Source of the DNA: Ilex aquifolium
Lineage: Eukaryota; Streptophyta; Magnoliopsida; Aquifoliales; Aquifoliaceae
NCBI GenBank assembly: GCA_951799425.1
Contig: OX637391.1
Coordinates: 8,566,551-8,630,550, forward strand
DNA: 64,000 nt
Direction: 5' to 3'
How positions within the stretch are numbered: position 1 is the first letter of the stretch; each line of letters starts with the position of its first letter. Below the pieces are notes generated by a model. It made no database searches and was not told where the DNA came from. It saw only the letters and a program-made list of their open reading frames with translations. The translations under genes were made by a program, and so were the position numbers. Positions 1 through 64,000 of the stretch are shown piece by piece.

Positions 1-2266
1 GCACAGAACTTTTTTAAACATGCAAAAAAAAAGATGTTATGTCCAGTGCCAACAACTACAGATGTACAGAATTAGCAATGTCTTATCACCACTATATAAG
101 TAGAAATTGCATATCCTACCCTGTAATGTAATTATGTATTATAACCACAATCTAAGTAGGAATTGCATATCCTACTCTGCAATTCTAGACTGCCAAAGAC
201 GTATCATCTATGATCTATCCCTTTCCATGTTCTCTAGGGCCATACTCTCTGTAGCACATTTTAGCCAAAGAATATAAAATAATTCACATTTTCTCTTGCA
301 CACCATCAATGGTCTCATTGACCACGCCAAAAGAAGTAAAGAAAGGATTTGGCCCGAAAAAACAATAGACAAAAAGGAACACAACTGGATCAATCAAACC
401 TTCAACTAAACTAGTAGAGAAGGATAAACAGCAAGCTGTACCAAATAGTAAACTCATATACGCACACATGGCTAATGATTTTAGTAGTAAAAAGGGGGAA
501 ACAACTATATAGGATGAGAAGGGGAAAAAGCATCTTCGTAAGCAGAAGATTAGAGCATCAGAACCAACTTAAAACATGGATCCACGACCATGATTGTTAA
601 CTATCTATCTTAAACTACATAGGAGAGATCTTGCCACAGAAACTAGATATAGGAAGTTGGCTGCTAGAATATTGCATACACAAATTTCAGGTTAACACAT
701 AAAAAATTGATTGACACATGAAACACTATACAAACATGGAGGATGGGATTTTCATACTGTTAATGTTGTATAAAGATTGGGAGGATACTGATCACCCGTC
801 AGCCTTTATAGAGCAAATCCTCCCAGTAAGTAAAAATTAATTCGTTAAATAAGTCTTTTTTTTTTTGGCTTGGGGGAAGACAAATGAATAGATAACAAAA
901 ATTGAGAACCCAAAACAAATGTGAGAAAAGCCCTTCTCATCATTAGCGTCAATGTGTAACCCAAAATCAATAAAATCTCTTTATACTATAACATGACATG
1001 AAAACATCTAAGAAACAAGTACAACTTTCAAGGGAAAGACTTTTTACGTTGCCATAGGAACAAAATCAAACTGCCAAATCATTGATGCACAGGTGCTTAG
1101 GAACTGGACTTCCATACTTGAAGATTGGTCAATTCAGAAAAATGGTAGAAAAGACAAAAACAACCGGAAAACAAACATAAAATATTATAGTAAAATACGA
1201 CCAAAATATAATTTTTAAAGAGTAGACTTCACAGCAGCCAATTGAGCACCTAAATATAAGATCAGTCGATTTGCAAGGTCAGCCCAAATCAGCTAATGAA
1301 CAAACCCCCACACCTTAAGTTAGTCATAATAATGAACCCTCTCCCCCCCCCCCCCCCCCCCCACCCCTCCCCCGCGGGCATGGAAAAAAAACCCAAAGAA
1401 GAAAAAGGAAAAAAAAATGGAACCCTGAAATGGTGATGCATTCATGGCTTAGGCATCTGAATACTAGGGTTGCGGGATCCCCTAAACCAGACATAGAAAA
1501 TGCTGCCTTTATGGTACATCGGGATGGAAAATCAGTCTACTCACATATCACATAACATTATTATAGTCCACCCACACATTAGAGCATATTTGAAATCTGG
1601 AGTCAGTTACTCATGACAGCATCTAACTCTTAACCATTACTCTAGAATTAAGAGCAAAGCTATGAAAAATATTCATCAACATCATAAAAGCTGTTTTAGT
1701 TCCCCCACCCCAAGCCAAGACGAAGCCATGGACTTTTCTTTGGGAGTGGATGGCAAGATATTTGTCGAAGTTGACAGAGATATTATACTATTAACAAAGT
1801 CTGGCAAATGAAATAGCTTGGTATAAACAAAGTGAGACTAAATTATCTACACAGACAAACATCAAAATAACTTAGATGAAGGAGTAATTCTGTTTAAGTA
1901 ATCTTGGGACTTTTCAAGAGGATATAAGTGGTTTTTCTTGGAAACAATTATCATCCTATTGGTAGAATTTTAAAAATTTGGAGGGGCCAACATTTAAATA
2001 CCTAAGGATTTACCATCAACATATTTTCAACTCAATGGGAGAAGTTGGAATTTTTGGGGAGCCTTTTTTTCTTGGGTTTTGGATAAACCTATCTAGAGTT
2101 ATTTACCATAATACAGTCATTTTGAAATAAAATTGCCAGAATATGGCACTTTTGAACTTATTTACCCAAAAAAAACTTATTTACCAAGACACGACATTTT
2201 TTTAAAAACGGGGTTAACAATTCCGTTTTTACTAAAAATCAGGATGATTAAATCCATTTTTTTTTT
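1..2266. other. Intergenic AT-rich DNA, no gene recognised
   Basis: No open frame here has recognisable protein similarity. A run of about 20 C interrupted by one A lies near 1345-1370. Several short minus-strand frames near 200-470 are hydrophobic but have no flanking exon structure that I could support. Confidence 0.6.
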
Positions 2267-2267
2267 T

Positions 2268-3749
2268 TAAAAAGTGTGGTCAACAAAAGCGGAATCAATA
2301 AATCCACCTTTAGATAAAAAAAAAATTTAACATTACTAAAAACACAACTGTACAAACTTCTCTCTCGCTCTTGTAAAAAATAAAAAAATGCAACATCAAG
2401 GACAACGATGGCAAAAGAAGTAGATAAAAACATGCTCAAAACCCTTTCCAAAGTCGGCCCAAAATCACAATTAAAAAAAAAATCAGCCAAGAAACTTCTT
2501 CCATCTCGTTCAAACTTAGTTTCTTCAAATGTGTATGTTCTAATATCTTCCATCTGTTTAATTTATGGTCTAATAAAACCCAAAAATTTAGAGAGAGTTA
2601 TGCAGAGAGTTGGAAAAAGAGAATTTTTGTATAAGAGAGATAGTTTCGAGGATTAAATGCGTTAAAAACACAACCATACAAACTAAAACTCCCAACTCTG
2701 TTCTCCAAACTTATCTCTATCTCTCTCTTGTAAAAAATAAAAAATGCAACAAGTAAGGACAACGATGGCAGAAGAAGTAGATCAAAAACATGCTCAAAAC
2801 CCCTTCCGAAGTCAGCCCCAAAATCACAATAAAAAAAATGAGCCTCAAAACCTCTTCCATTTGGTTCAAACTCAATTTCTTCAAATGGGTCTGTTTTCAT
2901 ATCTTCCATCTGTTTAATTTATGGTCCAATAAAACCCAAAAAATTAGAGAGTTATGGAGAGAGAGTTTTTGTAGAAGAGAGGGTTACGAGAAGTAAGTGC
3001 CTTAAAAACACAACCTTACAAACTGAAACTCCAAACTCTGTTCTTCAAACTTCTCTCTCTTGTAAAAAATAAAAAATGCAACAAGCAAGAACAACGATGG
3101 CAGAAGAAGTAGATCAAAAACATAATCAAAACTCCCGTCAAAGTCAACCCCAAAATCACAATAGAAAAAAATAAAATAAAATAAAATCAACCTCGAAACC
3201 TCTTCCATCTTGTTCAAACTCAGTTTCTTCAAATGAGTCCATTTTCATATCTTCCATCTGTTTAATTTATGGTCTAATAAAACTCTAAAAATTCCAAAAT
3301 ATTAGAGAAAGTTAGAAAGAGAGTTTTTATAGAAGAGAGACAGTTTCAAGAATTAAGTGCATTGACAACACAACCATACAAACTGAAACTCCAAACTCCG
3401 CTCCAAACTTCTCTCTCTTATTTTCAATAAAAAATGCAACAAGCAAGGACAACGACGACATAAGAAGAAGATAAAAAACATGCTCAAAAGCCCTTCCAAA
3501 GTCGGCCCCAAAATCACAATAAAAAAAAAATCAGCCTCGAAACCTCTTCCATCTGGTTCAAACTCAGTTTATTCAAATGGGTTTGTTTTCATATATTCCA
3601 TCTGTTTAATTTATGGTCTAATAAAACCCAAAAAATCCCAAAAAATTAGAGAGAGAGAGAGTTAGAAAGAGAGTTTTTGTAGAAGAGAGACAATTTCGAG
3701 AAATAAGTGTGTTGCCCCTCTAAAACGTGGTCAAAGACCACACTTTTTA
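2268..3749. repeat. Four tandem copies of a ~340-bp unit between short inverted ends
   Basis: Units start near 2337, 2664, 3004 and 3364 and end near 3710 (about 327, 340, 360 and 347 bp). Each runs from an AAAACACAACCATACAAACT-like start through a CT-rich stretch, a GGACAACGATGGCAGAAGAA-like block and a GTTTAATTTATGGTCTAATA block to a GAGAGAGTTTTTGTAGAAGA block. The array is bordered by a 14-bp inverted pair, TAAAAAGTGTGGTC at 2268-2281 and its complement at 3736-3749. The right border also contains the perfect hairpin GTGGTC-AAA-GACCAC. Small open frames inside the units are not conserved in frame between copies, so I regard the array as non-coding. Confidence 0.8.
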
Positions 3750-4966
3750 GATGTTAAAATTATTTTTTTTATTTAAAAACAAGGATGAACAAATGTGCTC
3801 TATGAAAAGAAATACACGAATGAATACAAGATCACATGGATAGGACATTACCACATCACCTTAGCAAGGCATAAATATGCAATTTTCTATAAAAAAAACT
3901 TACAAGATTTTCACATCTATGACCCACTTCTCCCCTGCCCCCCAAAAAAAAGCTTCTCCCACATATAGTTTCAAAGATCTAGATTTAACACATTACACAT
4001 AATTGTTCAAACCATTGGCTTCACAAATAAAGGTCTACTTTCAAGAAAGATAAAGAGAGAAAATCAACTTTTCCATACTTCCAATGTCATCCTCCAACAA
4101 ATACAATGAAAACAGCTACATTGTACTCTCTATATTAAACTCACACCAATGACCACCGTCGTCGCCCATAAACATCCCAACACATGAACAAATAAGCAAA
4201 AACATTACATCAGTAACCTCTTGTCAGACATGAAAGAGAGAGTATTAAAAAAAGGGGTTTAAAAATTGAACAACAAATTCCAAAAAATCACAAATAATCA
4301 CAGCAGAAATAAGTTATGACAAATGGATTAAAGATCAAAAACCCAAAATCCATAAAACACAAATGATCACTATAAACATGCATGCTATAAACAAGATATA
4401 CCAAACAGAAAATACCAGGATAAACAAATGGGTATAAGAGATTATTCTAAACAGCAAACATGCATGGAAACTAGATTAACAACCACTGAATTCACATATA
4501 AAACCAACAAAAACACAAGGCTACCAGAGATTAAACCAAAATAAAGTGAAAATCTGAGCCTTAGATACAGGCTTAAGAGTCAAGAACTCTCACCCACAAC
4601 TTCTATTCTCAATCTCTCTCCTATTTTTCTCTCTACCGCTCTGTTGTGTGAACCCACTAAGCAAAGAAAAGATGATGACTTTGGGGTGTGAAAGTATGGC
4701 TGATATAGGGCAATTTATTCGGGTTTGTGTAATCTTGAGAAGGCGTAATCTCCAAATGAGCCTTAAAATCATAATTACACCTTCCATAACAGACAATCAA
4801 TGAATCGTTGTCTTCTTGGATGAAAAACAACTGTATGGTGATACAGATTTTGAGCCTCCTCGTGGCATTTACTCTATCCCTGAATCCAAACATCCCCACC
4901 CTTCTCTCTCTCTCCTCCCTCTCACTCTGAATTCAGGGTAAGTGCGCAACTGACAGTGTGTGGCGT
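3750..4966. other. Intergenic DNA, no gene recognised
   Basis: AT-rich with CT-rich patches near 4590-4640 and 4895-4925 that resemble plant 5' leader sequence, but no following open frame has recognisable similarity or a convincing splice structure. Confidence 0.5.
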
Positions 4967-6655
4967 TATCTTTCTTACTCATCTTCGTCTTCATCTCACT
5001 GGTTTGAGAAACTTAATTAATAGACACCACACCTATTACGTGCTGTTCTTATCTGTTAATCTGTCTTTACATTAACTAATCGGCTCTGCCATTCAATTTT
5101 TGTTTTGTTTCTTAGCAAATTGGTTTTGATATTCAACTTTCTCTCTCGATTTCTGTAATTAAACGTCTTCCCACATTAATTAGTAACTTAAATGCATATT
5201 TTTAATATTTTAAAAAAAAATTCTTAATTTTATAATTTTAGTGTATGGGGGTTCAAAGAAAAAAAAACAGTTTGATGAGTAATTTTCTTTGCAATTTCAA
5301 ATAACAATGGATATATATTTGCTGATTAATCAATTTATTTTTTGTAAAGTGTAATATTTATATTTTTATTTTCACGTTTTCACTAAGATGTATGTTAATA
5401 TTCGTACTCGTAACACATTATCAAAGATGACCGTTAATTTCGTTATTCTAAACATACAGACAAGATGATTGTTAATATCTTTATTTTAAATATATAGACA
5501 AGACACCAACAAGATGACCGTTAATGTTGTTATTTTAAATTGACCAACCAGATGACCGTTAATATCGTTATTTTAAACAGAACAACAAGATGACCGTTAA
5601 TGTCGTTAATATTCTTACTCTAAACCATACCAACAAAATGGCCGTTTATATCGTTATTTCAATCATGTCAACAATATGGTTTAAGTGATCATTAATATCA
5701 TTATTCTCAAAATACCCCCAATATGACTGTTTATGTCGTTATTCCAATCATACTGACAAAATGAACGTTTATGTAATCATTTCATTTTCAAATGAGATCG
5801 CAGAACTACGTCGTTATTTATTGATAGTCGTTTATACGGTTATTTTGAGACAAGATCATTTATTTGTTATTTAAGTTAATACCATAATAATTATTCGTTC
5901 ATTTTTTGTAGTTTTTAATAAAAATATCCACTTTTGTCGTTATTACACTGGGCATAGGGACAGTGTAGTATTCTTACTCTACACATACCGACAAGATAAC
6001 CGTTAATGTCGTTATTTTAAATATACCGACAAAAATGACTGTTAATGTCGTTATTTCAATCATGTCAATATAACTGTTTATGAGATCATTAATATCGTTA
6101 TTTTCAAAATATTGACAATATGACCGTTTATGTCGTTATTCCAATCATGCGACAAGATGACCGTTTATGTAATCATTTCAGTTTTAAATAAGATTCCAGA
6201 ACCATGTCTTTATTTATTGATATTCGTTTATATGGTTATTTTGAGACAAGATCATTCATTTGTTATTTAAGTTAGTACCATAATAATTATTCGTTCATTT
6301 CTTGCAATTTTTAATAAATAATAAAAAAAAGATCCACTTATATCATTTTTATAGTTTATGTCGTTATCGAATTTATGTCATTATGTCTATGATCATTTGT
6401 AGTTTATAAATGAGATATTAATTAACACGGGTTAATAATTCATTTAATTTGCACATTTAGTAAGATCGGTTATACAGTTATTATAATTTATCGACATTAT
6501 AATCTTTATATCGTTACACATATTTTTGTATGAGATGAAATGCCTATTATGCCATTGTTGAAATTTGTCATTATTTACTTGGTGACCCAATTTAATTATG
6601 TGAGATATTCTACTCAAATGCAAACTTATTAAAATTATAATTGATTAAACCCATG
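4967..6655. repeat. AT-rich segment A with GACCGTTAATGTCGTTATT minisatellite
   Basis: From about 5400 to 6180 the motif GATGACCGTTAATGTCGTTA recurs roughly every 35-45 bp with drift (forms with GTTTATGTCGTTATT are also present). The block is itself internally duplicated: about 5640-5930 matches about 5990-6310. The whole segment, starting at ATCTTTCTTACTCATC, is present again from 8828. No protein-coding signal was seen. Confidence 0.8.
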
Positions 6656-6818
6656 TCTCCAATATATTTAGTGGCATTGTTCCTTTATGATATTACACTT
6701 TCTATGCTCTAGTTAAAAATTTAAGTTTGTGGTATGTCCATACAATAGATGGCTTTGAAGAAATAAGAGATGGGGGTGCTACATTTCGAGAGAGGGTGAC
6801 TTCTAGATATTCCGCGTA

Positions 6819-7138
6819 GAAGTAGGTCTATCAACATATCGAATTTGGATTTATTTGAATTTAAATTCGATTAAAAAATTCATTACCGAATATGATCCAT
6901 TTATCTAACGAATATAAAAAATATTAGTCCATATCCGAATTCTTTATAATTAGATATTCGGTACGATTATCCGATTCGATTTGTAATGGAATTCTAAAAA
7001 AAATTCAACAAATTTTTTTTTAGATCAAATATAACAAGATCGAATTTATATATATTCATATCCATATCCGATTTAAAAATATCTAAATGAATTTGAATTC
7101 GGATTCAAATAAATAAAGAAAAATATTGATCTATACCT
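6819..7138. mobile_element. Small inverted-repeat element, hAT-like ends
   Basis: The left end TAGGTCTATCAACATATCGA is roughly complementary to the right end near 7120-7138 (TATTGATCTATACC). The interior is AT-rich with repeated GAATTTGAATTCGGAT-type palindromes. Ends resemble the TAGGG-type hAT MITEs elsewhere in the window, but I found no clean TSD, so the borders are approximate. Confidence 0.45.
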
Positions 7139-8029
7139 GGTTAAACGGAATTGAATCAAATTCTGGTCCATTGACAGACTTACGTACAAACAAGAGAGTT
7201 TGGGAGTGTTGCACCAAATGGGAACACAAACGGGCGAACTTAAGTTCCCACTGCAATTTTAATTTTTTTGGGGGGTATTTTAAAATTTTTATAAATTTAC
7301 AATTTTTTAAACTTTTTGGTTATCTTAAATTTTAAAAAATTATAAATTTATAAAAATTTATTCCCTCTAAGAATTTTTTTAAATTTATCGCTTCTATATT
7401 TCAAAAATATTTTTAGATCTAAAAATCTAAATTAGGTCAACAATTTAAGATAGGTTTTTAGACCCCAATAACTCTATTCCTTATTAGTAAAAAATTGGAT
7501 TCTTTCATGAATTAAATATTTAGGCTTAAAGCTTCTTTCCATATATATAACTCGGTGTCACCATCATCTTTTCAGTCTCTCTTTTATCTTCAATTCTCTC
7601 TTTTCCTTACACATTAAGTCATCGATTATTATCACTTTAAAACTATTTGCGTTATTGCGACGAGTTTGATGGTTGTCATTTGAATCTTCTCTTTAATTTT
7701 CTCTTTCAGTCAATATCACATTTAGTAATGTTGAAGTCACAAATAAAAATAAATAAGTTACCATTTTATTGTAGTTTTTAAGGTTGTTTTTTTAATTATT
7801 TTAAATATTTCTTAAAGTATCATTTTTTTAAGGGAATTTCTTTATTTTCCCAAATTTAATTGTATGCATTGTACTGGACAGGTAGATTTTCAAAATCAAT
7901 GAATAACCGTCATTATGTACTCAACTTAATTGTTTTTCATTAATTGTATTGTGAGAAGATAAATTTTCCTTCTAATAAGTATCATAACAGCAATAATAAT
8001 TACAACACGACAACAGTGAAAACCGAATG
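7139..8029. other. Intergenic AT-rich DNA
   Basis: Very AT-rich. No gene, repeat array or element end could be defined. Confidence 0.5.
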
Positions 8030-8340
8030 TAGATCTGTCAGTCGTATCGAATGAGACGAATTCGTGTTAAAAAGTATTTCACTCATACCCGATTTATTTA
8101 TTAATTCGTATCTAACGATTTGTGTCATATTGAATTCGTATCGTTTATGAATCGTGTATAAACGGTATATAAACGAATCGCGTTATGTATTTCTTTTGAT
8201 TGATTTCATCCACACTTGATTGGTTTATTAATCGTATCGTATCGTGTCGGGTCTACTTGTTTACAAAATGAGTGGCTTAACAAGGACTAAACTCTCTAAT
8301 TTTGTGTTGTTTTCATGTCGTGTTATATTTTGACACCCTA
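8030..8340. mobile_element. hAT-type MITE (311 bp)
   Basis: Ends are TAGATCTGTCAG on the left and TTTTGACACCCTA on the right, imperfect inverted repeats. Flanks ACCGAATG (8022-8029) and ATCAAATG (8341-8348) agree at 6 of 8 positions, consistent with an aged 8-bp hAT TSD. The interior iterates CGTATCG/CGTGT motifs, as in the related elements at 30588, 51677 and 59989. Confidence 0.6.
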
Positions 8341-8827
8341 ATCAAATGTATAAGATAACCACTGTATTGACTATATATATTTTTTTTTTCTAAAGGCAAA
8401 CAATTAATGCAGCTAATTACACACACATAATCTTAAATCTCCCTCACTTGCCTCTCAGATTCATAGAATCTAGAAACTTATAACTTTAGGGGCATCTTTG
8501 TCATTTTCTTTTCTTCCTATTAAACCTGTAAATATGGGTTAAAGTCAATAATGAATAAATAATTATAATTGCCCAACAATCTAACAAACAAAATTTTTGA
8601 TTCACCAACCAAATGTACACCTGCACTATTGAGTTTAAGCTTCACTTGTCACATAAAACTGAAGTTTAATTAATACACGTGATTGGTGGGTAAGTTCAAA
8701 AGACGTATGATTACTATGATTATTTATCTCATTTTATTACTGCTTGCGAGGATACTATCACAAATGAGTCTTGCTATTGAGACAATTTCCCGTTCTCTTG
8801 ACGGTCCTGCCTACGAGTAGTATGACA
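8341..8827. other. Intergenic AT-rich DNA
   Basis: No gene or defined element was seen between the hAT MITE and segment B. Confidence 0.5.
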
Positions 8828-9463
8828 ATCTTTCTTACTCATCCTCGTATTCTTCTCTCTGGTTTGAGAAACTTAATTAATGGACACCACACATATTAAG
8901 CATTGTCCTTATCTGTTAATCTGTCTTTACATTAACTAATCGGCTCTGCCATTCAATTTTAATTTTGTTTCTTACCAAATTGGTTTTGATATTCAACTTT
9001 CTCTCTCGATTTCTGTAATTAAACGTCTTCCCACATTAATTAGTGGGTGAAGTACACAACTTAAATGCATATTTTTATTTTTTTAAAATTTTTCTTAATT
9101 TTATAATTTTAGTGTATAGGGTCAAAAAAAAAAAAAACCAGTTTGATGAGTAATTCTTTGCAATTTGCAAATGTTGAAAGTATTGACAACAATGTTATTT
9201 CCCTTCTTTTGTTATTCTTTGTTTCTTAAATAACAATGGATATATATTTGTTGATTAATCAATTTATTTTATGTAAAGTGTAATATTTATATTGTTATTT
9301 TCAAGTTTTCACTAAGATGACCGTTAATATTCTTACTCTAAACATACCGACAAGATGACCGTTAATGTCGTTATTCTAAACATGCCTACAAAATGACTGT
9401 TTATGTCGTTATTTTCAATCATGTAGACGATATGACTGTTTATGTGATTATTAATATCGTTAT

Positions 9464-10236
9464 TGTTAGAGTACTTTAATAAAAGAAGTATTTTATATGG
9501 AAAACTCAATTTCACATTGACTAAATTTCTAAAAATATTTGGCTATATATATATATGTAGCTATTGAGTTAAGTGAGACCTGCAGACTCTCACGTGCGCA
9601 AGGGTGAGACCAGCATAGGAGATTCTGAATACAAAATTTACGAAACACACTGAACGGCCTAGTCCATGCCTAGGTGGTGGGTCCCCCTGACATGCCAAAA
9701 TAATAATAAGTAATATCAAACTTACTTTTTATTATTTTATTTTATTATTTTTCGTAATAACTTCTCTATTAAAATTTCAGTTTTTGAATACTTAAGGTCC
9801 AACAAAATTTACGAAACACACTGAACGGCCTAGTCCATGCCTAGTTTTCCAGCAGTCTTTTTTCCATTAAATTCTAACAATTATAATTTGATTAAATATG
9901 GAAGTAATTACGGATATTAATAGTCATATTTTTTTTCCTTTATATATATTTAGATATTTCATAATAGAGATATACACTTCTATATTCTTTACTACTGCTT
10001 TAATTTTTTGAGCAATTTAGAAAGGTGTCGTGTGAAGCTTTTGTTTCATTCGATTATGCAGATCTGAGTAAAGTTACAATTAATTAGACTGTGGGTTGTT
10101 GTTTCCTGAGGACAATGCACTGCTACTTTTTGTATTGTGTTTATTCCACAAAGGGGCGCGAATTGTCTTATAAGATCCACATAGTTCGCGTTTCACTTTG
10201 TCGTTCACTTTATCTTTTGAATTCATTTTTCCAACA
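9464..10236. mobile_element. Solo LTR (773 bp) in segment B
   Basis: Starts TGTTAG and ends CCAACA, the canonical TG...CA LTR termini. It is flanked by GTTAT (9459-9463) and ATTAT (10237-10241), a 5-bp TSD with one change. Segment A is the empty site. A direct repeat of about 40 bp beginning AAAATTTACGAAACACACTG occurs at about 9632 and 9804. No internal retrotransposon sequence remains, so this is a recombined solo LTR. Confidence 0.75.
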
Positions 10237-10697
10237 ATTATTCTCAAAATACCCACAAGATGCCTGTTTATGTCATTATCCCAATCATGTCGACAAGATG
10301 ACCGTTATGTAATCATTTCAGTTTGAAATGAGATTGCACAACTACGTGGTCATTTATTGATAGTCGTTTATATGGTTACTTTGAGATAAATCATTCATTT
10401 GTTATTTACATTTATACCATAATAATTATTCATTCATTTCCTTGCAGTTTTAATAAAAAAATTCACTTATATCATTTTTATAGTTTGTCGTTATAGAATT
10501 TATGTCACTATGATCATTTGTAGTTTATAAATGAGATATTAATTAACGTGGGTTAGTAATTCATTTAGTTTGCACATTTAATATGACCGTCTATACAGTT
10601 ATTATAGTTTTTCAACATTATATTGTTATACTTATCATGTCGTTTTTGAAATGTGTCATTATTTACTTAGTGACTATACGACCGTTTATATATTTTA

Positions 10698-11997
10698 GGG
10701 TAAATTACATTGACACTCCCTGACATTTGACTTTATTATACGGACATCCCTTCACGTTTTTAAAATTACACTAAGACCCCACAAAATGAACGCCGTTAAC
10801 TGCACAAACAAAAATGTCATTTTACCCTCACCTTAACTACCCATTAAGACCCAAGATCCAAGATTTAAGACCAAAGACCCAAGATCCAAAACCCCTCCCC
10901 TGAAAGCTGACCCTCCCCCCCCCCCCCCACCCCACACACACACACTCTCTCTCTCAAGACGTATCAGACCCCCCTAACAACTAGCGCCAACACCCAGCGG
11001 CGCAACTACCGCCGTCAGGTTTCAAAATCCACCCACCCACCACCACCGCCTATTTTCACCAGCATCCAGTGGCACAACGAACGAATCTTTACCTAGGGTT
11101 TATGATCTTCATCTCTCTCTCTCTCTCCTATCTCTCTGTGATACCCTAGGTGGTGGAACTGGTGGTAATGAGTGGATTTTGCAAGTGATGGTTGCAAGTG
11201 GATTTTGAAACCCTAACCTCTGCGATGTAGTGATGTTGGTTGATGATGGGTTTGGTCGAGGTGGTGGTTTCAGTGGTGGTGGAGGCAGGGGGTGGTTTCA
11301 ATGGGTTGTGGTTTTAGTCTCTCCTCTCTTTTTTTTTTTTTCTCTCTCTCTCCTTGTGTGCTGGTGGTGGTGGTGGGTCTGGTTGGGTTTGGAAGTTTTG
11401 TTGGCTTTAGGTGGTGGAACTAGTGGTGATGGGTGGGTTTAGGTGGTGGAACCGATGGTGATGGGTGGGTTTAAGTGGTGGAACCGGTGGTGGACCAGTG
11501 GTGATGGGTGGTAGGAATAAGAATTTATGTAATTAGATAAATAATAAATAATAAATAAAATTAATATGGTATAATTGGATAGGTAATTACTAAGATTTAA
11601 AAAAAAATGATTAATTTTTAAACTGTACTAATAATCCCAAATATTATTTAATAAACAAAAAAAATTTAAAAATTAACTTATTAATGTAATAGATTAAAAA
11701 ATTAAACATTTTAGTGTTAAATTTTAAATTTTAATTTATATATGAAATATATGGATTAAAAAAAATAAATGAGAGGTTGGGTAAATTTGTAAGGTAAGAA
11801 CAATATTTATTTGAATTCTTAAACTTAATTTTAAGGGTATTTTTTGTATTCTAGGAATCATTGTTGATGGCATCAGCTTTGACTGTAAATAATTCTAACC
11901 TCCGTTAGTTAGAGGGGGTATGATTATTATAAGTATTAAATGTCAAGGAAGTTCAGTGTAATTTTGAAAACGTGAAGGGGTGTCAGTGTAATTTACC
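10698..11997. mobile_element. Fold-back element with GTAATTTACC-type ends (1.3 kb)
   Basis: The left arm starts GGGTAAATTACATTGACACT and the right arm ends AGGGGTGTCAGTGTAATTTACC, complementary over about 100 bp with gaps (CCCTTCACGTTTT is shared by both arms). Flanks TATATTTTA and AATATTTTTA may be a worn 9-10 bp TSD. The centre (about 10870-11520) differs from the arms: a C/CA/CT-rich tract, then GGTGGTGGAACCGGTGGTGA repeats near 11390-11515. A 70-codon Gly/Trp-rich frame there is low-complexity and not called a gene. Confidence 0.75.
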
Positions 11998-12181
11998 AAA
12001 TATTTTTATTGTAGTTTTCAAAAGAAATGTTTGCTTATATGACCGTTATTCACTTAATTTATGTTACTATAATTTATTTAATTTGTAGCATGACCATTTG
12101 TACATTTACTCGTTGACACTATAATAGTTATATTGTTACACGTGTTACTCTTTTAATTATGTGAGATATTCTACTCAAATG

Positions 12182-12683
12182 TAGGGTTAACAATCGTGTC
12201 GTATCATTTCGGGTTCGTGTCAAGCATTAGTTATTCCTAACTCAACCCGTTTAACTAGTGTCGAGTCGAGTCAACTTATTTATTTTTGTAACGTATTCGT
12301 GTTGACCCATATAACCCATGAATAAAAACTTTAACCCTCAGATTTAAGTCTAAAATTTAAGTGTCACTTAATCGAACCAATGCTTATATTTTTTCTATAA
12401 ATTAAAATTTAATTTAATAAATATAACAATAAAAATAAGTAAAAATATCTTTTTTTTTGTACAATAATTATCTCACTACATGATAAAAATATAATAAGAA
12501 TTAACATTTTATTCTTGTAATACTAGTTAAACATGTTAATCGTGTGAATTTCGTATTGTTCGTGTTTGACCTAACCCGACTCATTCATTATTTGTGTTAA
12601 TAGGTTGTGTCATTTACGTGTTCGTGTCAAAAAATAGTCAATTCTAACCCGTTAATTTCGTGTCATACTAGAAATTATCACCC
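12182..12683. mobile_element. hAT-like element with iterated CGTGTCG motifs
   Basis: The left end TAGGGTTAACAATCGTGTCG and the right end near AATTATCACCCCT (about 12683) are inverted relatives. Segment A is uninterrupted at the matching place. The interior repeats TTCGTGT/GTGTCA motifs as in the other TAGGG elements of this window. The right border and TSD are not clean. Confidence 0.6.
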
Positions 12684-12715
12684 CTTCCTAAAATTCGAAC
12701 TTATTAAAATAATAA

Positions 12716-13733
12716 AGGAGAATTACATCCAGACCCCTTAAGATTTGTCACTTAGTCACTCGGATCTCCTGATATTTGAAATATTATACACAAACTTCTT
12801 TGAGGTTTGAATGAGCGTAATACTTAGACCCCTGCCGTCAATGTCCGTTAGTATATCCGTTATTAAATTACACCCAAACCCTTTGAAATTTGTAAGCATA
12901 TAATATTTAGACCCTTCAAGTTTAAAATATTATACTTCGACAAAAATACTCCAATAAAAAATAGAATATAACATATTTTAAATTTTACAACCAAAAATCA
13001 TGTTCTATTGTATTATTTGTTGAAATAAAATCAAAAATAAAAATTTAATTTTTTCTTAAAAAATCGTAATTAGTATACAGTTATACTATTTATTAGAATA
13101 AAACTAAAAAATTAAACATGGTGTCTAAAATTCATAATAAAACATGAATTTTACAACCAAAATACATGTTCTATTATGTTATTTATTGAAATAAAATTAA
13201 AATTAAAAATCTATTTTTTTCTTAAAAAGTCATAATTAGTATGCAATTATACTATCTATTGAAATAAAACTAAAAAATCAAACAAAATGTCATACGATAA
13301 TAGACACAATATCTTCTAGCTTTAATTGGGGTAATTTGGTCGTTTAAACGACCAAATTAAATTCCAATAAATAGTATAATTGTATACTAATTATGATTTT
13401 TTAAGAAAAAAATATTTTTTTATTTTTTATTTTATTTCAATAAATGTCATAATAAATCATGAATTTTGGTTGTAAAAATTTAAAATATTTGATATTTTAT
13501 CTTTGATTGGAGTATTTTTTATCTAAGTATGACATTTTAAACTTTAGAGCTCTAAGTATTACACGGTTACAAACTTCAGGGGTCTGAGTGTAATTTACTA
13601 ACGGATATTGACGGTAGGGATCTAAATGTTACCTACGTACAAATCACAGAAGATCTACGTGTAATATTTTAAATGTTAGGAAGTCTGACTGATTAAGTGA
13701 CAAACTTTAGAAGATCCTAATTGTAATTCTCCC
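12716..13733. mobile_element. Long fold-back element (~1.0 kb)
   Basis: The left arm begins AGGAGAATTACATCCAGACC and the right arm ends GATCCTAATTGTAATTCTCC. The arms pair over several hundred bases (left AATGTCCGTTAGTATATCC against right GGATATTGACGGTAGG), and the centre pairs again around AATTAGTATACAATTATACT. Flanks AAATAATAA (12707-12715) and AAATTATAA (13734-13742) agree at 8 of 9, a probable 9-bp TSD, and segment A lacks the insert. Non-coding. Confidence 0.8.
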
Positions 13734-13846
13734 AAATTATAACTGATGCGTTCTTAGAGATTTCTAAGCACGCCTACACAAATAAGCACGAACACATTGC
13801 ATGCGTTCTTGTTGGAGGTTTCCTTTCCCCTTGTTACCGAGGGCTG

Positions 13847-14346
13847 CCCTAGGCATTTTGGGGCATAAAGTAAAAATAATAAATGACGTTTTTTTTTAAA
13901 ATAATAATAATAATTTTTTTTTATTTTTTGAAATATAAAAATATTAATTAAAATTTTATATTCAAGTTTTTGTTATTATAGTTAAACTTGAAGGTAAGAG
14001 GGAGAGGGGAGAAAAATGATTGAAAAATTATGATGATAAATTTGAATTTGACTTTTTTGGGGGGTTAAAACTTGATTTTTAGTAGCTTTAGTTTTACTAA
14101 TTTTTTTTTTTTGTTTTTAAAAAATTGAAATTTTGGACCCTTTAATTTCATGGGCTAAATAAAGGTCCAATTTATTCAAGTTGAAATATTTTGTTTGAGT
14201 TTAAATTTAAATTTTTTGTGGGACCTATTTTTTATGAATTTAAATTTTTTTTTTAGATTATTATTACACACCTAAAAATTAAGGAACCTTCTTTAAAATG
14301 GGCCTAAAGCCCAATTTTTATTGGCCTAATGCTTGGGCCGGCCCTG
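13847..14346. mobile_element. hAT-like element with GGGCTGCCC/GGGCCGGCCC ends
   Basis: The left end GAGGGCTGCCCTAGGC and the right end GCTTGGGCCGGCCCTG are inverted relatives typical of CAGGGCCGG-type hAT elements. Flanks TTGTTACC and TTATCTCC are only partly alike, so exact borders are uncertain. Interior AT-rich, no transposase. Confidence 0.55.
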
Positions 14347-14893
14347 TTATCTCCCTGCCGAAAGGTTGTATACCTCAATATAATTATCCACACTTTTTTA
14401 CATTACAGAATGTGTCTTCCTATCCTTTATGAATCAATTTTAATTCAAACCTCATCAACTATCGCTCCACACGAACCCATAGAAAAATTCTTGGGGTGCT
14501 GTAGAGCATTTCACATTAAAAATGAAGCTGCTAAAGAGTGGATATTACAATTCAAACCCCATCAACTATTGCTTAATCTTAAGATTCGGATCTCATCAAT
14601 TACAAAAAAAAATCAATAAGTTTCGTGAATAAGTGGGCTCTTCTTGTTATATGAAACAGAGTAATGCAGGGCATCGTTCTCATTGGACTTGTGTTTGGGT
14701 TGTTGTTGGACTAAAATAGTTTTTAGGCATAAAAAATTATTTTTTGGTCGATTTTGAACCTAAATAAAAGTGGTACCCACTCATCGTTTTGAGTAAACTT
14801 TTGTGGATTCGTGTTCTACTCCGTGAGGAGAATAAAGTAATATATTCACTTGTTCAAATCAAGTAAGAGGTGAACGAGAAAATAGACTCTAAA
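14347..14893. other. Intergenic DNA
   Basis: No gene or element could be defined. It runs up to the ATGAC target duplication of the LTR retrotransposon. Confidence 0.45.
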
Positions 14894-14898
14894 ATGAC

Positions 14899-15704
14899 TG
14901 TAAGAGGTAAAAATTGACGATCCTCTCACACGTATGAATGATTGGTTTTTCTGTATAAGATATGTCTCTGAACTTGATCTCCCAGTCCTCCCTTTCCTGC
15001 AAAACGAACAAACTGCCCAAGATCGAAGTGCTTCGATCGAAGGCACTCCGACGCTTAAGTTAGTAATGGGATTCAAAGAATTGCCAGAAGACAAGGAGAG
15101 TTCAGCGTACCTTTCACCTTGGTTCCTTTGGCTTTTTATAGATCCCTGTTCAGTTAGGATTTCCATGATTTTCGATTCAAGGTGACACACCTTCCTTCAA
15201 TTGGGTGATTCTATTCAGGAAGTTGCTGAGATCTCTCCAGCAATTCCTTCCGTTGAGCCTATAATCATGCTTATTAGTTCAATCATAATGCCTGAATTAC
15301 AGGCATCTTTTTAGCGCCACGTTCACTGTTTAAACAGCTCGGTCGTAACAGTTCGGTTGTGATCAGTTCGGTCGTGAACAATTCCTTCTTTTTCGAATTT
15401 TATGATCAGCTTGGTTGCTATTTGATGATAGCTCAGTTGGATCTTAGCCTCGGCTCGGCCGGAACAACCTAGCTGTCTGTTCGGTCGAGTTTTATTCTCT
15501 ACTAGGTCGGGCCAATTTTAGCTCGGCCCGGATAGCCTAGCTATCTGCTCTGTTCGGTTGGACTAACTGTAGCTCGGCCCGAATAGCCTAGCTATCTACT
15601 CGGTCATAGTAGGGTCATTGCAAATAACTCTTTTCAGCACGTGCAACCTGCCACGTGTCCAAGTCTAATTGTCAGATGATGATCAGAATTTATCGATCCT
15701 TTCA
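14899..15704 (-). repeat. LTR, downstream (3') copy in element orientation
   Basis: 806 bp, starting TGTAAGAGG and ending CCTTTCA on the plus strand. It contains two to three units of a ~55-bp minisatellite built on AGCTCGGCCCGGATAGCCTA near 15440-15605, and the palindrome-like TGCCACGTGTCC near 15650. Open frames of about 80-115 codons on both strands here also occur in the other LTR and are not genes. Confidence 0.92.
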
Positions 15705-15718
15705 TTTGCCCCCAGAGA
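15705..15718 (-). other. Polypurine tract of the LTR retrotransposon
   Basis: On the minus strand the bases just before the LTR read TCTCTGGGGGCAAA, a G-rich purine tract in the expected place for plus-strand DNA priming. Confidence 0.7.
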
Positions 15719-16129
15719 ATATTTTTCATATGGCACACTGGAAGATATTCTCTGTTTACAATCCTTTCTCATTATTTGCCTTGCATTATTCGTTATGAAA
15801 AGATGTTTTTTCGTGTCCTTTTCCCGTAGCAAAGAGGTGTTACCTCAATGAAGGGCTTGAGAGTTCAATACTTAAAATTTTCAATCATGGCCCCCTTCCC
15901 ATAGCCAAGAGGACCTGCCTCTTTGAATGGTTCGGGCATCAGTTCGTGGTCACTTATTGTGACTCTTGCATCGATCTTCAAACTTTACTTGTTTGGCTTA
16001 CACCGTCGTGCCTAGCCGTGGGCCTAAGTTTGATCGGATGGCTGCACCTGAGCTAGGTCCCTGCCTCTGTCAGGATTTTTTCCTCTCTGCCTTAGCAGTA
16101 AGTTGTCTTATGCCTGAGCCTTCTCGGGT

Positions 16130-16345
16130 CTTTCATGTGGTAGGTACTCCACAAAAGAATTAGCTTTGAAGCTCAATCTTATCATTCGCGGGAGGTACTC
16201 CGCCGTTAGGCATCTTTCCTGTGGTAGGTATTCCACAAAAATTAGTTTTGAAGCTTAATCTTATCATTCGCGGGAGGTACTCCGCTAAAAACATAGTTTG
16301 AAAAGCTCAATCATGTTTACATATGGGAGGTACTCCCCTAAAGTG
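16130..16345. repeat. Tandem repeat with GGGAGGTACTCC motif inside the LTR element
   Basis: Two ~100-bp units (about 16136 and 16218) share GTGGTAGGTACTCCACAAAA, a GAAGCTCAATCTTATCATTC block and CGCGGGAGGTACTCCGC. A third partial unit ends near 16340. The core GGAGTACC/GGTACTCC is self-complementary. Confidence 0.75.
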
Positions 16346-17499
16346 ATATAGCATCAGTCATCCTAGCTCAAGAGCTTAGGCATATCATTTATAAAAGGAC
16401 GTCGATTCTTATTTCGGCTTGTAGCGGTTGTTTGGTCCAAATAGAGGAGTTGAGCACGGTACGACCCAACCCTTAATTTTTCCATACTTGAGGATCTCGG
16501 CCCCCATGTCAACTTGTTTTTGTGGTAGACAAGAATTATAAGTGTGTGTGTAACATGAAGCCTCATAAAAATTTCTCCAATATCAACAATGGAATCATGA
16601 TTGCTCGGGCTTCGTATCGCCTATTTATCTTTGATCTTTCGTCCTCCTCCTCTGGTCCAGATGTCCTCTCGATCTATCTCCAGTTGTTGGTGTCGGGGTA
16701 AAAGTTTCTGGATGCTTTGAAAGGATTTTCAGGACTAATGGAAGTCATGGGCACTAGCACGAGAGGTGGGCTGCTGGTATTCGTCCAAATGCCTCAATGG
16801 TTCTTTCGCATGACTAGTTTTGGCAATAGTACATACTTTTTGGTTACTAAAAGTCTTGTTGCAAGCACCCCTTGTTGCTGATCTCTTGTGGAAACAACTC
16901 AGGTTGTCAAAACTCCACTAAGTTTTCACCTGTTTTGCTTTATTCAAGGTAGTCTCTGAAACTCTGACATATACGGACAAGCTATGCTCTTGGTTACTCT
17001 GAAATACAAGAAAAGTCCTTGCCAATTATTGTATCCCTTGGGTGTCTTTTTCTAATTGATTAATCCTCCTTCGTCATTGCGATAAGCAGATGGCTTTAAT
17101 AAATCTGTTATGAGATTATGACCCATGATCCATATGTGATGTAAGCTCAAATAGATAATCAAACCAAAGCTTTCTAAGAATTCTTCATAGTTCATAATTC
17201 GGTGGGCTAAGAGAAGATCCTATAGATTCTTGAAGCCACAAGAGATTTTATTTGGAAATGTAGAACCATCATAACAATATATCTCTACAGATTTGTAACT
17301 TGAGTAATATTCCATTTAGGAGAAGCTTGATCTTAAGCCAATGTTCATCGGGCATAGTGGCACACTACACCGACAATGGATGTTGCTTACTTCCATCGAG
17401 ATCATGTGTAGATAAATTCTTGAGTCTCACCAATGTCCATAGAGAGTTTCACCGATGTCCATAGAGAGTTAATTTCTACTCATGTAGATCCTTCATATT

Positions 17500-18720
17500 A
17501 GGAATTGAGTGGTACACTCTAACTTGCCTTGAATTCATAAAATTTAATTCTCATTGATTGACACTTCAAGTCAAATATCAAACAATTGACCCTCTTGAAT
17601 TTCTTTCGGTATCAAATAATTGATCCTCTTGTATCTCTGTCATATCGATTTCTACGTCTTCTTGGATCTCTTTCTCATTGGCCAACTCCATCATAAAAAT
17701 TGGATCATCTCAAAGACTCCATGTGTCATTATTTATAGCATAAATAATAGAGTTATCTCCGAAACATAATATATCAAAAATGGAAAAAATCAAATATCAT
17801 GACAATCAAATTATCTTCGGAAAAATTCATTTTTTTCTCTTAGATCTCTTACCCATCAAAGCATGCCAGATTATGGGTGTCACACATTCATCACACATAT
17901 GTACACTCCTCAGATTATGAGCATGTCAAATATGCAAAGTCAAGTCAAAGGATTCTCATACCATGGGGTAGTCGCGTAGGGCTTATATGAAGAGATCCAA
18001 CTTCCTTTTATCTCCATAGATGTCTAATACACGCTAGATTTTGATCGCAACCATCTTTGCGGTATTGATTACTCACTCTAACGAGGGAGCCATACTCCTC
18101 TAATTTCTCATGCAACCTGTGAGTACTTGGTTCAAATACCAAAACCACCAATTTGGTAGAGAGTTAGTCTCTATTTATGTATGTCCCGTCTACTAGGAAT
18201 CAATGAATCAAGTGGCACACTTGGATCCCTCTTTATAGTCATTTTATATAATTCTCATTGATTGACCTCTTTGGTTGAATATCAATTAGGTAATTGACCC
18301 TCTTGGGTCTCTTTCTCGTAGGCCGACTCTATTAAGATTGGTCACAAACCATTGTAAAAATTAAATCATCTAAAAGGCACCAAGTTTCATAATTTATCTC
18401 CTATGTGCGAGATTTAATGCCGAACATGTGTCGGATGCATAAAAAGATTGAATATCAAGTGTGATACAGGCAAAGGCAATAGATAAGTTCTACCATGCGA
18501 AATAAACCAGAGTATATATATTGATATAAGCCATTAATTTTGTCATCTAATGTTGAACTTCATCACCTGTGTATTGGGAATCAAGTGGTACACTCTGACT
18601 CCTCTTGGAGTCATCACATTTAATTCTAATTAGTTGACCCTACGTCGGTTCAAGTAATTGACCCTCTTGGGTCTTTTTACGGTATCAAACAATTGACCTT
18701 CTTGGGTTTCTTTATTATAT
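17500..18720. repeat. Three diverged direct repeats inside the LTR element
   Basis: Blocks at about 17510-17640, 18190-18320 and 18570-18720 share the order: GGAATCAAGTGGTACACTC, TTTAATTCTCATTGATTGAC, then CAATTGACCCTCTTGGGTCT. They are diverged and separated by unrelated sequence. No coding reading was found. Confidence 0.6.
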
Positions 18721-18849
18721 GGTCAAGATGATTCAATTATGTTAAAGACATTATATATCATATTTTAGGCCAATCACATATTAACTAGTCTCATATTATA
18801 GGTAAAACTAACCTTTAAAATATTCTTTGGCATCCAAGACATACCAGAA

Positions 18850-19625
18850 AGTCCCAGACTTGTCTCTTTGCGTTGGTCACATGGAGCCCAAATAAAGGGC
18901 AGCAGACTTTGTTCTAAAAACAAATTCCATGGAAGAGAAATACCACAACCAGCAGTTTATGCTTCTGGAAGATGAATAATTCTTCTTGCTTTATGAGACG
19001 GCGTCCATCACGCAAGGTAGAAATACGGAAAACCATGATGAATTTTCTAGATGCACGTTCTCCTCGCTCTTGTACGCTATCCTCTGCTCGGCCGGACTAA
19101 ATTTAGGTCGGCCAGGATAGCCTAGCTATTTGCTCGGTTGGACCAATTTTAGCTCGACCGAGATAGCCTAGCTATCTGCTCGGTCGGATCTTGCCCTTTG
19201 CTTGGTCGGACCAACTTTAGCTCGGCCCGGATGGCCTAGCTACTTGCTCTGCTCGGCTGGGCTAACTTTAGCTCGGCTCGAATAGCCTAGCTATCTGCTC
19301 GGTCAAGTTTTATCCTTTGCTAGGTCGGACCAATTTTAGCTCGGCCGGGATAGCCTAGCTATCTGCTCAGTCGTAGTATAGTTGTTCCAAATAACTATTT
19401 TCAACACATGCATCCTTTGTGCTGGTCGCATGGGGCCCAAATAAAGGGCAACTGACTTTGTTCTAAAAACAAATTCCATGGAAGGGAAATACCACAACCA
19501 CCAGTTTGTGCTTCTGGAGGATGAATAATTCTGCTTCATGATACAACGTCCATCACGCAAGGCAGAAATACCGAAAACCATGATGAACTAGCTCTCGTAC
19601 GCAATGCTCGCGATCTCGATTGTTG
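18850..19625. repeat. Duplicated ~210-bp leader block around a CTCGGTCGG minisatellite
   Basis: A ~210-bp block (about 18860-19065, containing AAAAACAAATTCCATGGAAG and CATCACGCAAGG) recurs at about 19415-19620. Between them, about 19080-19380, are five units of the same ~55-60-bp repeat (TTTTAGCTCGGCCGGGATAG core) that occurs inside the LTRs. In element orientation this lies just downstream of the primer-binding site. Confidence 0.75.
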
Positions 19626-19718
19626 CACATACAAATTTATCGACAATGCTCGTCATATTATAGGGCAAGATCGATCGAGTACTTATATACTTACAATTCA
19701 CAGAAACTTGATCATCAT

Positions 19719-19736
19719 TTCCCACAGACGGCGCCA
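19719..19736 (-). other. Primer-binding site of the LTR retrotransposon
   Basis: On the minus strand, three bases after the LTR, the sequence reads TGGCGCCGTCTGTGGGAA. The first nine to ten bases fit the 3' end of plant tRNA-Asp, a primer used by many plant LTR elements. Confidence 0.75.
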
Positions 19737-19739
19737 AAA

Positions 19740-20560
19740 TGTAAGAGGTAAAAATTGACGATCCTCTTACACGTATGAATGATTGGTTTTTCTGTATAAG
19801 ATATGTCTCTGAACTTGATCTCCCAGTCCTCCCTTTCCTGCAAAACGAACAAACTGCCCAAGATCGAAGTGCTTCGATCGAAGGCACTCTGATGCTTAAA
19901 TCAGTAATGAGATTCAAAGAATTGCCAGAAGATAAGGAGAGTTCAGCGTACCTTTCACCTTGGTTCCTTTGGCTTTTTATAGATCCCTGTTCAGTTAGAG
20001 TTTCCATGATTTTCGATTCAAGGTGGCACACCTTCCTTCAATTGGGTGATTCTATTCAGGAAGTTGCTGAGATCTCTCCAGCAATTCCTTCCGTTGAGCC
20101 TATAATCATGCTTATTAGTTCAATCATAATGCCTGAATTACAGGCATCTTTTTAGCGCCACGTTCACTGTTTAAACAACTCGGTCGTAACAGTTCGGTTG
20201 TGATCAATTCGGTCGTGATCAGTTCGGTAGTGAACAATTCCTTCTTTTTCGAGCTTTATGATTAGCTTGGTTGCTATTTGATGATAGCTCAGTTGGATCT
20301 TAGCCTCGGCTCAGCCGAAACAACCTAGCTGTCTGTTCGGTCGAGTTTTATTCTCTACTAGGTCGGGCCAATTTTAGCTCGGCCCGGATAGCCTAGCTAT
20401 CTGCTCTGTTCGGTTGGACTAACTGTAGCTCGGCCCGAATAGCCTAGCTATCTACTCGGTCATAGTAGGATCATTGCAAATAACTCTTTTCAGCACGTGC
20501 AACCTGCCACGTGTCCAAGTCTAATTGTCAGATGATGATCAGAATTTATCGACCCCTTCA
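19740..20560 (-). repeat. LTR, upstream (5') copy in element orientation
   Basis: 821 bp. It carries a ~15-bp duplicated GATCAGTTCGGTCGT unit near 20205-20235 that the other LTR lacks. Otherwise about 97-98% identical to 14899-15704 by eye. Confidence 0.92.
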
Positions 20561-20565
20561 ATGAC

Positions 20566-22166
20566 CATCTTGAAATGTGAAAATAAAGATTGGACAATGT
20601 GAGATATAACATCAATCCTACATTGGATGTGCAAGAAAAGTTTGATGAGCATATAAACCTTAAGTTTGCTCTATGGATTGAGCTCCAAGGCGCATTGCAA
20701 TTTTGTGGACAAGGGAGGACCTACATGGGCTTAGGTTAGACAATACACGTGCCCTGCTCGGGTGTGATTTAGATCTAACCTTATCTTTTTATAAAAAAAT
20801 TCATTTGCTAAATGGATCTTTAATTTCTTAACCCAAATTTTAATTTCTGCTTGTTGGAATTCAAAGTTTGCACTGGTTCAAATTTAAATTTATCTTCAGT
20901 CCGAATTTGAATTTTGTGTTTGTTTATTATTGGGCAAACATGAATGATATCTTCTACGTTGCATGATATCTATTGGGTTGCTTTAGTTTTCATGGTAGCT
21001 ATCCGGAACAATCACCATTCAGCCTGCATTAATTACGCAATTCATAGTTACAAAATTAGTCATTAAGGGAGGCATTACATTCATCATTTTTTATAGTACA
21101 AAACATATTCTGGTTCGCTAGGCAAATAGATTGAAGTGTTATTTCTATTTGCTTGAAGATCATTATATTCAAGAAGGCAGATGTTGAAGATGAAATTCAA
21201 TGTTGAATCCAGTTCATACCCATATTTGGTATGCAACCCATATACATGTAGGACCTATGAATATCTCACTATTATCATAATATATGTATCCTATAAATAA
21301 CTATATTGTCCATTGGTTAATCTAATTTATACTCATGTTTGTTTAACTCAAGAGTATAAATGACATTTGTCTCGCTAGTCCAAGTATGGCTTGACCGAAA
21401 CCCACCCTCCATGGGCTTGATGAAATCCACATTCAAGAGTTTAAGGTGTCGGGTTAGGTACGGGCCGGGATTGCTGTTCATGTCTTGAAACAGCAGTCCA
21501 AACAAAGATTTTGGGGTCTATTAGACTATTTTTTTTCAAATCCATCTTGTCAAGCCCCTATAATGGATAGCCATTTAAAAAAGAAATTGTTTGGTAGATA
21601 AGAATCTTAGCATATGTTCTTCAATAGATTCACCAACAATACTTCCCCCAAGGCCTAGTTTATTGTTTTTAATATCATTGCTTTTTGATTGTGCAAAGGG
21701 GTAGGCGATGAAATCTGAACGTTGTTAGCCAACCATTCCTTAATCACATCTTGTTTTCTTATACGCTTCTTGATTCTTCAACATAATTTTCCTACATTGT
21801 TAAATTTAAAGAAAAGATAATTGTTTTGAATCCAACTATTAGATCGAGGTATGTGAAATAGTAATTTCACATGTTGCCTGATTTCTAAGGCCAACATTGG
21901 TTTCTCTTAAAGTATATGCATCAAAAAAGCGCAAAAAACAAAAAAAAAATGAGTGAAATTAGAAAGTAAACTTGATAATTACAATAATTGATTTAACTGT
22001 AGGTCCTAGTATTTATTAGGACTTGTTACCTATTTAATAGTTATGATTATCAAGTCTAATTTTTAGATCTAAATAACATTACTTATTTTTAAATTTATTT
22101 TTTAAATCCATGTGGCATTTCTCATAAAAAAAAAAGCATCACCAAATGTTAGATTAGATTACGCTT
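20566..22166. other. Intergenic DNA with a worn MITE copy near 21185-21510
   Basis: The stretch about 21185-21510 matches the MITE at 61017-61447 in order (CATACCCATATTTGGTATGC, ATTATCATAATATATGTA, AAACCCACCCTCCATGGG), so it is an old copy without clear ends. The rest shows no gene. Confidence 0.5.
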
Positions 22167-22167
22167 T

Positions 22168-22690
22168 GGGTGTGGTTATTCCCACCCGTTAAATATCTTT
22201 TTCCACCTATTTAACTCTTTATTTTAAACTATTAAAGTCACCCCATTTATATCCACCCCATTAATTACTAAACTAACTCCATCTATAATCACCAACTAAA
22301 AACTAAACTCATTCCATTTTATTTCAATCTACTATATAGATAATGATCAAAATTTTGTCCCGATGCATTATTTTGGTACCAAAACTTTTCAGATAAAATA
22401 TTAGTCAAAATATATTAAGAAAATTCAAAATATTGATAAAATATTGATAAAAATATATCAATATATCTCAAAATTTTTTAGATCACTTTTGAACATTGAT
22501 ATTTTGTTTCAATTACTATTTCATTTCGACTTCCTTAAAAAATATATTTAATAGTTTAATGAGATAGATATAAATGGAATAAATTTAGTCATTAATAGAG
22601 TGTATATAGATGGTATGAACTTAATAGTTTAAAATAAGAGGATTAAATAGAGTGAAAACGAATATTTAATGGGTGAGAATAGTCTCACCC
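22168..22690. mobile_element. Fold-back MITE with GGGTGNGAATA ends (~520 bp)
   Basis: The left arm GGGTGTGGTTATTCCCACCC continues into GTTAAATATC...TTTAACTC; the right arm reads its complement (AATGGGTGAGAATAGTCTCACCC). Pairing extends over about 150 bp on each side. No TSD was resolved and it is non-coding. Confidence 0.75.
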
Positions 22691-22852
22691 TATTGAAGTC
22701 CAATGGTCCGCCAATCCTCCCACTTTTTGTTAAAAGGTGAAATATAATAGTTAGATCCAAAAAATAATTTTAATTTTAATTTTTTAATTTTTTTTTACTT
22801 ATTTATAGAAATACGCTTTAAGAAATCTTTATAAATATGAGGGTTAATTACA

Positions 22853-23377
22853 CTAAAGGTCCCTAAAGTATGAGGTTTGTCTTATTTTAGTCATCAATGT
22901 TTCAATTGCATCATTTTAGTCCCTAAAGTATTGAATATGTTTCAATATAGTCTGTCAAGCAGACAACGTCCAGATTGCTAACAATTTTTATCATAAACTT
23001 GTCACGTAATACCTAAATATGGTCAAAAAATAAATTTGATAGCTCTTAAACAAAATTTGGGTAGCTCTTGACAAAAAATGTGTAATACGGATAGCTTTTG
23101 ACCAAAATTTGGGTAGCTCATGATCAAAACTGTGTAATTTGAGTAGCTATTTTGAGTAGAAATTAGGTCAAGAATTATCTAAATTATTTTTTTGTTCATA
23201 TTTAAGTATCACGTGACAAGTTTATGATAATAAATTGTTAACAATCTGGACGCTGTCTGCTTAAGGGATCGTATAGAAACATATTCAATACTTCAGGGAC
23301 TAAAATGATGCAATTGAAATATTGGGGACCAAAATAAGACAAATCTTATACTTTGGGGACCTCCAGTGCAATTAACC
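22853..23377. mobile_element. Fold-back element family 1, copy 1 (GGGTTAATTACAC ends)
   Basis: Ends GGGTTAATTACACTAAAGGT and GACCTCCAGTGCAATTAACCCT pair, and the arms pair for about 200 bp (left CAAGCAGACAACGTCCAGAT against right ATCTGGACGCTGTCTGCTT). The centre has repeated GGGTAGCTCTTGACCAAAA-type units. The same family recurs at about 39475-40014. Confidence 0.85.
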
Positions 23378-23445
23378 CTAAATAGGACCCTACTTGTCAT
23401 TCTTTCTCAAAAACTCGCTCAACTCCTCATTCCTTAGGGAAAATT

Positions 23446-23712
23446 TCATTTTGCCCTTGAAAGATATAAAAAAAATTAGTTTGCTTTCAGAATGATTAAT
23501 TTTTCTATATTGTCCCTCAAAGAAATAGAAACATTGCAATGTAGTCCACCCTCTTATTTTGGTCTGATTATCCATCTGTTATCAGGAATCACAAAATTGA
23601 CGGATAATCAAACAAAAATAAGATAGTAAAACACATTATGACTTTTTTATTTCTTTTAGGGGCAAAATGAAAATTTTTGTATCTTTCAGGGAACAAAATA
23701 AGATTTAGCCTA
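23446..23712. mobile_element. Small fold-back element (~270 bp)
   Basis: The left arm TTTCATTTTGCCCTTGAAAG pairs with the right arm ATCTTTCAGGGAACAAAATA, and internally GGTCTGATTATCCATCTGTT pairs with GACGGATAATCAAAC. Non-coding; ends approximate. Confidence 0.65.
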
Positions 23713-24743
23713 TTTCTCAATAAAATTCTCTCTCGATTAATTTAAACTCTCTTTTTTACAAGAGAGACTAATCCAACCAAATCTATCGATTAATTAACAG
23801 TTTGTCAATTTTGCCCCTGACTCGCCACAGGCTAGGTAGGCTCCAATTGGTGTAGGCAATGAATCATAATCATTTAATTTTTTTTTATTTCTATTATAGC
23901 CAAAAAATAAAAAATAAAAAAAAATAAAAAAAGGTTTCTCCAATAAGAGACCAAATTAGCTGAATTGGCCACCAACCCCCTTGACAGAGTTGGTCAGTTC
24001 GATTGGTGAGGTCCTCTCTCACCAACTTTCACCAACTCCTTTTTGCCACGTGTAAGATTCTGAAACAAGTCGGACCCACATTAGAGGAAGGCTTGATTCC
24101 TTTCTACGTGAAATCGAATCAGTCGGTGCCGGAATTAAAGTGGCCATGTCCTTTTAGGAACCAACAAAGTGAGACCAAATAAAAAAATCCCCCCAAAAAA
24201 AAAAAAAGTCTTTTGTTTTAAACAAAAAATGTTATTTACTACCACTTTATATTTTTTTTGTGTTTATTAGTTTCCAAAAATCATTAAAATGAAGGATACA
24301 TAAATCAATAAATATGTGGTTTATTTCATTGATATAATGCTTAGTTTTTTTATTTTCTCCAAATAAAAATAATTGAATTAGTATTTAATTCATTAAAATC
24401 TCCTAAAAATTATTTTCATTTGATGGTAGTAATCTTGTTTATTTTTTATTTGAAAATAAGTTAAAGTTAATCAGTGACAAATGCTAGAACTAGGAAAAGG
24501 GTATGATAGATGGAGATTTAAGCTAAGCTGAAATAAATTATAAAAAATAATACTTAATTATTTTAATAAAAAATTGATAGGATTCAATGATTTTATTGAA
24601 TATAATAAATAAGTGATTTTATATAGATCTTAACCGAGTTAACAATTTTTGCTTAGTATGGTAATCCCTCTACTAAAAATTCTTTTTACTCTTACCATAT
24701 TGATAGTTTACATCTTTTCAGGGTTAAGTACTGGGATTTGATT
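23713..24743. other. Intergenic DNA with ACCAAC-rich patch
   Basis: About 23965-24040 has ACCAACC (23971-23977) and two further ACCAACT sites. These resemble AC-element cores but lie 3.5 kb from CCoAOMT, so a role there is unproven. The remainder is AT-rich with no gene. Confidence 0.4.
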
Positions 24744-25635
24744 AGGGGTGTTTACCCTATCCTACGGATAGGAAATATGATCTTTCGTTTTCCTACTCGA
24801 TACTTTACGGAAATTTTTTTTCTTGGCCTACCCTACTCTATCAAGTGTGGTATTCCTACTCGACTTCCGTCCAAATTAATCGGGTAGAAAATCAGGAAGT
24901 CGGGTGAACACTTTTGTAATTATTAATTTTTGGATCATTTTAACAATTTAATTAATAACTTGCACGAATTTAACAACACAATAAACCATAACACTAAAAT
25001 CTAAAACAATTATAATAAAACACAAGAAAGCCCAAGACATAAACATAAATCCATCATAAATGTTGTACAAATACAATAACAACTAGGGCTGTTAATCAAG
25101 CCAAGCTTGAACATTTTTTTAAGCTCGTTTATGTGTAAATAGTCAAATGAGCCAGCTCGTTTATGTGTAAATTAGGCTTGAATTAGGCTCGAATTCAGCT
25201 CGATTATCACCCCTAATAACAACTATTTTAGGTTTAAATCATATGAAACACATCAAAAATCATAACTGCTCCAATAGATCACCATAAATCATGTAACCTG
25301 CACAAAAAATAAGTCCATGTTTTAACAACTCAAATATCCACAACAATAACAATATTATTAATTATATCACACAAATAATCTTATAATTACTAAAAAAATA
25401 TATAAATAAATAAATATATGTAGGATAGGATAAGAATACGAAATATATATATATATGCGGGTAGGGTAGGATAGTATTACAGAAATTTGATGGGTATTCC
25501 TCATTCCTACCTGATTTAATCAGAATACCAAAAAATCTTTTGCAATCTTACCTGATTTTTTCAGCCAGTCGATTAATAGGGTCGGATAGAGTCGGTAGGG
25601 TAAAAAATTGCGGGTAATCGAAAATTTAAACACCC
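24744..25635. mobile_element. Inverted-repeat element with AGGGGTGTTT ends (~0.9 kb), interrupted
   Basis: The left end AGGGGTGTTTACCCTATCCT and right end GAAAATTTAAACACCCCT are complementary at the termini. Both arms carry diverged CTACCC/GGGTAGG blocks pairing over about 100 bp. A 132-bp hAT MITE sits inside. No transposase is visible. The TSD is unclear (TGAT shared). Confidence 0.65.
25084..25215. mobile_element. hAT MITE, 132 bp, perfect 8-bp TSD
   Basis: Ends TAGGGCTGTTAATC and GATTATCACCCCTA. Flanked by ATAACAAC at 25076-25083 and 25216-25223. The interior iterates AGCTCGTTTATGTGTAAAT. Same family as 63181-63520. Confidence 0.9.
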
Positions 25636-25984
25636 CTTGATAAGAAAAATAAAAAACCACCTATCTCCTTATTGCCATATTTTGATAGATAATTCCAACT
25701 TTCCAGCAAATAGAAAAAAAAATCGAAAATAGGTTGTTTTTGGTATATATTACGTGAGAGAGTTGTCTTGATGTCTAAGTTTATATGCTAATTACATGAA
25801 ATATTCCCCTATACTTTGAAAAAAAAAATTAAGATTCCTAAATCTTATATATTTTTAACTAAACATTTTCTCAACAATTTAAACAGTGAGTCAGTATCAA
25901 CAAAAAAATAATAATAATAATTTTCTTTTTTGTAATGTAACAAAAACGTTCATGCCACATTGAAATTCAGGGAAAACATGTTGT

Positions 25985-26291
25985 CAAGAAGATTTTAGAT
26001 AAATTGTATTTTGTACCCTGAAAAATTTTACGATTCTCATATTACACTCTCAAAGATTAAATTTTTCACATTGTACTCTCAATGTATCAAAAGTATTACA
26101 ATGTAATTCTTCTGTTAGTTTTTCTGTTAGTGTCAATTGATTGACTTTTGACGAAAAAAATAACAGAAGCTAAGAGAATGATCATATTGCAATTCTTTTG
26201 GTACATTGAGGGTTCAATGTAAAAAATTTAATATTTAAAGGTGTAATGTGAGAATTTTAAAACTTTCAGGGTGTAAAATACAAAAATTCCA
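25985..26291. mobile_element. Small fold-back element (~305 bp)
   Basis: The left arm AATTGTATTTTGTACCCTGA pairs with the right arm TTTCAGGGTGTAAAATACAA. Pairing runs on through CACATTGTACTCTCAATGTA. Non-coding. Confidence 0.7.
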
Positions 26292-26568
26292 AAGATTTTC
26301 TACACAAAATGAATTGTACCTCTGAGTTTTAGTACTTATTAAGCATGAGGTTGATTTTATGTGAGACTCTAATTATTGGAGATTAAAGTTAGAGTTTCTT
26401 TTTGATTTTCTAACAGAAAAAAAGGAACACAATAATCATTAAATTTTGGAAATGGTGGTGGGTGTGTCAATGGTGGTAGTTGTTCATTCAGCCAAAGCTG
26501 ATCACCAAGTCAAGAAAGGAGTTGGTCAGTGGGCCCCAAGACTCACCCATGCCACAAAAGAAGAGCTC

Positions 26569-26575
26569 ACCAACC
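26569..26575 (+). promoter_or_regulatory. AC element (ACCAACC) upstream of CCoAOMT
   Basis: ACCAACC is the core of the AC-II element bound by R2R3-MYB regulators of phenylpropanoid genes. It lies 940 bp before the ATG, on the far side of the MITE at 26811-27331. A single 7-bp match can arise by chance. Confidence 0.4.
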
Positions 26576-26810
26576 CTCACAATGTCGGCTGGCCTTGTAT
26601 TTGGTAATATAATAACAGTACCCAAGTTGCATAGTATTTAAAAGAAATTGATAGTTATAAATCTTGCTTTAATTTATTTATAATAAGAATAAGAACATAA
26701 AATAAAATAATAAAAATATCAAAATTCTACGTATCTTATTTTGATTGAAAAAAAATAAGAGATATGAGATCGAAATATAATTTCTTAGTATGATACCAAT
26801 GCATTTTGGA

Positions 26811-27331
26811 CTCGTTTGATTGTCGTATTAAAAATGGATGAATTAGATAAAATAATCCGGTATAATACAATACAGAAGGACAAGAGACAAGACTAAATAG
26901 AGTATTAGAATAATACGTAATTTTATCTAGTGTTTGGTAATACACAGTATAAACGTTGGATAATAATTATTTAATCCAATCGGTTGTTTGGTTAATAAAT
27001 TATTTTATCGTATTAATGTTGAATTAACAAAAATACCCTCAATCAGTATTTGTTACATTGATGACGGTTTGATTTTATCAGTTGGGGGGTTATAATGGTA
27101 AATGTGTAAAATAATACGTTTGAGTTGGATTATAATACCACATCTTTTGGTGGTATTAAAATACATCTATAATACAGGTTTAACGTATAAAAAATATACG
27201 ATAAGTATACGTTTTTTAAATTAATACGGTATCAAATTTACTTACCAAATAAAATATTATGCCCAATTAAATAAAAAATGGTACAATCTAATATTTAATC
27301 CCTTCATAATACGTCTACCAAACGAGCTGTA
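26811..27331. mobile_element. MITE family 2, copy 1, in the CCoAOMT proximal promoter
   Basis: Ends CTCGTTTGATTGTCGTATTA and TAATACGTCTACCAAACGAG are inverted repeats. About 520 bp and non-coding. A second copy lies at 49091-50322, split by a solo LTR. Its right end is about 60 bp from the TATA box of the methyltransferase gene. Confidence 0.85.
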
Positions 27332-27369
27332 CTCATCGGCTTGAAAGGAAAGTTCTCACCTGTCTTTGT

Positions 27370-27400
27370 CCTACCCACCACCACCTTTCATGTATAAAAT
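27370..27400 (+). promoter_or_regulatory. Core promoter of CCoAOMT: C/A-rich box and TATA box
   Basis: TATAAAAT at 27393-27400 is 109 bp upstream of the ATG. Just before it, CCTACCCACCACCACC (27370-27385) is an AC-rich box of the type found in lignin gene promoters, though not an exact AC-I/II/III match. Confidence 0.65.
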
Positions 27401-27508
27401 AGGCACCCACCATAGCCTTTCTTCAGGTTCACCAGCCAAACCGACCATAACCCTAAGAATTCACAAAGAAGGAAGGAAGGTAGCTAGCTAGCTTGAGAAT
27501 ACACAGAA

Positions 27509-29129
<1,621 letters not shown>

Positions 29130-29342
29130 TTAAACCGATGATTCGGGTGATTGGGGAGGCAAATGGAGGATAAGAAATTTATTCAATTCTGTATGTATCT
29201 TTATTAAATCAGTGTTTGATGATGCTTATGAAATATTATAAACTGGGTTTTATTGTTTGGTTTCTTAATCTATTTCTTTGAAGATATGAAAGTCCATTGT
29301 CTTTGAGGAATTGTCATTCTTCCCTCAAAATAATTCAGGAGA

Positions 29343-30541
29343 CTGGGGGCAGCCCAATGAAATTGGGGCCTAAAATAAAATTTATAAATGAGGTCATATT
29401 ATTATCTAATATAAGAGAAAATTTCAATCACACCCCTTCTAATTAATCATATCTTTAATGACACTCTCTCTATTTTCTGAATCTTCACTGACACCCCTTA
29501 TCAGATTAAAAGTGTTAATTATAATACAATTTTACTAAATTGTCCATGACATATTTTAGAAAAAACTTCATCCACACCTCCTCTGGATAGACACATCTTC
29601 ATTATTCAATGAGACCCCTTCTATTTTCTAAATTTTTTTACGTATTTAAATTCGGGCAAATTAAAATTCTATTTGAGTTAATTAAAATTTATTTTTTATG
29701 TATTAAAATTTTAGTCGATTAAAAATTACATTCTTTTACTTATTAAAATTTGAACCGATTAAAATTCTATTCGAGGATCAAATCAAATTTTAATCAACTT
29801 ACATTAAATTTTAATCGGCCCAATTTTTGATACATAAAAAATATAAATTTTAATTGACTCAAATTTTAATGTGTAAAAAATAAATTTTAATCAACTAAAA
29901 TCGAATTTTAATAAATAAAAAAATATAAATTTTAATCGATTCGAAACGTTTAATCAGCTCTAATCGAATTTTAATCTGTGGAAAAAAAAAAATCTAATCA
30001 GCTCGAATTTTAATATGTAAAAAAACGAATTTTAATCGGCTAGAATTTTAATTGAATTTTATGTAGAAATATTGTTTGGGGTTTATGTAGAGGTAATTTT
30101 GGTATTTGAGATAATTTATTTTTGTTATAAATGGTGGTTTAATGGCAGGGGGTGTCAGTGATGTTTAAATATAAACTAGAAAGAGTGTCAATGATATTTT
30201 TGATAATAGAGGGGGTGTTCTTGAAGATATGATTTTTTTTTCCTTGAAAATATGATAAACTAGAAGGGATGTGACTAAAATTTTTCCTTAATATAATAAT
30301 AATAATAATAAATATTAAATTGTATTCATTCGAAATATATATTTTTTTATTTTTTTATTCGAGATGAGGAAATAGAAATTAAGTTGCATCCTTTTAATTT
30401 TTTTCATATATCATTCTCAATAAATAATATAGTTAGGCCATTTATAGATTTTTAATTATGGGTCTTATCATAAAAATTTGGGCCCATCCATTTAAGTGGA
30501 CCTAGAGCTCAAGTTAAAGTCTAGTAGTTGGGCCGACCTTG
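29343..30541. mobile_element. hAT-type element downstream of CCoAOMT (1.2 kb, interrupted)
   Basis: Ends CTGGGGGCAGCCCAAT and GTTGGGCCGACCTTG are inverted relatives. Flanks TCAGGAGA (29335-29342) and TCTGGAGA (30542-30549) agree at 7 of 8, an 8-bp TSD. A fold-back element occupies its left half. No transposase. Confidence 0.7.
29413..30290. mobile_element. Fold-back element nested in the hAT element
   Basis: The left arm GAAAATTTCAATCACACCCC pairs with the right arm GGGATGTGACTAAAATTTTTCC. Further boxes (GACACTCTCTCTATTTT, GACACCCC) pair in order. The centre (29640-30060) is an irregular array of AATTTTAATCG units. Non-coding. Confidence 0.75.
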
Positions 30542-30587
30542 TCTGGAGACTTCTGTTTCTCTTTTTGTCCGTTTAATAGCTTGTGAT

Positions 30588-31252
30588 TAGGGGTGACAAT
30601 TTTTGACACGACACGATAACTCGATACGAACACGACACAAATAAATAGATTTGGATTAACTATTTTTTTGTATAAACCAGTGTATGACACGACCCGTCAA
30701 CACGAAGTGTTAATGGGTTGTATTCGGGTTCAACCCGCTTAACCCTAATTGACCTGTCAACACGAAGGTTTTAACTCGAAGGAGATTGACCTGACATTTT
30801 CGTTGCATGTATGAGTTTTCATGTTCTGATGGCTTATTTTTTCTATTACTTTTGATGTTTAATTTGATTGCTCGATGTACGATTAACATATTTAATTAGT
30901 ATTATAGAAATAAAATATTAATTATTTGTAACTGTTTATCAAGTACTGACATAATTATTGTATAAAAAAGATATTATTATTCATTATTATTATTAAATTA
31001 ATTTTTAGTTTGTGGAAAAAGTATGAGGAGATATTCAATTAAGTGAAAATAAAATCTGAGAGTTAATTTTTTTATTCAAAATTTATGTGGGTCAACACGA
31101 ATACGAACACGAACGCGACACGAAAATAAAACAGGTCAACTCGACACGATACGATTAGTTAAATGGGTTGGGTTAGGATTGATTAATGTTTAACACGACT
31201 AATGTTCAACACGAAACGAACCCGACACAACACAACTTGATTGCCACCCCTA
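30588..31252. mobile_element. hAT-type MITE, 665 bp, perfect 8-bp TSD
   Basis: Ends TAGGGGTGACAATTTTTGAC and AACTTGATTGCCACCCCTA. Flanked by CTTGTGAT at 30580-30587 and 31253-31260. Both arms are rich in ACACGACACG-type motifs. No coding sequence. Confidence 0.92.
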
Positions 31253-31260
31253 CTTGTGAT

Positions 31261-33854
31261 GAGAACAATGTTTGGGATGGGCAGAGTCAATAGGATGAAT
31301 CAAACGAGTTCCTAACTTTACCTGATTGATAGGCCTTTGTACAACGCACATCCAAGAGGTCATTTTCAAAATGAACTTTAATCAATCTAAAATAGTTCTT
31401 TTATTTTTTTTTAAATTTAAATGTAGATCACGCACTATAAACCTAGTAGTGAGGTATGAGCTGATAACAATAATGCAGAGTTGTCGGATTTTGGCTTTTG
31501 TTGTTGGTTGAGGACATTCACTTTTTGTACCTTAATACATTTAATTACGATATTCCAAACCTAATAGGGACTAGATGATTCTAATGATGCGACGTGTTGA
31601 TAACCATCAGATGATTATTGAATTCCAATGGAACTTGCTACTCTAATTATTCACATTGATGTAGTATAAAATATTTAATAAATATAGTATTACTTCAAAT
31701 TAAATTCCACCCCAAAACACCAATTTGTGAATGAAGCTTATGGCCTTAATGTATCTCTAACAAACCTACATAAATTATATAGTAAATTAGGTTAGGGTCC
31801 CTTCTTTGGTTTGTAAACTAATTTTAATCTTATCAATTTTTTAGTATAAAAAAAGGTCATTCGGTTTTTAAAAAAACTTGCATGTGGTCTCTGTGTTAGC
31901 GCGAATGTTAAGGTATTGATTACTTACTGGTTTTCATTATCTATTTTGTCCTCATCACATGATTTCAGCATAAAATATAGTTATTATTTTTTTTTTTTTT
32001 TACTTTTGTTATTAAGTTTTTGGTGGTATTGTTTATCAGTTTTGAAATTCAAGCTCGTGAACCAAGCAATTTGAACATTATGATGACGTTTAACGATTTG
32101 TGTTTTAATGTATCTGTCTGACGATCTGTGTTTATAGAGAAGAATGTACATTAATGATTTATGTTTTATTGTACCTGTCTGACGATCTGTGTTTTAGTGT
32201 ACTTGTCTGAGATTATTGTGTACCTGTTATTTTTTATTTTTTTTATTGCGCACCTGTTATTTTTTGGCTCAAAAATTGCGTACCTTTTTTTTAGCGTACA
32301 TGTCTTACGATTTGTGTTTATGGAAAAAAATTTATATTATAATAACGTAATTTTTTAGAATATGTGTTTAAATTAGATGATGACATTGTCATTATTTTTT
32401 GTAAATGTAAAAGACGTTAGTTATGTCAATTGCTTTGACTTTTCCACTAGGACTCACCTAATCTAAAAAAAAATTGGCGAGTGATTTTTTTTAAAATCTT
32501 ATTGGGCCTAGGACCGACCTCCAAATCCCTCAATTTAATTATTTTACCAATTTTTTAAGCCCATTAGGTGTGATAGGTTGGCCCGATTAAGGCCCACCAA
32601 GTAGGTTTGTTGCCGGACCCATTAGTGTGATTAAATTAAAAAATAAGTGATGCGTCAATTTTTATTTTCAATCAAAAAAAAATTGGTCTCTGAGAATCAA
32701 ATTAGATGGATACCCTATTATTAAACCCATTAGGATTGATAAAAATCATACAATAGATAAGTTGTGGGCCGTATTTTTGAATGGGCTAACCCAGCCCGAT
32801 TTGTCGTGCAGTGGACAGCCCGACTTACACGCATTGACAGGCGGATCAGGTAAGATGCTGATGCATATGAATAATGTTATCATTACCAAATCATTTATCA
32901 AATTTTATATCTCAAATTAATGTGATAGAATCAGTGGGGTCCATTAACTCCACTAAACATTCAATGCACAGAATTTTAACACAACATTTGGTAAATAAAT
33001 TTGGGAAGCATAGTTTTATCCGATAAATATATCTAGTCCTATTAATTTTTGTTTTTTAGTGTTACGATCAAGAGTCTTCAGGTCAACGTACATGTACCTC
33101 AACTAATCCCCTATTCGATTTGGACCATTTACACCAAAATTAAAAAATTGATGAGGGATAAATACCTCATAGTATGACTTTAAGAAAGTTTCTGAATTTC
33201 AAATTTAGAATATTTGAGTTTACAACTCATCTCTATTTTCAATGGGTTATCCCGTGGGTTAGTCCTCTTAACTTTTTGGAGCAAATGATTTTTTATTAGG
33301 CCATAAAAACCAAATATAGAAATGTGATTGCCTTTGTATAGAAAGCACCTCTTTTCGCTTTTTTTTTTTCTTCATTTTTTCAATTTATTCTTACTAACAA
33401 TGCACGACATGCATTGCACATTAATATTTTTAAACAAAAACTTGGATAAATTTTGAATAAAAAAAATATAATCTCATAATCTTCAGACTTATGTATAAAG
33501 CATTCCTATTTGTTATGTTATGCAATCTTACAAGTTTAACACATTGAAAAAGAATTATAATGATAGTGGAAGATATATGAAGAGACGACAGAGAAGAAAA
33601 ATATTTTTTGTAAAAGATGAAAACACTTAGATATTCAAGAAAAATAGAAGAAAAGGATTTGAAGTGAAAAAGGTAAATATATAGTCTTATGTCTTCTTTT
33701 AAGAATAATATGGTCGTTTCAAAAAATTTCAAAAGTAGTGAGTATATATATTAATGGTGCTCGAAAATGCTTAGCCCAAGTTCAAAATGGTGATTTTATA
33801 GTCTAGAAAGATGGTATTGAGAATATACGAATTGGCAATGGATTAAATTGTGAG
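31261..33854. other. Intergenic DNA
   Basis: Holds a small irregular repeat at 32085-32330 (TGTACCTGTCTGACGATCTG repeated three to four times) and AT-rich sequence. No gene was recognised; minus-strand frames near 33430-33730 are AT-driven. Confidence 0.5.
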
Positions 33855-34490
33855 GATGAATCAGAAACAGTAAATAAGTGGTTCACCAGCTGAAAAGTTT
33901 AGCTAATCCACTGTAATGGAGTCTCTTGCTCCCTAGGAGTATATATTTCTTGAAGAAGAAGATTACAGCAAGTTGCCTTTCTTAAGGCTTGTTCTAGTTC
34001 CCTCTGTGTAGTGTGATAGTGTTCTATTTGTACGGGTGATCCCTCTAGGGCTTCTTACGGCTTCCTTTCTCTTTTTTGTTGATTCTGTGATCTTCTCTTC
34101 TTTTGTCTTTTAGTGATTTCTGTCATGCGACGCCACTGTGCCCACGATTCTTGGGTGGTTACGTGCACAAATATTCCCTTAGCCAGAAGGTATATAATCG
34201 TTAAAGGCTTCAGAAGTTGTCACCTGGTTCCCTGGACATGTGGCGTGAAGTGGGGCACTTGGGCCCTGGAGAGTACCGAGCTCCTTTACTCCGGGCTGCT
34301 TAATGCTGAGCTTGCTATGGTCGAGCAGGGTCGTGCCGAGACTTTTTGCTGGGGTTCCTCCTTTTGATTATGACCCACTCCTTGTTATGGAGCAGATGGG
34401 TATTAGGGGATCTCTTGGGCCGTTGCACCCTCTTCTTGGCCCATTAGGTGATTTGGGTTTAGGATGGACAGCCCACTCTAAAATCTTACC
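33855..34490. mobile_element. LTR fragment related to the solo LTR at 49515-50209
   Basis: Shares in order GTGGTTCACC, CCACTGTAATGGAG followed by CTCTTGCTCC, GTGCCCACGAT and a C/G-rich tail ending in GGGCC-type words with 49515-50209. The similarity is diverged and I could not place TG/CA termini or a TSD. Short frames inside are not genes. Confidence 0.55.
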
Positions 34491-34525
<35 letters not shown>

Positions 34526-34528
<3 letters not shown>

Positions 34529-34706
34529 TAGTTGTTTCATAAGTGCGTTGCACGTGAATAAATTTGAATTATAATTTATGTATATAATTTATAAGTTCAT
34601 ATGTGTATATATATATATATATATACACTAGTTGTTTCATAAGTGCGTTGCACGTGAATAAATTTGAATTATAATTTATGTATATAATTTATAAGTTCAT
34701 ATGTAT
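34526..34706 (-). repeat. 100-bp tandem duplication of a Helitron-like 3' end
   Basis: The block starting ACTAGTTGTTTCATAAGTGC at 34527 recurs exactly 100 bp later, separated by (TA)n. On the minus strand each copy ends with the hairpin GTGC-AAC-GCAC followed by about 10 bases and CTAG|T, as Helitrons end. The matching 5' end was not found. Confidence 0.6.
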
Positions 34707-35576
34707 GACTAATTTAATATTAAAGACAAAAGTAAAGCCAATGAAAATCTCAGAAAAATATTAAACATAGTACCAAGAAAGATTGAAAAATCCTCAACGA
34801 AAATTATAACTACTAGTAAATTCAGATCATCTTCATTACATTTTTCCTCATTTTAATTAGTGTAATGAAGAGGATTTAGATCCATGAAATGATTCATATA
34901 ATTTCAATGACAAAATGCTATTTAATGGTTCATATACAAAAGTACAGATTATAAAATTAATTAAAATCATAAAAAAGAATACCATAGAAATTTAGATCTA
35001 TTAACATTTATAACTCTTTATAAGAATAATACTGAATCAAAAGTCTTTCATGTTGTATTATTAAAAAAATTATTTGGACTTTTAATATAAATGCTTTTTC
35101 CTTATTTACATAAAGAGAGACCTGTGCAAAGCAAGACCACTTAGGGGATTGGGATACTCATGATTCATGAATAGTCAATTCAATACAAGAAAATATACAT
35201 TATGTGTTCTATAATTGTGATAATTTCAGAAACATTCTTTATATTTTTTTTTTTATTGGCATCTCCTATCTTTTATTTGTCTAATGAGGAAGGTAACAAA
35301 AAAAATAATAAAACCACCATGTCATTATCGCAAACTAAACAAACAGTGGCCCGATGTTGTCACGAGTTCTATGAAACTTGGAGGACATGACTCATGAGAC
35401 ACGACAATGTTTAGGGATGTGGTTGGATTTTTTATTTTTTTTTAATTACTAATTAAAGAAAAAATAATGTTTTGATGCCCTAAACTATGTCTCTTTTTCT
35501 TACATTACCTTCTCAACTCTTAATCTCACATTTCTATGTCACATATTTACCAATTGTTATTGGTACTTTTGTGTTA
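34707..35576. other. Intergenic AT-rich DNA
   Basis: No gene or element border seen. Confidence 0.45.
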
Positions 35577-35584
35577 CTTGCACC

Positions 35585-36063
35585 CAGGGCCGGCTCAGAG
35601 GGTAAGCCACTTAAACCTCCGCTTAGGACCTCCAAAAAAGAGGGGCTCCAATTTTATTTATAGTCTTTGTCAATTAGATTTTGGATTACAAAGACATTAA
35701 ATTTCTTTATTTAATAATTTTATATTTTTAATAATATAATTTAATCCAATTTCATTGTTCTTCTTATTGGTGAATGTCAGATTTAATAGACGATTTAAAA
35801 TACAAACAAAGAATCAAAGTTTATATACAATCTATATTTATCAGTTACTATTGTTTCATTTTATTTTTAACAATATTCTAAAGAAATTAATTTTTAACAA
35901 TAAAATTTGAATATAGAAAATTATTAATTTTGCATCACAAAAAAGCTAGAACACTATTTTTTACTAAAATTTTAATCATATATATTATATATTTATTATT
36001 AATTTTAAAAAGTCTCATTTATAATTTTCGCTTATAGCCTCAATTTTTATTGGGCTGGCCCTG
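35585..36063. mobile_element. hAT-type MITE with CAGGGCCGGCTC end (479 bp)
   Basis: Ends CAGGGCCGGCTC and GGGCTGGCCCTG. Flanks CTTGCACC (35577-35584) and CTTACACC (36064-36071) agree at 7 of 8. The interior is AT-rich and non-coding. Confidence 0.85.
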
Positions 36064-36937
36064 CTTACACCTCATAATATAGTTATTAATTTTATATTAT
36101 TCCAAATATAAACATCGACAATATTTGGGTACCTTACTACACAAATGGACCATTCTGTTCAAAAACATGGCTTATTTCTAGTTTGGGAATAACGTAAAAC
36201 TAATTTAAGAAATTGAGGAGGTAAAGTCAAAAAACGCATTAGATGAGGCAGACCAAGTAAGATCAGAGACTTTAAGGGGACATCATGTGTACACCAAAAT
36301 TTTGACAAACTTTAAAATAATGTGACATTGTTAATAATCATAGAATAATTAGTAAAAGTTTGTAAAAACTATTGACTATTGGATTAACATTGACTTGAAA
36401 TTCAAAAATTTTGCACGTTTAGAGATGATTAAGTGGTTGAGTATGATTTTTAATAATTCAGAAGTCTCAGGTTTAATCACTTCTCACACCCATTAAAGTT
36501 TAACCACTCTTGTTCATCACGGGCATACTCTAACCCACCTCAAGTAACAATAACAGTCATTGAGTTCGAAAGAGTATTCAGTACAAGTCTGATATCCCGA
36601 CTCCCCCCCCCCCCCCCCCCCCCGAGAAAAAAAAAAACCAAAAATTTTTATTGGACATATAATTCATGTGGTCAAAGTATAACTTTGCCTCGAGTAAAAT
36701 AATGAATCAAAGATTCTCAAATTGGCTTTCAAAGGTAACAAAGAGAATCGTGAAAAAATGACGAAAAGATGACCACATCTGTCTCTCTCTCTCTCTCTCT
36801 CCTCAATTTAGCTGTTGGAAAGCGCCATACGTCTCTTTCTGTATATTTATTCCCTTGGACAACTGAAAACGTAGCCGGAGGTGAACATTTCTCTCTCCTC
36901 CCTCTCTCTCTCTCTCTGCAACCCATTATTTGAAGGC
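36064..36937. other. Intergenic DNA and 5' leader of the F-box gene
   Basis: Contains a C homopolymer of about 20 near 36603-36622 and, closer to the gene, CT microsatellites at about 36780-36800 and 36888-36917 typical of plant 5' leaders. Confidence 0.55.
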
Positions 36938-37322
36938 ATGGGATGGGGCGAAGAAGCCGAGATTGACCGGCTTCCGGTTGACCTACTCGCTCACATCTTC
37001 GCTCTCATCTCTTGCTTCAAAGATTTGGCTCAGTAAGTTTGTTTATCATCTTCTGACTCATTTTGATTTTCAAAATTAACATAATTTTTGTGCTTTCATG
37101 TCCCTTTGTCTGTGTTTCTGTGTGTTATATGTGTTTGTATATGTTGGCAATACAGGACCAGCTGCGTGTGTAGGAAATGGAGACAAGGAGTGAAGGAATC
37201 CTTGGCTCGGAGAGAGAAATTGAGCTTCGCTGGTTGGAAAATGGACGATCAATCCACCACTCGCCTCGTGGTCCATGCCTACAGCCTCAAGGAGCTCGAC
37301 ATGTACATCCCCCCCCCCCCCC

Positions 37323-37353
<31 letters not shown>

Positions 37354-38597
37354 CATTAAAACCTTTTTGATGTGAAACTAGGCATAGGTATTTGATGTGT
37401 TTCTGCCTTGTATTGATGATGCAAAATTGTGCAAGTGTCATGTATCTTTATCGACATTTTGAACTTTGGGACGTTGATTCCTTAGGTTTACTAACGGTTC
37501 ATTTCTGTGCTTGTATGTTCAGTTCAAGGAGCCGTTGGGATTGCCAAATAACAGATAATGGGCTGCACCAATTATCATTGGCAAAATGTGTTAGCAACCT
37601 GTCCTCAATATCTTTATGGGGCATTACCGGCATCACCGACAGAGGTGTTGTTGAATTGGTATGTAATCACTATCATCTCTCAATACAAGTCCCCTTACTC
37701 TTCAATGAATCTAGTCTATGGGTTTGATTGGGAGTAACAGTATGGCAATCTGTTTATATAGCTGTGATGAATATGCTTATGTTTCTTTTTACCAGTATCC
37801 CATGAAAGTGAATGGAGTTTTCTTCAATGGTTGACCTTCTGCCTTAGGCCCTTAATTGAATTTCCTTATGGCAATGGGAAACTACTCTCTCCTTGCCATC
37901 AAAAAAGAGACCAAATGTCATTAGGAAGGTCTTTCTTTTGTTTGTAATTCAGATGTTTTCGATTTGGTTCCAATAGATTGAGGAGTTGTTGAACATCTTG
38001 TGCCATTTACGCGTGTTCTACCATTTGTTACCACTTACAAAGATCCTGTCGATTCTTTATTCTTCCTCTGTTTTTGTGTTATTCTGGTTTTGTAAAAAAT
38101 CTATCTTCTCCTACCCTATGATGATGCATTTTGTAAGTTCTTAACTTGGATACGCATCGAGTTTCTAGGAATGACATTGCTTCTCGTAGTTGATTTTCTT
38201 CTTTCCAACAGATATCAAGAGCGATCGCTTTGCAACACCTAAACATTGGTGGTACATTTATAACAGATGATTCTTTGTTTGCAATTGCCGATAGCTGTCC
38301 ACATTTGAAGGTGAGTGTTGTGTAGAAATATCCAATGGAGGTTGTATTGCTGCTTACATACCATTTTTCTTACACATTCAGACTATTGTTCTGTGGGGCT
38401 GCCGTCATGTAACTGAGTGTGGACTTGTCGTTCTTGTAAATAAATGTCACAAACTTGAGTCCATCAATGTATGGGGCATGAGGGTTCCTCTAGACTGCTT
38501 CAGTGGTTTGCTTACAATTAGCCCAGCTCTTCAGATACAACCCAAAGGACTGCTGCTAAACGTTGAGGGGGTGGTTTCTATGTGGCCTGTCTTCTAA
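36938..38597 (+). CDS. F-box / leucine-rich-repeat (RNI-like) protein
   Basis: Likely substrate receptor of an SCF-type ubiquitin ligase. Five exons: 36938-37032, 37156-37302, 37523-37658, 38212-38310 and 38382-38597, all with GT/AG introns, giving 230 residues in one frame. The N-terminus (about 8-48: AEIDRLPVDLLAHIFALI, then CVCRKWRQGV) is an F-box. It is followed by short LRRs of the amino-acid-transport/Skp2 type (DCQITDNGLHQLSLAKC, SLWGITGITDRGVVEL, LNIGGTFITDDSLFAIA, VLWGCRHVTECGL). Length and order fit the small plant F-box family represented by Arabidopsis At5g67140 (from memory). Its substrate is unknown. The CT-rich leader is normal for plant genes. The intron 2 donor is immediately followed by a long C run. 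Confidence 0.92.
37303..37358 (+). repeat. Poly-C, CT and CA microsatellites at the intron 2 donor
   Basis: Directly after GTACAT come about 15 C, then (CT)n and (AC)n up to 37358. Polymorphic length is likely. Confidence 0.8.
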
Positions 38598-39474
38598 GGT
38601 GTCTTAATTATGGTTGGGTTGCAAGAAGAAACACTTGGTACAGATTGTTTGCAGCCAAGAAAAAAAAAGGTTTGCTATGTATTTATTAATAAACAGACAC
38701 TGTGTACAGATTCAGATTGTTTGCAAATGTTAAAATGGACATTGTGTTCGGCTTGGCAGGAACGCGTTGTCACAGGCTTAATCCCATACTTTTTCGATCC
38801 CTTTCTTGGGGAAGAAAAAATTGCATTGTTTATCTGTAAATTATATGTACAGATTGTCTTTGTGATATTTATGAACACAGTAATTTGGAGGTTGTTAGCT
38901 TTAGAGTTTGGCTATGAAAAAAGAAAAAGAAAAGAGCAATCAGATAATTCATGAATCGATTAATCAAATTTAATCTACATATTGGCCAAATTATTCCTTG
39001 ACAAACTATGAGTGAGAGCTGTATTAAGCCAAAGACAGGATAAGAAATCGTATGTCATCTATTACCATATTTTAATTTTGTATTCTTCGACTAAATTATC
39101 TCAATTTGTTTATAGTCTTTGATCGTTAAAATAGTTTTATATGAGTGAGAGCTGTATTAGGCCAAAGACGGGACAAGAAACCGTATGTCATCTATTACAA
39201 ACTATGAGTGAGTTGTATTGCGTCAAAGACAAGACAAGACAAGAAACCGTATGTCATCTATTACCATATTTTAATTTTGGATTCTTTGACTAAATTGTCT
39301 CAATTTGTTTATAGTCTTTGATCGTTAAAATAGTTTTTTTATTTTGTTATTTTACTTTATTTGGGGAAAAATAAAGTTACTTAGTGATTTGTTTATAGTC
39401 TTTGATCGTTAAAATAGTTTTTTTTATTTTGTTATTTTACTTTATTTGGGGAAAAATAAAGTTACTTAGTGATT
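38598..39474. repeat. 3' flank of the F-box gene with nested tandem duplications
   Basis: A block GAGTGAGAGCTGTATTAAGCC...TAGTTTT (about 39010-39135) recurs, with partial copies, to about 39335. An overlapping block TGTTTATAGTCTTTGATCGT...TTACTTAGTGATTT occurs at about 39306-39387 and 39389-39471. No coding sequence. Confidence 0.7.
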
Positions 39475-40014
39475 TAGGTTAATTGCACTGAAGATCTCCA
39501 AAATATGAGATTTGTTTTATTTTGGTCTCCAATATTTCAATTGAATCATTTTAGTCCCTGAAATATTGAATATATTTATATGTGGTCTCTCAAGCAGACA
39601 GCATCTAAATTGTTAACAATTTTTTTATTATAAGTTTGTCATGTAATACTTAAACACCGGTAAAAAAAAAAATTTGGATAACTCTTAACCAAATCTTGGT
39701 CAAAGAACTAACCAAATTATACAGTTTTGATCATGAGTTATGTAAATTTTGGTCAAAAGTTATCCATATTACACATTTTTTATTAAAACCTACCCAAACT
39801 TTGATCAAGAGCTATCTAAATTATTTTTTTTTCTCATATTTAGGTATCACATAACAAGTTTATAATAAAAAATTATTAGTAATTTGAATATTATTTACTT
39901 GAGAGACTACATAAAAATATATTTAATATTTCAAGAACTAAAATAATATAATTAAAATATTGGGAACCAAAATAAGATACTCTATATTTTGAAGACCTCT
40001 AATAAAATTAACCC
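39475..40014. mobile_element. Fold-back element family 1, copy 2
   Basis: Begins GGTTAATTGCACTGAAGATC and ends TAAAATTAACCCT. It has the same box order as 22853-23377 (TCTCAAGCAGACAGCATC, AATTGTTAACAATTTTTT) and is more diverged, especially in the right arm. Confidence 0.8.
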
Positions 40015-41845
40015 TAGTAAATTTTTGGTTACTTTAATTGGACAATGAGTAAAAACATAAAGAATAAAACTTTACTGTTGACTCCTTCAAGCAGCCAGAT
40101 GTTTTTTTTGATCAGGCACAATTAAAGAGAGAGAGAGATAACGATATTTGAATTTACGACTTTAAGGAATAATAACGGTGATAATAGTTATTAGGTTAAT
40201 CACTAACCTTAAACCGCCAAAATTGGGTAAAAACCTGTCTCTGTCCCTGCCAACTAGGATGTTGACGACTTTGAAGGTCCAGTTTTTTTTTATGTTTTTG
40301 ACAATCTATTTAATCAATTATTGAGTTATTCATGCCAAAATTTGTGAATATTTTGCTGAAGGTAACCAGCCACGTTCAAGACATTTTATGTAAAATATTT
40401 GAAATGGGGAATCATATTAGACCCCCTGATAGTGATTTGGAGAAAAATTAATAATTGAATCCACAATTTTTGCTACTAGTCTCACATAACCGGACATTGG
40501 GATTTGGGAGAAAAGTGATAGACAATCTTATCTCCATTTTAGAGAGACTGATTCCCGACTTGAATATAAATCGACAAGTAAATAAAGAAATACTCAAGAC
40601 GCGAGTTTACTACAGAAAATTATGTAAAGCATTTGGGGAGACCTGTTTCGTTAGCTTAGAAGTAAGAGTGACAAAATGACCTCTATAACGACAGCTTCCA
40701 CAATATGCCTAAAACTACTAAGGAACAGAAAATGAAACCCAAATTTGAGGAAGAAAGCAAACCTGAAATAATATAGAATGTCAAAATACATACTTCAATA
40801 GAAAACCAGAGCACTCATAATTGCAGCACAGCACATCTACATATATATTTGCTACTACTGCGTCTCAACCGCTCAATTGGAAAACCTGACAAAGAGCAAT
40901 GTAGCAGAAGAAAGGTTATGACAGGACGAAAAGATGATTTTGGGTGTAAGGCTCATAAACTTAGTGATGTAGATCGTATAGCCTTGATACCAAGTGTAGA
41001 TCAAGAAGAAGAGAAATGGATATGAGAAGAGAAGAAGAAAGGGGAAGATAAGGGAAGAAGGGGATTTGGGCAAACAAAAGCTTCAATAATATTCAGTAAT
41101 TCAAGTTTGAATAAAACCCATACATGCATTCCCTATTCCCTATATATATATATATAGGGAAACCAAAATTCCAAAGTAAAGACTCTTAACATAACTCTAC
41201 CAGTAGAAAGATAAATACTAACTAGTATTCAAATAACTAAACAAATATTAAAAGTAAATGTATACTAATTATCCAACTCCAGCACGATTCTCATCACTTA
41301 TCATTTGCATACATATGCACACAACTACCAAATTACTTTTTACAAGAAAATAGCAGCACCATTATCTCTTGATTACTAGCAGACATAATCAAAATTCAGA
41401 TAGCTCAAATTACTTGTTTGATAATACAAGAATGAAAGATAAAACATCAAAACAGATTCTTCAAAAGTAAGCAAGACAATCGAACCAATGCAATGAAAAA
41501 ACAACAGAAATATTGGAAATTAATTGAGGATTCATTGACAATTCCCGCGTCTTAGATGTCTCATTCATCCCAGACTTCCACCCTTTTCATTCCATCTACG
41601 TTGTCGAAGTTCACTCCTTCAATCGGGTGGTATGGATCTTTTGTTATTGTTATGTTCTTTCTTCTTTTTTCCTTCTCTTTTTTATTGCAAATCAATATTT
41701 TGGCCTTTTTAAGTTTTGCATTCTTATTTTTCTCTTGTTGTCTTTAAATTTTCTCTTCAGATTAGCAAAGAAACACTCTGGCCCTTAAACCAATTGTGTG
41801 TAAATAGACCTCCGGAGTTCTAGAAAACAACTTATGTGCAAGACA

Positions 41846-41895
<50 letters not shown>

Positions 41896-42496
41896 GCAAC
41901 TAAACATCTTATGTTAATGTGGACTTGGCCTGTAGCTATCACTTCTGAAGTAAATGGTTATTAGGCTTTGTTTTTTTCTTTTGGAATCCTTTTGAGTAGC
42001 CAAAAACAACACGGCTTGGGACCATTGTTAACTCGAGCTTAGAATCAGACCAGCTCAAACACAAGCTCGAGCCGGCTCGTTGCTGAGCTGGGCTCAAGTA
42101 GGCGTCCTTTGGCTAACCTCAAGCTTAGCTCCGTTTAGAATTTGCCAAGCCAAACTCAAGCTAGCTAAAACTCGGTTATGATCGTCCCAATTATAGCATA
42201 TCTATAAATACCCAACTTATGCTCACTATTCACTACTGATTAGTCACTGTTCACAGTTTCTCCAGAGATTTCTTTCTCCTCCCTCTCTCTGCTCGTACAC
42301 ATAATCATTTAAAAGCTGGATTTGACTTTCAGAGCATGTTCTGAAGAGTTATACTTGATATATACTCTACACTCAGAAGGTAACATGGTTATCAAATCCT
42401 TTTTGGTTCCTACATTTTGTTTTAAAAACTCCGACAGAACCACATCACATGCAAAACTACCGAGTGCTATCCCACTGATTTAATCATAACTAATAA
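40015..42496. other. Intergenic DNA with a long CT microsatellite
   Basis: (CT)n runs about 41849-41893. Around 42030-42170 there is an AGCTCGAGCCGGCTCG-rich patch like the interior of the hAT MITEs at 25084 and 63181, without clear ends. No gene recognised. Confidence 0.5.
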
Positions 42497-43139
42497 TCTA
42501 TATAATAAAGTATAATACAATTCAAATTTCAAAAGATAAACAAAATAACTTTTGCTTTTCGCGGTTGAGATCTCTTTAAATTTTATTTTAAAGTTAATCC
42601 GACGGCTAATATTAACACCCCAAATTTAATAGGAAAAATAGTCCCATAAGGGTGTGTTTGGGATAACTTTTTAAAAATACTTTTAGGATTTATAACTTTT
42701 CATAAGTACTTAAAAAAAAAAAATAGTATTTGTAACTGCTCCACCACCACCCGCACGGGCCCCACCGCCCCACCACCACCACCATCACTACTACCACCAT
42801 TCCTATCGCCCCACCACTACCATCATCATCGTTGCCGTCACCCTACCATCATCATCGTTGCCGTCACCCTACCATCACCACCACCCCCACCCCCACCATC
42901 GTTGTCACCCCACCACCATTGTCACCCCACCACCACCTCTTCTACAACAACCATCACCATCATCGTTGTCGCAACCACCACCACTACCACCGCTCACCCT
43001 ACCCCTACCTATAATCGGTGCTTAAATTCCTTTCTCTCTCCTCTATCTTTGTATATTAAATTTGGGTGTAAATACAAATATGTTTATTGTTGACCATTTT
43101 TTTTATTACGTCGTGCCTTCAGGCACGGGAAATAACTAG
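42497..43139 (+). mobile_element. Non-autonomous Helitron-like element (643 bp)
   Basis: Begins A|TCTATATAATAAAGTATAAT and ends with the hairpin CGTGCC-TTCA-GGCACG (43112-43127), eight bases, then CTAG|T. This is the TC...hairpin...CTRR arrangement inserted between A and T. The interior holds a CCACCATCACCA-type repeat (42740-43010), giving His/Thr/Pro-rich frames that are not genes. It has no Rep/helicase. The last ~90 bp recur at 59588 and 61976. Confidence 0.7.
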
Positions 43140-43674
43140 TGTACTTATATCACATATAACTATGAACAAAGAAACTTAAGAACAGCTATATGTGCAAATC
43201 CTATTTAGGCATCATAATAAAGGCACTAAATAATGAATTACATCTGAATACAAACTATCCAAAGTTCAACAAAAACATAACCCAACTAGCCCACAGGAGA
43301 TGTATCCAAAGATTCACACAAAACAGTAAGATAAAAAAGTAAATATGGCAGTGTGCAATACCACGGATCAATTCGATAAAACGTACCTGAACGATGTGTT
43401 GATATTTCTTCAGTGTCTCTATGCCACTCACAATCTCAACTTCCTGCACATATCCTAAGTTTTTGCCTCAATAGAGTAACTTTTCATGTTTCTTCTTGCT
43501 CAATTATATCTCATAAATCAATATATCATTCCTTCACCTTTCATTCCCTAAAAGGAGCACACAGTATACCTATTCTGACTCAAAAATGTACGTGCTAACA
43601 TACAAGAACCCACTCCCTAGGAGGTAGGAGGTAATTGATGTAACTGCCTAACTATGCACTGATATGAATCTATT
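43140..43674. other. Intergenic / 3' flank of the PI-PLC-X gene
   Basis: No gene or element seen. It probably includes the minus-strand 3' untranslated region. Confidence 0.5.
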
Positions 43675-46590
43675 TCAGATATTTAGAAACAACTTGAACA
43701 AAATTTGATAAAAGCAGAGAACAAAGAGACTCAGAGAAGGGACTTCTGAAGCAGATCCGGTAAACTGCACGGATCCAGAAAAACTTCCTGCTGTATTTGT
43801 TGCTGGAGTCGTATTAGGAACAGTAATGTTCTTGCAAACCCCAAATGATGCTCCTGCCTGCAAAATTCCCCCAACAATTGCGATTTTCACTTTAATTTTA
43901 TATTGAAAGAATTATATTTAATTTCAAAGAAGCCTTTGATCAAGTAAATCACGAGGACCCAAATTTAACTCATTATGGACCACGAACTCCTTCAAATATG
44001 TAGAAATACTTTCTACAAAGGAAAGATCAAACATAACCTTAAGTTTAGCTAGAATGTGTGTGCCATGCCATGCCTCATAAGGTTTTTTGGAGTTCACGTA
44101 ATTTTGAGAGTACCAATGTCAATTTCATACGATTGAGGTTCTTTGAGATTTACAAAGATGAAGATGAGGAAGAATAATGATCTGCTAATGTGAACCATTT
44201 TTTAAGGGGAATACACTGGGGTATGGCTTGATAATTCAGTAGATTACTCAAAATCCAATATGTTTCTCATGATCTGATTTTTAGACCAAGATGAAAGCAG
44301 CAAATGGAATCAAGATTTAGGGTCCTTGAAGGCCAAAATAAACTGAAACTCCTCATCATCTAATTTTGATAACAGAGTTTATCTTGTAAGCAAGTGGGGA
44401 AAAGAAAAAATACAGTTTCAAAAATTGCACCCAGTTGCAACTTGTGACCTAGCATTCAGATAGGAATTCTATTGCTACTGTCTGCAGTTTCTTTCTGCTT
44501 ATTTCAATATTTTCTTTCCCAATCAATTGAATTCTGTAATCAATTGGAGATTAAAATTGGAAACTTTGGGCAAATCACACATAGTGTAACAGTTAAAAAC
44601 TTGAGGCCACACACAGTCAGCTTAAATTCTGCTATTCAGAAAAATTCAGGTTTGGAAAATAAACTTATCCTGTTAGAGTGTGAACCAAAAACCATGGGAT
44701 AATTTCCGAATGCAAAATCTACAATGAACAACTGAACTAAAATGCATCATTAAAGCAGTGATTTTTCAGCTAACAAATGTGGACAAACCTGACAGGCAGT
44801 AATCGTATTACACCCACACAATGTCTGGCCATTCATTCTATCCAAAACATCAAAAACGCCTTCTCCATCACTCCTCTGCATAATGTCCAGTAAGAATGCT
44901 TAATAAAATCACCCATATGCAAATATATATATATATGTATGCATATATAAACACGAATATGTATTTCCTGTCTTGATGGTCAAAATTTTAAATACCATGT
45001 AGAAGTTTACTGCCAAAAAGTTGGGCACCACATTGCCTGCTGCTTTGTAACAGGTGCCAATCATATCAGCAAGTGGAGCTGAATGCTCTTTGCAAGCTTC
45101 ATTTTGAACTGGAATAGTTGGGAAATAATTCTGTAGAAAAAGAGATGCACTCTTTGAATTGAGGGGCTTTGATTCCTTTCTGTTCGAGCACGAGCCTGCT
45201 TGCACCCCACCATCTCCAGCTGAAAATCATTACATTACCAGGGTTCAGCTGGATTAAGCATATATAATTCACACACACTCTAAAACATTAAATATATAAG
45301 TTACTCTAAAACATCACAGTTATATAGTACTTACACTGGTTTTCCACCATGTACCTCCACTGATAAGCAATTCCTTCATCTGCTTCTTTTGAAGAGTCAG
45401 AAGTGAAAACCAGTAACCGGTGATTCTCTCGGATCATATTGGCAATGGTTGGCCAATCCTCACCCTTTTTTGGCATCTTGGAGACTGGAAACCAATATTT
45501 GTCCAACCCGGCATTCGTGAACATATTGGTCAACCCTTTTGGGCTATGCACATAGTCCTCGATTATAATGGTAATAATTTCTGATGGGTTCTCACTCAAG
45601 AACGCTTCTACTTCCTTCAATGTATTGATTGCAGGTTGCTGAGAAACATCCAATGCATACATTATAAAATTGTACACATGGACATGACCAGGAATTCAAA
45701 CTAAAAACATCAAATACTTGAAGTGAAATTATAGATTACAAAGGCGGTGAAGTTGTAACATTGCCCACGAAATGAATGGCACAGCCAGATATCATTCTCA
45801 AAGTCGTACATATCCAGCATCAATCCTCTCACTCCATTCTGAACAAGACCCATTCCACAAAATAGACAAATCAACTCAATAAACTAATGCATGTGCCTTC
45901 GTGTGTGTGTGTGTGAAAGTGGAAGAGTGGCAAGAATTAAGCTATTTACATACTCTCAATTGGTTAGTTACAGTGTCTTCTTGATTGTAAAATGTAATTC
46001 TCTGAGCACCCGTCAATGATGGTGAATCAACAATCGAAAACGAATTATGGGTTACAAGCCACGAATACTTGTTGAAGGGTAACCCGTAGATCTGCCAATT
46101 GAACAATTGCACAAAAGATAACAGCACAAAATCTTTACTAGAATGAGAATAATAGAGACAATTTGGCAAGAAATTCAACAGAATCCAAACAAAATTAAAG
46201 TTGAAGAGCTTACAACGGAAGTAGGTATGATAGCTTGGCCTCTGGTGCAGAAGGGCTGATTCTTACCCATTTCTGGGCAGTTGCCACAGTAGAGACCAGG
46301 TCCACAGTCGGTGCTCGTCGAACATGAGTCTAACAGCTGCGTAATTCTCAAAATTCAGTTCAAATTCAAAGAGCAAAAGCAAAATTGCACGGATCCAATG
46401 TAAGTATGGGCATGTACTGAAGAGAGAGAGAGAGAGAAGTACAGAGAGGAGGAACCTGGCAATTGCCATTGGAGCAAGCAGCGGAAGTGATCACAAAAAC
46501 AGCTGAGATGAGTAGCAGTAATAGAAATAGGTCCCCATTGGCAGCAGCTCTGCATCTTTTCACTCCGTGCACCGCGAAACACACAAACAT
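43675..46590 (-). CDS. PI-PLC X domain-containing protein, GPI-anchored type
   Basis: Secreted, probably GPI-anchored member of the PLC-like phosphodiesterase family. Eight exons (high to low): 46590-46456, 46336-46214, 46091-45954, 45838-45740, 45638-45335, 45219-44996, 44875-44789 and 43857-43675. All introns are GT/AG and the frame is continuous over 430 residues, close to the usual ~425. Residues 15-38 form a hydrophobic signal peptide. A Cys-rich segment (DSCSTSTDCGPGLYCGNCP) follows, then the X domain with catalytic-type histidines H101 (THNSFS) and H153 (WLCHSFRGQC) and the RGLMLDMYDF strand. The C-terminus has a Ser/Thr/Gly-rich stretch and hydrophobic tail (SLFVLCFYQILFKLFL), a likely GPI signal. 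No Y or C2 domain is present, so it resembles bacterial-type PI-PLCs; its plant substrate is unproven. The start could lie further upstream in frame, at 46641. The leader is CT-rich in the sense direction. From memory the nearest Arabidopsis protein is At5g67130. Confidence 0.92.
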
Positions 46591-46599
46591 CGGTACTGG

Positions 46600-46705
46600 A
46601 GATGCAGAGCCACAGAGAGAGAGAGAGAGAGCTTGAAACAAAAGTAGCGTGAGGTAGAGCGAGAAAAAAGCAGTTCAATACAGAGAAAGAGAGAGAGAGA
46701 GGAAC
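46600..46705 (-). promoter_or_regulatory. CT-rich 5' leader of the PI-PLC-X gene
   Basis: GA runs at about 46615-46632 and 46682-46702 on the plus strand read as CT repeats in the sense direction just upstream of the start, as in many plant leaders. Another CT run lies in intron 1 (about 46420-46437). Confidence 0.5.
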
Positions 46706-46831
46706 CGGAAGGTGCCAATTTTTGTGTTCCAATCGCGGGCTTTAACAACTTTATTTTCAGAGTAACACGGACCTCCCTCCAGGTTTAATGAAAATAAACG
46801 ACGCCCCTTCCCCCTACTCTTTTTTTTGGGG

Positions 46832-47334
46832 GGGCAAATAACAGTTTGTACCCCCAAAAGATTAACAAAATTTTAATTTATACCCTTAAAGATCAATGGT
46901 TTCAAATTATACCATAAATTAAATTAAATTAAATAACAACAATGTGACCCAGCCATAACATTTGTTGCGATTTTCATCAAACTGTCAGCCACGTTAGATG
47001 CACGTGATGACTTTTGTCGGAGTATGGTACTTCCCCTTTTCACGTGTCGCACGTGCCTGTCAATCCAATAAAAATCGTCATAGACGTTATGGTTGAGAGA
47101 ATGATTTTCGTCAAATTGAATGAACATGATGACTGTTGTTAGATTATGACCCTTCCCCTTTTTAAATGTATCTCACGTGGCTATCAATTTGATGAAAATC
47201 GCAATGGACATTATAATTAGGGTCATATTACTGCCAATTAATTTAATTGAGGGTGTAATTTGAAATAATTGGTCTTTGAGGGTGTAAATTAGAATTTTTT
47301 TTAATCTTTTGGGATGCAAAATGCCATTTGTCCT
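46832..47334. mobile_element. Fold-back element just upstream of the PI-PLC-X gene
   Basis: The left arm GGCAAATAACAGTTTGTACC pairs with the right arm GGATGCAAAATGCCATTTGTCC. The next boxes (AAAAGATTAA..., TTATACCCTTAAAGATCAAT) also pair. Internal CACGTG-containing repeats occur near 47000-47180. Non-coding. Its border is about 240 bp from the start codon. Confidence 0.75.
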
Positions 47335-49090
47335 TTTTTTTTAAAATGAATATATGTCATTGCATAAATAAAAAACATGAATATTTTGAACATATTTTAC
47401 CCAATATGATACTATTGTCGCAAGAGCCCAAAAAGATTAACAAGTTCAAGTTTAAACATCACTTCCAAAAGGGCCTAACATTGAAAAAATAAGTGTTTAT
47501 CAACTAACTTGAACCTTTTGCCACGATTGATATGGAATTTTAGTTTATCTTTTTTTTTTTAATGAATATACTCAAAAAAACAAATACATATTTTGAACAT
47601 ACTTTACCTAACATCAATTCAGTAGAAGGAACTATGGGGTATGGGGTGGTGTTGGAGTGCTGGTGGTTCACGGGGTAAAGCCAAGATAGAGAATGAAGAG
47701 AGAGGAAGGGATTTGTTCAAATTGATTTTTCACTAATCTCAAATTTTAAGGGCAAAACTGGTGATTTATAAAAGTCTTAGCAATAACTCCGTATTTGAAG
47801 ACACTATATAATATTAAAAATCAAACTGATATTACAATATTTATATTTTAAATATTAATTTAGTTTTTTAATTATGCAATTTAAAATTAAAATAAAGAGA
47901 GAGGTAAGTATAAATTAATGAAATTATTTGACATTGAAAAGTTTATTGATTGAGTTGTTTGGTATTAAGTGTTGTGTAGATAATTTAATAAAAAAAAAAT
48001 TATGGGATGAATTTTGTATCATTGGATCAAAGTAGTTGAAGATTGAATCAATCTTGACCGTTGTTATACTTTTATAAATTAAAATTAAAATTTTTAACTA
48101 TAATATTAAATAGATGTAAAATATGACTGGTCAAAGGGTTGACTAAAAGTTGACCTTAAATCCAAGAGCCTGAGTGTAATTTTTTGAAATTGCAGGGGAT
48201 GAACTTTGAATATTTAGCTCTTGTTTGTACCTTGTTTTATATTTATTTCATTAACCATCGCTTTTAAGCTCGTAACTAACAGTAATACTAAAATGTTCAA
48301 TATTGCAGTCCAAGCTACCTTGATGGGACACCAGTAACGGCGTCGTTTGGTGCTAAAGGCGTTGGATGGAACATTTGGTATGTCATCCTTGTCCAAATCA
48401 AAGTTAGCCTTGGCATAACTCAAGTATTTACCTTTTGGCACTTCTTTAGAGGTTTCTTTCTGTGCTTTTCACATGGTGGGACACCTTCCTCTGCTATGCG
48501 GATCAACCTCATCATGTACATCGATAAAAAAAAACTTAATTGATATCGATTAAAGATGGGATTACACGGGTTTGATTGAACGAGATTCAAACTCGAAAAA
48601 TGATTGAATTTACTCACCGTGTGAAAGATATAACCTTAAATGCATTATAATCTTACACTTTGACCCGACCCGAGTAGTGGGGAGTTTTTGGCTGATCCAC
48701 ATCATACTCTATCCTTGTACGATGATGATACATACCAGCAAACTGTCCCAAGAAAAAGGTAAGAAATAAATACATTTATGGCATGAATCTGTATTCCACA
48801 ATCTACACGTTTCCAAATTAATGACAAACAACATAAGCTCAGCAAAAACCTGTGGGGGCCGATTAGGTTGGCTGGTTGGTAGGTAATAATTGCATTCATA
48901 TACATTAGATAAATAAACTTTCCCTTGTAAGATTGTTCGCTTACAAGTAAGAGATATCAGGTTCGATATTTTACGTACCCCGTAAGAACAAGTCACTTTT
49001 ATTTCTCAAGGAACATGTCTTTAAACTAACTCGAGTTACGGTGATTGACTCATAGTTCGAAGGAGTAGTCAGCGCAAGTCTAAACACTCT
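47335..49090. other. Intergenic DNA
   Basis: AT-rich. Minus-strand frames at about 48214-48617 (75 and 65 codons) contain a polar YAKANFDLDKDD-like stretch, but I recognise no family and see no splice structure, so no gene is called. Confidence 0.45.
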
Positions 49091-50322
49091 GAGCTCGTTT
49101 GGTTGCCGTATTAGAAATTGATGGATTAGATAAAATAATTCGGTCTAATACAATACAGAAAAACAAAAGACAAGACTAAATAGAGTATTATAATAATACG
49201 TAATTTTGTCTAGTGTTTGGTAATATACAACATAAACGTTGGATAGTAATTATTTAATCCAATCAGTTGTTTGGTTAAGGAATTATTTTATCGTATTAAT
49301 ATTAAATTAACAAAAATATCCTCAATCAGTGTTTGTTATATTGATGACAATTTGATTTTATCAGTTAGGAGGTTATAATGGTAAATATGTAAAATACAAC
49401 GTTTGAGTTGGATTATAATACCAACTCTTTTGGTGGTATTAAAATACCTCTATAATACAGGTCTAACGTATAAAAATATACGATATATATACGATTAATA
49501 TACGTTTTTAAAATTGATGATTCCTCGGAAATCAATCTCCCATGCCCGAGTTGATTAGGCTCTTCTTGAATTTTATAAGATGGGTTTCAGAGAAATTGAA
49601 GTTAAGCGATGATAGACAAGCAAATGTGAGTGGTTCACCCTAGCCAAAAGACTTGGGCTACGTCCACTGTAATGGAGGCTCTTGCTCCTGGGTTGTGTAT
49701 ATTGATTTCAACTGATTACAAAAAAATTATTGGCTCTGGGCCACAAACGATGCTCTCTATTGAGGCTGTCCTAGGGATCTTGGCGAAAATACCAGCTAGA
49801 AGACGGGGAAGAAGACCCAGGAATTCCCTCCCCTTTCCTCCTTTTATTGTCCTATTTATATGGTGTCTGCTCCTAGGGTTTTGTTGTCCCTGCTCTTCCT
49901 TTCCTTGATCTTGTGGGGACCGTTCGTCCTTTCTCTGCGAGCCACTCTGACCGCCGGCGATTCTGTGCCCACGATCGCCTGGGTTCGTTCGACACCATCC
50001 CTCTGTTTTTGCAGGGAGTAACTCTGAGAAATCAGAGCCGGTTTTCCTTGTCCTTGGAGCGCGTGGTGCAACAGGCTCCAACTTGGGCCGTGGGCTGAGG
50101 ATCGAACTTGGGCCGGTTGGGGTCATTCCCTTTTGGGCTTCGGAGTCTTTATTCAACCTTTGGGCTCGGTCGTTGTGGCAGCCTAGCCCAAAAAAACCTA
50201 TCCTCATCAAAAATTAATACAGTATCAAATTTGCTTACCAAACAAAGTATTAGACCCGATTAAATAAAAAATAGTACAATTCAATATTTAATCCCCTCAT
50301 AATACGTCTACCAAACGAGCCA
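49091..50322. mobile_element. MITE family 2, copy 2, split by a solo LTR
   Basis: Ends GCTCGTTTGGTTGCCGTATT and TAATACGTCTACCAAACGAG. Colinear with 26811-27331 over its whole length once 49515-50214 is removed. About 530 bp of MITE sequence. Confidence 0.88.
49515..50209. mobile_element. Solo LTR, 695 bp, inside the MITE
   Basis: Begins TGATGA and ends TCATCA (TG...CA). Flanked by AAAAT at 49510-49514 and 50210-50214. Removing it and one AAAAT restores the MITE sequence seen in copy 1. A 164-codon minus-strand frame inside has no family resemblance and I do not call it a gene. A diverged relative lies at about 33855-34490. Confidence 0.92.
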
Positions 50323-51186
50323 TCTGTAACTAAAAAAGAAAAAAATACATTAGACAAATAAAGAATGAAAAAACACCAATAAATTCTACTTTTTATTTCA
50401 AAAAATAATTGAGTCCTATAAAATTTGTATTAGGACAACTAAGTCCTATTCTCCCTAATTAGTTCCAAAGAAGTAATAGTGTTAATTACAAAAGTGTTAT
50501 TGTCTTGTGTCAATCAAGTTTATATCTATGCTACTCTGCTAATGAAAGTACATTAAGCAAAAATAACTTTAAATTTTTTATTTTTAGCTTTAATTGATAT
50601 TTTAATGTCCATTTTATCCTTTTATCAAATAAATACTGGAATTGATTTTCAATAAATATGTCAATTAAACATTTGAGAATTTTTATATTCCCATGGCTCA
50701 TAAATTGACCATGTTAAGCCATGACTATTAAGATTATTTAATTTTGGATAAAAATATTATGTCAAAATGCTTCAACCATCATAATTGTACTATGAGAAGT
50801 AGTTGAAATTAAAGCTAAAAAAATGCAGCATTCATTGGATGAGTGGGTCCTATCAATTTTTTTAGTGGGCCCACTCATCCCACATTCATCAAAGGGATGA
50901 TATGTATTTGAATTTTAACTTTTGAGTTTCATTTGAGTTATGTAACATTTTCTTAAAAAAAAAAAAAACAGCAATAGTTTCAAAATCACCAATAATACTT
51001 ATAAATTCAACAACAAAAAAGATTGACTATCTTGCCTTGAAATTATTTTTAAAGAAAGACAGAACTACTTGTTAATCCTCCCCAAATCTCAAACATCCAC
51101 TGTTTGCTGTGAGGAAAAAAATCTCCACCCTTTGAGTGTCCTTTTTGGGGTTATTGGATTGATACAAGAAATTGGTATTTTAGTAA
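50323..51186. other. Intergenic / left part of a possible fold-back element
   Basis: From 50367 (GAAAAAACACCAATAAATTC) about 110 bp are an inverted relative of 58385-58495. The rest has no gene. Confidence 0.45.
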
Positions 51187-51676
51187 CTAGTTGATACAAA
51201 CGTGCGTTGCACATTAAAAATTTGATTTTGAATTTAATTTTTTTTTATCGATGTTACGGCTATAAAAATAATATTTTGCTATTTTAACCCATATATTGAT
51301 AACTTACGTGTGTAGTAGAGGTATATATTTAATTATCATAACTTAAAATAATTAGCACGAATAAATAGTGATGCACAGACAAAAATACTTCATATTTGAA
51401 CGGGTCCAGACCGCTTGAATTTGACTAAGGGGAGGACATAAAAACTTTAGTTGGTTTACCATTAAATAGCATTATCATAAGGAAAATGCCATAACCAGCA
51501 AAAATAAAAAGAAGAAGAAGAAGAAGGAAAATGCCATTTTTATCAAAATTGAGGACCTAATTTATTATAACCATTGAATTGAAGGTGAACTTCATTTAAC
51601 ATTAGAACTCACAATTAATCCAATACTTGTATTGAATTAGATCCCTGATTAGGTTCCCAAATTAAGTGTCTATAGT

Positions 51677-52452
51677 TAGGAGTGTCAAACGTGTTGGGTT
51701 AAACGGTTACGTGTCGGGTTAAACGGGTGACAGGTGAAAAATATGTAAACCCGTGCACGACACGTTTAATAAACGGGTGAAAAATCTCAACACGAACACG
51801 ACTCGTTTAATAAACGGATAACACGACACGACTCGTTTAACCCGTTTAATTTTAAAAAAATTATAGCAACAAATTTTAATACTCCACTTTTTTTTATTGC
51901 CAATTATACTTACCTCAAAAAAAAAGAATTTTTAACCAAATCTCATAAAAATCAGACTTGAAGGTTTAAAAAAAATGAAAGAGGACATTGTCTTTTATAA
52001 GCAACTCAACCCTCCCCATCTCCCCTCATTTTTCAATGTGGGACAAAAATAAAAGGCATTAGTTTGTCTTTTATAGGCAACTCAACCCTCCATATCTCCC
52101 CTCATTTTCTAATGTGGGACAAAAACAAAAGACATTGGTTTGTCTTTGAAGTGCTCTTCATCTTCCCTTTTTTGTCTTTGAACTACTATTTTACTTTTTT
52201 TTTTGTATTGATTTCTTTACTTCTTTTTTTCTTGCTAATTTTTTAAAATAATTATTAATTTATTATTATATTAATTTTATTTAAACGGGTAAACGTGTGA
52301 TAAACGGTTTGACAGGTCTCACCCGAACACGACTCGTTTATTAAACGTGTTTGGCGTGTCAACCCGTTTATCACCCAAACCCATTAAGATCTCACCCAAA
52401 CCTGTTTAATTCGTGTCGGTTAATCATGTCGTGTCGGATTTTGACAGCCCTA
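51677..52452. mobile_element. hAT-type element (776 bp) beside the MULE
   Basis: Ends TAGGAGTGTCAAACG and TTTTGACAGCCCTA. Flanks TCTATAGT (51669-51676) and TCTATAGC (52453-52460) agree at 7 of 8. Both arms iterate AACGGGT and ACACGAC motifs. A short internal duplication (GTCTTTTATA(A/G)GCAACTCAAC) lies near 51990 and 52068. Non-coding. Confidence 0.85.
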
Positions 52453-52462
52453 TCTATAGCAT

Positions 52463-52588
52463 GGGTCCGGCTCCTCTGCATTTAGGCGCTAACCGCAAAC
52501 TCTGCGGTTTAATGGAACGGCGTCGTTTCGGCTACCTTTGCAATTTTTTTTTTTAATTCCCCATTACCCAAAACGACGTCGTTTTGGT
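52463..52588 (+). repeat. Left terminal inverted repeat of the MULE
   Basis: Contains three dyads in a row: AACCGCA-aactc-TGCGGTT, the AACGGCG(T)CGTT core, and the perfect 20-bp palindrome CCAAAACGACGTCGTTTTGG at 52568-52587. Confidence 0.9.
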
Positions 52589-52803
52589 CCAGCCCTTAAA
52601 CCCGATCTGCACTCCTTCTTCTTCCTTTCTTCGTTAGACTTCAACAGCCTTTGGGAGAGAGTTCCCTTTCCCAAGTCGTTCCTTCTTCGTAAGGAGGTCT
52701 AAACAGACACCAAAATAGACACAGCCCCAGATCAAATACTTCTTTTATTTCTTGGTAAAAAAGCCTCAAAAAATTTCCCGAGAAAGTGACACCACCTCTG
52801 AAG

Positions 52804-53270
52804 ATGGCTAGCAGAAAGCTGGTCCGTGACTTGCTTCTCTCCAAGCGTCCCGTTTATAGTCAGATGTTGAGACCTCCTCCATTGGTCTGTCCCTTGATTT
52901 TGTTGTTCTTTTTTTTTTTTCTATACCTTTGAAGACTTTATACCTTTGGAGGTATCTTTGATCTTTTTTTTTTATTGTTGACTCATTGGTTTTTGTGATT
53001 CTTTTGGGTAGGTTTCAACTTCATGTACAAGAATGAGATTGTTTCCAGCAAATGGGTATGTGGGTAGTCGTCAATTTACTGTTACTCGTATTTTTGGATA
53101 TTATAGCATTGTATGGTAATTCCATTTTGCTAATTCCCTTAACCTGCTGTTTTTGCTTTATCAATTTGTGCAGCAATTCATTCACTGGTATCATGTTTGT
53201 GACAAGAGTTTTTGGGAGGACACTGTTTGTTGCAGCCAAATCAGAAACTTCTGCTGCTAAAACTACATAA
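52804..53270 (+). CDS. Small 73-residue protein with mitochondrial-type presequence, inside the MULE
   Basis: Three exons, 52804-52884, 53012-53055 and 53174-53270, with GT/AG introns, give a continuous 73-codon frame. The N-terminus MASRKLVRDLLLSKRPVYSQ is basic, amphipathic and free of acidic residues except one Asp, as in mitochondrial presequences. I think it resembles the N-terminus of plant TIM44-type import proteins up to the MRLFPANG segment, but none of the TIM44 body follows; the last exon (GIMFVTRVFGRTLFVAAKSE) is unrelated as far as I can tell. It may be a captured 5' gene fragment with a newly recruited last exon, or a genuine small mitochondrial protein. Its place just inside the left TIR supports capture. 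Expression is unproven. Confidence 0.5.
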
Positions 53271-54750
53271 AAAAACTACATTACAGATGGATTTAGGTTT
53301 GACTTTTTTGTTGGGCTGTGAGCAATGGTGCAGGAACTGTGGTGGGGTTCATCTGTTTAGCCCTGTCAGCAGCTGGAATGGGATAGGTTATGTATGACCT
53401 TGGGCTGTTTATGTTTTTTCTGGAATATGGTAGAGAGAAAAGGGGATTGGGTGATGCAAAGATGGAATGTATTTGGTGCAGAGAGGTTGTTGCAGTCTTT
53501 GGCAGATAATTGCAAATTTTTGAAAGATTGAGTAAACTCTTGATTGCATTCTATGGCAGATAGTATGTTGATGTTGTTGTGCTGAGGGTGTTGGTCTTGT
53601 GATTCTCCACTGAAGTGAACTGTTATTTTGTTTGCACTGGACTGTATGTTTCTGCACTGAGCTGAAGCATGAGTACTATGCAAGAGGGTTCTTGGCCTTT
53701 TCTGTTGCAGTAGCTTTCTGCTATTCTGGCAAAATTGTTGCTGTGTGCTGATTTGTTTTCAAAGGAGCAGGAGCTTTCAGTAGATGGAATAGGACTAGTT
53801 CATGGGTTTTAATACTGTTGAAGGATTAAAACCAACTCTTTGTAATTAGAATTTTTTCAATTCCTTTGATTCTTGTAATTCAATTGCTTTGATGGAATAA
53901 GGTTGTGACTTGGAATTTCTGGAAAGTATTATTTGTTTTTGGGATTTGCTTGAAATCTGTATATTCTTTTGGGATTTGCTTGAAATGAATGTGAATGTGG
54001 AAAGTATTACAACTCATTGAATCAACACCATAATAGAAATAACAGTAATGCCAAAAATTACAAGAAGCAAAAAACAGTCACTGTTAAACAAAAACAGTCA
54101 CTGTTTTAACAAGCAAAACAGTACATTGTACAAAAATCAAAAAACAGCTGAACAGTCCAGCTGAAATAACTGGACAATGCAGATAAAAAACTTCCAGCTG
54201 AAGAGAACCAGCTACACATCACAGGTCAAAAGCATCTCATATAACCTCCAAGCAACCCCTCCACTACCATCCTTCAAAGTCCAATAGGAAATATTAACAG
54301 CTCAGCTGCAAACTAGTCAGCATCAGACCAGGAACTCATCCAACTCAGAAGCTTAGCAGAAATCAACTAATCCAGGAGCATCAATCAAAAGCTGGGAAAA
54401 ATATGATATTCATCAGTATATTATTGTGACTTGGAAGATCAAAAGCTACAAAATTTCTCAGTATATTGTTGTGACTTGGAAGATCATATTCATCAAAAAA
54501 GATCACATTCATTATAAATACAAGAAGCATCCTTACAATACAAAATGATCCAAATAAGCATCCTCCGAACATCATTACAAGTTGAATCCCCCATTCATGA
54601 AAAATGATTCAGCATCATTTAAAGAATGCACATATGTTGAATCAGTCGGAGTACCCTACATTAATGAGAAGGAGTCAGACAAATAAATTTGATATATATG
54701 TGAAACAAGGGATATTAACTATAAGGTAACATACCATAACACTCTGTACA
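53271..54750. other. MULE interior between the two gene bodies
   Basis: 53271-53930 looks like 3' untranslated sequence of the small gene. 53990-54700 is AT-rich with repeated AACAGTCACTGTT and AAGATCATATTCATCA-type words. No further gene. Confidence 0.45.
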
Positions 54751-56117
54751 CTATTTGAAGCTTGAGAAGACATCGAATGACCACATGTTGATGTACAAGG
54801 GTGACTCAAACCATGTAACTGGAATACAAAAAAATTTACAATTATGTTTATAAAAATACGAAGTGAATAAAAATATAAAGTAAATAAAAATATGAAGTGA
54901 ATTAAAAAAATCTACAATATGTGATGGTTGGGAAGCTCCTTTTTTTCTCTTTGTTGCTTTCTCATGCCAAGATTTTAGTCGACCCCAACCCTTGTAACCA
55001 CCTTCTTTTCTTTTTAAACCTTTAACTTGGAGAAGTTTTGGGTCAACATTTTCTATTCCACTTGGGTCAACATTTTCAAGGATTGGATCATCGCCACCAT
55101 CACCAAATGTTTCAAAGCATTTTGGCAAAGGTGCCAGGTACATAACCCATGGTATGTCTCTGGCATAACAATAGAAATAGCCTTAGCAATCGCTTGATCT
55201 TGGTCCGTGAAGATGGTAATAGGATATTTCCTAGACATAGCTTGTAGGAATGTCTCAAATAACCACTGAAATGATGCTGTCGTTTCATCATACAATAATG
55301 CAGCTCCAAATAAGACTGTCTCCCTGAAATGATTGAAGCCAGTAAAACATGCAAAGGGCCGATACTCCTTGTTCGTTCTGAAAGTAGTGTCGAATGAGAC
55401 AACATCTCCAAAGTTGCCATAGTCAACAATCATCACTGGATCGGCCCAAAAAATATTAGTAATATGCTCCTCCGCATCCAATTGCACTCCATAATAGAAT
55501 GATGGATTTTTAGCTGCTTCCGCTTGAAAATACTTCAACAAACTACCCGCCTCACCATACATCAAGTCTCGTTGTCTCCTTTCACGGAGGTAATTCTTTT
55601 GGTCTCGCCGAGTAAAACCAAGACTTTCCTTTCCTCCAGACTGAGTACTTAAAAGTTCATAGGAAGCCTTAAGTGACAATCCACAATCCGCTGCCATATC
55701 AATATTAATGCCTTGTGCTTCGGTAACCTTCCGTTGAGATGACATCATATGCATACATTCAGCAAGGTGCAAAGGTTGGTTGTGGTTGTCCTCCCACTTC
55801 GTCACAACAAATTTACCAATATCTTTGTTAAGAGATATGCACATATGAGCTTCGCAATTTGTTCGTGTCTCTGCTCGAGGCTTCTTTGTTTGGCTGTCTC
55901 TTTTATCACGACCCCTTTGACCTTGTTTACAACAAACATATTTTCTGTAAATGACAATGCCATCTTTCAAACTTTTATTCTGAGAGTCTTTTCTCACGCT
56001 AAATCCCACAGACCCTCCATAACTATTGTAAAACGCATAAGCATCTTCCTCCGCATCAAATTGCATACCAATATGAGGTATATTCTCTTTCGCATTAACT
56101 CCCAAATCATCCATCAT
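54751..56117 (-). pseudogene. FAR1/FHY3-type (MULE transposase-derived) gene, internally deleted
   Basis: The long frame 56117-55053 (354 codons) has a FAR1 DNA-binding domain (about 16-118: IGMQFDAEEDAYAFYNSY, YRKYVCCKQG, TNCEAHM, NHNQPLH). Next come a linker (DQKNYLRERRQRDL) and the start of a MULE transposase domain (FYYGVQLDAEEHITNIFWAD, D243 in SFDTTFRTN, D305 in FTDQDQAI, LCTWHLCQNALKHL). After residue 338 the frame runs into 16 unrelated codons. The adjacent frame resumes with DPKLLQVKGLKRKEGG and a basic tail typical of the C-terminal end of such proteins. The rest of the catalytic domain, including the expected acidic residue, and the SWIM zinc finger (200+ residues) are missing. A deletion plus frameshift near 55090-55105 explains this. 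A possible 5' intron ends at 56123. Confidence 0.82.
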
Positions 56118-57564
56118 AATATCCTACAATAAGAAATTTAATTGAATAAGACTGTTTGTTGTTAATGAAACACATACTATATGTAGAAACAACAATGAAC
56201 TATTATACAAGAATCTGGTGTAGACTCGAAACAAGTATACCTGCTATTCTAACTGAAGTTTCTTTATCTTTTCAGCCTCAAGCCTCCGTAAGCTTCTGGA
56301 ACTTAGCTTATCACCAGAAGATTCTTCATGTACACAGCTCAAGATTTGATGCCTTGGTTATTTCTGCAACTGCCTAAAAAAAGAACATAATTATCAACAA
56401 GGTAAACATTTCTACATGCAGATGATACACCAACTATTGTGAAACCATCCATAACTAATAGAAATTTCCCACAAATGATAATATAGTTTTTTTTTTTTTT
56501 TGGTGTTTTTCTGCTTGTTGAGATTTCTGATATTAATGCTCAAGTAGTTAACAAAAAAAGAAAAAGAAAAACAGTATTTGGTTTATCTGATGCATTTTGT
56601 AATGTCGGTAGACACTAGGAAGGTGATATCTTGCTTAAAGTAAAGCATCCAATAAAGATTCTAATTCTATGCTATCAGCTAAAAGAAAAAGTGAAGTTGT
56701 GGAGGCAACCTCATCCCAATATTTTGGGTAATCTTTCTTGAAAACCAAAGCAGGGCATAATACAACCCATAAAATACATAAGTATAATATTTAACTCTGG
56801 TAAATGGTTGTCCACCCACCTAAAATTATGAGAAGCGACATTAGCATCCCACATAATATGATCAAAACGGAGCTCATTTTATCAGCTGATGAATAAAATA
56901 TGGACATTTTCTATGGATAAGATATCATACAACAAGCAATATTATAACATTACCATAACATATTAACAGGGCTGGCAAACTAAATATTCAAATTGCTGGA
57001 ATGAGTTTTTTTCATTAAACAAAATGATGCAACAACTGAATAAGATTATTTGAAGAATGGAATAATGGAAGCAAAAGTTGTGTGTAACACTCAGAAAGTA
57101 GAACTACTAGCCAAATGCATACCCACGCCACTTCCTCTCTTCATCATTTGAGACAGAATCAACTGGGATCTCAGGATGAATTTTTTGGAACAATTTATCA
57201 ACTATATCTGCATACATTAAACACCAGATGTAACAAGTCAATAACAAAACAAAACTAAACAACAAAGTCGGGTCATTCTTTCCACTCATACAGACTTTTC
57301 ACAAAATACTCAAAAAAAAAAAAGCTTCCTGTATCAAGAACCTGAGGTTAAATTATCATTTTAAGATAGGCATTCAACAGAAGAAAGAGGCGTGGGAAAT
57401 TCCAAGAGAGCAGAACCTGTGGGAGAACCGACAGAAAGATTTCATGTACACAGCTCGACTGAGTTGAGGCAGAAGAAGGCGGGAGAAGCAGGGAGAAGAA
57501 GAAAGATTTCATGTACACAGGCTGGAGGAGAAGAAAGCGGGGGAAACTGGTCTGGATTCATAAG
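56118..57564 (-). other. Upstream part of the MULE with exon-like fragments
   Basis: On the minus strand, about 56380-56250 has open stretches (VHEESSGDKLSSRSLRRLEA). After a TGTATGCAG acceptor at about 57220, the segment down to 57107 reads DIVDKLFQKIHPEIPVDSVS and on. I recognise neither. They could be exons of the FAR1-type transcript or captured host exons. A GA-rich repeated block (AGAAAGATTTCATGTACACA) occurs twice at 57434-57520. Confidence 0.4.
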
Positions 57565-57690
57565 TCCCAAAACGACGTCGTTTTGGGAAGGGGATTAAAA
57601 AAAAAAAAATTACACAGGCTGCCGAAACGGCGCCGTTCTATTTAACCGCAGAGTTTGCGGTTAGTGACTAAATGCAGAGGAGCCGGACCC
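57565..57690 (-). repeat. Right terminal inverted repeat of the MULE
   Basis: Carries the palindrome core AAAACGACGTCGTTTT (perfect out to 24 bp, 57565-57588), the 12-bp palindrome AACGGCGCCGTT and the AACCGCA/TGCGGTT dyad, matching the left repeat. Confidence 0.9.
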
Positions 57691-57699
57691 CTATAGCAT

Positions 57700-59162
57700 T
57701 GCTCTTATAATAAACAATAATGTCAAAATATATTTTTTATTTTACTTCGTGTTGACAAAAACAATCCATTTCAAAAAAATTAAGAACACTGACCCCAGCT
57801 TAACGACTCTTACCAAACTCCACCATCAATATCTTATCTTCTTCCAACAACTCAACCTTCAATGCTTTGTGGAATATCTCAATAGGGTGCATCTTTAGGT
57901 GTTCGTTGGTTCTTCATGGGCTTTGCAAGAGAAATCAATCGAGAGGTTTGGCCGCATTCGAGACAATGAGCCTAATATCGGCATTTTAACGGAGAAGAAG
58001 TGGAGAAGTGTATGAGGTGAAGGTCTTTTACGGGAGACCTATGACTTTCCTGCAAAGAAATAACTCTTAAATGAGAAGATTATTAAATAATCACAAACAA
58101 TTGCAGTTATTTTTTAGGGAAGCTGAGAAGTCTGTTAAACGGAAGACCATTAAAAAACCACAAACTACAATTATATCTTGGAAGAAGAAAAGATGATACA
58201 TGAAAAAGAGGCCAATTAAATTCCCGAGCGGTTACATCTTGACTTGTTCAACTGACTGGGATATAATGGACCATAAAAAAATTGTTAATGTTAAAATAAG
58301 TAATCAAAATTTTTTCTGAATAGCTGCCTTTTAATATTAGTATAGATTAACACCAAAAGGATAAAAAAGGAATATAATGCAAATTAGGACTTCTTTTGAA
58401 ACAATTAAGAAAAGTAAGATTTAATTGTTCTAATACAAACTTGATAGAATTTAATTTTTTTAAAGTGAAAAAGTAGGACTTATTGGTGTTTTTCCTGATA
58501 AAAAAGTGCCTAGGTAAATAAAAGCTACGGAATGGGAGAAATCAACCAAGACCTTTTAACCAGTAATGATAAAAATGGAACTACCAAGTAAAAAAGGGCA
58601 AGATTCAAATTCCATCACCCTTGCTTAACAATCAAAATTACATGAAAATACTCTAGAGAGAGAGAGAGAGAGTTCATCCTAAGCAATAGAGACATTACAA
58701 GCTGAAACTCTTTTTATTTATGACATGATTTCCACTTGCATTGCAAAATTAAGAATAATGTTATGAAATGACATGATTTCCATGTGGGTAATTGATTCTT
58801 TTACAACATACTTCGGTGTAAGAGAGAACACTGATTCACAAAGCTTGAATTCTTTCCCGCTTTGCTTTGCTGAATACACTCAGCTTTGGAGTAATCAGAA
58901 TGAAAATGATATCCAGTTAGTTCTCAGTGGAGATGCCATTGGCTTTTCCCAAACCAAATGTCTTCTTACAAATTACAAGTAATTGCTCTCAATTGAATGT
59001 GTCTTTTTGTCTTGCAACCTAAAATATGCATTAAACTCCAATCTATGGCAGCGATGAGGGGTGTTCTCTTACTGCCAAAGCTGGACATCATACAAACAAA
59101 GGGCCACACACATTATCATATTATTTAGCTAGCTACTGGTTTAGAGAGAGAGAGAGATTTAA
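57700..59162. other. Intergenic DNA to the right of the MULE
   Basis: Includes the right remnant of the Helitron-like and fold-back elements up to 58495. The rest (to 59162) is AT-rich with a (GA)n at about 58657-58670 and no recognised gene. Confidence 0.5.
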
Positions 59163-59584
59163 AGCAATGCCCTTCTTAATCTTCATATTCAGATTCTTCT
59201 TTTGCTTCTCCTGTTGTTGCTGCTGCTGCTTCTTTTTTATCATCATCTTCATCTTCTTCTTTCTCTTTATCATCATCATCTTCTTGTGAAATCACCGTTG
59301 TTGCTTCCTTGACAAGGATTATTGTGCTATACAGAAATGAGAAGGAATGTTCTGATTTTAGGAAAAGATTTACAGTGAAAATAGGTGCACGCTATAAAAT
59401 AATCTGGACAGTAGTATGCATAATTATTATATACATTTCTCGAAGGAAAAAGTTAAAAAAAGAGAATGAAAGTTGTATCAATTAAAAATTCTTTATGTTT
59501 GTGATTTGATTTTAGATGTGAATACAAATATATTTATTGTTGACTATTTTTTTATTATTTCGTGCTTTCAGGCACTGCCAATAA

Positions 59585-59588
59585 CTAG
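59585..59588 (+). mobile_element. Helitron-like 3' terminus
   Basis: The ~90 bp before CTAG here match the end of the element at 42497-43139, including the GTGCTTTCAGGCAC hairpin. The following base is A rather than T and no 5' end was located. Confidence 0.45.
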
Positions 59589-59988
59589 ATTTTATATTAG
59601 GCCCACCCAAAACAGGCAAACACACACAAACACATACACATAGACACACACACATACAAGTGCATACACATAGGGACACACACAGAAAAACCCACCCACC
59701 CACCCACAAAATTAGAAACCGTAATTAGCACAAAAAAAAAAAAAATTTAGATCTATGTATGGATATCTGTATATATCTGTGTATATATATGTATATATAT
59801 ACAACTCAATGTTCGAAGAGAGATCTGACCTTGGGGTGCTTTGTTCGAAGGGAGAAATTGAAAGAGAAAAAGGTCGTGTGGAGGCAGAGAGAACGCATAT
59901 ATTGAGGCAGAGAAAGAAGAGAGATTCGCAGGGAGAGAGAGGAGAAGAGAGAGGAGAGAGGAGAGAGTTGCAGAGAAAGAGACAGGAG

Positions 59989-60579
59989 TAGGCCTGGCAA
60001 TTCTAGACACGACTCGTGAAACCGACACGAACCCGACACGGATTTAGCGGGTTTTGGTGTAGTCTTAACGGGTTCGGGTGATTAACGGGTTAACTCGGTA
60101 GACCCGTAAAATAAATGAACCGGTTTCGTGTTTAATCCATAAACTCGTTTTAACCCGTTTAACCCGTTAACAGTGGTATTATAATTTTTTTTAAAAAAAA
60201 TTAGGTCTCTCAACCTCTACCTCATCTCACACCTCTTATCTCTTAAACTCATTCAAATTTAGTAGTCATTTAATATTTATTTTTTGTCTTTATTTTTTTG
60301 CTTAGCCATGCTTTATTGTTATAATAAACATGTCAAACATGTGTAATATGTAGCAAGTTGATGATTTTTCGTGTGGACTCGAAATACTCTAGCCTATTCT
60401 CTTATTTAGCGGGTGACACACGTGTTGTATCGGGTAACCCGTCTAATAAACGATTCGTGTATGAGTGTGATAGTTGAACTCGTTTATATAAACGAATGGG
60501 GTATGGATGAATGATTTTTTGACACAAACCCGTTCCACCCGACACGAAACCGTTCCACTCGACACGATTGCCAGGCCTA
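59989..60579. mobile_element. hAT-type MITE, 591 bp, perfect 8-bp TSD
   Basis: Ends TAGGCCTGGCAATTC and GATTGCCAGGCCTA. Flanked by GACAGGAG at 59981-59988 and 60580-60587. Both arms iterate CGACACG, AACCCGTT and ACGGGTT motifs. Non-coding. Confidence 0.93.
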
Positions 60580-61016
60580 GACAGGAGTAATGGAGTATTA
60601 GTGAGGCGGTGAGAAGGATAGATTGAGGAGGAAGAGAAGAGGGCGTAAATAGTTTCAACAAAAAACTCTCCATTTTGCTGCTAATAGGGTTTGATGGGCA
60701 GACCTCATTAAAGTCCCCAACACAGGCGCGCACTTGTATTTGTTTTTTATTGTTTTTAAAAACATATTTTTTTGTTTGCAGTTTGAGTTTTAGATCTTGT
60801 TTTCAAAATAAGTTAGCAAAAAAATAAAACGAAAATATTCACCGAACTAATTTTTTTTATTATTTAAAAAAAAAAATAAAAAGACTCTGTTACCAATCAC
60901 ACCCTAAATTATTCTCCCACACAATTTTTGGAATTCAAAAAAATTTTCAAACGCTCAAAAATTTCAAATTTTGAAATTTTGCCAATCAACCCTAATCTCA
61001 GCTTTTGAGCTCTTTG

Positions 61017-61447
61017 GGCTTGTTTGGTATGTTTTTTGGGAGGGGTTTGGATTGGATTGTCCAAACCCGGGTTTGACCCAAAGATGAGATTCAAAGATAG
61101 GATTCAACATTCAATGCTATCTATACCCATGTTTGGTATGCGCAGGGATATATAATTATTATGATAATATATTTGTACATAAATGACTATTTTGCCCCTT
61201 AACTAATTTGTATATATGAGGTATATATGATATATAAGGGTATAAATGTTATTTGCATGTTAAACCCCCAAACCAACATATGAAACCCACCCCCCCTTGG
61301 GTTTCATGAAACCCAAGTATGAGGGTTTCATGACCGGGCCGGATTTGAAATCCTATCCATACTTCACACATACCAAACATGGATTTAAGGGGGTTTACTC
61401 CCCCAACCCATGTTCTCAAACCCCCCCAAACCCTCATACCAAACAAG
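61017..61447. mobile_element. MITE with GGCTTGTTTGGTATG ends (431 bp)
   Basis: Ends GGCTTGTTTGGTATG and CATACCAAACAAG. A 3-bp TTG flank occurs on both sides (61014-61016, 61448-61450). Copy 2 of the segmental duplication reads straight through (GAGCTCTTTGTGTCTT near 63540), the empty site. The interior has several CATGAAACCC/GGGTTTCATG inverted words. Confidence 0.88.
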
Positions 61448-62308
61448 TTGTGTCTTATCACTCCTTTCGTTCCCTTTTTTTCCAGTCCGATCTTCCCTCG
61501 TTCTCTCTCATACACCTAACACAGTCTTAAGAGTAACTCTAAAGCAATGCCCTTCTTAATCTTCATATTCAGATTCTTCTTTTGCTTCTCCTGTTGTTGC
61601 TGCTGCTGCTTATTTTTTATCATCATCTTCATCTTCTTCTTTCTCTTTATCATCATCATCTTCTTCATCTTCTTGTGAAATCACCGTTGTTGCTTCCTTG
61701 ACAAGGATTATTGTGCTATACAGAAATGAGAAGGAATGTTCTGATTTTAGGAAAAGATTTACAGTGAAAATAGGTGCACGCTATAAAATAATGTGGACAG
61801 TAGTATGCATAATTATTATCTCCATTTCTTGAAGGAAAAAATTAAAAAAACAGAATGAAAGTTGTATCGATTAGAAATTTTTTATGTTTGTGATTTGATT
61901 TTAGACGTAAATATAAATATAAATATATTTATTATTGATCATTTTTTGTACTACTCCGTGCACTGCCAATAACTAGATTTTATATTAGGCCCACTCAAAA
62001 CAGGCAAACACACAGACACATACACATAGACACACAAGCGCATACATAGGGACACACACAGAAAAACCCACCCACCCACAAAATTAGAAACCCTACTAAT
62101 TAGCACAAACAAACAAAAAAATTTAGATCTATGTATGTATATCTGTATATATATGTTTGAGTTTTAGATCTTGTTTTCAAAATAAGTTAGCAAAAAAATA
62201 AAACCAAAATATTCACCGAACTAATTTTTTTTATTATTTAAAAAAAATAAATAAAATAAAAACACTTTGTTACCAATCACACCCTAAATTATTCTCCCAC
62301 ACAATTTT

Positions 62309-63102
62309 GGGTCTGGCTCGTCTGCGGTTGGGAGCTTACTGCATGTCATGCGGTTTAATAAAACGCCGCCGTTTGGTCCCCTTACCAAAACGACGTCGTT
62401 TTGGTCCTTTAAATCAGCATCAAACCCTCCCTTTTCTTTCTTTTTCCCGCTTCTTCTTCGTCGGGTCTGGTTCTCCACCTCTCTGTTAAAATTGCTCAAT
62501 CACTCGCTGCACAATTGAATGGGAGCATATTACCAAGAAAGCACCCATAATCAATTTCCATGAGCACAATTGAATGGGAGCAGCAACCATGTTTTAGAAA
62601 TGTAGTCAACAAATGGATCCAAGAAAGGAGGATACCCTTGACTTTTCATCAAACCCAAAAGATTCAAAGCTTCATTTAAACCCCCCTGAACCAGAAGCTT
62701 GGTCTGAAATAATTTATATGTAGTATCAAAGGTTTTAACTCTTTCTCATTGACCATATCAGAAAGAAGCTTGCAAAGGATGCAAAGGATTCAAAGCTATG
62801 CAGTATGCAAACGATTGCTCTGTTCTTACAAAGGATTCAAAGCTTCAAAGCTCTTTTTTGTCCAGTGGCAGGAGCTTTTTTGTCCCCGGAGGTAGGAGGA
62901 GAGAGAGAGAGAGACGAGCGCCTGAGTCTGACGAAGCAGAAGGGAGGAGAAGGGTTTCAGATGTGGGTTTTTGCCAGACCAAAACGACGTCATTTTGGTA
63001 AGGTTCAATAAAAAAAAAAATTACAAAAACCAAGTGAAACGCCGCCGTTCCACTTAACCGCATGACATGCGGTAAGCTCCCAACCGCAGAGGAGCCAGAC
63101 CC
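62309..63102. mobile_element. Non-autonomous MULE (794 bp), relative of 52463-57690
   Basis: Ends GGGTCTGGCTCGTCTGCGGT and its inverted partner (CTCCCAACCGCAGAGGAGCC, then AGACCC). The TIRs are about 100-125 bp. The 9-bp TSD CACAATTTT is perfect (62300-62308 and 63103-63111). The TIRs share with the large element the AACGCCGCCGTT-type box and the palindrome CCAAAACGACGTCGTTTTGG (62385-62404; one mismatch in the right copy, 62978-62999). The interior (62406-62977) repeats CACAATTGAATGGGAGCA and GGATTCAAAGCTT words and is non-coding. Copy 1 of the duplication has the empty site at 60920-60940. Confidence 0.93.
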
Positions 63103-63180
63103 CACAATTTTTGGAATTCAAATTTTTTTTTCAAACGCTCAAAAATTTCAAATTTTGAAATTTTGCCAATCAACCCTAAT

Positions 63181-63520
63181 TAGGGCTGTTAATCAAACTG
63201 AGCTACTCGAGCTTGGCTTGAGCTCGACTCGAATTCGGCTCATTCAGGCTCGGTTCGTTTTCTAAACAAGTCCAAGCTTGAACAAGTTTTTAGGCTCGTT
63301 TAGAAAACAAGTCCTAGAAGCTCGGCTCAAACTCGACAGACTTGGCTCGTTTATGTGCAAATACTCGGGCTCGGCTCGGACTTGACTTGTTTTTAGCTTG
63401 TTCAGGCTCGGCTAGTTTCCTAAACGAGCCGAGCTTGAACAATTTTTTAGGCTCGATTAAGAAACAAGCTTTTTAAGCTCGGCTCGAACTCGACTCGGAC
63501 TCGTTCGACTAACAGCCCTA
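63181..63520. mobile_element. hAT MITE, 340 bp, perfect 8-bp TSD
   Basis: Ends TAGGGCTGTTAATC and GACTAACAGCCCTA. Flanked by ACCCTAAT at 63173-63180 and 63521-63528; copy 1 has the single ACCCTAAT. The interior iterates GCTCGGCTCGAACTCGACTC-like words. Confidence 0.93.
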
Positions 63521-63643
63521 ACCCTAATCTTAGCTTTTGAGCTCTTTGTGTCTTATCACCCCTTTCGTACCCTTTTTTTTCCAGTCCCATCTTCTCTCGT
63601 TCTCTCTCACACATGGAACACAGTTTTAAGAGAAACTCTAATT

Positions 63644-64000
63644 CAACTCTTCAAAATGATTTGTCAAAATATATTTAAATATTATATTTTTTATTTTAAT
63701 TAATTATTTTTATAAATTTACTTTAATCACATCCTCTATTTTAATTAAATATTACACTTAACTCTCACTAATTTTTAATAATTTAAAAAAAATTACAATA
63801 TGCATAGAAAGATAGACAGAAAAAGTGATAGAGAGAAAATGAGAAACAGAGTGGGATGGAAAGTGGGTTGGAGAGTGAGAGTGGGATAGAGAGGAAATAG
63901 AGAGTTGGTTGGATTTGCAGCGATACATTGGAACTCCGGCGACACTCTAAGGTATTTTTTTCTCTCCTTTCCTCTCTCCTTCCTCTGCTTAGCATACACA
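63644..64000. other. Intergenic AT- and GA-rich DNA
   Basis: A GA-rich stretch about 63805-63905 reads CT-rich on the minus strand and could be a leader of a gene beyond the window. Nothing codes recognisably here. Confidence 0.45.

Follow-up and report, generated by a model that had tools for sequence, protein, structure and literature searches.

Mutator-like elements (MULEs) of the TIR type, which are bounded by terminal inverted repeats (TIRs), are defined by a duplication (TSD) of about 9 bp at the two ends of the insertion. A TSD of 9 bp is likewise common in the MULE table of PMC6446971. Taken together, the relevant portions of four published accounts (PMC2528002, PMC6446971, PMC13317346, PMC8599713) describe FAR1-bearing MULEs, short FAR1+MULE genes, the capture of gene pieces, from introns as well as exons, by a Mutator family of grapevine, and a PPR gene piece within a grapevine CACTA family. 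The window considered here, which is the whole stretch of 64,000 nucleotides of Ilex aquifolium DNA that was analysed (G+C content 34%), holds a locus that can be set against these precedents. The insertion is intact, its transposase gene ends early, and a sister element with another host-like fragment lies close by (Table 1). Very probably, the main element is a plant TIR-type MULE whose own FAR1-type transposase has been cut short and which carries host-like gene fragments near both of its ends. Elements of this kind are common in plants, and the FAR1-type gene, the plant-like fragments and the MULE structure all point to a plant source.

Table 1. Features of the main element and of its sister, with positions in the window
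Feature	Position	Strand	Remarks
Main element	52463-57690		Mutator-like, bounded by inverted repeats and 9-bp duplications
TSD, left copy (CTATAGCAT)	52454-52462		Same 9 bp as right copy; abuts repeat end
TSD, right copy (CTATAGCAT)	57691-57699		9/9 bp as left copy; abuts repeat end
Left TIR	52463-52587	+	Inner end is the palindrome CCAAAACGACGTCGTTTTGG; related motif ACGGCGTCGT from 52517
Right TIR	57567-57690	-	Inner end is the palindrome CCAAAACGACGTCGTTTTGG; related motif ACGGCGCCGT at 57627
Subterminal stretch	52588-52640	+	Common to right end of sister element (blastn)
Mini-gene exon 1	52804-52884	+	27 codons, MASRKLVRDLLLSK...; TIM44-like N-terminus (provisional reference sequence)
Mini-gene exon 2, as proposed	53012-53055	+	TIM44-like reading may run past 53055 to about 53095
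Mini-gene exon 3, proposed	53174-53270	+	Dissimilar to provisional TIM44 reference
Lysine-rich stretch	54937-55104	-	Open in another frame just past the break; no family match
Truncated FAR1-type MULE transposase gene	55053-56123	-	356-aa stop-to-stop frame, FAR1 then PF10551
Captured exon B, PGES2-like (WVDNHL)	56801-56819	-	Joins exon A in phase over a GT-AG intron
Captured exon A, PGES2-like (IVDKLFQKIHPEIPVDSVSNDEERKWRG)	57123-57207	-	Spliced-join scoring
Sister TSD, left copy (CACAATTTT)	62300-62308		Exact 9 bp
Sister element	62309-63102		794 bp, related TIRs, no transposase match
Captured PPR gene piece	62587-62703	-	Closest solved natural chain mS81/rPPR8, mitochondrial ribosome
Sister TSD, right copy (CACAATTTT)	63103-63111		Exact 9 bp

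The first-pass annotation of this DNA had described a perfect 9-bp TSD and TIRs of about 126 bp, and both descriptions hold: the two copies of CTATAGCAT are equal and directly abut the repeat ends, and a blastn comparison of the element with the window gave repeats (52463-52587 against 57690-57567) of 125 bp that agree at 88.1% over 126 alignment columns, whilst an ungapped search recovered 110 nt at 85%. Such a structure is typical of Mutator-like insertions. Related TIRs occur at another locus, whose absence would, by the earlier reading's own account, have refuted it; this is an element 4.6 kb away, with ends about 75% alike and a 9-bp TSD of its own. The features by which a TIR-type MULE is recognised are present, namely a TSD of about 9 bp (exactly 9 bp at the main and the sister elements), long TIRs at several loci (125 bp, with the second locus of the window about 75% alike) and a MULE-type DDE transposase domain, here detected by the PF10551 profile.

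In the same blastn comparison the related ends at 62309-62407 and 62925-63102 reached 74-75% over the longer matches, and positions 1-178 of the main element aligned with 63102-62925 at 74.6% over 185 columns. As the left end of the main element and the right end of its sister are alike for 178 bp, which extends past the inverted repeat, roughly the first 50 bases internal to the left TIR are probably transposon sequence, and not captured gene or the 5' UTR of a TIM44 gene. Eight places in the window contain ACGNCGNCGT, four of which fall in the TIRs of the main element, three in those of the sister element and one elsewhere (48337); the motifs within the TIRs are candidate binding sites of the transposase.

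The 356-aa frame on the minus strand matches both FAR1 (PF03101; E 1.1e-22, profile 2-88 of 90) and MULE (PF10551; E 5.7e-27, profile 1-99 of 99) in Pfam, together with a related ZSWIM1-3 RNaseH-like match (E 8.1e-07) and, in NCBIfam, a weak match to IS256 transposase (E 0.0055; 15.7 bits, where the cut-off is 150). It had been proposed that a FAR1 domain was joined here to part of a MULE domain on one strand. The two are indeed joined on the minus strand, but the notion of a partial MULE domain was rejected because the PF10551 profile is covered in full, and it is the remainder downstream of this domain that is missing. A stop is found 21 residues past PF10551. In MULE transposases the third and last catalytic residue, as well as the SWIM finger, would lie beyond the point at which the present frame stops. 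Six-frame scans of the element at E 10, with stops masked, returned nothing beyond this frame's own FAR1, MULE and ZSWIM-type matches, and no match to a SWIM or CCHC finger; a decayed SWIM finger could escape such a scan. The arrangement of an autonomous FAR1-type MULE, in which FAR1, MULE and a C-terminal SWIM or CCHC finger share one open frame, is not found in this element. The lysine-rich stretch just past the break could represent the former C-terminus of the transposase, brought to its present place by an internal deletion. Two further Pfam matches in the transposase, ZSWIM3_N and NIF, were weak and under the cut-offs, and were set aside. Overall, the TSD, the TIRs and the FAR1 and PF10551 matches bear out the view that this is a MULE in which a FAR1-type transposase gene has degraded.

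Near the left end, the 73-codon frame described previously does splice as proposed, with three exons, separated by GT..AG introns of 127 and 118 nt, giving 222 nt including the stop (73 aa), and its N-terminus is basic and of the import-signal type. The length of this frame is no evidence for a gene, since dinucleotide shuffling of 52588-53500 gave a frame of at least 73 codons 60 times out of 60, and still did so 31 times when stricter splice sites were required (longest ATG-to-stop frame, with no more than two GT-AG introns, each of 70-300 nt). The real sequence of this region has longest frames of 122 codons, or 100 with the stricter splice sites, such that the 73-codon frame is not the longest, and frame length was therefore rejected as support for the mini-gene. 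A search with the 73 aa returned no Pfam or NCBIfam family at E 1, and from the PDB only two receptor-kinase chains at chance level (E 2.6 and 2.7); neither exon 3, within these 73 aa, nor the hydrophobic frame that follows it had a Pfam or a meaningful PDB match.

The similarity to TIM44 is a different matter, and is to be read in the knowledge that the reference, the N-terminus of Arabidopsis TIM44-2, is a provisional sequence. Against this reference the 73 aa scored 86, a value reached by none of 2000 shuffles (highest 44), in an alignment spanning exon 1 and the 15 codons of exon 2; exon 1 alone scored 78 (0/2000 shuffles). This suggests that a TIM44-like 5' gene piece has probably been captured, and the earlier proposal that the element took up the first exons of a nuclear gene for a mitochondrial protein is probably right. 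The accompanying proposal, that the capture provided a new 3' exon, fared less well. Exon 3 scored only 17 against this TIM44 reference, which was reached by 1243 of 2000 shuffles and amounts to no similarity, whilst exon 2 read through its donor scored 41 (0/2000 shuffles, highest 40), which hints, though only marginally, that TIM44 homology may run on inside what was called intron 2. If left unspliced, exon 2 meets a stop after 35 codons. As the resemblance to TIM44 may run past the proposed second donor, a novel third exon is unproven.

A second host-like piece lies on the minus strand towards the right end, and this and the sister element are additions to what the first-pass annotation contained. 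Joined together (57207-57123, then 56819 onward), exons A and B read IVDKLFQKIHPEI...DEERKWRGWVDNHL and scored 50 against a stretch of macaque PGES2 (EERKWRGWVDNHLPEL over EEMKWRQWADDWLVHL), with none of 5000 shuffles reaching this value and only 16 residues aligned. Because the join had been picked by eye, GT-AG joins on both strands of the element were surveyed (introns of 70-500 nt, three phases, an open reading of 4 residues or more to either side), and amongst these 25,037 it was the sole one to score at least 50, the runner-up scoring 42. The unspliced frame of exon A scored 34 against macaque PGES2, which is at chance level given a best of 35 among 2881 frames of the window. When compared with a provisional sequence of a plant homologue, A and B scored 120 (0/2000 shuffles), and this homologue sequence itself matched the PGES2 structure PDB 1z9h at E 1.4e-67. 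The similarity thus extends over two in-phase exons, as would be looked for in a captured gene fragment, though the macaque alignment comprises 16 residues. A 38-aa query of the PGES2-like piece returned nothing from the PDB, Pfam or NCBIfam. After HL the similarity fades, which probably indicates either a capture border or later decay at this point. Five formal combinations of an upstream start with exon A exist on the minus strand, none of which has a good donor by eye. Weak Pfam matches to DUF3169 and MalF_N_TM in the exon A frame were under the cut-offs and were set aside.

No transposase match was found by Pfam in the six frames of the sister element, but it carries a fragment of its own. 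The 39-aa piece within it matched 14 PDB sequences at E 10, of which two are PelA (E 1.1) and 11 are repeat proteins, designed or of PPR type, whose scores add up weak repeats (best E 2.4e-14); only mS81/rPPR8 (PDB 9gyt_g; E 2.7e-9, residues 2-38) has a stretch that passes individually. A search of the PDB with the 22-aa end of the piece matched mS81/rPPR8 and nothing else (E 2.3e-4), and Pfam gave no PPR match for the piece. A match to Phage_TTP_13 (PF16463) in the sister element (E 0.086) was under the cut-off and was set aside.

Family scans outside the main element covered its flanks (47500-52453 and 57691-62308), the sister element and a 165-codon frame; six-frame translations of the flanks gave no Pfam match at E 0.1. 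Over the window, neither Rfam at its gathering threshold nor a tRNA scan found anything. Within the main element, a frame around 56340-56246 on the minus strand, which includes a basic, helix-like stretch, had no family match, and matches to STAT_bind (E 0.0049), Glyco_trans_4_2 and SDH5_plant in the minus-strand frame 53366-53758 were under the Pfam cut-offs and were set aside. Searches of the literature found no match to the TIM44- and PGES2-type peptides or to the letters of the TIRs, nor any Pack-MULE tied to mitochondrial targeting or a presequence.

It could be argued that the inverted repeats are unrelated leftovers and that the genes they enclose belong to the host, and the presence of such repeats at only two loci in the window would agree with this. 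The exact 9-bp duplications at the precise repeat ends of both elements already contradict it, however, and the terminal 23-mer has two matches in the window at up to 3 mismatches against none in any of 100 shuffles, which leaves this explanation close to untenable. A more serious proposal accepts the transposon and takes the minus-strand gene inside it for a working short FAR1-related gene of the "FM" type, whose product would bind DNA as a regulator or repress related elements. FM-type FAR1 genes are plentiful in plants, with 5,634 FM genes given in the relevant part of PMC8599713, and the 356-aa frame is open across both the FAR1 and the MULE domains. We nevertheless consider this unlikely, as the gene still sits within paired TIRs and a perfect TSD, and its frame stops beside a basic stretch that is open in another frame, an arrangement which looks like decay by deletion.

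The same question of function can be asked of the 73-codon frame, which might be a working chimeric gene in which a TIM44-type import signal and a new C-terminus make up a small mitochondrial protein. Its GT-AG introns and its basic N-terminus of the import-signal type would fit such a gene, and some fragments captured by Pack-MULEs are expressed as chimeric transcripts, as stated in part of PMC13317346. Set against these are a frame length at chance level, a TIM44-like reading that may enter the proposed intron 2, marginal as this is, and the lack of a Pfam or NCBIfam family match for the 73 aa; on balance a working chimera is quite improbable. Still more far-fetched, and to be regarded as a very long shot, is the combined proposal that this MULE family repeatedly captures genes for mitochondrial proteins (TIM44-, PGES2- and mS81/rPPR8-like, in two neighbouring elements) and that the TIM44 presequence now starts a small mitochondrial protein that is both new and expressed.

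For the reading that we prefer, that of a gene-capturing MULE with a shortened transposase, we infer an ancestor, an order of events and a dependence on a relative as follows. A self-moving FAR1-type MULE would have lost the rest of its transposase, and host DNA would have been copied into it, which placed a TIM44-like 5' gene piece at its left and, at its right, the PGES2-like piece of two exons. The frames so captured are most likely pseudogene pieces without a function, whether transcribed or silent. The present element would then be mobile only if a complete relative elsewhere supplied a transposase able to bind its TIRs. The locus is of interest as a clear, small case of exon shuffling by MULEs, in which two related elements within 11 kb hold between them two and probably three pieces, each from a different host gene, and in which one of the two elements keeps a partial transposase. 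Its main value is for annotation, as gene calling could mistake the FAR1-like frame and the 73-aa frame, both of them transposon cargo, for host genes.

Amongst described systems, the FAR1-bearing TIR MULEs of the Hop and Jittery groups resemble the main element in the length of their TIRs, which in the Jittery dicot/monocot sub-group is 39-292 bp, and in having an N-terminal FAR1 domain, as listed in the group table of PMC6446971. The same table lists a C-terminal SWIM or CCHC finger for the group, whereas none was found here, and the TSD of 9 bp differs from the entry "Not indicated/8 bp" in the corresponding row; the likeness is one of features. The FAR1-related FM genes, in the portion of PMC8599713 that deals with them, also combine FAR1 and MULE domains without SWIM, unlike the present gene in that the latter still lies inside a flanked transposon. 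With the genes for TIM44, of mitochondrial import, and for prostaglandin E synthase 2-like proteins, only short stretches are alike, and both are represented here as fragments, neither being complete. Transduplicating MULEs and Pack-MULEs of rice, Arabidopsis, Lotus, melon and grapevine likewise carry fragments of host genes, introns included, according to the relevant sections of PMC2528002 and PMC13317346. In the strict sense a Pack-MULE has host gene fragments and no transposase sequence, and from this the main element departs by keeping its FAR1 and MULE domains as a partial transposase, whereas the sister element, with its host gene fragment and without a transposase match, fits the strict term. 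The main element is thus an ordinary gene-capturing MULE, within the kinds that have already been described.

Within the main element, the MULE carrying a truncated FAR1-type transposase gene, a two-exon fragment resembling prostaglandin E synthase 2 (PGES2) was found which is absent from the first-pass annotation. A 13-nt motif also occurs three times in this element, two of the three copies having the form GAGCTGTGTACATGAA, and these occurrences suggest local duplication inside it. Shortly 3' of exon 3, the proposed last exon of the 73-codon mini-gene, lies a hydrophobic frame for which no match was found in PDB; an open frame runs on beyond its stop.

The left flank of the MULE (52270-52453) contains many CGTGTCG / AAACGGGT-type motifs ending in GACAGCCCTA, and is reminiscent of the end of a hAT-like element; on this reading, the MULE would directly adjoin a hAT-like element. 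Elsewhere in the window, the 165-codon frame found no match in Pfam or NCBIfam at E 1, and the two arrays of similar 38-bp units are spaced ~3.5 kb apart.

Features located in the window
Feature	Position	Strand	Details
358-bp-unit tandem array	2363-3636		3.7 copies
38-bp-unit arrays	5424-5774; 9314-9452		similar unit, AAGATGACCGTTAATATC...
165-codon open frame	49716-50213	minus	
Hydrophobic frame	53312-53386	plus	WAVSNGAGTVVGFICLALSAAGMG
Motif CTGTGTACATGAA	57508-57520; 57441-57453; 56325-56337	minus	main element
PGES2-like fragment	57207-57123 + 56819-56801	minus	main element
Sister element (794 bp) with duplications	62300-63111		related TIRs; perfect duplication CACAATTTT

The sister element, a second and shorter element, encloses a piece which resembles the gene of the mitoribosomal PPR protein mS81/rPPR8.
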